From positions 1 through 40,950 of the IMG/VR virus record IMGVR_UViG_3300022818_000019: a stretch of 40,950 bases of DNA; one strand, 5' to 3'. Below the pieces are notes generated by a model. The model did no database searches and was not told where the DNA came from. It saw nothing but the letters and a program-made list of their open reading frames with translations. This DNA is from a virus. A program made the position numbers and the translations under genes. This document shows positions 1 to 40,950 of the stretch, in pieces; positions within the stretch are counted from its first letter, which is position 1, and the number at the start of each line of letters is the position of its first letter.

Positions 1-91
1 CAGCGTTTTTGGTAACTCTTAAATCATCCTGTCTTACAAACCCTCTTGCAGTTAGATTCTTTTCAATCTTTTCAAGACTGATTCTTTCTTC
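1..91. repeat. Terminal direct repeat, left copy
   Basis: Bases 1-91 are identical to 40860-40950. This is what an assembler leaves when it closes a circular or terminally redundant molecule. Joining the copies keeps the scaffolding gene in frame (355 + 326 bases = 227 codons), which supports true continuity rather than a chance repeat. The exact 91-base length could be an assembly k-mer rather than a biological terminus. Confidence 0.95.
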
Positions 92-355
92 CTCGGTTAG
101 TCCATCATTGTCAGTATGGGTTGATTTTTGTTCTTCAAGGTCTGCTAGTTTTTGTTCTAATTCAGCAGCTCTATCTTCTGCATCTCTTTTTTCTTGGAGA
201 ACTTGTTTAAAACGGGGATGATCGGAAGTCATCTTATCAGATGGATCTTCTTTGTCTGGATCTTGGGAGTTGTCTTGAGTTTCCTCAACTTTTACTTCCA
301 AGTCGGTTGATTGTTCATCGGACTGCAAATCTGCATCCTGTTTATTTTCGTCCAT
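1..355 (-). CDS. Capsid scaffolding protein, N-terminal part (gene continues at 40859)
   Basis: Minus-strand ATG at 355. The frame runs off the window at base 1 and continues at 40859 down to a stop at 40534, giving 226 residues in total. The N-terminal half is very acidic and Gln/Asp/Glu-rich. It is followed by a predicted coiled coil (about residues 50-80, with repeated EKR, AAELEQ and LEEQK patterns) and then a more basic segment. Charged, coiled-coil proteins of this size directly upstream of the coat gene are usually internal scaffolds that direct procapsid assembly and are then lost. The assignment rests on composition and position rather than on a diagnostic motif. A promoter (414-441) lies upstream with a leader of about 50 nt. 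Confidence 0.75.
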   Translation of the reverse strand, partial: MDENKQDADLQSDEQSTDLEVKVEETQDNSQDPDKEDPSDKMTSDHPRFKQVLQEKRDAEDRAAELEQKLADLEEQKSTHTDNDGLTEEERISLEKIEKNLTARGFVRQDDLRVTKNA

Positions 356-413
356 AGTTTAGTCTTACATAGTTACGGATATGAGCCGAGACATATATGC
401 CTATGGTATTCTT

Positions 414-441
414 AATATATCAAGTCCTACGCTAAAGTCAA
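414..441 (-). promoter_or_regulatory. Sigma70-like promoter for scaffold/coat genes
   Basis: Minus strand: TTGACT (441-436), 16-nt spacer, TATATT (419-414). It overlaps the stop of the gene at 438-635 and precedes the scaffold ATG (355) by about 58 nt. Unlike several other promoters in this genome it would give a normal leader. Confidence 0.5.
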
Positions 442-635
442 GCCCCTACAGGAGCTTTAGGTTCATCTTTAACTGCAACTATTCTCACTGTTGGTTCTAT
501 TGAGTTTCTTGATAGGGTAACTGTAGCATCCATTAAGCAGTTGTGTTTTTTGAGTGAAGCGAGGATCTCTTCCTGACAAGTAGCTATTCGTTGTTTTACA
601 AATTCATCCGGAGTTAATACTGGTATTTCTGCCAT
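438..635 (-). CDS. Small hypothetical protein, 65 aa
   Basis: ATG at 635 and stop at 438. It is a soluble-looking protein with an N-terminal helical region and a beta-rich C-terminus. I recognise no family. It has no Shine-Dalgarno sequence. Instead a near-consensus promoter (642-670) ends only 6 nt before the ATG, so the mRNA is predicted to start at or next to the start codon. It lies between a small tail-side gene (678-878) and the scaffold gene, so a minor head or assembly role is possible but not shown. The N-terminal layout (x-x-PDEFV then x-KQRI) loosely resembles the next protein upstream (678-878), which also has a DEFVK segment; the two may be distant paralogues. Confidence 0.75.
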   Translation of the reverse strand: MAEIPVLTPDEFVKQRIATCQEEILASLKKHNCLMDATVTLSRNSIEPTVRIVAVKDEPKAPVGA

Positions 636-641
636 AAAAAG

Positions 642-670
642 TTTATAGCACGAAAAGAATTTGTTGTCAA
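642..670 (-). promoter_or_regulatory. Promoter abutting start codon (leaderless)
   Basis: Minus strand: TTGACA (670-665), 17-nt spacer, TATAAA (647-642), then 6 nt to the ATG at 635. The -35 is preceded by AC, giving ACTTGACA, a context shared with promoters at 37775 and around 39540. A start point 6-7 nt after the -10 box would coincide with the start codon. Confidence 0.7.
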
Positions 671-677
671 GTTTATT

Positions 678-878
678 TTATTGTTGTTCCGGTTTCGGGA
701 GTTTCCCGACTGAAGTCTGTAAAACTAAGCTGAATGTATTATCATCCCTAGCTTTATAAACAGGAGTAGTAACAATTCTCATCTGATGCTTTTCACAAAT
801 TGACTCGTAATCTTTTACAAACTCGTCAACTAACTGTTTTTCTGTTTTAGGCTCAACTGCCTTAGCGTTGTCTCCCAT
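678..878 (-). CDS. Small hypothetical protein, 66 aa
   Basis: I chose the ATG at 878 because it has a good ribosome site (GAGGTGAT, 4-7 nt upstream). A GTG three codons earlier lies inside that site and is unlikely. The product is charged, with a central helical DEFVKDYESICEKH-like segment and a beta-rich C-terminal half. I recognise no family. It sits in the packaging/head transcription unit between the 94-residue protein (901-1185) and the 65-residue protein (438-635). Confidence 0.75.
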   Translation of the reverse strand: MGDNAKAVEPKTEKQLVDEFVKDYESICEKHQMRIVTTPVYKARDDNTFSLVLQTSVGKLPKPEQQ

Positions 879-900
879 ATAAATCACCTCGCTTTCAGTA

Positions 901-1185
901 TTATTTTATCACTTCTTCTACTGGTTTTACAACTGGATTCATCTTAGCTATCATTGCGGTTGCAATAGCTTCTTTCAATGAAGTTTGTGAACCGTCATCA
1001 GTTACATCCTCTACTTTAACTACGCTTGCTATGGCTTGACGATTAGCATTTTCCAATACTCCATTAGCAATGTAATCTAGTATTTTACTGGTTACAAAGT
1101 CTTCTATTGATATTGATTCGTCAAAACCATTGACATTAGCAAAGTCTGTTGCTGATTGTTCTTTTAGATTTAATGTTATTGTCAT
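901..1185 (-). CDS. Hypothetical protein, 94 aa
   Basis: ATG at 1185 with a perfect ribosome site (AAAGGAGG, 6 nt upstream). The protein has a beta-rich N-terminus (MTITLNLKE), then amphipathic helices rich in Ala, Val and Ile, and ends with a Val/Lys-rich tail. I recognise no family. It follows the tail-fibre-like gene (1198-2235) by 12 nt and is probably co-transcribed. Strong translation would fit a structural or chaperone-like protein, but nothing in the sequence proves this. Confidence 0.8.
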   Translation of the reverse strand: MTITLNLKEQSATDFANVNGFDESISIEDFVTSKILDYIANGVLENANRQAIASVVKVEDVTDDGSQTSLKEAIATAMIAKMNPVVKPVEEVIK

Positions 1186-1197
1186 ATATCCTCCTTT

Positions 1198-2235
1198 CTA
1201 TGCGTATCCTGTGATTATGCCATTCTTAAAAGTTAGGGTTTTTCCAACTAAATCTGCTGTTGTTAATGTACCTGATATACCTGCACTACTATCAGCAGCA
1301 TTATATCCATCAGCTTCAATTATGCCTGTTACATTTACTTTCCCAGCAGTAATTCCATCCAATGTCGCTGTACTATTAAGGTAGAGTTTATCTGTATAGG
1401 TATTTGCAAAGTAAAGACTTGATGTTCCCAAGTCCCTTGCACTATCCGTTGTCGGGTTTATGTTACCAACTATTTCCAACGCTCCACCAAAATGGTTAAG
1501 TCCTGCATTAGTATAAATCGCATAATTAAGCGTTCCTCCCCTAGTAACATCGTTGAGGTAAATTCCATATTGATTAGCAACTGTCCCTGATGAGTAGATA
1601 ACACTTTCTAAATAGTAACCATAGAGATTGGTTATTGCTCCTCCCACTACAACTGGCTGGGCTGTATAACATTTTCCAGTCAATATAGTTCCAGCTTCTC
1701 CTTGTATAACTGCTTTACCACCTATCGCATTAGAAGTGGTACCTGCAGCTTTTTGATAAAATCCACCAGAAAAACCAGCATAATAATTAGCAGTACCCGT
1801 AGAATGATAAGCACTCAGTTCAAACTGCATACCATAAATACCATTTGAAGCAAAAGCAGTATCGTAGTAACCAGATACTTTTATTCCAGCAACATCTCCT
1901 GCGGTAGGATTAAATGTTTCATTAACAAAAATTCCATTTAAGTCTGACAAGGTAGCATCCCATCCAACAGCAATATGTCTTTGTACATCTATCCCACCTA
2001 TTACATTTATTTGTCCTGCCGTACTCCCGTCCAGTGTTGCTGTACTATTCAAATAAATCTTATCTACATACCCATTAGCCCAATACTTACTACTACTTCC
2101 CAAATTATCTGTACTGTCTGTGTCTGAGATAAGAGAGGTGTTGATTGCTACTGAGGCGAGGTTGTCTAAAGCTGCTGAAGCTCCTCCCCCACTTGAACCC
2201 GCTGGCGTAATTGATAATTTAGTAAAATCTGCCAT
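1198..2235 (-). CDS. Tail fibre / receptor-binding-like virion protein, 345 aa
   Basis: ATG at 2235, 4 nt after the preceding gene's stop. The protein is Gly/Ser/Thr/Tyr/Asn-rich with few charges, as in phage fibres and appendages. It carries an internal repeat: the block LGSSSKYWANGYVDKIYLNS near residues 45-64, followed by TATLDG, recurs in diverged form (LGTSSLYFANTYTDKLYLNS, then TATLDG) near residues 265-290. Such LGSSS-x-W-x-LYL modules are typical of trimeric beta-helical fibres. The central region (about 75-245) is beta-rich with many aromatics. Its N-terminal segment may dock to the large protein encoded just upstream (2239-4263). The exact position in the particle is inferred. Confidence 0.7.
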   Translation of the reverse strand: MADFTKLSITPAGSSGGGASAALDNLASVAINTSLISDTDSTDNLGSSSKYWANGYVDKIYLNSTATLDGSTAGQINVIGGIDVQRHIAVGWDATLSDLNGIFVNETFNPTAGDVAGIKVSGYYDTAFASNGIYGMQFELSAYHSTGTANYYAGFSGGFYQKAAGTTSNAIGGKAVIQGEAGTILTGKCYTAQPVVVGGAITNLYGYYLESVIYSSGTVANQYGIYLNDVTRGGTLNYAIYTNAGLNHFGGALEIVGNINPTTDSARDLGTSSLYFANTYTDKLYLNSTATLDGITAGKVNVTGIIEADGYNAADSSAGISGTLTTADLVGKTLTFKNGIITGYA

Positions 2236-2238
2236 ATT

Positions 2239-4263
2239 TTATGAATATTGAACGTCAAACCAACAATCTGCACTCCCTATTGTCTTAGTTGGTCCTGTAC
2301 TTGAATTACAAATTGTTATTCCCGTTGACATAGCTCTTCCTTGTACTCCAAATCCTAAAGAGAAATTAGAAGTAGCAGGAACTGTAAATATCACTACTGG
2401 TACTGCTGTATCTGCGGGTAAGGTTGCTGTATTGTGAACTTGAATAAATTGAGCAGAAGCCTTTGAGTTATACCCCGTAATCCCAAATAATGTTCCTGCT
2501 GACGCTTTAGCAACGCTTGATGCCTCATAGGCTACCGAAGTGTCATTAGTTGGTGCAGTTACGGTAACAGCTTGACTTGGTGGAGCTTGAACTGACGCAC
2601 TTATTTGTTTTAAAACCTGCATCATTGTTACAGCAGTAGTATCAGTAGCAGTTGATTTAGCATCAGCCTTTGCACCAATAGTAACGATTGAACCATCAAC
2701 ATAGGTATTTATAGCTGCTTTTGAAGCAACCGCTACTTGATCGGTTGCTATTGTTACTCTTTGTGAACCTGTACCGGTATTTCCTGACCCCATCAATGGG
2801 GTAACTCCGTTTATCTGAGCATTATTTACAGAGGCGTTGGCTGGTAAAGTAAGTACATCTGCTTGCATGTGGGTTGCAGACACAGCTCCAGCTAGGGTAG
2901 TTAAATCAGCATTAGTAACAGCAACTGTTCCGTCAACTGTAATAGCATTTCCACCATCTTGGATATTGACCGCAGCTGCACCCGTTGAGTTATTTATAGT
3001 TACATCACCAATATCTGTACCTGAAACAAGTTTTGCATTTAAAAGCCCAAGTGTAGTCTCAGTAGCAAATCCTGTTATGGCAGCAGGAGGAGTAAGAGTT
3101 GTGATAGTCGCTGTTGGCAAAATAACGGGAACTGAAGCCGCAGCCAAAGCCTGACCCAAGGCTGGGATGTTATCTGTTTTAGCCTTTATCAATGCAAGAG
3201 TAGTCTGTGTAGCAAAGTCCTTAGCGGCTATCGTATCTAGTACAGCGTTGTCGGTTGCTGACAATTCCGCTGTAACTACATCAGTATTTACTAAATTTCT
3301 AATATCCAAGTCAGTAGCTGTAACCGTACCCGAAGATACAACCGTGATATTTTCCAGTGCTGTTAAATCCTCATCAGATAAATGAACTCTTTGAGCCGTA
3401 GCTGCTGCTCCAGCTCCCACAACCGAGAGGGCTGCATTATCTACCGTAATTGAATTACCGCTATCATTTATACCAACCTCATCCCAAGTACCGCTTTGAG
3501 TAACTGCAACTGTACCCGTTACGGTAACGCTTGGCATAGTCAATACATCAACCTGTACATGTCTGTCATCATCAACTAGGCCTTTCTTGTCCGTTCCCGC
3601 TGCATTTGAAAAGGCTGCTTCACCACCGCTACCTCCTCCTGCTGATATAAGACTCCCGTCAGGATTAACTATTGGTACTGCTCTTATTCCATCTGTAGTT
3701 TTGACAGTCGGAGTTGAACTTCCTCCGCCGCTGAATCCACCCATAACTTGCGGAGTTGGATTAATGACTCTAACTGCTATCGCATCCTTATCCTTAGTAG
3801 GGAAGTCAATTTTTTGTTTCTGATCTGGTTTAAACTCAAGCTTTAAACTAATTTCATCTAATACGTCTTTAATTGGTCTAAGTGGAGCAAAGACTAAAGG
3901 CAGCCATGCGGGTTTCTTAATCCCTATACTGTCTGGAAAATGCATCGGTTGAGTCTTTGGCATTTCAGCCCAATTCTCAATCTTTATTGAATCTGGAAAT
4001 GGAGGAATGACAGTCTTAGGAAACTCTGGGAAGTTAGAAACACTTACCTCTTTTAAAGGTTCAGGAATTTTAATCTCGCCAAGGTTAGTAACTCTAGTAT
4101 CTAAGGACAAGACTGTAACTTTACCAGACTTTGTAAGTTCCTTAGCGGTTCTTTCTCCTACTACTTCGTCTTTTAATTGTTTTGCTAAATCCAATGCCTT
4201 ATCTGCCTCTTTTAAGACATCCATTACTTCTTGGTCTTTTTGTGCTTGTTCGTCTAAATCCAT
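2239..4263 (-). CDS. Large virion-associated (tail/appendage) protein, 674 aa
   Basis: ATG at 4263, two bases from the portal stop. The first 80 residues form a charged coiled coil. A Pro-rich stretch with repeated FP-x-x-xxI and FPDSI motifs follows (about 80-170), then a Gly/Ser linker (about 180-215). The rest (about 230-560) is a long run of short Val/Thr/Ala-rich beta repeats ([36 protein letters not shown]) typical of phage decoration or appendage proteins. The C-terminal 110 residues form a compact beta domain ending FDVQYS. A portal-adjacent gene with coiled-coil anchor and beta-repeat body suggests a tail appendage or head-fibre protein. No enzymatic motif is visible. Confidence 0.65.
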
Positions 4264-4264
4264 A

Positions 4265-6121
4265 TTATCCTTTCACTGCTGCACTTTTAGCTTTTAAATT
4301 TGCTACCATTTCTGCAATCTTTGGATTAGGTGGTGTAGGTAGGGGAGCAGAAGCAGGTTGTCCGTTAATCTGGTCAGGCGTAGTTGCAGAAGCTTGCATC
4401 CCTGCCATCGCCATATCCCCCAAAGCTTCTTGTGCCATTCTATCAAAGATATCGGTTGTATTTGGAAACTCTAAGTATTCTAATAAGAATTTAAGCGGTA
4501 CACCCAACTCTACTAACTTAGTCATTAAGTTCAAGCGTTCTTCTTTTGTCTCACCCAAACTTGAATAGACTGAAACTTTGACCTGATTGTCGGGTAAGAT
4601 GTTTAAAACATCTAAGTAGTCTCCATTATCCTCTCCATTATCAAAACTCTTGTAAGATTTCTTTTTCTTATCTAAACCCATTGATTTGTACGCCTCTGAA
4701 CCAACTGCCATAAACTTCTCATCCACTTCGCCTACTTTATTAGTCGTAATTATGCCATCACTCTCATAAAGAGAATACATTTTAAGTATCCATGCAGCCT
4801 CTAAAGCTAGGGCATCTTCAAAGTTATCCCTATAATCAGCAATATTATTAGTGTCACCTGATTGAATAGCTTCTATAGCATTACCGCTTGATACCCTTGA
4901 GGGTACTGCACCTCTTGAGGCATCATGTGAGCCACCTATTTCGTCAATGAAGTCATTAGCGTAGTCAATTTGTCTTAGAAGTGCCGGATTAAGTGCTGGG
5001 ATAGGTAACATGTCAACTCTACTACCAGGTTTCTTTTCTATAATCTGCCCTTCAACTGCATTAATAACTCTAAACCCTGCGTTCTTATCTTTTAAGTATC
5101 TTCCTCTATTAACTAGATGATTGTATTCAAGTAACTGAGTATTCAAGAGATTTAACATCCTCTGAGGAGCTATGATGTGCTTTAACGCACCATCTGAATT
5201 AGCTTCATTAGGAACAATATCTGCCTTATATGGGATGAAAGGATATTCATTGAACGGAGTCTCTTCAAAGTGAATCTTCAAGTCCTTAGTAAAGATACAC
5301 TTATTAACAATTCCACCCTTACTATTCTTCTCAAAGACTTTATACCAGCATTCATAGAGGATGACAGTTTGTGATTCTACATCTTGAGTAGTAGGCGAAC
5401 CGTCATTATTGTATGCAATAGATAAAGAGAGTGTTTTAAACTCATCATCGTCTAATTTATTATCAGGTTGAATCTCACTCGCTGTCTCAGGGAATTTGTT
5501 TCTTACATAACCTACTGTACGCCTGACAGGTTTAATTAAATAAGGACAATCCTCAATCTCACCGTACTTATCGCCCTTTAATAAATTGAACGGATCAACT
5601 GTCCATCTAATCGCTACATGATTCTTTGCATCCCAACCGACCTGTCTATATCCTTCACCGTATTTAATGCCATAATAAACCCATTCTTTATTAATCTTTC
5701 TGAAGTTATTAAGCTTATTATCCCTAGCTAAGATAGCATTAGCTCGTCTTGCGTAAGTCTTAGAACTTTCATCTGACAAATCAGGTTCTACTTCAACTAC
5801 AGGCTTATGGCGTGTTACATAACCTCTGACTGCTCTAAATACCGCAAAGACTTTATTAATAGGAAAGTTGATTGAGTTAGACTTACGGACTATTTCTATC
5901 GAATTATCTAAAGCATTACCTCTAACAGTATGATTACCCCTTAGGAATTGATCTATAACAAACCAGTTCCAACGTTCCTTACGAGAGCCTTGATAGGCTG
6001 AGTCATACCATGAGATTAACACTGACAGCTCTGGACCACCAACTTCTTTTGGCTCAAGGCTTTCTTTCTTAGGAGCTATTACTTCAATTGTCTTTTCTTT
6101 TGGCTTATCTTTTACTTTCAT
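4265..6121 (-). CDS. Portal protein, 618 aa
   Basis: ATG at 6121, overlapping the stop of the 122-aa gene (ATGA). Length and layout match podovirus-type portals. After a charged N-terminus there is a WYxxAYQGSR / [12 protein letters not shown] segment (about 35-60), then [23 protein letters not shown] and PVVEVEP (about 85-115), as in portals that start with a helical clip region. A central [12 protein letters not shown] motif follows, then the P[17 protein letters not shown] stem helix region (about 325-345), and a Gly/Pro/Ala-rich C-terminus. Twelve copies would form the DNA channel and dock the terminase encoded upstream (6525-8660). It is identified by pattern and gene order, since portals lack a catalytic motif. 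Confidence 0.85.
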
Positions 6122-6486
6122 TTAAGTCCTTTCTTTATCAATTCTTCCTCATCCTCTTCTGCAAGGTCATCTGTTTCAATCGGGGTTAACTCTTCATCGT
6201 CTACCGTATGACTTTTCTTTGCTTCTTTTGAGATAGTTACTTTAATGGGTTTGGTAAAATCAGGTTCAAAGCTTTCAATCGGGGTAGTTTCATCAAAAGC
6301 ATCATCTGGTTTAACAGCATCAGGGGCTTCCTCCATTACTCTTTTATATCTTCTGACTCTTGGACTAACTGTTTTCTTTTTAAATAGGGGTTGAGTTATA
6401 AAATAAAGTACCACTAAAGTACAAACTAACGAAGCGGTGATTGTGGCAAGGGATACTAATAATACAATAAACAGCAATACTTCCAT
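6118..6486 (-). CDS. Single-pass membrane protein, 122 aa, between TerL and portal
   Basis: ATG at 6486. Residues 1-32 are a strong hydrophobic transmembrane segment. Next is a short basic stretch (about 35-52, KKKTVSPRVRRYKR), then a long acidic, disordered tail (EEDEEELIKKG near the end). This gives an N-out/C-in type topology with a cytoplasmic tail. I recognise no family. It overlaps the portal start by 4 nt. Upstream is a distinctive promoter-like element (6494-6521), shared with the adaptor gene at 37358, whose -10-like box ends 7 nt before the ATG. Confidence 0.75.
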   Translation of the reverse strand: MEVLLFIVLLVSLATITASLVCTLVVLYFITQPLFKKKTVSPRVRRYKRVMEEAPDAVKPDDAFDETTPIESFEPDFTKPIKVTISKEAKKSHTVDDEELTPIETDDLAEEDEEELIKKGLK

Positions 6487-6493
6487 TGAATAA

Positions 6494-6521
6494 AGCGTAT
6501 CAAGTCTAAACTATATTGCAA
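6494..6521 (-). promoter_or_regulatory. Shared promoter-like element, class TTGCAW-N16-TACGCT
   Basis: Minus strand: TTGCAA (6521-6516), 16-nt spacer, TACGCT (6499-6494), 7 nt, ATG (6486). The core ACTTGATACGCTTTA is identical to that before the adaptor gene (37363-37377), with the same spacing to -35-like box and ATG. This suggests a second promoter class, perhaps for late genes. Confidence 0.5.
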
Positions 6522-6524
6522 TAG

Positions 6525-8660
6525 CTATTCGTAAGGACTGGAAGAATCTAACTCAGTAAAATGTTCTTCGCTTTCATCAACTACATCCAGTTTAATAGGA
6601 AAGACTGCGGGAAAGACAGTTGTACGCTTGACCTCTAACTCTTCTGCTGCATCTTGTTTTGAGTATGCGATATAACGTAAAACATCACAATTAGATACGA
6701 TGACATTGCCTGCTGTGAACATTCCTGTATCCGTTACGAGATTCCATACCTCTGCGTTTTCGGAACATTGACATTTTACAGTTGAGGCAGCAGAACTTTG
6801 ACCATGTTGGGAATGGGGTAGAATATTCTCCGTTGCAATTATTACAAATTTTATTAACCCATATTTTATTTTTCCAAGTAACCGCTGAATTTCTCCTAGC
6901 TTGTTCCTTGCCTGCATCTGATTTATGCCACTTCCTTGCTTTTTCTTGTCCGACAAATCCTCTTTTTTTAGCAGCTGCGATAATTGATAATATATGACGT
7001 TGTTTATGCTCGGTATTACTGACCATTTCAAGATTTTCAATATCGTTTCTATCGTGATTAGTATCTTTGTGATGAATGTGAAAGCCCTTAGAAATCTCCC
7101 CTTTAAAGTGTTGCCATACTTCAATGTGTAGGTATCCTGTTTTACCTGTGTAAAACGATGCACTACGCCTAAAATACCTTTTATCGGATAATGTTGATGA
7201 ATTTGGATATCTCCTGTAGACGATCCCCTTAAAATAGACACGTTCCACAATTTGTCCTTCGCTTTCAAGTCTTTCAATAGGCGAAATCCATCCTGAGTTA
7301 AGAATGGATGATTGCTTGTAACTTTCGTTGACTGGAAGGCGTATACCCTTTGTCTTCCTGTTTTGACTTTTCTTAATACTTTTGACCAACCTATCGGTGT
7401 CCATACATAATCCTTTTCTGATACTTTAATTATAGCCTTATAGCCTTGCTTTGTCAATATCTTAGTATGTCTACAAAAACATAAATGGTCGTTAATCTTC
7501 CTAACCTCTTCCGGCTCTTCGTAACTACCTATCCTACTACTTGGTTGTTCTTTCCACTGATAATCCTGTAACTCTTGAATAAACTTCTGACATCTAGGAT
7601 GAATCACAATCTTATTATTGGCAAACATCTGTCTGACAAAGTTAATCCCCGCCACTACTTCATTGTTCGCTTTGACTAAAGGAAAGCCATCTTCTAAGTA
7701 TTCATCAGCTAATGACCACAACATATCACCCTTTTGTTGATTCTTAGCAAAACCAGCAGGGTCGCCATAACAAACTTGATACTTATCAAAGTCAGCATAG
7801 AGTTTTAACATGGTCTTTATAGCCTCTGAGTGCCTCTTGGCGGTGTTTTCCTCTTCTTTGTACTCATCTAAGATATAAGCAATCCCATCTTCCTTAATCT
7901 TAATTGCGAGTGAAGCAGTGAATCCCCTGACTGCGAAATCTAACCCTGTGTAATAATCAGCATGTTCATTGAAAGCGTGGTCAAAGTATTTAACGTGGAC
8001 ATCCGGATTAAACTCTCTATAGATAAGTCCTCTGAATCTTGTAAATTCTGCAAGGTATTCTTGAGAGAATTGGTCTATGGTTACATCTAATTTAGCAGCG
8101 TCTATTTCTTCTTTCTTAACATAAGGATTATCGTATGAAGTAAACTTCCAACTCTTATATTCTCCGTCTAATAATCCTTTCTCATATAACTCGTAGAAGT
8201 GATTATATCCTTTTGGCGTTGAGATGAATAAAACAGGAGCTTGATAATCAACTATACATCCTCTTAATACTTCAGCCCATATCCATCCCCAATTATGAAT
8301 AGAAGCTATTTCATCAATGATTAATCCTCTAAGCTTAACTCCTCTTAACGCATCTGGATTCTCTGCACCCTTTAATTCAATGATTGAACCGTTCTTTAAA
8401 GTGATAGATAACTCAACCTCATTTTTTTTAGCTATCCAATCTTGAGGAATAATGCTTTGCAGCTGTCGCCAGTGGATTTGTTTGCTTTGTTTATAGGTAG
8501 GTGAAACTATCCAATATAACCCTACTTCTTTTAAAGCCCACTGTAAACCAATTAACTCTGAAAGAATAGACTTACCCCATCTACGCCCTGCACAAATGAT
8601 TCTATAACGATGAGTATCGTTTGCAACTTCTAATTGTCCTTGATGTAAAACTACCTTCAT
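6525..8660 (-). CDS. Terminase large subunit (ATPase/nuclease) interrupted by an intein
   Basis: 711 codons; after splicing 447 residues, the usual TerL size. The ATPase domain has Walker A CAGRRWGKS (about 23-31), Walker B GLIIDE (about 112-117) and coupling motif FISTPKG. The RNase-H-like nuclease has the first Asp in TGLDFA (about 238-243), ILDEYKEEE (about 263-271) and the GDPAGFAKN segment. The final NDHxxDxLRY motif is split: KINDHL ends at residue 393, the intein occupies 394-657, and CDVLRYIAY resumes at 658. Joined, the motif reads NDHLCDVLRY with correct spacing, so splicing is required to rebuild the catalytic site. The protein packages DNA through the portal. Its start overlaps the TerS stop. 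Confidence 0.93.
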   Translation of the reverse strand: MKVVLHQGQLEVANDTHRYRIICAGRRWGKSILSELIGLQWALKEVGLYWIVSPTYKQSKQIHWRQLQSIIPQDWIAKKNEVELSITLKNGSIIELKGAENPDALRGVKLRGLIIDEIASIHNWGWIWAEVLRGCIVDYQAPVLFISTPKGYNHFYELYEKGLLDGEYKSWKFTSYDNPYVKKEEIDAAKLDVTIDQFSQEYLAEFTRFRGLIYREFNPDVHVKYFDHAFNEHADYYTGLDFAVRGFTASLAIKIKEDGIAYILDEYKEEENTAKRHSEAIKTMLKLYADFDKYQVCYGDPAGFAKNQQKGDMLWSLADEYLEDGFPLVKANNEVVAGINFVRQMFANNKIVIHPRCQKFIQELQDYQWKEQPSSRIGSYEEPEEVRKINDHLCFCRHTKILTKQGYKAIIKVSEKDYVWTPIGWSKVLRKVKTGRQRVYAFQSTKVTSNHPFLTQDGFRLLKDLKAKDKLWNVSILRGSSTGDIQIHQHYPIKGILGVVHRFTQVKQDTYTLKYGNTLKGRFLRAFTFITKILITIETILKILKWSVIPSINNVIYYQLSQLLKKEDLSDKKKQGSGINQMQARNKLGEIQRLLGKIKYGLIKFVIIATENILPHSQHGQSSAASTVKCQCSENAEVWNLVTDTGMFTAGNVIVSNCDVLRYIAYSKQDAAEELEVKRTTVFPAVFPIKLDVVDESEEHFTELDSSSPYE
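6690..7481 (-). mobile_element. Intein within the TerL nuclease motif, 264 aa in the TerL frame
   Basis: First residue is Cys in CFCRHTKILT, matching splicing block A (Cys1, then the D/H-T-K-I pattern). Block B TSNHPFLTQDGF contains the TxxH motif. The C-terminus reads WNLVTDTGMFTAGNVIVSN followed by Cys+1, matching blocks F and G; the penultimate residue is Ser rather than the usual His. Removal leaves NDHLCDVLRY in TerL. Between about TerL residues 471 and 640 the frame encodes no recognisable domain yet has no stop codon. An HNH endonuclease occupies another frame there. Confidence 0.9.
6691..7404 (-). CDS. HNH homing endonuclease nested out of frame inside the intein, 237 aa
   Basis: This frame is shifted relative to TerL and lies wholly within the intein. 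The ATG at 7404 has AAGGA 6 nt upstream; a GTG at 7248 also has AAGGA 6 nt upstream and would give 185 aa, almost clear of splicing block B. The HNH core is HIHHKDTNHDRNDIENLEM (about 109-127) followed by TEHKQRH. The preceding YFKGIVYRRYPNS and RRYFRR-like segment, and the following KARKWHKSDAGKEQ and C-terminal zinc ribbon (Cys187, Cys190, Cys205, Cys209, then FRKRRG), match the large phage HNH family end to end. The stop codon sits on the last Ser-Asn codons of the intein. It would cut intein-less terL genes to promote homing. Confidence 0.85.
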   Translation of the reverse strand: MDTDRLVKSIKKSQNRKTKGIRLPVNESYKQSSILNSGWISPIERLESEGQIVERVYFKGIVYRRYPNSSTLSDKRYFRRSASFYTGKTGYLHIEVWQHFKGEISKGFHIHHKDTNHDRNDIENLEMVSNTEHKQRHILSIIAAAKKRGFVGQEKARKWHKSDAGKEQARRNSAVTWKNKIWVNKICNNCNGEYSTPFPTWSKFCCLNCKMSMFRKRRGMESRNGYRNVHSRQCHRI

Positions 8661-9070
8661 TTTCCTATAAACTCAAGAGACATATCCCCTTGATTTAAAA
8701 TGTTTACTTGATTTTTAACTTCTTTAAATCCAAAATCTTCTCTTAACATTTCTCCCGCTTTTAATTGTGTTTGATAATCAGGTGTAATTCTATCTGGCTC
8801 AGTAAGTGAAGTAGAAATCTTAACAGCATCAATCCATTCTGCCATTTTTATAGCAAGCTTTTTAGAATGAATACCTTGAGCCATTAGTTCCTCCCTATAT
8901 TCTTTCTTTAGTTCTTCAAAGCCCTTACTCTCTGTTAATTTTTGTGGAGTATTTGCAGTAGCAGGAGAATAACCTGCCCCTATCATTGCTTTTGTTACAT
9001 TCCCACCATTACCAACCAAAAGTTCTGTTGCCCTTTTTTGTTTTAATGTCATATTCTTATTATACATCAT
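8657..9070 (-). CDS. Terminase small subunit, 137 aa
   Basis: N-terminal helix-turn-helix region LKQKRATELLVGNGGNVTKAM followed by IGAGYSPATANTPQKLTES (about 9-49), the pattern of phage small terminases that bind the packaging site. A helical central part (about 50-110) would form the oligomer, and the C-terminal KNQVNILNQGD segment may contact TerL. The stop overlaps the TerL start by 4 nt. The start is ATG 9070; ATGs at the second and seventh codons are possible alternatives. It is divergent from the glycan operon, with about 100 bp between. Confidence 0.88.
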   Translation of the reverse strand: MMYNKNMTLKQKRATELLVGNGGNVTKAMIGAGYSPATANTPQKLTESKGFEELKKEYREELMAQGIHSKKLAIKMAEWIDAVKISTSLTEPDRITPDYQTQLKAGEMLREDFGFKEVKNQVNILNQGDMSLEFIGK

Positions 9071-9135
9071 CTTTTCAATTTGCGTGGCTTAAATCACATT
9101 GTAGGTACTATCAAACTATATCATTTAGCTTTAAA

Positions 9136-9165
9136 TTGACAAAGTACCCTTTTTCGTGTTATAAA
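9136..9165 (+). promoter_or_regulatory. Promoter of the glycan operon, abutting its first ATG
   Basis: TTGACA (9136-9141), 18-nt spacer, TATAAA (9160-9165), then 7 nt to the ATG at 9173. The predicted start point is at or next to the A of ATG, so the first message would be leaderless. This is the only strong promoter seen for the ten-gene plus-strand operon. Confidence 0.75.
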
Positions 9166-9172
9166 CCCACTA

Positions 9173-9505
9173 ATGGCATCCAACCCGAAAATAACCTTCC
9201 TCTTCCCCTACAGATGGCTTAAAGAAGATAAACTATATCTTGCCGCAAATATAAAACGCATGATTGAAAAAGAAGCAGGGCAAGAGGCTTATGAAATATT
9301 GGCTGGTATTCCGGTTTACAAAGTTGTTATCAGTTATCAGTATAGAGAACCGATTGCTAACTTCCCTATTACGCTTACTCAAGTTAAATCATTACTTAAA
9401 CCATTCTTTAAATTTGGGAAGTGTATTGGTCTGTCTATTGATTACAAACAACATAAGAGTAAAACCATGTTACCTTTATTAGATTTTCAAATATATTTCA
9501 ACTAA
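9173..9505 (+). CDS. Hypothetical protein opening the glycan operon, 110 aa
   Basis: ATG at 9173, directly downstream of a strong promoter and without a ribosome site. The basic protein has alternating helix and strand, including a Lys-rich helix (about 20-45) and a hydrophobic C-terminal strand. I recognise no family. Its stop shares one base with the start of the next glycosyltransferase (TAATG), so it is the first gene of a translationally coupled operon. A role in glycan synthesis is inferred only from position. Confidence 0.7.
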   Translation: MASNPKITFLFPYRWLKEDKLYLAANIKRMIEKEAGQEAYEILAGIPVYKVVISYQYREPIANFPITLTQVKSLLKPFFKFGKCIGLSIDYKQHKSKTMLPLLDFQIYFN

Positions 9506-10281
9506 TGAATATAACTGTAATTATTCCCTCAACTACAACAGGACTGGGATATCTTGCTAAATTAATGCCTCAACTGTCTATAGAGTGTGAAGGAAATGAA
9601 ATAATCATCGTTGACAACAACTCAAGAGATGGAACTACTAACTATCTTGCGAATTATGCTTGCACTATTATCGTAAATAAAACCAATGAAGGATTTGCTA
9701 AAGCTAACAATAAAGCCGCTAGAAAAGCTGAAGGTGATTATCTGTTATTCTTAAACAATGATACAGTCGTTACCGAAGGATTTTTAAATACAATGCTTGA
9801 GACTTTTAACATTGATGAAAAGATTGGCATAGTAGGCTGTCTTATCATCAAACAAGACACTAAACAAATACAACACGCAGGGGTAATGTTTACTCAAGAT
9901 TACATCCCTTATGAACTAGGGTTACCCGTTCCCTCTATAAGTGCCGGAATTACCATGAATGATGACAGGGTTAGATCAATTAGGGAAGTCCCCTCAGTTA
10001 CAGCAGCTTGTATGATGATAAAAAAGAGTGTCTTTGAAGAGGTCGGAGGGTTTGATGAAAGATATTGGTGTGGTTGGGAGGATACAGATTTATGCCTCAA
10101 GGTTCGTGAACTTGGATACAAGATATGGTATAATGGGATGACAAAGATATATCATAAACATTTTGGCTCAATAAACGTAGGAAGATTTAAAAATGAAACA
10201 GAAAACAGACAACTATACGATTCACTTTGGGTTACATCAGGGAGAGCTAGGAAAGTATTGAAAGGATTTATAACAGCATGA
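9505..10281 (+). CDS. Glycosyltransferase family 2, 258 aa
   Basis: GT-A fold glycosyltransferase of the rhamnosyltransferase-like GT2 group. The nucleotide-binding strand is ITVIIPSTT at the start. IIIVDNNSRDGT (about 33-44) is the classical second motif, LFLNNDTVV (about 91-99) holds the DxD-like metal site, and GGFDERYWCGWEDTDLCLK (about 184-202) is the acceptor-side motif with the ED pair. Transfers a nucleotide-activated sugar to a glycan or lipid acceptor in the cytoplasm; the donor cannot be told from sequence. It overlaps the next gene by ATGA, indicating coupled translation. Confidence 0.93.
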   Translation: MNITVIIPSTTTGLGYLAKLMPQLSIECEGNEIIIVDNNSRDGTTNYLANYACTIIVNKTNEGFAKANNKAARKAEGDYLLFLNNDTVVTEGFLNTMLETFNIDEKIGIVGCLIIKQDTKQIQHAGVMFTQDYIPYELGLPVPSISAGITMNDDRVRSIREVPSVTAACMMIKKSVFEEVGGFDERYWCGWEDTDLCLKVRELGYKIWYNGMTKIYHKHFGSINVGRFKNETENRQLYDSLWVTSGRARKVLKGFITA

Positions 10282-10781
10282 ACGAAGTACAAGAACTCAA
10301 GCTTGATTTAGGGTCGGGTACGCATAAGAAGGAAGGATTTATTGGTGTAGATTTAGTTGCCTTAGAGGGAGTAGATAAGGTAGTTGACTTAACTAAATTC
10401 CCCTGGCCATGGACTGATGAATCTGTAGACGCATTATACTCCCATCACACGCTTGAACACTTTGACCCTATAAATTTTGTTAAGGTAATGAATGAAGCAT
10501 ATAGGGTGTTGAAAGCTGGCAAGGAATTTGAAATTATAGTACCACTCTATCCTTCTGATTCTGCGATGCAAGACTTTGACCACAAGATGTATTTTACAAC
10601 TGAAACTTTTGGAAGGTTTGAGCCAGAGAATGAATATGCATATGAAGTAGGAGTAAAGAATAAATGGAGAAGAAAACTAAATGACTGGACTCCAGCCATC
10701 AAGATTGAAGAAAGGTCCGATGGGGTTGCTCTAGTTTGGCCCAGACTTAGAGAATTACATGTGATTTTAAAAAAATTATGA
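10278..10781 (+). CDS. SAM-dependent methyltransferase, 167 aa
   Basis: Class I methyltransferase of the methyltransf_11 type. The SAM-binding loop is LDLGSGTHKKEGFIGVDL (about 9-26), followed by VDKVVDL, the catalytic-face motif SVDALYSHHTLEHF (about 51-64) and YRVLKAGKEFEIIVP (about 77-91). It is paralogous to the product of 13492-13980, sharing LGxGxxKxEGxIGxD and the EAYRVLK region. Start and stop overlap its neighbours by 4 nt. In a glycan operon the probable substrate is a sugar hydroxyl or nucleotide sugar, but this is inference. Confidence 0.88.
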   Translation: MNEVQELKLDLGSGTHKKEGFIGVDLVALEGVDKVVDLTKFPWPWTDESVDALYSHHTLEHFDPINFVKVMNEAYRVLKAGKEFEIIVPLYPSDSAMQDFDHKMYFTTETFGRFEPENEYAYEVGVKNKWRRKLNDWTPAIKIEERSDGVALVWPRLRELHVILKKL

Positions 10782-11644
10782 TTTTATCCGTAACAATTCC
10801 AAGTAGAAATCGCTACGACAACCTAAAAGGAACATTAGAGGCTCTGGCTACTCAGTCAATGGATAAGAAAGACTATGAGGTCATTCTAGTTGATGACAAC
10901 TCCAATGATGATACCATCTCTTTAGTCAACCAATTCAAGGACAAAATGAGATTAAAGTATGTCTTTAGTAATGTTCCCAAACCACACACTTGGAATGCTA
11001 GTTGCATAAGGAATCTGGGTGCAAATATCGCTGATGCTTCAACCATAGCCTACCTCTTTGTTGATTCTGATGTCATGCTACCTCCGACAGCACTGGTTAA
11101 TTATGCAGAAGATTTAGCAATCAATAGTGAAAGAGTAATAATTGGCCCGTATGATTTCTATAAGGAAGGGAATACTGAGATTGCACAAAAGGATGTTAGA
11201 AGCAAGAAGTTTGAAGAAGTCAATAAGAGTGATACTTTTAATACAGTCTTTGATGGACTCTCCTGCTTTGGAGGGAATATCGTAATACCTAAAAAGATTT
11301 TTTGGGATGTAGGAGGATTTGATGAAGATGTGCATATTGGGCTTGAAGACGGTTCTATGGGATTAAAATTATGGAAAGCAAAAACAAATTTTTCCTATGA
11401 TGGAAGAACCAGAGGTAAACACCAATGGCACGAAACACCAATAGATAGATTCCCTCCTAACATGAAAGAACATATTGATAATTTAAACATGAAACACTTT
11501 GGTACTAAAGACCCAGATTACGGAGTAGTAGAAGCCAGTCGTGATACTTATGCCAGTTTGGGATTTCCTGATTGGAATCCTCCTGAATCATGGCAGATGA
11601 AAAAGATGGGATTTATGCTGACTGTTAAGGAGGAAGAAAAGTGA
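10778..11644 (+). CDS. Glycosyltransferase family 2, 288 aa
   Basis: Starts with ILSVTIPSRNRYDNLKGTLE (about 2-20). VILVDDNSNDDT (about 34-45) follows, then YLFVDSDVMLP (about 89-99) with the DxD metal site, and GGFDEDVHIGLEDGSMGLKL (about 173-192), an N-terminal-galactosyltransferase-like acceptor motif with the ED pair. It is a cytoplasmic GT2 enzyme that would add a sugar to a growing glycan. It ends in a Lys/Glu tail whose coding DNA carries the AAGGAGG ribosome site for the next gene, so translation of the epimerase is linked to it. Confidence 0.92.
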   Translation: MILSVTIPSRNRYDNLKGTLEALATQSMDKKDYEVILVDDNSNDDTISLVNQFKDKMRLKYVFSNVPKPHTWNASCIRNLGANIADASTIAYLFVDSDVMLPPTALVNYAEDLAINSERVIIGPYDFYKEGNTEIAQKDVRSKKFEEVNKSDTFNTVFDGLSCFGGNIVIPKKIFWDVGGFDEDVHIGLEDGSMGLKLWKAKTNFSYDGRTRGKHQWHETPIDRFPPNMKEHIDNLNMKHFGTKDPDYGVVEASRDTYASLGFPDWNPPESWQMKKMGFMLTVKEEEK

Positions 11645-12642
11645 AAATATTAATAACCGGAGGATGTGGATTTTTAGGCACAAACATAGCTCTTGAAGCA
11701 CTTAAAAGAAATTATGAAGTCATTGCTTTAGATAACTTCGTCAGACGAGGTTCTGATAATAATGCAAAACTATTAGAAGAAAAAGGTGTTGAAGTAATAC
11801 ATGGCGAAGTTAGACTTTATGAAGACTGGCAAAGCTTACCCAAAGTTGACGCAGTTATTCATTTAGCAGGGCAACCAGGCATTCCTAAGTCTTTAGAAAA
11901 TCCTGTACTTGATTTTCAAGTCAATGCTGTAGGAACACTTAACGCTTTAGAATTTTGCCGTAAGAATGGAAACATTCCCCTTATTTATGCCTCAACTAAT
12001 AAAATTTATTCAGACGAAATTAATGAATTACCTATTAAGGAATTAGACAAACGATATGCTTGGATAGATAGAACAGGAATCAATGAGAATTACCCAATGG
12101 ATAGTGCGGGTAAACACCCACATTCTCCCTATGGAGTAAGCAAAGCAGCGGCAGACCTCTTATGTCAGGAATATTATCATGCCTTCGCAGTTCCCACTGT
12201 TGTAATGAGAATGAGCTGTATTTACGGTCTTTATCAAAACGGGGTTTCAGAACAAGGCTGGACTGATTTCTTCGTAAGACAAAGAATATTAGGAGACAAT
12301 AAACTAATCTTCTATGGAAATGGAAAACAAGTAAGGGATTGTTTATTCGGAAGTGATGCTGCCAACGCATACCTTACAGCTTTAGAGAAAATAGATATAG
12401 CCAAAGGAAAAGTCTATAATTTAGGAGGGGGGAAATTCAACTCCTCACTTATTGAATGGGTTGAAATATTAAACAAATACACCGATAAACCTCCTATGGA
12501 GATTTCCTATGAAGACTGGCGTTTAGCAGACCATAGAATTTATATAAGCGATACCAGTAAAATTGAAAAAGAATTAAATTGGAAAGCTAAAGTCTCAATA
12601 GAAGAGGGTATTAAACAAATGGTAGAGCAATATGAACAGTAA
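11641..12642 (+). CDS. NAD-dependent sugar epimerase, CDP-paratose 2-epimerase-like, 333 aa
   Basis: Extended SDR enzyme. Rossmann motif TGGCGFLG (about 6-13), acidic cofactor residue in ALDNFVRRGS (about 29-38), YASTNKIY (about 116-123) and catalytic HSPYGVSK (Tyr164, Lys168). RMSCIYG, YGNGKQVRD and the DWRxADHRIYISD segment near the C-terminus are hallmarks of the CDP-paratose/CDP-tyvelose epimerase group, which makes CDP-tyvelose in bacteria. It starts at GTG 11641 with a strong AAGGAGG site 6 nt upstream, the best ribosome site in the operon. No other CDP-dideoxyhexose gene is present, so the host would have to supply the precursor, or the substrate is a different nucleotide sugar. Confidence 0.85.
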   Translation: MKILITGGCGFLGTNIALEALKRNYEVIALDNFVRRGSDNNAKLLEEKGVEVIHGEVRLYEDWQSLPKVDAVIHLAGQPGIPKSLENPVLDFQVNAVGTLNALEFCRKNGNIPLIYASTNKIYSDEINELPIKELDKRYAWIDRTGINENYPMDSAGKHPHSPYGVSKAAADLLCQEYYHAFAVPTVVMRMSCIYGLYQNGVSEQGWTDFFVRQRILGDNKLIFYGNGKQVRDCLFGSDAANAYLTALEKIDIAKGKVYNLGGGKFNSSLIEWVEILNKYTDKPPMEISYEDWRLADHRIYISDTSKIEKELNWKAKVSIEEGIKQMVEQYEQ

Positions 12643-12805
12643 AATGCTTTGGAGATGGGCAAAAACCGATGGCATTCCAATACCAATAGTTTTATTTTCA
12701 GGACATTCAATGTGTGATAAAATTACACAAGAAGAATGGGAAAATATAAAGAAAAAACATATAGTCACAAAGAAAATTATTACTTATGAACACAGAAAAC
12801 GTTAG
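12632..12805 (+). CDS. Small protein in glycan operon, 57 aa
   Basis: ATG at 12632 overlaps the end of the epimerase gene, and the TAG at 12803 overlaps the next glycosyltransferase start, filling an otherwise empty 140-bp gap. Features are an aromatic N-terminus (MLWRWAKTDG), a hydrophobic PIPIVLFSGH segment, ITQEEWENIKKKH, and a basic C-terminus. The GH...ITQEEW pattern resembles GH...MTEEW in the last gene of the operon (14571-14780), so the two may be related. No family is recognised. Confidence 0.6.
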   Translation: MNSKMLWRWAKTDGIPIPIVLFSGHSMCDKITQEEWENIKKKHIVTKKIITYEHRKR

Positions 12806-13511
12806 TGTATTAATATCAAGCTTCGGAAGATTATCTCTTTTTGCAAAGAGCATTAACTCTATCAAGCCTCAATTAACCGAAAATGATGAACTTGTAATCG
12901 TAGAAGATGGAAAGAATAACGATTGGGTAAACTGGCTGGACACTCAGGAAGTTAAATATCAATATGTCAAAACCCACAACACAAAATACCGCAGTGGATG
13001 TATGGCTAAAAATATAGCCCTAAAGTTAGCTAAGAATCCTATTGTCGTTATAAACGACCCCGAAGTAGAACACTTAACACCCTGTATCAATCAGATAAAA
13101 GAACATCTTATAAAAGACATAAGAGGTTTTATAGTGGCTGGAGATGCTTACTTTGGTAAACAAGCTAACGATATTTACAATTCAAACTCAGGACACATCC
13201 CTCATTCGCAAGCTCCGTTTGTAGGAGGAATAATGAAAGAAGAACTCATTGCTATTGGAGGATGGGATGAAAGATTTAAGTTCTGGGGAAACGATGACAA
13301 TTTTCTTATGCATAGACTAGGATTGACTGGAGTCCATCATATAGTAGACGATACCATGAGTATCTTTCATCAATGGCATGAACGACCTCCATTATATGCA
13401 ATCGGAGATTATAATCACAGCTTATTGTATGAAAGACCAGTGCAAATTGTTTCAAACAAAGGAAAGGAATGGGGAAAATTAGAACCTTATTATGAATACT
13501 TTACCAATTAA
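12786..13511 (+). CDS. Glycosyltransferase (GT2 / galactosyltransferase-like), 241 aa
   Basis: NVSVLISSFGR start (about 5-15), ELVIVEDGKNNDW (about 36-48), and a YRSGCMAKNIALKLA segment (about 66-80) typical of N-terminal galactosyltransferase domains that position the donor. VVINDPEVE holds the metal-site acidic residues (DPE), and GGWDERFKFWGNDDNFLMHRL (about 157-177) is the classical acceptor motif with DD. It has no ribosome site and overlaps the upstream small gene, so translation is probably coupled. Sugar specificity is unknown. Confidence 0.9.
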   Translation: MNTENVSVLISSFGRLSLFAKSINSIKPQLTENDELVIVEDGKNNDWVNWLDTQEVKYQYVKTHNTKYRSGCMAKNIALKLAKNPIVVINDPEVEHLTPCINQIKEHLIKDIRGFIVAGDAYFGKQANDIYNSNSGHIPHSQAPFVGGIMKEELIAIGGWDERFKFWGNDDNFLMHRLGLTGVHHIVDDTMSIFHQWHERPPLYAIGDYNHSLLYERPVQIVSNKGKEWGKLEPYYEYFTN

Positions 13512-13980
13512 AATTGATCTCGGTTGCGGAAAAACTAAAACTGAGGGATGGATAGGAATTGATATCAGGCCATTTGAAGGCGTTGATTACGTTTTAGACA
13601 TAGGAAAAGACCCATTACCCCTTGAAGATAACTCTGTTGATGAGATAAGATCAATTCATGTCTTTGAACACCTTTATTCAGAACAACTTTTCTTTTGCAT
13701 AGATGAATGCTACAGAGTCTTAAAACCTACTGGATTTCTACATGTAGAAGTTCCTATATTTGGTACTTTGGCATGGAGATTACACCCAGATCATAAAATG
13801 CAGTGGACTAAAGACATGGTAGGATTCTTCCAAGTTCCGGCAGATGTAGACAGGCATGGATATTTAAAAGGCTTCTGGCATATAGAGTTCTTAGAAAGCG
13901 GTAATCCTGAAGCATTACATTTTAATTTATTTCCCAACAAGAAAGGTATAATCAGATATAATTGGAATGAAAAGTTTTAA
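13492..13980 (+). CDS. SAM-dependent methyltransferase, 162 aa
   Basis: SAM loop IDLGCGKTKTEGWIGIDI (about 8-25). DNSVDEIRSIHVFEHL (about 45-60) is the motif-IV region and CYRVLKPTGFLHVEVP (about 75-90) the later strand. It is a clear paralogue of 10278-10781. The C-terminal part is rich in aromatic residues and may form the acceptor pocket. It overlaps its neighbours by 20 and 14 nt. Probably a sugar O-methyltransferase or related enzyme, by context. Confidence 0.87.
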   Translation: MNTLPIKIDLGCGKTKTEGWIGIDIRPFEGVDYVLDIGKDPLPLEDNSVDEIRSIHVFEHLYSEQLFFCIDECYRVLKPTGFLHVEVPIFGTLAWRLHPDHKMQWTKDMVGFFQVPADVDRHGYLKGFWHIEFLESGNPEALHFNLFPNKKGIIRYNWNEKF

Positions 13981-14569
13981 AGACACACAAAAATCAGAAT
14001 TAGATAGCTGGAAACCACAGGAAGATAAGGTCATGCGTGAAATAATCCGCTATCCACTTTTAAAAAAACAAATGGGACTTAACTTCTTAGATACTTCTAA
14101 TATGGAAGTGTGGGATATAGGTTGTGGAGCTTTAGGAGGAGTGTCAACAGTTATCAACGCCAGAAAGATAGTCAGAATAGATCCTCTTGGAAAAGAATAC
14201 GCTAAATATTATCCGCAAACTAACATGCAAGCTATTAAGGCAGAAAATTTAACGGAAACTCTAGCCATCCCCGACTTAATTATTGTTACTAATGCACTGG
14301 ATCACTTTTATAAACCACTAGAATTTTTAAAGCATTTAAGCGAATACATGAAACCAGGAGCATATTTTGCACACCTCCATGCAATTAATAACGCTTATAC
14401 CCACCCCCATGAAGCCCATGCTCATAATGTCAATCCGGAAATGTTTAAAGAATATCTCAATAAAGACTTTGAATGTGTCTGGTATTTAGATTACAAAGAA
14501 GATCAATTAACCTACGGATGGCGCAAGCAGCCCGCATTTTGTGGACTTTATAGAAAATCAACTTATTAA
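13967..14569 (+). CDS. Putative SAM-dependent methyltransferase, 200 aa
   Basis: A degenerate class I methyltransferase. MEVWDIGCGALGGVSTVINA (about 46-65) is the SAM-binding loop. IVRIDPLGKEY and PDLIIVTNALDHFYKPLEFLKHL (about 99-120) form the later motifs, with DH in the place of the usual EH. An unusual His-rich stretch (HLHAINNAYTHPHEAHAHN, about 137-155) could bind metal or the substrate. It is distinct from the two paralogous methyltransferases upstream. Last large gene of the operon. Confidence 0.8.
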   Translation: MKSFKDTQKSELDSWKPQEDKVMREIIRYPLLKKQMGLNFLDTSNMEVWDIGCGALGGVSTVINARKIVRIDPLGKEYAKYYPQTNMQAIKAENLTETLAIPDLIIVTNALDHFYKPLEFLKHLSEYMKPGAYFAHLHAINNAYTHPHEAHAHNVNPEMFKEYLNKDFECVWYLDYKEDQLTYGWRKQPAFCGLYRKSTY

Positions 14570-14570
14570 T

Positions 14571-14780
14571 ATGCTCTGCCACGCATTAATTAACAGGGAG
14601 GAAGGAGTAGGACTACCCAAAACTCTTGGGAAGAAAAGGCTGTTTGAATGCGGATTTAAAATGAAACCCTTAGATATATACACGTTAATCTGTCCCGCAG
14701 GACACAAAAGAATGACAGAGGAATGGGATAATAGAAGTTTTAGTGTATTCTATGAAGTTATAATAAAAAAGGTTCATTAA
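14571..14780 (+). CDS. Small protein ending the glycan operon, 69 aa
   Basis: ATG at 14571, one base after the previous stop. A basic N-terminal half (KTLGKKRLFECGFKMKP) precedes a more hydrophobic segment DIYTLICPAGHKRMTEEWD and a C-terminal strand. It shares the GH...TEEW pattern with 12632-12805. No known family. It ends 11 bp before the convergent HNH gene, with no obvious terminator hairpin between. Confidence 0.6.
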   Translation: MLCHALINREEGVGLPKTLGKKRLFECGFKMKPLDIYTLICPAGHKRMTEEWDNRSFSVFYEVIIKKVH

Positions 14781-14791
14781 AAGTCTCTGTC

Positions 14792-15352
14792 TTACGAAGA
14801 TACATTAAATAAATGATTACACTTAGGACATTTAATAGCATTTAGCATATACATTAAATTTTTAGATTGATGCACTAACTCTAAATTTTCAATTCTATTG
14901 TCGTCTTTAATCCCGTTTTTATGATGAACAACCTCTAAAGGAGTTAAATATCTTCCAATTTTCTTCTCCATTACAAATCTATGTTCTCTAATATAACCAT
15001 TTGAACCAGAATTAGGATGAGATGGATGACTAATTAATACATATCCACTTTTATCTTTATATCTTCCACCTTTCCATGTAAAATTATTAATACCCGTATA
15101 TTTACCTCTCCTTAATTTTCCAGCTTCTTGCATATTTCTAATAGGAATATTGTATTGTTTTAGAAAAGAATAAAGATATGTTTTACCAAATCCTAATTCT
15201 TTTGCTATTTCACAAGCTCCTCGTTTCTTTTTTATATATTCTCTTATTAAAAATTCTTTCGTAACGGGGTGCTTTGGCTTATTCCACGGGATAAATCCTT
15301 TTTTAAATTCTGTTTTTGGAGAAATGTGTAAGCCTTTGGGAATTGAATACAT
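14792..15352 (-). CDS. Free-standing HNH homing endonuclease, 186 aa
   Basis: The N-terminus has a NUMOD-like FKKGFIPWNKPKH segment (about 17-29). Next is a helix-turn-helix region (about 35-70, GACEIAKELGFGKTYLYSFLKQ). The HNH core is REHRFVMEKKIGRYLTPLEVVHHKN followed by GIKDDNRIENLEL, about residues 121-160, with His-His and Asn at the expected spacing. A C-terminal CPKCNHLF is a half zinc ribbon. DNA-binding modules plus an HNH nuclease are typical of phage homing endonucleases. It sits convergent to the glycan operon and carries its own promoter, which ends 8 nt before the ATG. Confidence 0.9.
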   Translation of the reverse strand: MYSIPKGLHISPKTEFKKGFIPWNKPKHPVTKEFLIREYIKKKRGACEIAKELGFGKTYLYSFLKQYNIPIRNMQEAGKLRRGKYTGINNFTWKGGRYKDKSGYVLISHPSHPNSGSNGYIREHRFVMEKKIGRYLTPLEVVHHKNGIKDDNRIENLELVHQSKNLMYMLNAIKCPKCNHLFNVSS

Positions 15353-15360
15353 CAGTACCT

Positions 15361-15390
15361 ATTATATACTATGTCTTAGGGGAAAGTCAA
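15361..15390 (-). promoter_or_regulatory. Promoter of the HNH gene, abutting its ATG
   Basis: Minus strand: TTGACT (15390-15385), 18-nt spacer, TATAAT (15366-15361), 8 nt to the ATG at 15352. The predicted leader is 1-2 nt. This agrees with the mobile gene carrying its own transcription signal. Confidence 0.7.
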
Positions 15391-15395
15391 TATAT

Positions 15396-16049
15396 TTATC
15401 GGAAAATCAATGGCTCATCATGTGTCGGAGACTTAAACGCTGTACCATCAGGTTTTAAAGTTACATAAACACTGTTGAATCCCCACGATTTATTATCAAC
15501 TAAATCTATAAGAGCCATTTTTCCGAAAGACTGATGTGCGCCATCATCGTATACTTCTTTGTTTAAGTCTAAATCTTTTCTTCTAAATCCATAAATGCTG
15601 GAAACAAAATCCTTAACTATCAAACAATCCTTACGTTTCTCAATTACGTTATTTTCTGGTTTAAACCTATTGTCATTTACATCTTGACGGTTATAGTCAA
15701 AAAGCCCGACACTCCCAACGTCAGGGTTATCTGTGAGGACTTGTACTGCCCTAGATAACCATTTTTCCCTAAAGATGATGTCACTATCCACTTTAAAAAC
15801 AAACTCTCCCTCAGCGAGTCCTAGACAGTTTTTGAATGATCTGCCAACCCCTCTGTTTTTACCCCTATTAACTATTAATTTAGAAAACTTAGTAGGGAAA
15901 GTGTGCATAACATCTACCATTGACTCCACTCCGTCAAAATTAATGATAGTCTCACAAGGATAATCTATCGTCTGTAAGAGACTTTCTAAGCAAACCTTTA
16001 ATTCTTGAGGTCTTTTATAAGCTAAGATGCACAAACTTGCAAAATTCAT
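15396..16049 (-). CDS. Glycosyltransferase family 2, 217 aa
   Basis: I chose the ATG at 16049, giving MNFASLCILAYKRPQELKVCLESL, the usual GT2 opening. A longer TTG start at 16091 would add 14 unlikely residues. Motifs include ETIINFDGV (about 33-41), GVGRSFKNCLGLAEGEFVFKVDSDIIF (about 65-91) with the DxD site, and a C-terminal half that differs from the operon enzymes (NRWxPDGTAFKSPTHDEP-like). It is on the minus strand, separate from the glycan operon, so it may modify something else or be expressed at another time. TATAAA lies 6 nt before the ATG, but no good -35 is present. Confidence 0.87.
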   Translation of the reverse strand: MNFASLCILAYKRPQELKVCLESLLQTIDYPCETIINFDGVESMVDVMHTFPTKFSKLIVNRGKNRGVGRSFKNCLGLAEGEFVFKVDSDIIFREKWLSRAVQVLTDNPDVGSVGLFDYNRQDVNDNRFKPENNVIEKRKDCLIVKDFVSSIYGFRRKDLDLNKEVYDDGAHQSFGKMALIDLVDNKSWGFNSVYVTLKPDGTAFKSPTHDEPLIFR

Positions 16050-16096
16050 AGTTTTTTTATACCTTCCTAGGAAGATCCCAAGAAAGTACAAGAATA

Positions 16097-16360
16097 CTAT
16101 TTCTTGTCAGCCTTTTTCCCATTCCCAGGTTTCAATTCTGGTTCTCCAGTTACTGTATCAGAATTGTCTTTTGTAGTTACTGCAGGTTCGCCCAATGATG
16201 TTTGGGGTGTTCCTGTTTCGTTTTTACCTTCCCCAGCTTCATCAGCAAATCTACCCAACCTTTGCTCTTCAGCTTGAAGGCTTGTAAATTCGCCCTCTTC
16301 GCCTGGGCTTCTATCGCCCTTGCGAGCTAGATCATCAAATCTTCCTCTTCGTGTTCCCAT
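16097..16360 (-). CDS. Charged, disordered small protein, 87 aa
   Basis: ATG at 16360 with a strong ribosome site (AGGGGGTGAT). The whole protein is Gly/Glu/Asp/Lys/Arg-rich and low in hydrophobics (GTRRGRFDDLARKGDRSPGE at the start, GNGKKADKK at the end), so it is probably disordered. No family is recognised. A strongly translated, disordered small protein could be a virion-minor or DNA-mimic protein, but no feature decides this. Confidence 0.65.
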   Translation of the reverse strand: MGTRRGRFDDLARKGDRSPGEEGEFTSLQAEEQRLGRFADEAGEGKNETGTPQTSLGEPAVTTKDNSDTVTGEPELKPGNGKKADKK

Positions 16361-16424
16361 TTAAAATCACCCCCTCTCATTATATTTATAATATTATAAT
16401 AGAGGTATATTACAACTGCCAAAA

Positions 16425-16598
16425 TTATTTTCCATATAGATAACTCCCTGTATAAAACCCCTGATGAAAACCTATTTTATTAATCTTCCGGTTGGCTGTC
16501 CTGCAAATAAGTTTACCACACGTCATTCTTCTCTTGAAAACTTCAACACTTTCAGTTGGTCTTTTAGTGAACTTTGTTTGACAAATAGGACATTTCAT
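16425..16598 (-). CDS. Zinc-binding microprotein, 57 aa
   Basis: ATG at 16598. MKCPICQTKFTKRP opens with a CxxC zinc knuckle, and a second pair follows (CGKLIC, about 27-32), making a CxxC...C(x4)C ribbon. The rest is basic (KRRM, RTANRKINK). It probably binds a nucleic acid or a protein partner. The gene is too small to be certain, but its four Cys and context among other zinc-ribbon microproteins support it. Confidence 0.6.
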   Translation of the reverse strand: MKCPICQTKFTKRPTESVEVFKRRMTCGKLICRTANRKINKIGFHQGFYTGSYLYGK

Positions 16599-16694
16599 AT
16601 TAATTCTCTTCTAAGCCTTCTTGCCGTAAATCACTTCGTTTAAGTAAGTGTTTAGTTCTACTAACAAAAACGCTTCAAAGAGCTTGAACTCACT

Positions 16695-16853
16695 CTAACC
16701 ATCAGCTTTAATATCGTCAGCGAGTTCTCTATCACAAGTACACTTCCTTCTCTGGCTACCACTGGCTACGTTCTCACCTAATGTACCAAAATATAAATCT
16801 AAGGCTACGCCGCACTTTTTACATCGTTTAAGTTTATCGATCCAAGACTTCAT
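16695..16853 (-). CDS. Zinc-ribbon microprotein, 52 aa
   Basis: ATG at 16853. CKKCGVALDLYFG (Cys11, Cys14) and RKCTCDREL (Cys38, Cys40) form a zinc ribbon. The protein is basic at the N-terminus (KSWIDKLKR) and acidic at the C-terminus. It belongs to the cluster of Cys-rich microproteins in this early region. Function unknown. Confidence 0.6.
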   Translation of the reverse strand: MKSWIDKLKRCKKCGVALDLYFGTLGENVASGSQRRKCTCDRELADDIKADG

Positions 16854-16991
16854 ACTTTCCTCTGCTTTCTCCTGACGTTATGGCGTTGTTGTTTTGTTTT
16901 CATTTATTCTGTAATGTCTTATGAACTACCTTGTCAGAGGTAGATACACCAATCTTCTCTCTCAAATCCAAAAAGGACTTGAGGCAAAAGA

Positions 16992-17219
16992 CTATTCCTC
17001 TATTGGATTAGCTTTAGCCTTAGCAATAGCGTGTTCAAAATCGTCTAAATCAAACACAACATTTACATAATGGTCATCTTCTCCTACATCTAATGATAAT
17101 GAAATTGTTTGACTTTGCTTATCAAAATCAATATTAACTACCTTTAGAACTTTCTCAAAAAGTTCCCTATCATCATCATAATTTGCATTTATTTCTTTAA
17201 CTACTAATTTACTTCCCAT
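16992..17219 (-). CDS. Acidic small protein, 75 aa
   Basis: ATG at 17219 with a perfect ribosome site (AAAGGAGGTG). The alternating beta/acid pattern (VVKEINANYDDDRELFEKVLKVV, then SLSLDVGEDDHYVNVVFDLDDF) suggests a small alpha/beta fold with strong negative charge, as in DNA-mimic inhibitors. That is only a resemblance in composition. It is strongly translated and lies in the early small-gene cluster. Confidence 0.7.
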   Translation of the reverse strand: MGSKLVVKEINANYDDDRELFEKVLKVVNIDFDKQSQTISLSLDVGEDDHYVNVVFDLDDFEHAIAKAKANPIEE

Positions 17220-17250
17220 AATTAAACACCTCCTTTCTTAACCTCTAAAG

Positions 17251-17505
17251 TCAATTACTAAAAATCTCTAAATCTGTAAAAGTAAATGATTCCTCTAACG
17301 CTGTTGCTATTAACTCATCTAATTTATATTCAGGTAGTTCTTCTGTTGCTAATTGCTTAAGTAATGGGTGAACCCTTCTGCTAAATCTTGCAAATAATTT
17401 CTCATATTCTTCTAAATCAATATAAAAATAGTCTTTACTTTCTTGTAGGTTTACAAAATTATCTGCTTTTACTATATATGAATCTCCGTCTTTTTGTATT
17501 CTCAT
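17251..17505 (-). CDS. Hypothetical protein, 84 aa
   Basis: ATG at 17505 with GAGGTTAAAGT as the ribosome site, identical in sequence to that before 18079. The N-terminus is a beta-rich YIVKADNFVNL segment, followed by a charged, mostly helical body ending IATALEESFTFTDLE. I recognise no family. It lies upstream of 16992-17219 in the same direction and is probably co-transcribed. Confidence 0.7.
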   Translation of the reverse strand: MRIQKDGDSYIVKADNFVNLQESKDYFYIDLEEYEKLFARFSRRVHPLLKQLATEELPEYKLDELIATALEESFTFTDLEIFSN

Positions 17506-17610
17506 ACTTTAACCTCTGATATAGTTTGATATAAATAGTTTTTAGCACTTAAAATCACGAATATTGAGCAAAATGCGTAGCTAAGGTTTTTCAGTCTAGG
17601 CTCAACCTTA

Positions 17611-17646
17611 AAAAAGTGGACTTGACAAGTTTTTTCAAGACTTTTT
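17611..17646. promoter_or_regulatory. Imperfect palindrome in the control region
   Basis: AAAAAGTggaCTTGA and TCAAGACTTTTT form an imperfect inverted repeat around TTGACAAGTTTTTT. It sits in the approximately 190-bp gap (17506-17711) that separates divergent genes. Its core (TGACAAGTTT..TCAAG) resembles the inverted repeat at 39525-39538. It is probably an operator or terminator, but the function is unproven. Confidence 0.35.
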
Positions 17647-17696
17647 AGGCACGAATTTAACAAAAAGTGTGCGTAGACATTCGTTTTTAAAACCCA

Positions 17697-17705
17697 TGAG
17701 ATAAT
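17697..17705 (+). promoter_or_regulatory. Extended -10 promoter abutting a plus-strand microprotein
   Basis: TGAGATAAT (TGn plus GATAAT) ends 6 nt before the ATG at 17712. No matching -35 at 17 nt. This would give a leaderless mRNA for the Cys-rich microprotein. Confidence 0.4.
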
Positions 17706-17711
17706 ATATAT

Positions 17712-17852
17712 ATGAGATATAAAGCTAAGATTTGCAAATGCGGACACGAACTGCTTTGTCATTACGACCCAAGAGTTAATGACTACCGAGATTGTGCTTT
17801 GCAAATTACTACCACAAAACACTGTAAGTGTAAAAAATTTAGATTGCAATAA
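17712..17852 (+). CDS. Cys-rich zinc-binding microprotein, 46 aa, plus strand
   Basis: Encodes CKCGHELLCHYDP near the start and CKCKKFRL at the end, with a central Cys (RDCAL). The CxCGH...H...C...CxCKKF spacing is a recurrent small zinc-binding pattern in bacteria and phages. The opposite strand is open for 127 codons (17502-17885), but that product is Cys/Ser/Phe-rich, nearly lacks acidic residues, and looks like a shadow. It is the only plus-strand gene in the early region and has its own extended -10 box. Confidence 0.6.
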   Translation: MRYKAKICKCGHELLCHYDPRVNDYRDCALQITTTKHCKCKKFRLQ

Positions 17853-17881
17853 TTTCCCTAACTGTTTCTCTTTCTTAATTT

Positions 17882-18079
17882 TCACAAGCTACTCCTTTTA
17901 ACAAAAATTGTGCCACCTCGTCTATAATAACTTTGCATTAATTCTTCTCTTATAAACTTTTTACCAAATAAAGATTTTACTCTTTCAATAATTCCTTTAG
18001 GTTTTCTAGATACACTAATTCTTAATATTGCCTTACCTTTTGGAAAGACTGTTGGATTGATTGTTATTCTATCGTTCAT
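17882..18079 (-). CDS. Basic small protein, 65 aa
   Basis: ATG at 18079, overlapping the previous gene by ATGA. The ribosome site GAGGTTAAAGT is read inside the previous gene's last codons. The product is very basic (SVSRKPKGIIERVKSLFGKKFIREEL) and could bind nucleic acid or membranes. No family is recognised. Confidence 0.65.
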   Translation of the reverse strand: MNDRITINPTVFPKGKAILRISVSRKPKGIIERVKSLFGKKFIREELMQSYYRRGGTIFVKRSSL

Positions 18080-18327
18080 ACTTTAACCTCTAAAGTGTTG
18101 GTAGCTTCAAGTCTAAATATAGCCAAATCTAACGCACCATTCCAAGCCTTATCTTCTTCGTCATCTTCGTTGTGATACAAGCTATAAAGTAATTCTATTA
18201 TCCCTTCCCTCTGCTCCTTTAAGTTAGAGTTGAATAGGGATTCAAGGTCATCAACAGCCTCATCAATTAAGATTTCATCATCGTGAACCTTTTGTAATAA
18301 TTCTTTAATTTCTCCTAATTTAGTCAT
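18076..18327 (-). CDS. Acidic helical protein, 83 aa
   Basis: ATG at 18327 overlaps the upstream gene. The protein is almost entirely helical and acidic (VHDDEILIDEAVDDLESL, YHNEDDEEDKAWN), so an adaptor or inhibitor role is possible. The end LEVKV is encoded by the next gene's ribosome site. No family known. Confidence 0.7.
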   Translation of the reverse strand: MTKLGEIKELLQKVHDDEILIDEAVDDLESLFNSNLKEQREGIIELLYSLYHNEDDEEDKAWNGALDLAIFRLEATNTLEVKV

Positions 18328-18530
18328 AGGTTAGTTATTGTGTTTCCTCCCTCACAGTATTTTCCCGTTCCTTCTACCGAACTCCCAGTATAAGGATTAA
18401 CATATCCTAATAAGAAATTATCTTTTTGGCAATTCATACATCTTCTTGCTTTTGCCCCATATTGTTTTGCATACCAATCGCTAGCATCATACGGATACCA
18501 TTTGTGTTTTTGTTTCTTATCTCTTAACAT
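18324..18530 (-). CDS. Zinc-ribbon-like small protein, 68 aa
   Basis: ATG at 18530; overlaps the next gene by 4 nt. The N-terminus is basic and aromatic (KKQKHKWYPYDASDWYAKQYG). RRCMNCQKDN (Cys31, Cys34) and KYCEGG give a partial zinc-binding site (three Cys). It might bind DNA or protein. No family is recognised. Confidence 0.65.
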   Translation of the reverse strand: MLRDKKQKHKWYPYDASDWYAKQYGAKARRCMNCQKDNFLLGYVNPYTGSSVEGTGKYCEGGNTITNL

Positions 18531-18531
18531 A

Positions 18532-18684
18532 TTATTTCTCCAGAGTTAAATCTAACCAATAAAAGAAATTTGCTATTAAACATATCGGGAAAAATATAGG
18601 AAAAAGTATAATTCCCCACCATTTACCCATTATTCTAAAATATTGTTTGACCATTTTAATAAAGTTTTTTTGCGTATTGTTCAT
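18532..18684 (-). CDS. Single-pass membrane microprotein, 50 aa
   Basis: ATG at 18684 overlaps the upstream stop by ATGA. The basic N-terminal helix (NNTQKNFIKMVKQYFRIMGK) is followed by a strong transmembrane helix (about 23-45, WWGIILFPIFFPICLIANFFY). Positive-inside topology predicts a cytoplasmic N-terminus. Part of a set of very small membrane proteins, likely early host-interaction proteins; the function is unknown. Confidence 0.65.
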   Translation of the reverse strand: MNNTQKNFIKMVKQYFRIMGKWWGIILFPIFFPICLIANFFYWLDLTLEK

Positions 18685-18974
18685 ATTTCTAAACCCCAAC
18701 CTTTTCCTAGAAACTCTGTTTTATCTCTTTCAGATGGTTTTCCCCACCAAATCCAATCCTCGTGTTCCCCTCCATGTGGACAATTAACAGTTTGATAGAA
18801 ATCATATTCTCCTAAATCTTCTTGCTTAAAATTGACTTCATCATCTTCGGCAATTCCGTATTCTCTTAAATCCTGCCTAATTGCCCTATAAGCTCCAAGT
18901 CGGGTTATGTTTCCACAAACTCCGTAAAAATCTCCATCTTCGTTTGTTATGTTTCTTTCAATTATTTTCTTCAT
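18681..18974 (-). CDS. Hypothetical protein, 97 aa
   Basis: ATG at 18974, overlapping the upstream stop. An alpha/beta protein with a Gly/Tyr N-terminus (NEDGDFYGVCGNITRLGAYRA) and a C-terminal region rich in Trp, His and acidic residues (NCPHGGEHEDWIWWGKPSERDK). One Cys-x-His-x5-His arrangement could bind a metal. No family recognised. Confidence 0.7.
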   Translation of the reverse strand: MKKIIERNITNEDGDFYGVCGNITRLGAYRAIRQDLREYGIAEDDEVNFKQEDLGEYDFYQTVNCPHGGEHEDWIWWGKPSERDKTEFLGKGWGLEI

Positions 18975-19486
18975 ACCTTCTCCCTCTCTATTAAGGTCAA
19001 AATTTCATCTCTTATGTCTGATATATCCATATTATTATAAATAGCTTCATCCAATCTTTCTTCTATTTTCTTTATCAATTTACCTCTATAGACATCAAGG
19101 GCTTGGACTTCCTTTAAATATAACTTTTGAATTACTCGTTTCTGCTTAGATGCTACCTCAAATCCTTCTTCGTAACCCTTACGATAATTTTTCCATCCTC
19201 CAAACTCTTTATCAAAATCCTTCTCCCACTCCGTAGTCTTATCTGTTTGGGGAGGCTTAACTACTAATGAACTACTAATTTCTTCTGGATTAGTAGTAGC
19301 TTTACTAGCTGTTTGGGGAGCTTCATGCCCACACCCTTTTATACAAGAACCATAGTGAAATAATGGCTCTTTCTCAACCTTCCTTAAATCTTCATGGAAA
19401 TTACATAAAGCTACTCCATATTTGAATAAAGTATTATTATATTGAATTTGTGAGATTTCTAAACCATCTTTTTTACATTTATACAT
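18971..19486 (-). CDS. Hypothetical protein with Cys-rich start, 171 aa
   Basis: ATG at 19486. The N-terminal part carries YKCKKDGLEI and a later CIKGCGHEAP (about 49-58), suggesting a small metal site. A disordered Thr/Ser/Pro-rich linker follows (about 58-85), then a long charged helical C-terminus (KDFDKEFGGWKNYRKGYEEGFEV to the end) typical of coiled-coil adaptors. It overlaps the next gene by ATGA. No family recognised. Confidence 0.7.
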   Translation of the reverse strand: MYKCKKDGLEISQIQYNNTLFKYGVALCNFHEDLRKVEKEPLFHYGSCIKGCGHEAPQTASKATTNPEEISSSLVVKPPQTDKTTEWEKDFDKEFGGWKNYRKGYEEGFEVASKQKRVIQKLYLKEVQALDVYRGKLIKKIEERLDEAIYNNMDISDIRDEILTLIEREKV

Positions 19487-19490
19487 ATTC

Positions 19491-19736
19491 TTATTTATCT
19501 CCTATGGTCTCAATAATATATATTGCTAACTTTTTATAATCTGCTCCAACATATCCCTCAAATTGACCTACGCATTCTCCAACTTTATCCTTTTTAGTTA
19601 CTACGAAAATATCAAAATAAAATCTGGGAGTTCCTGCTTTTCCACCCCATTTAGTATCAAGTAATTGGTCAACTTCAAATCTTTTACCCCTATAGGTAAA
19701 TTTACAAATTGTCTTATTTAAACTTTTATCTTTCAT
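19491..19736 (-). CDS. Hypothetical protein, 81 aa
   Basis: ATG at 19736, inside the end of the upstream microprotein gene (19726-19887). It is a beta-rich, basic protein with an aromatic core (KFTYRGKRFEVDQLL, PRFYFDIFVVTKKDK). A small OB-like or SH3-like fold is possible, but nothing diagnostic is seen. Confidence 0.7.
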   Translation of the reverse strand: MKDKSLNKTICKFTYRGKRFEVDQLLDTKWGGKAGTPRFYFDIFVVTKKDKVGECVGQFEGYVGADYKKLAIYIIETIGDK

Positions 19737-19887
19737 ATATTCTGTAATAATTATTCTTATCCGTACACTTTAAATTTCTGCATTCCTTCTGACCCCAAAA
19801 ACCTCTTTCCATTTTAACCGAGCCGCAAGTGGTGCATCGGTTTTGAAGTAGGGCTTGTAGCTTTTGTATAAATGTAAGTTTTTTCAT
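19726..19887 (-). CDS. Zinc-ribbon microprotein, 53 aa
   Basis: ATG at 19887. A basic amphipathic N-terminal helix (KKLTFIQKLQALLQ) is followed by RCTTCGSVKMERGFWGQKECRNLKC, with four Cys forming a zinc ribbon. It overlaps the next gene's start by 11 nt. Function unknown; one of several Cys-rich microproteins. Confidence 0.6.
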   Translation of the reverse strand: MKKLTFIQKLQALLQNRCTTCGSVKMERGFWGQKECRNLKCTDKNNYYRIYER

Positions 19888-19902
19888 ATCTTAGTTAAAC
19901 TC

Positions 19903-20088
19903 TCAATCCTTCGCTCTAATATCTAATCCCATTTTTAACAAACCAATAAAGTCTTTAGTAACTTCTGTTGACATTAAGGGTTCTTTACACTCGCTGCAAG
20001 AAATAGCAAAGTGTGGTCTTTTAGGTTTATTAGCCATTATAAGCTCTATATTTAATTTATCTGAACCACAAAACCAACAATTAATCAT
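19903..20088 (-). CDS. Zinc-ribbon small protein, 61 aa
   Basis: I chose the ATG at 20088 because it has GGAGG 5 nt upstream; an in-frame ATG ten codons earlier lies in the previous gene. MINCWFCGSDKL gives a CxxC knuckle and ISCSECKEP a second one, forming a four-Cys zinc ribbon. The remainder is helical with a conserved-looking KDFIGLLKMGLD. Probable small nucleic-acid or protein adaptor. Confidence 0.65.
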   Translation of the reverse strand: MINCWFCGSDKLNIELIMANKPKRPHFAISCSECKEPLMSTEVTKDFIGLLKMGLDIRAKD

Positions 20089-20183
20089 CTTAACCTCCAT
20101 AATATATTTAAAAACCATTCAGGCATTGGGACTATATGTTCTACGTTTAATTTAAGTAACCAAACAATTAATCTATTTTTCAT
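20085..20183 (-). CDS. Microprotein, 32 aa
   Basis: ATG at 20183 overlaps the upstream gene; its TGA overlaps the downstream ATG. A short hydrophobic helix (LIVWLLKLNVEHIVPM) and a basic C-terminus. The evidence is only the coupled start/stop overlaps. It may simply carry translation to the next gene. Confidence 0.4.
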   Translation of the reverse strand: MKNRLIVWLLKLNVEHIVPMPEWFLNILWRLR

Positions 20184-20571
20184 ATTTAAGCTCCTCCAAC
20201 TTAGTCTTATATATTTTTTCTAATTCTAAATAATCCTGTACGGTTAAATTTAGAAAGTCTTTACTGTGTTGTCTTAGGTACATAAACTTCTCTGTTCCTA
20301 TTTCATCCTCTACTCTTTCCCAGAATACTCCCTGATTGCCTTTTAAGATTACATTACAATATCTACATTGTGGACGAATATATAATACATTTATATAATT
20401 TGTATTAGTATGTCCTGTCATCCAATGACCAGGCTGGATATTTTCAAAGGTTGTTGCAGAATCACAGGTATAACATTTAACCCAACCTTTTTTAGTTACC
20501 TTAGTACGATACCACTTTGCAAAGGAATCCCAAGCCCTTTTTTTACTTCTTTTTAAAGTTATTGTTTTCAT
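20173..20571 (-). CDS. NinG/Rap-like recombination nuclease (HNH-like), 132 aa
   Basis: Matches the phage NinG (lambda Rap-like) family. Basic opening SKKRAWDSFAKWYRTK, then a CYTCDSATTF zinc knuckle, QPGHWMTGHTNTNYINVLYIRPQC with conserved His residues, RYCNVILKGNQG with the second Cys pair, and the VEDEIGTEKFMYLR helix. Family members are nucleases that act on Holliday junctions or D-loops in phage recombination. Its place in the replication/recombination block fits. It is coupled to a membrane microprotein upstream. Confidence 0.85.
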   Translation of the reverse strand: MKTITLKRSKKRAWDSFAKWYRTKVTKKGWVKCYTCDSATTFENIQPGHWMTGHTNTNYINVLYIRPQCRYCNVILKGNQGVFWERVEDEIGTEKFMYLRQHSKDFLNLTVQDYLELEKIYKTKLEELKYEK

Positions 20572-20681
20572 ATTTGTTTCACTAATTCTATTAAAGTAAC
20601 CGTCATATACATCATAAAAGAAAAAGCTACAGCAACGAGTAAAATAAATATTCCTATAAGTAAAGATAATAAGTTTTTCAT
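20568..20681 (-). CDS. Membrane microprotein, 37 aa
   Basis: ATG at 20681 and TGA at 20568 overlap both neighbours by ATGA. It is one strongly hydrophobic transmembrane helix (LLSLLIGIFILLVAVAFSFMMYM) with very short flanks. It directly follows the secreted murein hydrolase gene and might act with it, but this is only positional. Confidence 0.55.
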   Translation of the reverse strand: MKNLLSLLIGIFILLVAVAFSFMMYMTVTLIELVKQI

Positions 20682-21154
20682 ATCAGTTTACTAAACCATA
20701 AGACTTTACCCGCCCAATCTTGCGAACAGTTGTTATATGGGCAGGATAATTCATTGATTGATTCTGTTTGTTGGAATCTAAGGTAAGTTCTTGAAGTCCC
20801 GAGGGTCTGTGCGACCTTGTAAATACCCTCTTTAAATGAATCAAAGTAACATACATGACTCCCACACATATACCCCCAAGCGTTATAAGAGCCTGGAGCA
20901 ATATTCTTGCCAAAAGTAGACTCAACTCCACTGATACTCGGAAGAACCTTATAATTGATTTTATATCTAACAGAAGCATCCACAAAGTCTTTTGCATTCC
21001 CTGCCATAGGAGAGTGATACCTTTGTAGAAACGTCTGTACTCTTTTAATTTCATTAAGGTTCGGGTTCGTGTATTTAAGTGAGCTATTATAAAATTGTTG
21101 TTTAGATCCGACATATATAAAAAAAATAATTATAAAAATCTTTATCCATCTCAT
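20678..21154 (-). CDS. Membrane-anchored or secreted murein hydrolase (lysozyme-like), 158 aa
   Basis: An N-terminal transmembrane/signal helix (about 1-18) precedes a lysozyme-superfamily domain. YHSPMAGNAKDFVDAS (about 46-61), KVLPSISGVESTFGKN (about 69-84) with the catalytic Glu near residue 78, PGSYNAWGYMCG, FDSFKEGIYKVAQTL and a C-terminal CSQDWAGKVLWF are the classic order for glucosaminidase/transglycosylase-type enzymes. From memory, this YNSP...VESTFGK...YNAWG layout is especially common in Patescibacteria. It would cleave peptidoglycan outside the membrane, a second hydrolase besides the CHAP endolysin and the GH19-like ejection domain. Confidence 0.85.
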   Translation of the reverse strand: MRWIKIFIIIFFIYVGSKQQFYNSSLKYTNPNLNEIKRVQTFLQRYHSPMAGNAKDFVDASVRYKINYKVLPSISGVESTFGKNIAPGSYNAWGYMCGSHVCYFDSFKEGIYKVAQTLGTSRTYLRFQQTESINELSCPYNNCSQDWAGKVLWFSKLI

Positions 21155-21423
21155 AATTCCAACTGTTTAGGTGCTTCTTTTCTAACCGCTCTTCCGTCTT
21201 TTGTAAAAATGTAATCATTAAACTGTATCACTAGTTTACCTCCCCAAAAGTAAGTTGCTGATCCGTTGGCATTTCTTTTAGAGGTTATGGGGAATTTATA
21301 CTCTCTAATTGCTATACTTACTGCCTTAGGTACATCGGCATAGTGAAATACATCTCTAAGCTCGTCAGATGTCGCTGAATGATGTTCTCGTATGTAGCCT
21401 GCTACCTTTGCTGCTTGTGTCAT
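21151..21423 (-). CDS. Winged-helix-like DNA-binding protein, 90 aa
   Basis: ATG at 21423. The N-terminal 50 residues (AGYIREHHSATSDELRDVFHYADVPKAVSIAIREY) fit a winged helix-turn-helix; then ITSKRNANGSATYFWG resembles a wing. A beta/basic C-terminus follows. It could be an early regulator or a small DNA-binding protein. The exact family is not certain. Confidence 0.65.
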   Translation of the reverse strand: MTQAAKVAGYIREHHSATSDELRDVFHYADVPKAVSIAIREYKFPITSKRNANGSATYFWGGKLVIQFNDYIFTKDGRAVRKEAPKQLEL

Positions 21424-21424
21424 A

Positions 21425-21847
21425 TTAAAAATCTACATCATCTGGTATCTCTATTTCTCCTGTTTCTTCAAAACTTTTATCTACTTGCTTAGCTAACTCT
21501 GATTTTCCCCAATCTATATATTCACACCCGACTGCTTTGCCATTTATCCATTTATTGTTTTCACACTTTATAAACTTACTTCCGTCTTTTTTTGTTGCGT
21601 AGATGAGTTTAGCCCCGTCTTTAGGACAAACTCTATTCTCAACGTATTCTACAACCTTTGGAGGGTATCCCTGTCGCTGTCTTGATACGGGAGTGCCACC
21701 TTTTTCCGAAATGGCCTTGATAGCCGTATCAAGATTTGTTGCGACTGTTCTTAAATCTTCCCCTCTTAAAGTTAAAGATACTTCAAACCCGTCAGCCCTC
21801 TTATAATTAGTAAACATTACAACTGGAGCTTCTGGCAAGTTATTCAT
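21425..21847 (-). CDS. Hypothetical protein with a zinc-ribbon-like domain, 140 aa
   Basis: ATG at 21847. The first 50 residues form a small alpha/beta unit (FTNYKRADGFEVSLTLRGEDL, then a helix ending IKAISEKGG). Next is a basic linker, then a zinc-ribbon-like module: CPKDGAKLIYATKKDGSKF, KCENNKW and GCEYIDW (about 74-113). The C-terminus is acidic (EIEIPDDVDF), as in phage single-strand DNA-binding proteins. SSB or single-strand annealing is possible by context, but not diagnosed. Confidence 0.65.
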   Translation of the reverse strand: MNNLPEAPVVMFTNYKRADGFEVSLTLRGEDLRTVATNLDTAIKAISEKGGTPVSRQRQGYPPKVVEYVENRVCPKDGAKLIYATKKDGSKFIKCENNKWINGKAVGCEYIDWGKSELAKQVDKSFEETGEIEIPDDVDF

Positions 21848-22055
21848 AGTCTTCCTTTCCTTGATTCATTTCTTGATTTATATCGTAAACATCTTCCATA
21901 TCCCTATCAGCTTTTAAATCTGCATATTCTTCTTTTTTCATAAAATCATAACTACGTTGGTGATCCCAGCAAAGCCCTTTGTTATAGACTCTATAAGAGT
22001 ATTTGACTTGTGCTTGTGTTAATCTATTTTTACAATTTGGTATTGTGCAATTCAT
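21840..22055 (-). CDS. Cys-containing small protein, 71 aa
   Basis: ATG at 22055; overlaps the next gene by 8 nt. MNCTIPNCKNRL and LCWDHQRSYDF supply Cys and His residues for a possible zinc finger. The C-terminal half is acidic and helical (DRDMEDVYDINQEMNQGKEDYE). A small adaptor is possible; no known family. Confidence 0.7.
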   Translation of the reverse strand: MNCTIPNCKNRLTQAQVKYSYRVYNKGLCWDHQRSYDFMKKEEYADLKADRDMEDVYDINQEMNQGKEDYE

Positions 22056-22056
22056 A

Positions 22057-22203
22057 TTATTTATTAATTAATGTTATCTGCTCATCTAACCATTGAGACA
22101 TTGCTTTCTTTAAAAGGTCTCGTAATTCTTTAGGTTCTACCATCTCTATTGTTTCTGCTAGAACTTCTGCTGTTGATATTGTTTCTGCTGTTAGTTTATT
22201 CAT
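22057..22203 (-). CDS. Helical small protein, 48 aa
   Basis: ATG at 22203 overlaps the upstream stop (ATGAATAA). It is helical and acidic (AETISTAEVLAETIEMVEPKELRDLLKKAM). No family. Accepted because the overlaps keep the transcript fully packed. Confidence 0.55.
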   Translation of the reverse strand: MNKLTAETISTAEVLAETIEMVEPKELRDLLKKAMSQWLDEQITLINK

Positions 22204-22369
22204 ATATTTCCTTCTTTAATCTTATATTTTCTTCTTTGCAATTTTCATCTATACAAATTACCTTCTCAATTACTGCTGAGACTGTCTTGCCTACTAGGTT
22301 CTTGCCTACTGAGACGTATTCTCCGGTAACTGTGTAATTGTGGTTGTGTCCTGCTCGTTGGTTATACAT
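22196..22369 (-). CDS. Hypothetical protein, 57 aa
   Basis: ATG at 22369, two bases after the previous stop. The N-terminus is Asn/His/Tyr-rich (NQRAGHNHNYTVTGEYVSVGK), with a beta pattern, then a Cys pair (ICIDENCKEE) and a Lys/Glu helix at the end. It may be a small metal-binding fold. Function unknown. Confidence 0.6.
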   Translation of the reverse strand: MYNQRAGHNHNYTVTGEYVSVGKNLVGKTVSAVIEKVICIDENCKEENIRLKKEIYE

Positions 22370-22370
22370 A

Positions 22371-22481
22371 TTATTTTGTAATTATTATAAAGAATATAAA
22401 AATCATTACTCCGAAGAAAAAGGAAATTGCCATATCTTGTTTGCTGTTCCTGATTAATTTTTTAAATTTTCGTTTGTTCAT
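22371..22481 (-). CDS. Membrane microprotein, 36 aa, first gene after a promoter
   Basis: ATG at 22481. The basic N-terminus (NKRKFKKLIRNSKQ) is followed by a transmembrane helix (about 17-35, AISFFFGVMIFIFFIIIT). A near-consensus promoter ends 8 nt before the ATG, so this is the first gene of the downstream small-gene transcript. Positive-inside topology predicts N-in. Confidence 0.65.
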   Translation of the reverse strand: MNKRKFKKLIRNSKQDMAISFFFGVMIFIFFIIITK

Positions 22482-22489
22482 ATAAAGTA

Positions 22490-22518
22490 ATCTTAAACCC
22501 CTATTGTGCCTATGTCAA
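22490..22518 (-). promoter_or_regulatory. Promoter for the small-gene cluster, abutting its ATG
   Basis: Minus strand: TTGACA (22518-22513), 17-nt spacer, TAAGAT (22495-22490), 8 nt to the ATG at 22481. The predicted leader is 1-2 nt. It lies in the only clear gap (22482-22558) of this region. Confidence 0.65.
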
Positions 22519-22558
22519 CGACCAAGATGTGAACAAAGTGGTGCTTTCTGGGTCAAGC

Positions 22559-22699
22559 TTATTTTGTCTTTAAATATTCTGGCTCTTCCCAAGGTAGTAA
22601 TTCTCCTAAACCATTTCTATAGGGCTCATCTTTTTGAATTACACGAATTTGTGTATTTTGAATTTCCTCTACCCGATCAAAAATACTAAGCTGTTTCAT
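22559..22699 (-). CDS. Small acidic protein, 46 aa
   Basis: ATG at 22699 overlaps the upstream stop by ATGA. The protein is charged and mostly helical, with a PW/PEY C-terminal part (LGELLPWEEPEYLKTK). Last gene before the promoter at 22490-22518. No family recognised. Confidence 0.6.
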   Translation of the reverse strand: MKQLSIFDRVEEIQNTQIRVIQKDEPYRNGLGELLPWEEPEYLKTK

Positions 22700-23064
22700 A
22701 GTTTTTTTGCTTGTTTTCTTAATTCATTCTGCCTTGAATTAACATCCGTATCTGTCATCTTCTTTGGAAGTATATGTTTTTGGAAAAAGTTTTTCTTAAA
22801 TTCTGCCATTTTTTTAGTAAGCCTGTCTTTTTCCTCTTTTGATATTTCTTTTTCACCTGTTGGTAATTGTTTATTAACATTAAAAATCTTATTGCTTAAA
22901 TAAAATTCTTCAATAAAAGGAATGTTAATAAAATAATCGTCAAACATTACAGTTCCACCTTTACCCTCATTAATCATATTTTTTACAATGTTTGTTCTTT
23001 CCTCATTAAGGATGTATTTATTTTTATTTATAATTACCGTCCATTCTTCAGTATAGTTTTTCAT
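22696..23064 (-). CDS. Basic hypothetical protein, 122 aa
   Basis: ATG at 23064, overlapping the initiator stop. The N-terminal 50 residues are an alpha/beta unit (EEWTVIINKNKYILNEERTNIVKNMI then GKGGTVMFDDYFINIPF). The C-terminal half is a long, highly charged helix (KEISKEEKDRLTKKMAEFKKNFFQKH). Located directly after the replication initiator, so a helicase loader or similar factor is imaginable, but no P-loop or other motif is present. Confidence 0.7.
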   Translation of the reverse strand: MKNYTEEWTVIINKNKYILNEERTNIVKNMINEGKGGTVMFDDYFINIPFIEEFYLSNKIFNVNKQLPTGEKEISKEEKDRLTKKMAEFKKNFFQKHILPKKMTDTDVNSRQNELRKQAKKL

Positions 23065-23837
23065 ATTCCTCTTGCATCCACCACCTTTCTTTTATCATTT
23101 TTACCTTGATTAAGAAAAATAATTAATTGTCCCATTTTTCTTTCAAGCTCGGTAGGTTTTGTAATTCGTGGAGAAAAGGGTCGTGCAACTATCTCCGGTA
23201 ACTGATTAAGTAAATTTTCTATTCTCTTATAAGAGAACTTATCAACTTGTCTTTGTAGGGCATCCCGTTCTGTCTTATTAGCATATAACCTATCATAATT
23301 AGGGTTAACTCCTTTAAATAAAGTAATTAATGGATTAAGAGCAACGTCAGTTGCAATATCTTTCTTTTGTATAAGTTTCTTTTGTATATTTTCTTTCTTT
23401 TCTTTTGTGTGCCCCTCTACTGATGACAATTTGTCATCTCTACTGGGGGAGGGTGTCATCTCTACTGGGGGAGGGGTACCCCCTCTACTGATGACAATAT
23501 CCTTGTCATCTCTACTGATGACAGTCATCTCTACTGATGACATTAGCTTCATGAATTCCTTACTAAATCTTGTATCCTTGTCATCTCTACTGATGACATG
23601 TTTATTCTTTAATCCCTTTAATGCTCTACTGACGTACCGTCTATCTAAATTAGTCATTTGCGATATTTGACTGCCCGAAATCCAATCATTTTTCTTTCGC
23701 TCTTTGGTTTTCTTATCTATAAATCCATAAGTTTTTCTCCATATACAAAATAAAACCCTCGTCTCATAAGGAGATAAATTTATTTTACAAAGTGCCTCTA
23801 AAACCTCGTTATGTATTGGTGTATATGGGTCATTCAT
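23061..23837 (-). CDS. Replication initiator, phage replication protein O-like, 258 aa
   Basis: The N-terminal 90 residues are the winged-helix origin-binding domain of the lambda O family: YTPIHNEVLEALCKINLSPYETRVL, WRKTYGFIDKKTKE with KNDWISGSQISQMTNLDRRYVSRALKGLKNKHVI. The middle (about 90-145) is a low-complexity stretch of repeated SRDDK and SVEMT units, encoded by the DNA iterons. The C-terminal region (about 155-258) is helical and may recruit the host helicase or loader. As in lambda, the origin sits inside the gene. It overlaps the next gene by 4 nt. Confidence 0.85.
   Translation of the reverse strand: MNDPYTPIHNEVLEALCKINLSPYETRVLFCIWRKTYGFIDKKTKERKKNDWISGSQISQMTNLDRRYVSRALKGLKNKHVISRDDKDTRFSKEFMKLMSSVEMTVISRDDKDIVISRGGTPPPVEMTPSPSRDDKLSSVEGHTKEKKENIQKKLIQKKDIATDVALNPLITLFKGVNPNYDRLYANKTERDALQRQVDKFSYKRIENLLNQLPEIVARPFSPRITKPTELERKMGQLIIFLNQGKNDKRKVVDARGI
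23361..23598. other. Predicted replication origin: iterons plus AT-rich tract
   Basis: Seven related units lie at 23413-23598. Perfect 20-mers TGTCATCTCTACTGATGACA occur at 23504-23523 and 23579-23598, and one with a single change at 23523-23542. Partial units lie at 23413, 23432, 23454 and 23482. Each full unit is itself an inverted repeat (TGTCATC...GATGACA). A GAGGGG-TA-CCCC dyad lies at 23471-23485. Beside them is an AT/pyrimidine-rich tract (23361-23410, repeated TTTCTTTTGTATA) that could unwind. The layout copies lambda ori within the O gene. Confidence 0.75.
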
Positions 23838-24102
23838 AGGAATACATCATATTTTTAAGTTGTTTAAAAGCGTTAAATAATGAAGACGGTTCTATTTCTA
23901 GTCTTTTTTGCCAATAGGTTTCAACAGCTTTTTCCGGAGTAAAACTATCTCCTCCAATCATTGGTTCTCTCTCAATGCCAAAAATAAAATAAAAAGTTTT
24001 TTCTCTTTTTTCTACTCTAAGAATAGGGAAAGTTAAAGCAAGAAGTGTTGAAGCTATGTAGATGTCCCTAGTTTCGTATGCGGGAGAATTTATTTTATCC
24101 AT
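23830..24102 (-). CDS. Hypothetical protein upstream of the initiator, 90 aa
   Basis: ATG at 24102 and overlap with the initiator start (23837). The protein has a hydrophobic, beta-like core (DIYIASTLLALTFPILRVEKREKTFYFIFG) followed by helices. No family known. It is the first gene after a promoter (24138-24165), so it opens the replication operon. Confidence 0.7.
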   Translation of the reverse strand: MDKINSPAYETRDIYIASTLLALTFPILRVEKREKTFYFIFGIEREPMIGGDSFTPEKAVETYWQKRLEIEPSSLFNAFKQLKNMMYSYE

Positions 24103-24137
24103 ACAAATTTAAATATAAATTTACTATCTAATTAACA

Positions 24138-24165
24138 TTATTATCTCTTTAAAAACAAAAGTCAA
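24138..24165 (-). promoter_or_regulatory. Promoter for the replication operon
   Basis: Minus strand: TTGACT (24165-24160), 16-nt spacer, TAATAA (24143-24138), with about 35 nt to the ATG at 24102. It lies in the 66-bp gap after the gene at 24169-24387. Confidence 0.5.
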
Positions 24166-24168
24166 TAC

Positions 24169-24387
24169 TCAATCTTCTCTCTTCAACTTCCCGTGTAAAA
24201 ACAAACTTATTTCTTCATCTTCTCCACCTTGATATTGATCTGCTGTAAAGATTGTACTACCATTATGTCCAATCTCTCCCGGGAAACACAATTCAGGCTC
24301 TCTAGGGGTTTGATGGCCTGTTTCATGAGCACTTCTACGTTCTGAACGCATTATTGCCATTCTTAAAAGTCTTATGCCTTCTTTCAT
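24169..24387 (-). CDS. Hypothetical protein, 72 aa
   Basis: ATG at 24387 overlaps the upstream gene by ATGA. The basic N-terminal helix (GIRLLRMAIMRSERRSAHETGH) is followed by a Pro/Gly-rich, acidic stretch. It has no recognisable domain. The evidence is the overlap and direction. Confidence 0.55.
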   Translation of the reverse strand: MKEGIRLLRMAIMRSERRSAHETGHQTPREPELCFPGEIGHNGSTIFTADQYQGGEDEEISLFLHGKLKRED

Positions 24388-24620
24388 ATTAAATCTCCAT
24401 TTGAAGAATACATTCCCGAAATTCTTGCATCTTCTAATCCTCGTTCTCTTTCCCTAACATAATTTAATTCTTCATCAAAGATGCTTTTATCTTGTTGTTC
24501 TCTTGTCCAGCCCATTTGTTCTTTTCGTCTTTCAATTCTCAAATCTTGATTGATTACGTCTTTTAAATGATTCACAAATGGCAAGATTAGTTCCAAATTA
24601 AATTGTGCGTTTTCCTTCAT
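24384..24620 (-). CDS. Charged helical protein, 78 aa
   Basis: ATG at 24620. It is mostly one long charged helix (NQDLRIERRKEQMGWTREQQ) with a hydrophobic N-terminal part (LELILPFVNHLKDV). The shape suits a small coiled-coil adaptor. No family recognised. Confidence 0.6.
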   Translation of the reverse strand: MKENAQFNLELILPFVNHLKDVINQDLRIERRKEQMGWTREQQDKSIFDEELNYVRERERGLEDARISGMYSSNGDLI

Positions 24621-24921
24621 AAGCTTTTCTAAATACTTCAGGTACTTCTACCGTATGACACTTCTTGTCAAAAACTATTATTTCCGTAGCCAATTTTTCT
24701 TCCCCTGCTTCTTTTAAATCTTCACGAAGTGAAACTATGACACTTCGTACACCTTTTTCCATATATTGCCAGGGTTCTACTTTCCCCCCATTCTTAGAAA
24801 AACCAAATGTTTTACCTTGTTCTCTTATATCTTCTAAATAATGGAATTTATTAAGAACAAAATAAAGTCTTTCCGCCCTATCGGTTACAAAACCATTTTT
24901 ATATAGTTGTATTTCTTTCAT
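24598..24921 (-). CDS. Hypothetical protein, 107 aa
   Basis: I chose the ATG at 24921. An upstream TTG at 24960 would add a Lys-rich stretch lying wholly inside the phosphoesterase gene. The protein is alpha/beta: EIQLYKNGFVTDRAERLYFVLNKFHYLEDI, then basic, Gly-containing and helical segments. Its start lies within the phosphoesterase's end, so it is coupled to that gene. Function unknown. Confidence 0.65.
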   Translation of the reverse strand: MKEIQLYKNGFVTDRAERLYFVLNKFHYLEDIREQGKTFGFSKNGGKVEPWQYMEKGVRSVIVSLREDLKEAGEEKLATEIIVFDKKCHTVEVPEVFRKAYEGKRTI

Positions 24922-25690
24922 TTTCAACTGAAAATATAGTTTTTTCTTTTTCTGTTTCAACTCTGTAAATCTTGTCTAAGATGTATTGTTGTGCATTTTC
25001 CATATACGCAAAACCTTCTACCCTGTGTTCTTTTGGGTCAAGAGCAAAGGAATATCCTGGTCTTCCGCCTCTACCCCCAAATCCTTGTTTTCTCGCATAA
25101 GAATCATCTGTTTTATAAGTTCCGCCTAAAATAAACAAACGGTCTTTTCCTGCGTATTCAAAAGTTCCCATTGCCGATTGATGGGAATGTGCCATTAAAA
25201 TAATGTCCGCTTCAGGATGTTCGTAAAACAAGAAATTTCTACAAACATTTAAAGGGTTTATTTTTGAATATCCCCAATAGCGGTGTGTCATACCAATTTG
25301 ATAATCCTGCTTTCCGACTTTAATGTTAAGTCTTCCGCCTGTTGGAAAAACCGCAGCGTTTTTAAACTTATCTCCGAATACATTAAACCACTCGTAACCC
25401 GACCCATACATCCCATCTTCGTGATTTCCATAGGAGAACGCACCTATTTTTTTCTTTTTATCTAATGCAACCAGTCTGTCTAAAAGTGCGTAAGTTTGAA
25501 GTTCGGGAGGTAAGGGGTTTTCGTAAGTACCTGTTGCCCATTTTCCGATTACATTGAAAACATCAGCCATATCTCCATTTGTAACCATTTTAAAATTAGG
25601 GGTGTCTTCTACAGTATCAAGATTCTTCTCCATTAAATCATAATCTGAACGAACTGAACCGTAGTGCATATCGGAAAAATCAGCAACCAT
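24899..25690 (-). CDS. Calcineurin-like metallophosphoesterase, 263 aa
   Basis: The metal-binding motifs occur in family order: ADFSDMHYG (Asp7, His9), NGDMADV (about 38-44), GNHED (about 93-97), MTHRYWG and MAHSHQS (about 167-173). This is a two-metal phosphoesterase. Phage relatives are often annotated as phosphodiesterases or DNA-repair nucleases, but the substrate is not clear from sequence. The frame stays open about 50 codons upstream of the ATG (to near 25846) with coding-like composition and no ATG/GTG/TTG, so the true N-terminus may be longer through a rare start or frameshift. Confidence 0.85.
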   Translation of the reverse strand: MVADFSDMHYGSVRSDYDLMEKNLDTVEDTPNFKMVTNGDMADVFNVIGKWATGTYENPLPPELQTYALLDRLVALDKKKKIGAFSYGNHEDGMYGSGYEWFNVFGDKFKNAAVFPTGGRLNIKVGKQDYQIGMTHRYWGYSKINPLNVCRNFLFYEHPEADIILMAHSHQSAMGTFEYAGKDRLFILGGTYKTDDSYARKQGFGGRGGRPGYSFALDPKEHRVEGFAYMENAQQYILDKIYRVETEKEKTIFSVENERNTTI

Positions 25691-25827
25691 AAGAGGCAGT
25701 TGTGGATATTCTAACGTAGGTTTCCAAAGCGCCTCTTTAACTCCTATTTCAGATTTACGGGTAACTTCTTGTGCTCTTCTTAAAAGAGCTGTTGAATCCC
25801 TAAATATTGAACCATCTAGTTCTCGTT

Positions 25828-26064
25828 TTATTGTGAACCTACTTTCTCACTAATACGATATAAACCAGACGAACCGAGTGCTACTAATATTCCTGTCTGC
25901 AAATCAAGTCCGAATAAATGTAATAACCCTAATAAGATACCTGTTAATAAAGCTATTACAAACAGAATAAATCCCCAATAATCTTTTGATATTTGTGCTT
26001 CTTGTAAAAGTCTTACTCCATTAACAATACCGACTATAACTAAACCACCTTGTATGTTATCCAT
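25828..26064 (-). CDS. Holin-like two-pass membrane protein, 78 aa
   Basis: ATG at 26064 with a strong ribosome site (GGGGGTGA). Two transmembrane helices (about 5-22 and 28-50, the second with GFILFVIALLTGILLGLLHLF) and a hydrophilic C-terminus. Small, two- to three-helix proteins next to an endolysin gene are usually holins that permeabilise the membrane at lysis. Family membership itself is not diagnosed, only topology and position. Confidence 0.65.
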   Translation of the reverse strand: MDNIQGGLVIVGIVNGVRLLQEAQISKDYWGFILFVIALLTGILLGLLHLFGLDLQTGILVALGSSGLYRISEKVGSQ

Positions 26065-26075
26065 AATTCACCCCC

Positions 26076-26138
26076 TTATAAAACCTTAACTAATATTACT
26101 ATTAATATTATAACTATAAGTACTGTTACAATGTCCAT
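26076..26138 (-). CDS. Hydrophobic microprotein, 20 aa
   Basis: ATG at 26138 with AAAGGAG upstream. It is a single transmembrane helix (IVTVLIVIILIVILVKVL). Its size makes the call tentative, but the ribosome site and the lysis context support a translated product. Confidence 0.4.
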   Translation of the reverse strand: MDIVTVLIVIILIVILVKVL

Positions 26139-26178
26139 GTTACCAAAGCTCCTTTCTTTTTCCCTTTTTTGATTTTAA

Positions 26179-26286
26179 CTACCATAATAATTCCTTAATC
26201 TTTTGTCTAAGACTTTTTTTAGTTTTGTGATATTTCTTCCAGACTTTTATTTTATGTTTTTCTAAATACCAAGATGGTTGTTTCAT
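26179..26286 (-). CDS. Basic microprotein, 35 aa
   Basis: ATG at 26286, directly at the stop of the 123-residue gene (TAATGA). Very basic and helical (HKIKVWKKYHKTKKSLRQKI). Could be membrane-active or nucleic-acid binding. Small and tentative. A further 19-codon frame (ATG at 26185) overlaps its end. Confidence 0.4.
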   Translation of the reverse strand: MKQPSWYLEKHKIKVWKKYHKTKKSLRQKIKELLW

Positions 26287-26657
26287 TATTTTATAAACTT
26301 AGCTTTTATTTTACTTAAAAATGGTTTACTGTCAAACATAGACTCTACAGCCTTTTGGGTATGTTTTGGAATTTGCTGTACTTCTTCCTTAACTGCATCT
26401 ACTAAATGTTCTTCTGTGTTATTTTGGTTATCAATAATCTGGGAGTTTTGTTTTTCGCTTTTTGCCTGACTTACTTCAATTTTATCTATTTTTACTCTGT
26501 CTTCTCTTATTTGTTCGGAGATGTGGTCGTTAGACTTCTGCACGGTATCTATGGCTCGTTGTAAGGGCTCAAAACGGAGTTTTAATTCATCGCTAACCAT
26601 ATTGCCTATTTCGTCTTTAATAATCTTTTTAAGGGCTTTTGTTAACTCATTATCCAT
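26286..26657 (-). CDS. Coiled-coil protein in the lysis region, 123 aa
   Basis: ATG at 26657, two bases from the endolysin stop. Almost all is helical with heptad patterns (DELKLRFEPLQRAIDTVQKSND, IREDRVKIDKIEVSQAKSEKQN), then a KPFLSKIKAKFIK tail. No transmembrane segment. Its shape is spanin- or chaperone-like, but the function is unknown. Confidence 0.7.
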   Translation of the reverse strand: MDNELTKALKKIIKDEIGNMVSDELKLRFEPLQRAIDTVQKSNDHISEQIREDRVKIDKIEVSQAKSEKQNSQIIDNQNNTEEHLVDAVKEEVQQIPKHTQKAVESMFDSKPFLSKIKAKFIK

Positions 26658-26658
26658 A

Positions 26659-27258
26659 TTAAGAACTTTTAATAGTGTCTGCTAATGCTTTAATCTTAGT
26701 TATTCTTGCTTGTAGTTCAGTAACTTGATTAGTCAGGGTAAGGCTTTTGGCTATTTCTGCTTGATATTGGTCCCAATTATCATTTCGTGCTTTAATAATA
26801 GCATCTAACTCTTTTTGAGTAATAGTTGCCATTGGCTCGGTAGTAACTGCTTTAAGTCTTAACCAACCATAAACCCCGTTATAAGTAGGATGATTAACTA
26901 CGTTTGATTTACTGCCTGTAGGAAAGTTTTGACTAAAGCTCCTAAATGAGTTTACATCTCCTTGAATGAATATGTCCACGTGACCATCAGGGGACCAATC
27001 GTAGAGCATTATGTCGCCCTTAAGGGGTACTCCTGTAGGAGTATTGGGGATTTTATCAAATAATTCGTGTCCTTTGACATTAGCAAAGTTTGTCCAGACT
27101 GATTTTGCGTTAGGTTGTGCGAGGATTGAGAGGTCTGAAAGTCCTAATACATCTCTGCAATAGGCGTGCATTAAATCCATACATTGGTTTCCGTATGCTC
27201 CGTCTGTATCTATTCCTACATTTGTATTATCTTTGACAAACTGGTCAAATGTTTTCAT
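26659..27258 (-). CDS. CHAP-domain endolysin, 199 aa
   Basis: The N-terminal 130 residues are a CHAP amidase/endopeptidase domain. NQCMDLMHAY places the catalytic Cys at residue 26. GDIMLYDWSPDGHVDIFIQ gives the catalytic His (93), followed by the acidic partner. The NHPTYNGVYGWLRL segment ends the domain. A helical tail (about 140-199) with coiled-coil character probably drives multimerisation or wall binding. No signal peptide, so release depends on the holin-like protein. Own extended -10 promoter 7 nt before the ATG. Confidence 0.9.
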   Translation of the reverse strand: MKTFDQFVKDNTNVGIDTDGAYGNQCMDLMHAYCRDVLGLSDLSILAQPNAKSVWTNFANVKGHELFDKIPNTPTGVPLKGDIMLYDWSPDGHVDIFIQGDVNSFRSFSQNFPTGSKSNVVNHPTYNGVYGWLRLKAVTTEPMATITQKELDAIIKARNDNWDQYQAEIAKSLTLTNQVTELQARITKIKALADTIKSS

Positions 27259-27265
27259 AATTTAT

Positions 27266-27274
27266 ATTATACCA
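27266..27274 (-). promoter_or_regulatory. Extended -10 promoter before the endolysin ATG
   Basis: Minus strand TGGTATAAT (TGn plus consensus TATAAT), with 7 nt to the ATG at 27258. It has no good -35. The predicted leader is 0-1 nt. Confidence 0.55.
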
Positions 27275-27280
27275 CTTTAC

Positions 27281-27712
27281 TTATTCTCCCATTATGTGAT
27301 AGACAATTAATGTGATTAAAAAGCCCAAAGCAAAAATTCCTCCACTTAACATAAGTGCAACTCTGGTATTAAAAGTTTCTAGTTTGCCTAATCTGGTTTC
27401 GTGGTCTGTAAGTCTTTCGTCTACTCCCTTTTTATAAAGCACAGGATAGGAGTCGTTTATATTTAATTTCTGATTTTGTAAGTCTGCTATATTTCTTGCT
27501 GTTCCGTTTTTTATCTCTAGGATTTCTGCAAGCATGGTCTGTTGAATAGTCTTTATTTCTATAATAAGGTCGTGGTCATTGCCGTTTTTCGTGTCTGTAA
27601 CTTTAGTAGCCGCAGCGGCAGCGTTAGCTATCGCCTTGACAGCATCTTCCGCAGCAAGAGCTATCATGTGTTTAGCTGCTGCTATATCATTTGTTGATGA
27701 TTGTTTTGCCAT
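27281..27712 (-). CDS. Coiled-coil protein with C-terminal membrane anchor, 143 aa
   Basis: ATG at 27712. An Ala-rich helical N-terminus (ALAAEDAVKAIANAAAAATK) is followed by a coiled coil (about 45-112, HDLIIEIKTIQQTMLAEILEIK). A C-terminal transmembrane helix (about 118-138, VALMLSGGIFALGFLITLIVYHI) would anchor it. This resembles some phage holin-associated or spanin-like proteins. It is encoded between the giant ejection protein and the endolysin, so a lysis role is likely. Confidence 0.7.
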   Translation of the reverse strand: MAKQSSTNDIAAAKHMIALAAEDAVKAIANAAAAATKVTDTKNGNDHDLIIEIKTIQQTMLAEILEIKNGTARNIADLQNQKLNINDSYPVLYKKGVDERLTDHETRLGKLETFNTRVALMLSGGIFALGFLITLIVYHIMGE

Positions 27713-27747
27713 AATATTAATTATTACAAATTTAAGCTAAATAGCAA

Positions 27748-30700
27748 CTATAGACTTGCTAAATACTCATTTGCTCTTGTTGCGATGTTATAAGGGACTC
27801 TGCTTCCTGTACTAAATTCTCCTCCGTTTACACTTCTCCTTGCATCAACAAAATCTTTCATTGCTCTAGTTGCAGTACCAAACAGTTTAAAGTATGCAGC
27901 CATTGCTCTTGCAGAAGTTGTAGGGTTATTTAAAAGTTCTGGATGGTTTACTAAGTCTAGTTTTAAATACTGACCTATCTTTTTATAATTAGAAATACCT
28001 GTTAATTGTATAAATCCTCTTCCGGCATAGTTTGCACCACCTTCATAACCTAGCCTTTGAGCCTGACTTGCTCCTCCTATTTCATTCTTAGGTACAAAAC
28101 TGGATTCATGTTCTGCAGTTGCCAGGGCGTAGGCAATAGCTCTTTTATCAGTTATTCCTTCCTTCTTAAAAGCATCAATAATAATCGGTACATTTTTAGT
28201 TGCTGCTTGCTTCATGTTTGTAGGTACTTTTGCTACAACTTTAGTAGTCTCAGCAGCATAGGCTTTGGGAATAAAAGAGTCTAATAAGCTAGTAGATTTG
28301 TATGGTTGTCCTTGACCGTATTTTTTTATCCAATCTGTAATTTGTACTCTAGCAGCCTCTTTAGTTATTGTTCCATTTTTTAATTCTTTAGCTAATTTAG
28401 TTTCAAGAGTTGCTTTAGCTTGATTTGCATCATTAGTAATCCATCTTAAATTCTTATCTGAATTATCGCCTCCTAAAGCTAGAGGGATTATATGGTCAAC
28501 AACCAAACCATTTTTGGCTGTATTTAAGTATTCTTTTCTTTCTAAAATCATTGCATTTCCTGATATTTTTCTCATCCTCTCTTCAGTAAAGATAGCCTTA
28601 ATTGTATTTTCTGGATCAACACCAATCCCCATTGTTGCAAGATAGATTTTATCAACAAGTGTTTTCGGAGCTTCGGGAGATGATTCATATTTATCTTGAA
28701 TAGTTGTTCTTAAACCTGTACCGTTGAAAATTCTTTCTTTTACAGTAGCATTTATTTCCTCCATAACCTTCTGCATAATCCCAACTTTTTCTTGATTAGT
28801 TGAATTTTTCCATAATTGTTTAGTTTTTAATATTCCGAATATCTCTTTAGTTTGTGAACCTAATTCTTTTTGATATCTTATAAACTCACTTTGGGATAAG
28901 ACTTTCTCCACCCCATCTACGGTTATTTTCTGCGGAGCAGTTCTTGGAACTTGCACCTTTTCTCCTGTTTGTCTGTATAATTCTAAAACCATATCAGCTT
29001 CAGGAGTAGGTAAATACTTATTAACAAAAGCAGGATTAACAAAAACATTAAATACATTGTTAGAACCATTCTGATACCTTTGAGTATCTTCCCCTAAAGT
29101 ATTTGATCTATTAGACATCGTTGCGGATAAAATAGGTATCTTCGCTAGTACATAATTCATAGCTTGTTTATACTTATTTGGATCGTAAGTTTCTTTAGTG
29201 TTGTTATCTATTACCTGATTTACTTGAGAAAGTAATGTTGGTATCATACTTGAGGGAGCTTGTAAAAGAGCATCCACTATTGAATCAGTTATGCTTTGTC
29301 CTCCAAAGAACCTTTGAACTCCTGAGACCAAAGGTTGTTCTGCTAGAGTATCTATTCCTATAGCCAAGTTACTTACTCCCGAAGTTGCTATTTTAGAAAG
29401 AGTATCAAATACATTCCCGCCTTTTACATTCTGTTGTGCCTTGCCAATTTCAGCTCCCATCGCCAGAGATACTGCCATTGGTTGCATCCAGTCGTAGCTT
29501 ACTAATGTGTCTCCCTTTTTAATCTTGGCTTCATCTTTATTAAATCCTGAGAGAACATATCTTTTCAAAGCTGTGATATTAACTGAATACTGTCCTTGTC
29601 CTTTGGTTTTTTGTAGGGTTCTTAAATCCGCATCCTTATCAGCAGCTCCTGTTAATATTCCAGCTTTTTGTAAAACTGCACCTATCCCCGTAAGTCCTGC
29701 TGTTCCCACAGTTGCTCTTGCAAAAGACTCAACAAACTCTTTTTGATTAAAGCCTTTTCTTAATAGCGGATTAACAACCTGTTTTAGAGACCTTGCAAAG
29801 CCTATCGGGGAGTAATCAATAGCTCTCATCAAAAGATTAGCAGGAGTTTTGGGATACTTGATAATTAAATCCCCTAAGCCAAACTCTTTACCTGCATTAA
29901 GTGATTTTTTAAGCCCTGAGAATATCATTGTGGCAGCATTCTTATCCTGAAAAGTTCTATAAAGTCCTGCAAAGTTTGCTATATCGGTCATTTCCTTAGT
30001 CGGATTAGCTAATAAGTCTATTACTCTTGCTTCTTTTTGTACGCCCTTTAATCCTTCATTCATTGCAATTATTCTTGCTTCACTTGCTAAAGACTCTTCA
30101 GCTGCGGCTTGGTAGAAAGCCTTATCAGGCACTCTAAGTCCTATGTTCAAAGCCTTCTCCGCAGTACCTAATATTTTCCCTTTAAATACTCTTCCTGTGG
30201 GTATTTCTAATTTACTATCTATATTACTGGTATTAACTCCTCTAAGTGCTTCTTGTAGGCTTTCTTTCCCACCCTTTACTCCACCTTTAAACTGAGTGAT
30301 TAAACTAGGTTTAAGAACAGACCTTTTCCCTGTAATTTTAGAAACTCCAACATCCAATCCACTTGCGATTAATTTTGAAACATTATCTAAAGCTAAAAAG
30401 ATAGTATTCCCTCCTAAGTTTCTAAGTAAAGTCTTAGGGTTTAATAATTGTGCCATAGTTTGAATTGTGGAGATTTTCTTTAACATAGTCGGCGGGACAA
30501 CCTCATTGACATCTCTTAAAAGTTCTGCGGTTCGCAATATCTTTTCTCTACCTTCGGGAAGATTCTGTAGTTCTTCTGCCTTTGAGAGTAATTTACCTGC
30601 TGTTTCTTCGGTTAGTTTAACATTTCTGCCCGCATTCTTAGCTCTATTTACTAGAGTTCCGGCATATCTTAGTATTCCTTCAGGAGTTAATCTTCCAAAC

Positions 30701-32151
30701 ATCGCTAAAGCCTGAATGCCTTGTCCTGATGTAGTTGCTCTCTCTGCCAACTGTTCTACTGTTCTTATAGCAGTAGTGAAGTCTCCTGCCTTTTGTGCCT
30801 TAACGATAAGAAGCTGTCCTACTGCGGAAGTAGTGTCATCAATAGAACCCTTGCTCTCAAAGACCATCTTAGTAGCCTTACCTAAATCTTTTTCCACAAG
30901 GTCTTTAGCGGTATTAAGCGTTCCTGTATTTGTGATAGGATTGTATTTTGTTCTAGTAGAATCTTCCAAACCTTTTATAATTGCCTCTTCTGTGTTCGGT
31001 TTAGCTTTAACTGAGGTTACGAACTTTCTCTCCTTGAGTGTTCGTGCTATAATCTCGTCAGATGAATCTTTTACTGGCTGTTCTCCTAATTTTATTTTGG
31101 TACTGGCTTGGTCAGCAACTTGATAAGAAGTACCCTTATTCTGACCGACTGGCAGTTCTGATGTACTTGCTTTTAATTCCTGTTTTAATACTGGCTGTTG
31201 GGCTTCTACTTTCTTAAACGGAGTAATTAAATCCTTCTTCACGTCAGAAATGGTAGGTTGTGCGACATCAGGCTTGACGGAAGTAAATATATCTTCAATA
31301 CTTTTAACAGGACTCTTCGTATCATTAATTAATTTAGTAGCCTGTTCTAAAAGTTTAGGGTCTGATTTAACTACTTTCACAAAATCCTCTACTTTAGTAG
31401 CATTTTTAGCTATACTTACTAAACCTTTTTCTCCTCCGCCAATTACGGGAAAAGCATCCATCGCCATACCGCCTGCTACTAAAAGCGGAGCAATAAAACT
31501 AGCAGTATTATTATCAACTCCAAATCCTTTTAGACCATCAATCCAACCCTGATTATTCTCAGATAAGCTCTTTATCTCATCTTTACCAAATTGCAAACTC
31601 TGGTCTCTGGTAATTATTTCCTTTCCCGTTAATGGATTAATTTCTTTCTTGATAGGCTGAAAGCTTTTCTCGCCTTTCATCTGAAGCTCTATAGACTTAA
31701 TTACTCTTTGAGGATTATCAATAAATGCCTGCTTGACTACATCAACAACATTCTTAGGAGTTACTTTAAGCTTTGAGTCTTTAGCCTGACCGCTTATTAA
31801 ATTTGTATTTTGGTAAGCATTCTTAACAGTATCAATACCTTTTTTAACATTCGGTTCATTCATAAAACTGGTAATCAAATCAGGTTTGTTTGATGGTTTT
31901 AAAGTTGCAGAGGGTTTTTGATTAAATGTGCTTAAGTTAATCTTTGGCAGATTAGCGACTGGTTTAACTGGCAATGGCACTTTAACCTGCGGTGGTGGGG
32001 GTGTAACTACTTTTTGAACAGGCTGGAAGTTCATTCCCGCACTTGGAGATTTAACTAGAGAATTTGTTTTTTGCGGAGGAGTTACAACCTTAGGTTTGTA
32101 AGGACTTATTAGTTTATTAAACTGAGCTATTAAAGATTGAAATATGTTCAT
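27748..32151 (-). CDS. Giant virion (ejection) protein with HNH and GH19-like lytic domains, 1467 aa
   Basis: The Pro-rich N-terminus (about 1-90, VVTPPPPQVKVPLPVKP) is followed by Lys/Ser-rich, disordered sequence and a long helical body (about 200-1100). The body holds AQLLNPKTLLRNLGGN and AGLYRTFQDKNAATMIFSGL segments seen in large internal virion proteins. At about 1213-1250 there is an HNH-type motif, KNGLVVDHIIPLALGGDNSDKNLRWI. After a KAYAAETT linker the C-terminal 150 residues form a GH19-like lysozyme domain: AYALATAEHESSF (Glu near 1347) and NYAGRGFIQLTG. This suits a podovirus inner-core protein ejected to open the cell wall. The HNH's role is unclear. Confidence 0.85.
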   Translation of the reverse strand: MNIFQSLIAQFNKLISPYKPKVVTPPQKTNSLVKSPSAGMNFQPVQKVVTPPPPQVKVPLPVKPVANLPKINLSTFNQKPSATLKPSNKPDLITSFMNEPNVKKGIDTVKNAYQNTNLISGQAKDSKLKVTPKNVVDVVKQAFIDNPQRVIKSIELQMKGEKSFQPIKKEINPLTGKEIITRDQSLQFGKDEIKSLSENNQGWIDGLKGFGVDNNTASFIAPLLVAGGMAMDAFPVIGGGEKGLVSIAKNATKVEDFVKVVKSDPKLLEQATKLINDTKSPVKSIEDIFTSVKPDVAQPTISDVKKDLITPFKKVEAQQPVLKQELKASTSELPVGQNKGTSYQVADQASTKIKLGEQPVKDSSDEIIARTLKERKFVTSVKAKPNTEEAIIKGLEDSTRTKYNPITNTGTLNTAKDLVEKDLGKATKMVFESKGSIDDTTSAVGQLLIVKAQKAGDFTTAIRTVEQLAERATTSGQGIQALAMFGRLTPEGILRYAGTLVNRAKNAGRNVKLTEETAGKLLSKAEELQNLPEGREKILRTAELLRDVNEVVPPTMLKKISTIQTMAQLLNPKTLLRNLGGNTIFLALDNVSKLIASGLDVGVSKITGKRSVLKPSLITQFKGGVKGGKESLQEALRGVNTSNIDSKLEIPTGRVFKGKILGTAEKALNIGLRVPDKAFYQAAAEESLASEARIIAMNEGLKGVQKEARVIDLLANPTKEMTDIANFAGLYRTFQDKNAATMIFSGLKKSLNAGKEFGLGDLIIKYPKTPANLLMRAIDYSPIGFARSLKQVVNPLLRKGFNQKEFVESFARATVGTAGLTGIGAVLQKAGILTGAADKDADLRTLQKTKGQGQYSVNITALKRYVLSGFNKDEAKIKKGDTLVSYDWMQPMAVSLAMGAEIGKAQQNVKGGNVFDTLSKIATSGVSNLAIGIDTLAEQPLVSGVQRFFGGQSITDSIVDALLQAPSSMIPTLLSQVNQVIDNNTKETYDPNKYKQAMNYVLAKIPILSATMSNRSNTLGEDTQRYQNGSNNVFNVFVNPAFVNKYLPTPEADMVLELYRQTGEKVQVPRTAPQKITVDGVEKVLSQSEFIRYQKELGSQTKEIFGILKTKQLWKNSTNQEKVGIMQKVMEEINATVKERIFNGTGLRTTIQDKYESSPEAPKTLVDKIYLATMGIGVDPENTIKAIFTEERMRKISGNAMILERKEYLNTAKNGLVVDHIIPLALGGDNSDKNLRWITNDANQAKATLETKLAKELKNGTITKEAARVQITDWIKKYGQGQPYKSTSLLDSFIPKAYAAETTKVVAKVPTNMKQAATKNVPIIIDAFKKEGITDKRAIAYALATAEHESSFVPKNEIGGASQAQRLGYEGGANYAGRGFIQLTGISNYKKIGQYLKLDLVNHPELLNNPTTSARAMAAYFKLFGTATRAMKDFVDARRSVNGGEFSTGSRVPYNIATRANEYLASL

Positions 32152-32155
32152 TCAT

Positions 32156-32989
32156 TTATTTTGACGCTTTTATCTGGTCTACTATAGATGCTTTAGACTT
32201 AGTTACTTTGGTCGGATTGTCTTTCTTCCAAGCTTCATATCTAGAATCAATATCTTTGATTGTATATCCACCCTTTGGAGGAGTAGCTTTACCGCTTATT
32301 ACATTTTGCGACCACCATCGTCTAAACTCCACCTCTTTTATTTTGCTCCAATAATTTGCTGCATTTGGGTCTTGGAATCCTGCCAGTTGCTGTTCCTTAG
32401 TAATCTTAATATCAGTTGCAGTTCCCGTACCGCTTGTTCCTCCTGATCCGCTTCCTTTATAAACAGGTACAACTACTTTATTTCCTGTACTATCAGTTAT
32501 ATATTGTCCTTTTCCTGCACTGACTCTTGCATCATTTCTGGCAGTTGTTGCAGCTTGGGTTTCATTTGCTTTGGTAAGTTTAGTCAATTCATCATAGACT
32601 GCGAGAGTAGATTTAATGCTGTCTTGAAGTTCTGTTTTCTTTTGTTCATAAAGGTCTGCTTGTGTTCCAGCTGCCTTATAATTAGGGGAATCTGCCATAT
32701 GAGTCGCACTATCTCTTTGACTTGCTCTTTCAATATACATAGGAGAAGTTGGATCTCCATAAACTCCTGCAAGCTTTCCATCCATTTCTGCAATCTTTCC
32801 AAGTTGAGCCAGATAATTAGCTTTAGTCTGAGCCATAGCTGGATTAGCTCCTGCGGTTAAGTTATTAGTCACTCCCTGTTCTACTCCCATTCTATTTTGT
32901 CCCATATCATAAGCACTACCACCCGTTGCTCCTGATTTTTGAAGGGTGTCCATTATCTCTTTTATTGATAAATTATTCTTGTCTGACAT
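32156..32989 (-). CDS. Probable virion core/ejection protein, 277 aa
   Basis: ATG at 32989; the stop lies 4 nt before the giant ejection gene. It is helical and Ala/Gln/Asn-rich (GQNRMGVEQGVTNNLTAGANPAMAQ, about 27-51), with a long coiled coil (about 105-160), a Gly/Ser hinge (about 175-200) and a basic C-terminus. Small, helical Ala/Gln-rich proteins directly before large inner-core proteins are commonly ejected virion proteins, so that is the favoured reading. No catalytic motif. Confidence 0.65.
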   Translation of the reverse strand: MSDKNNLSIKEIMDTLQKSGATGGSAYDMGQNRMGVEQGVTNNLTAGANPAMAQTKANYLAQLGKIAEMDGKLAGVYGDPTSPMYIERASQRDSATHMADSPNYKAAGTQADLYEQKKTELQDSIKSTLAVYDELTKLTKANETQAATTARNDARVSAGKGQYITDSTGNKVVVPVYKGSGSGGTSGTGTATDIKITKEQQLAGFQDPNAANYWSKIKEVEFRRWWSQNVISGKATPPKGGYTIKDIDSRYEAWKKDNPTKVTKSKASIVDQIKASK

Positions 32990-32990
32990 A

Positions 32991-33662
32991 TTATGCTAAA
33001 ACCATTGAGTCACTTTGCCACTTAGTTAATGCTCTTGAACCTCTGGTATCTGCCATTGTTGCTGATTCTGTTCTTCGCTGTTGTTCCAAATCTGCTGCAT
33101 ATCTTCGTTGTTTTTCAGGTAGGTCTATGTTACTTCTGGATAGACTTGTTCCGGCTGTGTCTTTATATCTAGCTAGGCTTAAATTCCTTTGGTCTATAGT
33201 TTGACCATAAGGGTTATTAGGATTATTCATATCAGCCAGTCCCATTCCAGCGGTATCAGGAGTTTTATTAAATGGGTCAAATAAAGACTTTTGGTATAAT
33301 CCTCTGGCTAGTGCATTCGCTTGATTAGATTGAGTTGTAGCTTGATTTGCAGTTGTAGTATCTTCTGTTTGTATTCTAACTCCCTTATCATAATCTTCAA
33401 CCAATCGTGAGAGAGCTAGGTTAAGGTCACCTTTGGATTCGTTTAAAATTCTGTCATAGTAAACTCCAAGTTCTCCGTAAGCATCAGTTGCAGCTTTAAC
33501 ATAATCAAAGTTGAATGGAGCAGCAGTTCCTCCCCCTCCTCCACCACTTTTAAGCTGCGGTTCAACAACTGTAGCCCAATAGTTATCATCCCATACTCCC
33601 GTAGATGGGTTTACGGCATAGGCTTTCCCTGTTTCTGGATTAATGTCTCCTTTGTTCGGCAT
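32991..33662 (-). CDS. Probable virion core/ejection protein, 223 aa
   Basis: ATG at 33662, one base from the next gene's start. A Gly/Asn-rich N-terminus (about 1-50, NPETGKAYAVNPSTGVW) and a GGGGGG linker precede a long helical, Gln/Ala/Asn-rich body with many small residues (TTTANQATTQSNQANALARG, about 102-121). Its composition is like its neighbour 32156-32989. Probably an internal virion protein; family not identified. Confidence 0.65.
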   Translation of the reverse strand: MPNKGDINPETGKAYAVNPSTGVWDDNYWATVVEPQLKSGGGGGGTAAPFNFDYVKAATDAYGELGVYYDRILNESKGDLNLALSRLVEDYDKGVRIQTEDTTTANQATTQSNQANALARGLYQKSLFDPFNKTPDTAGMGLADMNNPNNPYGQTIDQRNLSLARYKDTAGTSLSRSNIDLPEKQRRYAADLEQQRRTESATMADTRGSRALTKWQSDSMVLA

Positions 33663-33703
33663 AAGTTAAAATTGATAAGTTATCTCCTTTTATAATATTA
33701 TAT

Positions 33704-34342
33704 TTAAGTTGTACTTACTAGAAATCCACTAAATCTAGTTTCATTACCTGCTTCAACAAATAAAGCCCCACCAGTTCCTGCAATGAAAATTTCTATATAA
33801 TCATTTGCTGCAAGTTGGATAATAGTAGATAGATTTACTGTTTGATAACCTTGTTCAGAAGCATAAATTCTAGCTCCCTCATAAATTGCTGAACCATTTT
33901 TATAAAGAGCTATTATTACATACTGTGTAGCATTAATAATTGTAGCAACGCTAGCTTGAATTTGATAAAATCCTGCGATTGGAGCAGTATATCTTCCCTT
34001 ATTGGTTACACTATCAAAATTATTATTAGTATCAAAAAGTTCTGCATCAAAATTAACTATTGCAAAGCCTCCGTTTCCTGAATTTTGAGCCGCATTTCTA
34101 TAAGCACTAAATTTATAAGGATTAGTTAAAGCAATTGATTTACTGTCTGTCCCATCGTGGTCATGTCCGGTTGAAGTATTAAAAGCTATTTTACTTTCGG
34201 ATATTGCAGCGGAAGCAGAAACATTAGCATTAGTTATACTACCGTTAAATTCAGAATAAATAGTATCAAAGTCGCCATTAAATTGTGCGGCTGTCGGGAT
34301 AACACCATCCACTAGGTTTGTAGGTTTGACTATAATGCCCAA
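33704..34342 (-). CDS. C1q/TNF-like beta-jellyroll virion protein, 212 aa
   Basis: Starts at TTG 34342 with a good AGGAGGTTATT ribosome site. The N-terminus (about 1-70) has ATQFNGDFDTIYSEFN-like and ISESKIAFNTSTGHDHDGTDS features typical of phage tail proteins. The C-terminal 135 residues are a C1q-like trimeric jellyroll: YKFSAYRNAAQN, FDSVTNKGRYTAPIAGFYQIQASV, VIIALYKNGSAIY, ending RFSGFLVS. Such domains cap tail fibres or head decorations and can bind receptors. It is read oppositely to the HNH gene inserted just upstream. Confidence 0.8.
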   Translation of the reverse strand: MGIIVKPTNLVDGVIPTAAQFNGDFDTIYSEFNGSITNANVSASAAISESKIAFNTSTGHDHDGTDSKSIALTNPYKFSAYRNAAQNSGNGGFAIVNFDAELFDTNNNFDSVTNKGRYTAPIAGFYQIQASVATIINATQYVIIALYKNGSAIYEGARIYASEQGYQTVNLSTIIQLAANDYIEIFIAGTGGALFVEAGNETRFSGFLVSTT

Positions 34343-34356
34343 AATAACCTCCTATC

Positions 34357-34385
34357 TTGACAAACTATTACTTTACCATTATAAT
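34357..34385 (+). promoter_or_regulatory. Perfect sigma70 promoter of the plus-strand HNH gene
   Basis: TTGACA (34357-34362), exactly 17-nt spacer, TATAAT (34380-34385), then 10 nt to the ATG at 34396. Both hexamers are consensus. The predicted leader is 3-4 nt. Confidence 0.85.
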
Positions 34386-34395
34386 TAGTTGCAGT

Positions 34396-34950
34396 ATGCT
34401 TTGTGCTTGCGGATGTAAACAAGAAATAACTAGAAAACCCCGACCATATAGACTTAATAAGTTTATTCATGGACACCACAGAAAAGGAATCAAACTTTCG
34501 GAAGAACTTAAAAATAAAATTAGCAATGCTAATCAAGGTAGAAAACTTTCCAAAACCCATATTATAAAAATGAGTAGAACTCTTAGGAGACGTTATAGAA
34601 ATGGCGAACTTATTAATCCATGGAAAGGAAAACATCAAACTCCTGAAATGCTTGCCAAATTTAGGAAAACTATGCTTGCTAAAAATAAAGGTATTAGACA
34701 TACTGGAGGATATATTTTGATATATAAACCTAACCACCCTTTTAAAAGAAATAGATATTATGTTCTTGAACATAGATATGTTGTAGAGCAAGCCATTGGT
34801 CGCTATCTTAAACCTGAAGAAGTAGTCCATCATTTGGATGGAAATAAAACTAATAATGATATTAGTAATTTGCTGTTGCTTCCTAATGCTAAAACTCATT
34901 CTAAATTTCATATTGAACATCTATTTAAGAATACTAAACCCACACTATAA
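34396..34950 (+). CDS. HNH homing endonuclease with NUMOD3 repeats, 184 aa, opposite strand
   Basis: ATG at 34396 gives MLCACGCKQEITRKPRPYRL, the usual opening Cys-rich knuckle of this family; a longer TTG start is unlikely. Two NUMOD3-type DNA-binding repeats follow (GIKLSEELKNKISNANQGRK, then KGKHQTPEMLAKFRKTM). The HNH core is EHRYVVEQAIGRYLKPEEVVHHLDG then NKTNNDISNLLLL (about 125-165). It is inserted between two minus-strand tail genes (33704-34342 and 34959-36488), read the opposite way, with its own perfect promoter. Confidence 0.92.
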   Translation: MLCACGCKQEITRKPRPYRLNKFIHGHHRKGIKLSEELKNKISNANQGRKLSKTHIIKMSRTLRRRYRNGELINPWKGKHQTPEMLAKFRKTMLAKNKGIRHTGGYILIYKPNHPFKRNRYYVLEHRYVVEQAIGRYLKPEEVVHHLDGNKTNNDISNLLLLPNAKTHSKFHIEHLFKNTKPTL

Positions 34951-34958
34951 TGCAAGCA

Positions 34959-36488
34959 TCATCGCAGCCCCTTAATAAGATAGTGTGATGTAAATTCTCT
35001 TATTTTCATTTGTACAGTTGAGCTTATACACTCTAGTTTTACCTGCATTGTTGTACCTTCTGTCTGTCCACCTTGATCTCCAAAAGGAATATTTACTTTA
35101 ACAAATCCACCCGAACCCAATTTATCAGTCCCCAAAGTCCAAGTTTGACCTAATAGTTTATTTCCCGTACCTAAAAGTGAAGGACTAGCGAGTTGGACAT
35201 AATAATATCTATCTATAGAAGAGTAGAATCTTGAGTTATAATCACCCTGAGCTGTTGCGAATTGATAGGAATACTTAAATCTCTTAGTTCTCTCTGGCAC
35301 TCCGAAGTCATAAATCTTAGTTTCATATTTAGCCACGATTTCCTGCCCGTTGTCGGAAGTCCCTGACCAAGTATAAGCCTGTCCGTTGTTAGGTCTTGAG
35401 TCAAATAAGTAAAGTCTTGGTGTTGAGGATTCATTAAAGACAACCGCACCTGCGATATTCCAATTAGTGAATTTACACCATCCACCTTTTCCTTCGTTAG
35501 CTAAGGTATCATAAACTAAAACTAGTGAATTGTAATTATCCACTCCGTAGGGTGCGAATATAAAAGCAAAATTATCATGGAAACATCCTGAAACTTTACT
35601 CATTGCAGCCTTATTGAGTCCTGAAACAGTATAATTTATATCCTTTGAAACAAGTCTTGAGAATGGGTCATCAGTTGTTGTTCTGTACAATCCTCTGACA
35701 TTTCCTTCTAAGTCAACACACCATACATCATTTTTAACTTGAAACATTGACTCATGCGAAGCAACTCCATGTTCGTAAGTCAATGGCTGAATGGCAAACG
35801 TAGCAGTAGACGTGCCTGTTAGATACCAAATACTTCGTTGTTTACCAATATAAAGCCTTCCGGTTGCTCCCGCTGAACCTTTTAATCCTACACCTTGCGA
35901 AGCATCCCCTAAGTTTACATTAACATAATCAGTTCCTCCCCACGTTTCTGGGTCAGCAGCGTTTGAATAATAGAGTCTATCTTTGTAAGTTGGATTACCT
36001 AAAACCCACATGAAGTTTTTAAACCATTCTATCGCTGTCCCTTGAGGAATAGCTGCAACTGTAGAGACAGTCGTACCGTCAAATTTAATAGGCGTATCTG
36101 TTCCGTTTACTCCATATAAAACATCATTTGCCTGAACTAAAGCCCATTTTAAGCCGGTTGTTTTGCTTCCACCTCCGGTACAGTCAGTCCAAGTGATGCC
36201 ATCAGAAGACTTCTGAAACTTAGCCGTATTCCCTGCTCCATCAACAACTCTGACTAAAAGTTTTGTTCCATTGGCTTTATTTAAGACTGCTCTTCCTAAA
36301 TTAGTCTTTACAGGCGAAGCACCTGAAGCAGTCAAACCATCTCGCATCTCAAGTTCTCCTCGGTCTCTGATGATAAAATTCTCTATATTTGAGGCGAAGT
36401 AATCAGGGATAGCTTGAGGATCATCTCTATCTATGATTGAATAGAAATACTTGTGTTCAAATGTACGGATGTCTGGATTGCCTAACAT
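34959..36488 (-). CDS. Tail hub / tail tubular protein (beta-propeller-like), 509 aa
   Basis: ATG at 36488. The N-terminus contains YFASNIENFIIRDRGELEMRDGLT (about 31-54), a very common start of podovirus tail-hub proteins. The body has repeated W/Y blades (LVQANDVLYGVNGTDTPIKFDG, WVLGNPTYKDRLYYSNAADP, WYLTGTSTATFAIQPL) as in propeller-shaped nozzle proteins. It would form part of the short tail below the adaptor. The gene precedes the HNH insertion and the C1q-like protein. The T7 gp12-like comparison is structural inference. Confidence 0.8.
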   Translation of the reverse strand: MLGNPDIRTFEHKYFYSIIDRDDPQAIPDYFASNIENFIIRDRGELEMRDGLTASGASPVKTNLGRAVLNKANGTKLLVRVVDGAGNTAKFQKSSDGITWTDCTGGGSKTTGLKWALVQANDVLYGVNGTDTPIKFDGTTVSTVAAIPQGTAIEWFKNFMWVLGNPTYKDRLYYSNAADPETWGGTDYVNVNLGDASQGVGLKGSAGATGRLYIGKQRSIWYLTGTSTATFAIQPLTYEHGVASHESMFQVKNDVWCVDLEGNVRGLYRTTTDDPFSRLVSKDINYTVSGLNKAAMSKVSGCFHDNFAFIFAPYGVDNYNSLVLVYDTLANEGKGGWCKFTNWNIAGAVVFNESSTPRLYLFDSRPNNGQAYTWSGTSDNGQEIVAKYETKIYDFGVPERTKRFKYSYQFATAQGDYNSRFYSSIDRYYYVQLASPSLLGTGNKLLGQTWTLGTDKLGSGGFVKVNIPFGDQGGQTEGTTMQVKLECISSTVQMKIREFTSHYLIKGLR

Positions 36489-36490
36489 AA

Positions 36491-36649
36491 TTAAAATTCA
36501 TTATAGCTTGCTATATCTGCCAAAATCTTACCTTTATCTTCTTGAGTTAAGCTTTCACTATCACAAAAATCACTGATAATAGCGGTCTTTTCTTCTTTTG
36601 TTTTATCACTGTTCTCTATTAAGAGAGCAACGATTTGGTTTCTAGTCAT
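36491..36649 (-). CDS. Small helical protein between connector genes, 52 aa
   Basis: ATG at 36649 overlaps the adaptor's end (aATGactag), and the stop is 2 nt before the tail-hub ATG. It is helical and acidic/basic mixed (NSDKTKEEKTAIISDFCDSESL). It fills a gap of 150 bp and may be a small assembly chaperone. No family recognised. Confidence 0.65.
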   Translation of the reverse strand: MTRNQIVALLIENSDKTKEEKTAIISDFCDSESLTQEDKGKILADIASYNEF

Positions 36650-37358
36650 TGAATGGATCTCCTTCTATTCCGCCTTGAATTACATTACTTCCGTCATTCT
36701 CGTTTATCTCACTTGCGGCCATATTAGCAATATCTTCTAAGTGTCTGTCAAAATCATTCTCAATTTGTCGTGAAGCTGAGTAATCTTCATTGACTCTTTG
36801 AATTGTTTTAGCTTGGACATAATCTGTAATCGCCCAGATAAAACGATAAGGAATATTAACAACGTCTGCTCCGTCTGTATATTGAGGAATTTTCCTGACA
36901 TATCTGACATAAGCTATAGCTCCTGCTTCCGGAGGTACTGGAATAATACCTATGTTATCCCCTGATTGATAATAAAGTGGCGCTGCTTTAGATTGATAAG
37001 TAGTTGAGACGTTAGCTTTATTTCCCCATTTAGAAGGACTACTTAGTTTAGTAGCGGTGTTCCTAGTGTCTTCCGTTGCTCCGTATAGAACTTCTACATC
37101 TATGAATGAAAGGAAATCTTCAAGTGAAGTAAATATATTATGTTCTAAAGTACTTTGTGTTAGTGAAATTGTCCCATTAGCTCCGAAGAATTTTTCCTTA
37201 GCATCCTGCCCTAAAGCGATAATTGATTGATAAATTCTCCCCGCTGCACTTGAAATAATCGGTAAATAGAAGGATACATCTAAATTAGGAGAGGTTAGTC
37301 TTGCCTCCACATCAGCGATTATATCGTTTATTGTAACATCAGGATTAAAGGAACTCAT
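36642..37358 (-). CDS. Head-tail adaptor (connector) protein, 238 aa
   Basis: ATG at 37358. Its features are typical of gp4/gp16-like adaptors: INDIIADVEARLTSPNLDVSFYLPIISSAAGRIYQSII (about 11-48) as a helical start, an SLEDFLSFIDVEVLYGA beta region, KWGNKANVSTTYQSKAAPLYYQSGDNIGIIPVP and VRYVRKIPQYTDG, then a helical C-terminus (WAITDYVQAKTIQRVNED). It would bind the portal ring and receive the tail hub. The TACGCT-class promoter element precedes it. Assignment is by pattern and gene order. Confidence 0.7.
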   Translation of the reverse strand: MSSFNPDVTINDIIADVEARLTSPNLDVSFYLPIISSAAGRIYQSIIALGQDAKEKFFGANGTISLTQSTLEHNIFTSLEDFLSFIDVEVLYGATEDTRNTATKLSSPSKWGNKANVSTTYQSKAAPLYYQSGDNIGIIPVPPEAGAIAYVRYVRKIPQYTDGADVVNIPYRFIWAITDYVQAKTIQRVNEDYSASRQIENDFDRHLEDIANMAASEINENDGSNVIQGGIEGDPFND

Positions 37359-37365
37359 TAATTAA

Positions 37366-37393
37366 AGCGTATCAAGTTAGGGGTAAAATGCAA
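37366..37393 (-). promoter_or_regulatory. Shared promoter-like element, second copy
   Basis: Minus strand: TTGCAT (37393-37388), 16-nt spacer, TACGCT (37371-37366), 7 nt, ATG (37358). The core is identical to that at 6491-6505 with the same spacings. Confidence 0.5.
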
Positions 37394-37396
37394 GTG

Positions 37397-37741
37397 CTAC
37401 TTAGTGATTATCCTGAGGGTTTTGGAGGGGTTCTGCGCTGGGGTTGAAACAAATCTTATAAATCTAAGAGGAGCTAGGGCTGCTGCGTGTGCTGCTGTTG
37501 GAACTACAACTCTGTTTTGTGCTACTGTGATAGCAATTTGATTCCCTGCACTGTCATAGACATCATCCCAATCAAGAGTTGATTCGTTTTGAGTTCTGCT
37601 TTCTTCCGCTTTGCATTGAATATTAAGAACTGTTCCGGTCCATGCTTCTGGCATTTCAATAGCTACTAAACTATCTTCTCCTAAATCAATATCTGAGGAT
37701 GTTGCTTGGTTTGCGTTAATGTATGCACTTATAACTGACAT
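37397..37741 (-). CDS. Small beta-rich virion or connector protein, 114 aa
   Basis: ATG at 37741. A beta-sandwich-like composition with ISAYINANQATSSDIDLGEDSLVAIEMPEAW at the start and LAPLRFIRFVSTPAQNPSKTLRIITK at the end. Found between the adaptor and a glycosyltransferase, it could be a head decoration or neck protein. No family is recognised. A promoter (37748-37775) ends 6 nt before its ATG. Confidence 0.75.
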   Translation of the reverse strand: MSVISAYINANQATSSDIDLGEDSLVAIEMPEAWTGTVLNIQCKAEESRTQNESTLDWDDVYDSAGNQIAITVAQNRVVVPTAAHAAALAPLRFIRFVSTPAQNPSKTLRIITK

Positions 37742-37747
37742 AATTTA

Positions 37748-37775
37748 ATATTACTAGTTCTAATCTATCTGTCAA
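37748..37775 (-). promoter_or_regulatory. Promoter abutting ATG, with palindrome over its -35
   Basis: Minus strand: TTGACA (37775-37770), 16-nt spacer, TAATAT (37753-37748), 6 nt to the ATG at 37741. The inverted repeat TCAAGTcatACTTGA (37772-37786) overlaps the -35, suggesting an operator. Confidence 0.55.
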
Positions 37776-37776
37776 G

Positions 37777-38472
37777 TCATACTTGAACAATGTTATGCAC
37801 ACCAGAATTATTATGTTCTTCACCTAAAGATAAAAGTTTAAAATGATGAGCCTTAAATCCCTCTACACATTCAATCTTAAATCCTTTTTGTCTAGCTCTA
37901 GTGAACAAATCAACGTCTTGTCCGCCATATCCATAGGGTTCTTTCACTTTCTCAAACTTCATCGTTAAGGGATTGTATTTATCATGCGGTTCAATCAACT
38001 CATAGTCAGTCACTAATCTGCCATTTATTAATCTTTTTTTATTAATCTTATATCTATTGTCTATCGTAAAATACGGAGTACCTAAGGATTCAAAGACCTC
38101 TCTTTTGATACAAGTTGCGCCAAGTCCACACCATAAAATCTCTCCGGCTTCGTTGTAGTGAATGATTCCATGAGGAGAACCATTCTTATCGTTATACTGC
38201 AAGGTACTTATGGGGCTTTGTGATGACACTAGAGCCACTATAGCCTGCGGTTCTATATACATGTCCTCTTCAATAAATAAGATGCGTTCTACAGCCTTAT
38301 TTTGTAAAGCAGTTTCTACTAAATAATTAAAACAATCAGGAATTGGGAGGTCTTTAGTTGAATAAAACTCCGTCCCTATACCGATTTTGTTTAATGCTTG
38401 CATCCCCTCAATAATTGACTTGACTGTTATGGCGTAGATAAGACCTCGGCTCGGAGTGCATATTGAAATCAT
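37777..38472 (-). CDS. Glycosyltransferase (GT-A fold), 231 aa
   Basis: SICTPSRGLIYAITVKSIIEGM start (about 3-24), TEFYSTKDLPIPDCFNYLVETA (about 36-57), then RILFIEEDMYIEPQAI (about 64-79) with the acidic metal site. GAtCIKREVFESLG and YGYGGQDVDLFTRARQKGFKIEC (about 176-198) is the acceptor-side motif with Gln-Asp-Asp-like residues. It is placed inside the capsid/tail block, separately from the glycan operon, so virion glycosylation is a plausible role. It overlaps the zinc-ribbon gene by 4 nt. Confidence 0.85.
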   Translation of the reverse strand: MISICTPSRGLIYAITVKSIIEGMQALNKIGIGTEFYSTKDLPIPDCFNYLVETALQNKAVERILFIEEDMYIEPQAIVALVSSQSPISTLQYNDKNGSPHGIIHYNEAGEILWCGLGATCIKREVFESLGTPYFTIDNRYKINKKRLINGRLVTDYELIEPHDKYNPLTMKFEKVKEPYGYGGQDVDLFTRARQKGFKIECVEGFKAHHFKLLSLGEEHNNSGVHNIVQV

Positions 38473-38789
38473 ACTGGTATATCTCCAAATTCTTCTATTA
38501 TTCCTTGTTCATCTCTTAAAGTTACTTTCTTTGTCTTTTCAAACTGCCCGCCATTGGTTACTTGTCTAAGTCCTATCTCGTAGGCATGTCTTTGCCCTGA
38601 TTCATCCTCATACCAACGCTTTTTAGTAGCTGAATACCAGTCTAAAGTCTCACCACTATAATTTCTGTCATAAACTATGTGTTCACAAATCTTACACTTC
38701 TCTACTACACTTGGGGTTACTCTTCTATTCTCAAATCCACACCGAGGACATTTCATTATTCTTTTACGATTGATACCATCACAGACCAT
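38469..38789 (-). CDS. Zinc-ribbon protein, 106 aa
   Basis: ATG at 38789 is supported by an extended -10 box ending 6 nt upstream; the ATG at 38756 (MKCPRCGF) is an alternative. MKCPRCGFENRR and EKCKICEHIVYD form a four-Cys zinc ribbon (about 14-38). The rest is charged with YSATKKRWYEDESGQ and VTLRDEQGI segments. Resembles small phage proteins next to the coat gene. Function unknown; possibly regulatory. Confidence 0.75.
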   Translation of the reverse strand: MVCDGINRKRIMKCPRCGFENRRVTPSVVEKCKICEHIVYDRNYSGETLDWYSATKKRWYEDESGQRHAYEIGLRQVTNGGQFEKTKKVTLRDEQGIIEEFGDIPV

Positions 38790-38795
38790 AAATTA

Positions 38796-38804
38796 ATTAT
38801 AGCA
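38796..38804 (-). promoter_or_regulatory. Extended -10 promoter overlapping the LAGLIDADG stop
   Basis: Minus strand TGCTATAAT (TGn plus TATAAT), 6 nt to the ATG at 38789. It overlaps the LAGLIDADG stop codon at 38797, so the mobile gene ends exactly at the next gene's promoter. Confidence 0.55.
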
Positions 38805-39471
38805 CCTTTTTATTCCAAGCATTATTACCTCTATAATACTTCTTCAAGGCTATAGAATTAGCTTTACCTATTTTACGTTTATGTTCTTCTGATAGTTTTC
38901 TTCCCGTAGTCCACGGAATGCCACCTTTTTTAAAAGTACCAGCATGAATCTGCCCCTTATGAGCAATAGAAAGTTTTAAACGGTGCTCTTCTGATAAAAA
39001 ATATCCTTTTTTTAAATCTTTTAATGCTTTTTCTCTCAAAACAACATTATCTGGAATATCAATACTATGATGTAATGCTTTCAGCCTATCAAAAAGTAAA
39101 ACTCTATACGCAAATATATTGTCGCTTATTCTATTGGACTTAGACACAAAGGTTCTAAAATCCATTGCTATTTCTGCTTCTCCTTTTTTGCCAATTAAAT
39201 ATGGGGATATGTCTGAAAGAAACTTAAATGCTTTTTCATTTTCTACTCTCCAATGAATAGTAGCTCTATGCTTATCTGTTCTTGCTTTCCTATTATATAG
39301 ATAACCTCCCCAAATTAACTGAGCCTTCTTAAGAATCTCAAATTTATCTACCATTTGAATATTTACCTGCATACGAAGATATTTAGGGGATTTATTAACA
39401 TTAGAATTACCGATTTGAATTGAACCTTCGCCATCTATTAATCCTGCGAAATAAGCGTAAGTAGTCTTCAT
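38797..39471 (-). CDS. LAGLIDADG homing endonuclease with NUMOD3 repeats, 224 aa
   Basis: The N-terminal motif YFAGLIDGEGSIQIG (about 7-21) is the LAGLIDADG helix and metal-binding turn. VNIQMVDKFEILKKAQLIWGGYLY and WRVENEKAFKFLSDISPYLIGKK (about 74-96) match the single-chain fold. The C-terminal 75 residues hold NUMOD3-type segments (LSEEHRLKLSIAHKGQ and KLSEEHKRKIGKANS). Inserted between the coat gene and the zinc-ribbon gene, same direction. A hairpin (39476-39510) lies just before its ATG. Confidence 0.92.
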   Translation of the reverse strand: MKTTYAYFAGLIDGEGSIQIGNSNVNKSPKYLRMQVNIQMVDKFEILKKAQLIWGGYLYNRKARTDKHRATIHWRVENEKAFKFLSDISPYLIGKKGEAEIAMDFRTFVSKSNRISDNIFAYRVLLFDRLKALHHSIDIPDNVVLREKALKDLKKGYFLSEEHRLKLSIAHKGQIHAGTFKKGGIPWTTGRKLSEEHKRKIGKANSIALKKYYRGNNAWNKKVL

Positions 39472-39475
39472 AAAT

Positions 39476-39510
39476 ATATACAGGCTTTGATATTATCTCC
39501 GCCTGTATAT
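39476..39510 (-). repeat. Hairpin upstream of the LAGLIDADG gene
   Basis: A perfect 10-bp inverted repeat, ATATACAGGC / GCCTGTATAT, with a 15-nt loop that contains GGAG. It lies 4 nt before the ATG. An inverted repeat TGACAA-GT-TTGTCA (39525-39538) lies just upstream over a TTGACA box. The hairpin could be an attenuator or mRNA-processing site between coat and endonuclease. Confidence 0.55.
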
Positions 39511-39564
39511 AGAGTATCATTTTCTGACAAGTTTGTCAAGTTATCTCAATACTCTTGAGGCTAA

Positions 39565-40470
39565 CTATTCATCGTCTGAACGAAAATCCACAGCGAAGTC
39601 GTCCCTAAATTCAGCAAAACCCCAGATTGCGTCTGTGGTTGCCAAAGTACCGAGATACTCCTGCTTGTACTGGAATTGCATTCTTGCTTTTTGCTGCATA
39701 GCTAAAGCAAATGCTTCTCTTTGGAATAACAGATTGTGTACAATATCTGATGTTCCGGACTCTTCTACTAAATTAGTAGACATATAAACTTCAATGCCTC
39801 CGTAAAGGATACCAATGAAGCCGTTAGGACCGATTCGTCTAACTGGTTGTCCACCAATTCCACCTGCACCACCTGAAGGTGTAGGAGTAAATCCTAAGCT
39901 GTCCCATCGTGAAAACTTATCAATAAGTCTCAAATGAGCCAAGCCTGCTGGTTTGATTACAAAATACCTATCTGTTTGAGGAGCATTCGCATCATCAAGA
40001 TACTGAATGGCTCTAACTATATTTGCATCTGTAATGTCGGTTGTAGAATTTCCGACTGTTTGAGATAGACCTGAATATAACCCTGCTATATCACTATCAA
40101 TTTTTGAACCGATAGCGTAGCCAGCTTTAGGAGAATAATCTTCTAAAACCTTGTACTTAGAGGCTGCTTTCAATCTATCTTCAACCAAATAGGAAGCTTC
40201 AAAATGACGGTTTATGTTCATTGTGAACTCTCCCTCTGTTGGAGCATTAAGCGTTACTTGCGTATTCGCTGCTTTTGCATATGCCGTTAAGTTTGAAACT
40301 TTTGGTACATGTAAAACATCTCCACCATCTTGGACATCAGCGTCAAACCTCTTAACGAGATTTGCTAATACTAATGTTGATTCAGTTGCTTTTTGAGTCT
40401 CTCGACTCCACACTTCCGGAATAAAAACATCTCCGGTAGTTATTGTTTGTTGGTTTGTTCCTAGTGCCAT
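39565..40470 (-). CDS. Major capsid (coat) protein, 301 aa
   Basis: ATG at 40470 with an AGAAGGCG ribosome site. FIPEVWSRETQKATESTLVLANLVKR (about 17-42) and the DVLHVPKVSNLTAYAKAANTQV segment, followed by INRHFEASYLVEDRLKAASKY (about 85-106) and ADNAPQTDRYFVIKPAGLAHL-like beta regions (about 150-170), are characteristic of the P22-like/HK97-fold coat family in short-tailed phages. There is no N-terminal delta domain, and a separate scaffold is encoded upstream. It is expected to be the most abundant protein. Confidence 0.9.
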   Translation of the reverse strand: MALGTNQQTITTGDVFIPEVWSRETQKATESTLVLANLVKRFDADVQDGGDVLHVPKVSNLTAYAKAANTQVTLNAPTEGEFTMNINRHFEASYLVEDRLKAASKYKVLEDYSPKAGYAIGSKIDSDIAGLYSGLSQTVGNSTTDITDANIVRAIQYLDDANAPQTDRYFVIKPAGLAHLRLIDKFSRWDSLGFTPTPSGGAGGIGGQPVRRIGPNGFIGILYGGIEVYMSTNLVEESGTSDIVHNLLFQREAFALAMQQKARMQFQYKQEYLGTLATTDAIWGFAEFRDDFAVDFRSDDE

Positions 40471-40533
40471 AATAAATCGCCTTCTTTCTGATGCCTAGAT
40501 TAATTTGTAGTCCTATGAACGATGACAAAGAAG

Positions 40534-40950
40534 TTATTTGGGTTTGATTGCGGTTAAAAGTCCTGTTCTATATTTATCGTAGTCTGCATCTGACATATTC
40601 TTTATGTCTTCCCTAGAGAATCTTTTAGTAACTGTTTGTTCTCCTCCGCTAGTTGGCTTCTCAAGTTCAGGAGCTTTAGGAGCATTTGATAACTTTTTAG
40701 CGTTAGCTTCAACTATTGCATCAAAGTTCATTTCTCTATAAGCTGCCTCATAGTTATCGCCTAAGCCATTCTTCTTAGCGAAGGTTACTACTTCTACTCC
40801 GTTAAAAGCCGGAAGGTTATTCTTGCCATCATACTTTTCAGATAACTTCCTCAAATTATCAGCGTTTTTGGTAACTCTTAAATCATCCTGTCTTACAAAC
40901 CCTCTTGCAGTTAGATTCTTTTCAATCTTTTCAAGACTGATTCTTTCTTC
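40534..40950 (-). CDS. Capsid scaffolding protein, C-terminal part (continues from 1-355)
   Basis: The stop at 40534 ends the frame that starts at 355 on the other side of the join. This C-terminal half has DNLRKLSEKYDGKNNLPAFNGVEVV, then an Ala/Lys/Glu-rich helix and a basic tail, TKRFSREDIKNMSDADYDKY with GLLTAIKPK. Basic C-terminal helices are what many scaffolds use to bind coat. It precedes the coat start by 63 bp. Bases 40860-40950 duplicate 1-91. Confidence 0.75.
   Translation of the reverse strand, partial: EERISLEKIEKNLTARGFVRQDDLRVTKNADNLRKLSEKYDGKNNLPAFNGVEVVTFAKKNGLGDNYEAAYREMNFDAIVEANAKKLSNAPKAPELEKPTSGGEQTVTKRFSREDIKNMSDADYDKYRTGLLTAIKPK
40860..40950. repeat. Terminal direct repeat, right copy
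   Basis: Identical to bases 1-91; see the left copy. One of the two should be removed to obtain the 40,859-bp unit. Confidence 0.95.

Follow-up and report, generated by a model that had tools for sequence, protein, structure and literature searches.

The window, by which we mean the whole 40,950 nt stretch analysed here (36% GC), encodes a terminase large subunit (TerL) whose last nuclease motif is interrupted by an intein-like sequence. Within this intein, in another reading frame of the same strand, lies a complete gene for an HNH protein with a zinc ribbon (Table 1). A first-pass annotation had read the locus as a Hint intein with an out-of-frame HNH endonuclease, a reading that we find supported and conserved in dozens of independent loci.

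Table 1. Features of the TerL locus, in window positions
Feature	Position	Strand	Support and remarks
TerL precursor ORF, exteins plus intein, 711 aa	6525-8660	-	Terminase_6N 3.3e-9, Terminase_6C 2.9e-6, phrog_2 8.8e-39
N-extein, TerL residues 1-393, ending ...KINDHL	7482-8660	-	
C-extein, starting CDVLRY (last nuclease motif), stop codon included	6525-6689	-	
Intein, 264 aa, Cys1-Asn264	6690-7481	-	member of alignment A2
Hint-N splicing half, intein residues ~1-80	7242-7481	-	model pLDDT 87-97; Foldseek to gp41-1 and DnaB inteins
Passenger loop in TerL frame, intein residues ~81-239	6765-7241	-	stop-free; no selection on amino acids; model confidence low
Hint-C splicing half, intein residues ~240-264, ending ...VIVSN	6690-6764	-	sequence and model
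HNH ORF in TerL -1 frame, 237 aa from ATG 7404	6691-7404	-	HNH_3 E 7.6e-11; phrog_15471 E 6.3e-21
HNH gene from GTG 7248, likelier start	6691-7248	-	GTG common to window, L004 and L006
HNH_3 domain, residues 91-134 of the 237-aa ORF	7003-7134	-	
Zinc-ribbon cysteines C187, C190, C205, C209	6778-6846	-	conserved alignment columns
AAGGA, 6 nt before ATG 7404	7411-7415	-	ribosome-site-like, uncertain
AAGGA, 6 nt before GTG 7248	7255-7259	-	not conserved in L004 or L006

The intein covers TerL residues 394 (Cys1) to 657 (the last Asn) and is followed by the +1 Cys. Its removal joins ...NDHL to CDVLRY... and leaves exteins of 447 aa in total, so that excision would rebuild the NDHLCDVLRY motif as first proposed. 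The sequence and fold criteria for an intein are met by Cys1 and block A (within CFCRHTKILTKQG), a TxxH block B (TSNHPF), a C-terminal Asn followed by Cys (VIVSN/C), a Hint fold, and a position inside a conserved motif. C1, T55, H58 and the C-terminal Asn are invariant among 48 intein relatives, and a profile of alignment A2, which includes the window intein, matches the gp41-1 intein (6qaz, 6.5e-21). On its own the window intein does not reach the Pfam Hint threshold, and the case therefore rests on the relatives, the blocks, and the structure model. In this model of the intein frame, the Hint halves have pLDDT values of ~87-97 and the loop between them 43-83, and Foldseek matches it to gp41-1 (6riz, E 1.6e-4) as well as to DnaB inteins. 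Counting against splicing, the penultimate residue is Ser and the usual His is absent. A split intein or fractured gene can be excluded because there is a single ORF of 711 codons rather than two half-intein genes, and a search of positions 6400-7800 against Rfam gave no intron match at E up to 1, which leaves no support for a group I intron carrying an HNH ORF. Nor is the criterion for a canonical endonuclease-bearing intein met, as the HNH occupies the -1 frame both here and in 76 of the best 80 relatives.

Over the HNH ORF, neither the HNH frame nor the TerL frame has an internal stop, while the third frame has 29. The HNH stop codon, TAA, falls on the Ser-Asn codons of the intein, where it had been placed initially. 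The HNH_3 domain is present in 41/41 HNH relatives, and the catalytic residues (HH, N) and zinc-binding cysteines are invariant across the aligned family. The HNH model (pLDDT 87.6) has only one structure match with good probability, the homing enzyme I-HmuI, and this match is weak (E 0.005-0.011). With a catalytic motif and a zinc-binding module, the protein meets the sequence criterion for an HNH homing endonuclease, its cleavage and self-copying being inferred. The isolate phage records that we examined annotate only TerL at this locus and miss the HNH.

Besides this locus, the window contains a second, free-standing HNH gene of another subfamily (14792-15352, minus strand; HNH_3 1.7e-10, phrog_20891 5e-27). 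Two same-strand ORFs of 158 and 143 aa overlap almost fully in different frames (20678-21154 and 20683-21114, minus strand), with no match in Pfam or PHROG. A sugar cassette (9505-12642, plus strand) comprises two family-2 glycosyltransferases and a GDP-mannose-dehydratase/epimerase-like gene, and a 1467-aa protein (27748-32151, minus strand) has a chitinase-like end (Glyco_hydro_19) and is matched by PHROG families of endolysins and of endonuclease VII/HNH type.

The double-open stretch is not a chance product. When the 161-aa HNH core was re-drawn synonymously with phage codon usage, the TerL frame stayed open in 0.035% of 20,000 trials, and when its own codons were shuffled, in 0.35% of 20,000. 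Elsewhere, the longest open alternative run on the same strand of other window genes (9,793 codons) is 95 codons, compared with 237 here. The initial judgement that such openness is unlikely by chance thus stands, both on codon re-sampling and on the relatives, and a chance origin is ruled out.

The closest HNH relatives found were L004 and L005 (57% identity over all 237 residues) and L006 and L007 (50%), all of which have the HNH out of frame inside a TerL intein. A profile scan of IMG/VR gave at least 524 relatives, the best 80 of which were kept. Seventy-six of these are nested in the same phase, within long, mostly TerL-like frames and at the same TerL nuclease motif. Three others (L028, L072, L085) are free-standing genes located just after TerLs whose motif is uninterrupted and which lack an intein. 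The last, L041, is the sole opposite-phase nesting in this set (TerL intein ORF 2006-4108, HNH 3420-3941), apparently an independent solution. Nested out-of-frame HNHs also occur in the TerL inteins of isolates (Tetrasphaera TJE1, Acinetobacter Highwayman, and Rhodobacteraceae LS06-2018-MD07) and of a faecal phage contig. GTDB genome contigs, searched with a tighter HNH alignment than the wide, diverse one, added 19 loci with an open covering frame, in records named Omnitrophota, Frankia, Bacteroides, Parabacteroides, Gemmatimonadales, Acidobacteria, Patescibacteria, archaeal MAGs, and others. These taxa are record names only, and stray viruses are possible among binned contigs.

Across 63 covering ORFs, Intein_splicing was detected in 55, Terminase_3 in 37, and Terminase_6N in 33. 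The insertions lie in the last nuclease motif of TerL, and most use one of two registers that differ by a single residue (NDHx/CDALRY and NDH/CxDALRY); intein boundaries were located automatically in 78/86 loci, a few of them misplaced. A full-length TerL scan of viral contigs gave one relative only, and the nearest TerL relative (L002, 48%) is intein-free at the nuclease motif. Between the window and L004, the TerL N-exteins are only 26% identical and the Hint-N halves 73%, a contrast suggesting that the intein has moved horizontally. A DALRY-like peptide occurs in the Hint-N of L013, L022, L036, L039, L049, L051, and L077, probably by coincidence; the idea that it mimics the target was dropped, since so few loci have it.

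These relatives also bear on whether assembly or sequencing indels, or two compensating frameshifts, merely displaced an in-frame HNH, with nothing selected. In-frame HNH inteins do exist, as in the spliced dCTP deaminase intein of cyanophage CL131 (PMC6293099), yet the phase is identical in the 76 nested relatives and in isolate genomes, and the TerL frame lacks stops far beyond chance. Independent loci have already refuted this explanation, and we regard its residual probability as negligible. The findings that the first-pass annotation said would overturn its reading did not appear: among the relatives examined, there is no HNH of this family in frame with the intein and no sign of indels, and no nested locus has a broken TerL frame except the GTDB contig L103, whose covering frame ends soon after the HNH and which has no visible Hint-C.

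The two frames are under different kinds of selection. Across the HNH core, the TerL frames of 58 non-redundant nested loci contain 0 stops in total, while 148 are expected from shuffling each sequence's own synonymous codons; the corresponding frame of free-standing HNH relatives has stops in 28/28. Substitution rates were sorted by their effect in both frames for 11 pairs of related loci, with a bootstrap over pairs. Over the shared core, this gave a dN/dS of 0.43 (0.35-0.50) for the HNH frame and 0.97 (0.80-1.13) for the TerL frame, in which ~42 stop-creating changes would be expected if tolerated and 0 were seen. The first-pass annotation had asked for precisely these comparisons. Its impression that both frames look selected holds for the HNH as a protein but for the TerL frame only in the avoidance of stops. 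It is the endonuclease whose protein sequence is selected in the core; all that is preserved in the TerL frame is its freedom from stops. The fastest-changing codon position gives the same picture: in Hint-N (227/443 differences) and Hint-C (68/108) it is TerL position 3, whereas in the core it is TerL position 2, equivalent to HNH position 3 (370/770). The coding task is thus handed from TerL/Hint to HNH and back to TerL/Hint, a pattern that is also visible, more weakly, between the window and L004. A conserved domain in the TerL-frame loop was considered and rejected on its dN/dS of ~1 and low model confidence; its 43% similarity to L004 can be produced by HNH conservation alone.

Purifying selection likewise weighs on the possibility that the HNH is a dead remnant and its nesting a fossil. 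Evidence for expression or activity is lacking, but the HNH-frame dN/dS falls to 0.18 in the four closest pairs, and catalytic and zinc residues do not vary across the family. We consider a remnant extremely unlikely.

How translation of the HNH begins is less clear. In 64/78 non-redundant loci, the HNH frame is closed by a stop no more than 25 codons upstream of the core, and 63 of these 64 have a start codon after that stop, with ATG first in 56. Clear Shine-Dalgarno motifs are found in a minority of loci. In the window, the two AAGGA motifs that were first taken as ribosome sites are both present at 6 nt upstream of their starts; they are weak evidence alone, because both coincide with TerL/Hint codons and the nearest relatives do not keep the motif that precedes GTG 7248. 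Between ATG 7404 and GTG 7248, 15 of 31 differences from L004 fall at TerL third positions, the pattern that selection chiefly on the Hint frame would leave. ATG 7404 is thus probably dispensable for the HNH, judging from this comparison, and GTG 7248 is the likelier start, although the start actually used remains unresolved. Programmed -1 frameshifting from the TerL frame would instead yield a fusion of the TerL N-terminus, Hint-N, and HNH. This could account for the -1 frame in all nested loci but one, and the HNH frame of the window is open far back into Hint-N. However, most loci have an upstream stop followed by a start codon, a -1 slippery heptamer occurs in the gap in only 2 loci with an upstream stop, and L041 uses the other phase, making frameshifting very unlikely. 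In free-standing HNH genes, the future TerL frame has 3.6 stops per 100 codons and the other frame 9.1, so that the prevailing phase is easier to keep open; L041 shows that the opposite phase is feasible too.

A tree built from 108 HNH proteins intermixes the nested with the free-standing forms and requires 12 label changes, at least 9 of which are forced by well-supported branches, and the window HNH groups with those of L004 and L006 (support 100/97). The direction of change is unresolved on the tree. We infer, as the likelier reading, that free-standing genes invaded nuclease-less inteins, because a nuclease-less intein exists at the same site in Microcystis phage Mic1. The TerL of this phage (L003) apparently has two inteins, one of them at this nuclease-motif site without a nested HNH.

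Taken together, we favor, at a probability of roughly 85%, a mobile intein with an overprinted homing endonuclease that has its own internal start. The TerL message would be read in frame 0 into a precursor, in which the two Hint halves would fold together around ~160 unstructured passenger residues, the HNH gene read in the wrong frame. The intein would then splice itself out, leaving a terminase of 447 aa. Ribosomes starting separately within the intein would produce a distinct HNH/zinc-ribbon protein, which would cut TerL genes lacking the intein at the conserved DNA of the nuclease motif (DHxxDALRY), and repair would copy the whole cassette into them. The two open frames and their conservation, purifying selection on the HNH, stop avoidance in the TerL frame, the Hint sequence and modelled fold, the constant site, and the free-standing relatives next to TerLs without an intein are observed, and splicing, internal initiation, cleavage, and homing are inferred from them, homing only from the constant insertion site and patchy distribution. 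The HNH could alternatively be a packaging cofactor of the terminase, given that free-standing relatives adjoin TerL in many phages and that some HNH proteins are known to take part in packaging (Kala 2014, cited in PMC12613952). Mobility fits better with its scattered occurrence among unrelated TerLs and its location within an intein at a single motif, and the repeated switches between nested and free forms and the resemblance to I-HmuI also argue against a cofactor, a role we find improbable.

Several known systems resemble this mobile intein in part. Closest by Hint profile and fold are the gp41-1-type split inteins, which Dassa reportedly described in 2009 as having a separate homing endonuclease gene between their halves. 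There too the endonuclease is a separate protein, but the intein is split, while the window has both halves in one unbroken ORF that the endonuclease gene overlaps. In the CL131 dCTP deaminase intein (PMC6293099), Hint halves surround an HNH_3 endonuclease that, unlike ours, is part of the spliced intein polypeptide. Mycobacteriophage TerLs also have inteins with homing endonucleases (PMC5050341), located in the ATPase domain rather than at the nuclease motif and without the out-of-frame arrangement. The ShiLan domain and Pacc40-type insertions are out-of-frame HNHs in mycobacteriophage DNA methylases (PMC11855218, Genes 2025). They share with the window a related HNH (profile E 4.6e-10) with zinc fingers, a host frame open throughout, the same relative phase, and a patchy distribution suggesting homing. 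However, their host is a dispensable methylase with no splicing domain found, whereas here an essential terminase hosts a Hint intein around the HNH; of the ShiLan-type criteria, only the out-of-frame HNH and open host frame are met. Phage DNA methyltransferases (L167-L177, L181-L192, L195-L200, L143) harbor a second HNH subfamily, likewise out of frame and of the same phase, between the FFYxAKxSKxERN and HPTVKP motifs and without Hint. About 28 IMG/VR loci look like the ShiLan methylase type, and such elements look, from these hits, to be common well beyond mycobacteriophages. No other intein with an out-of-frame endonuclease was found in the literature searched. For overlapping reading frames, PMC11855218 cites Gorbalenya 1998, 'Non-canonical inteins', and a preprint by Gosselin (2025) on actinobacteriophage inteins of non-canonical architecture; one of the two may already describe such an arrangement, leaving priority uncertain.

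Because this arrangement recurs in terminase genes of very different phages, it is genuine and widespread, a way for one stretch of DNA to encode two proteins. In textbook inteins the endonuclease is in frame, and splicing and homing therefore constrain one another. Here, the enzyme is uncoupled from the spliced polypeptide, at the price of a second frame free of stops, and many compact phage inteins seemingly tolerate ~160 arbitrary loop residues. Annotation calls for caution, since the HNH is missed where only TerL is annotated. The loci amount to a natural, much-replicated overlapping-gene experiment, in which one frame is selected for a protein and the other for openness only, and they may mark a path connecting free-standing nuclease genes with inteins. 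We think it fairly probable, though well short of established, that among inteins at the terminase nuclease site that carry this HNH family, the frame-separated form prevails. Such inteins would be a class of mobile element whose splicing domain and homing enzyme are encoded by the same DNA yet in separate proteins, gained or lost many times (at least 9 switches on the tree, once with the phase reversed), and stop avoidance alone would keep the host frame open.
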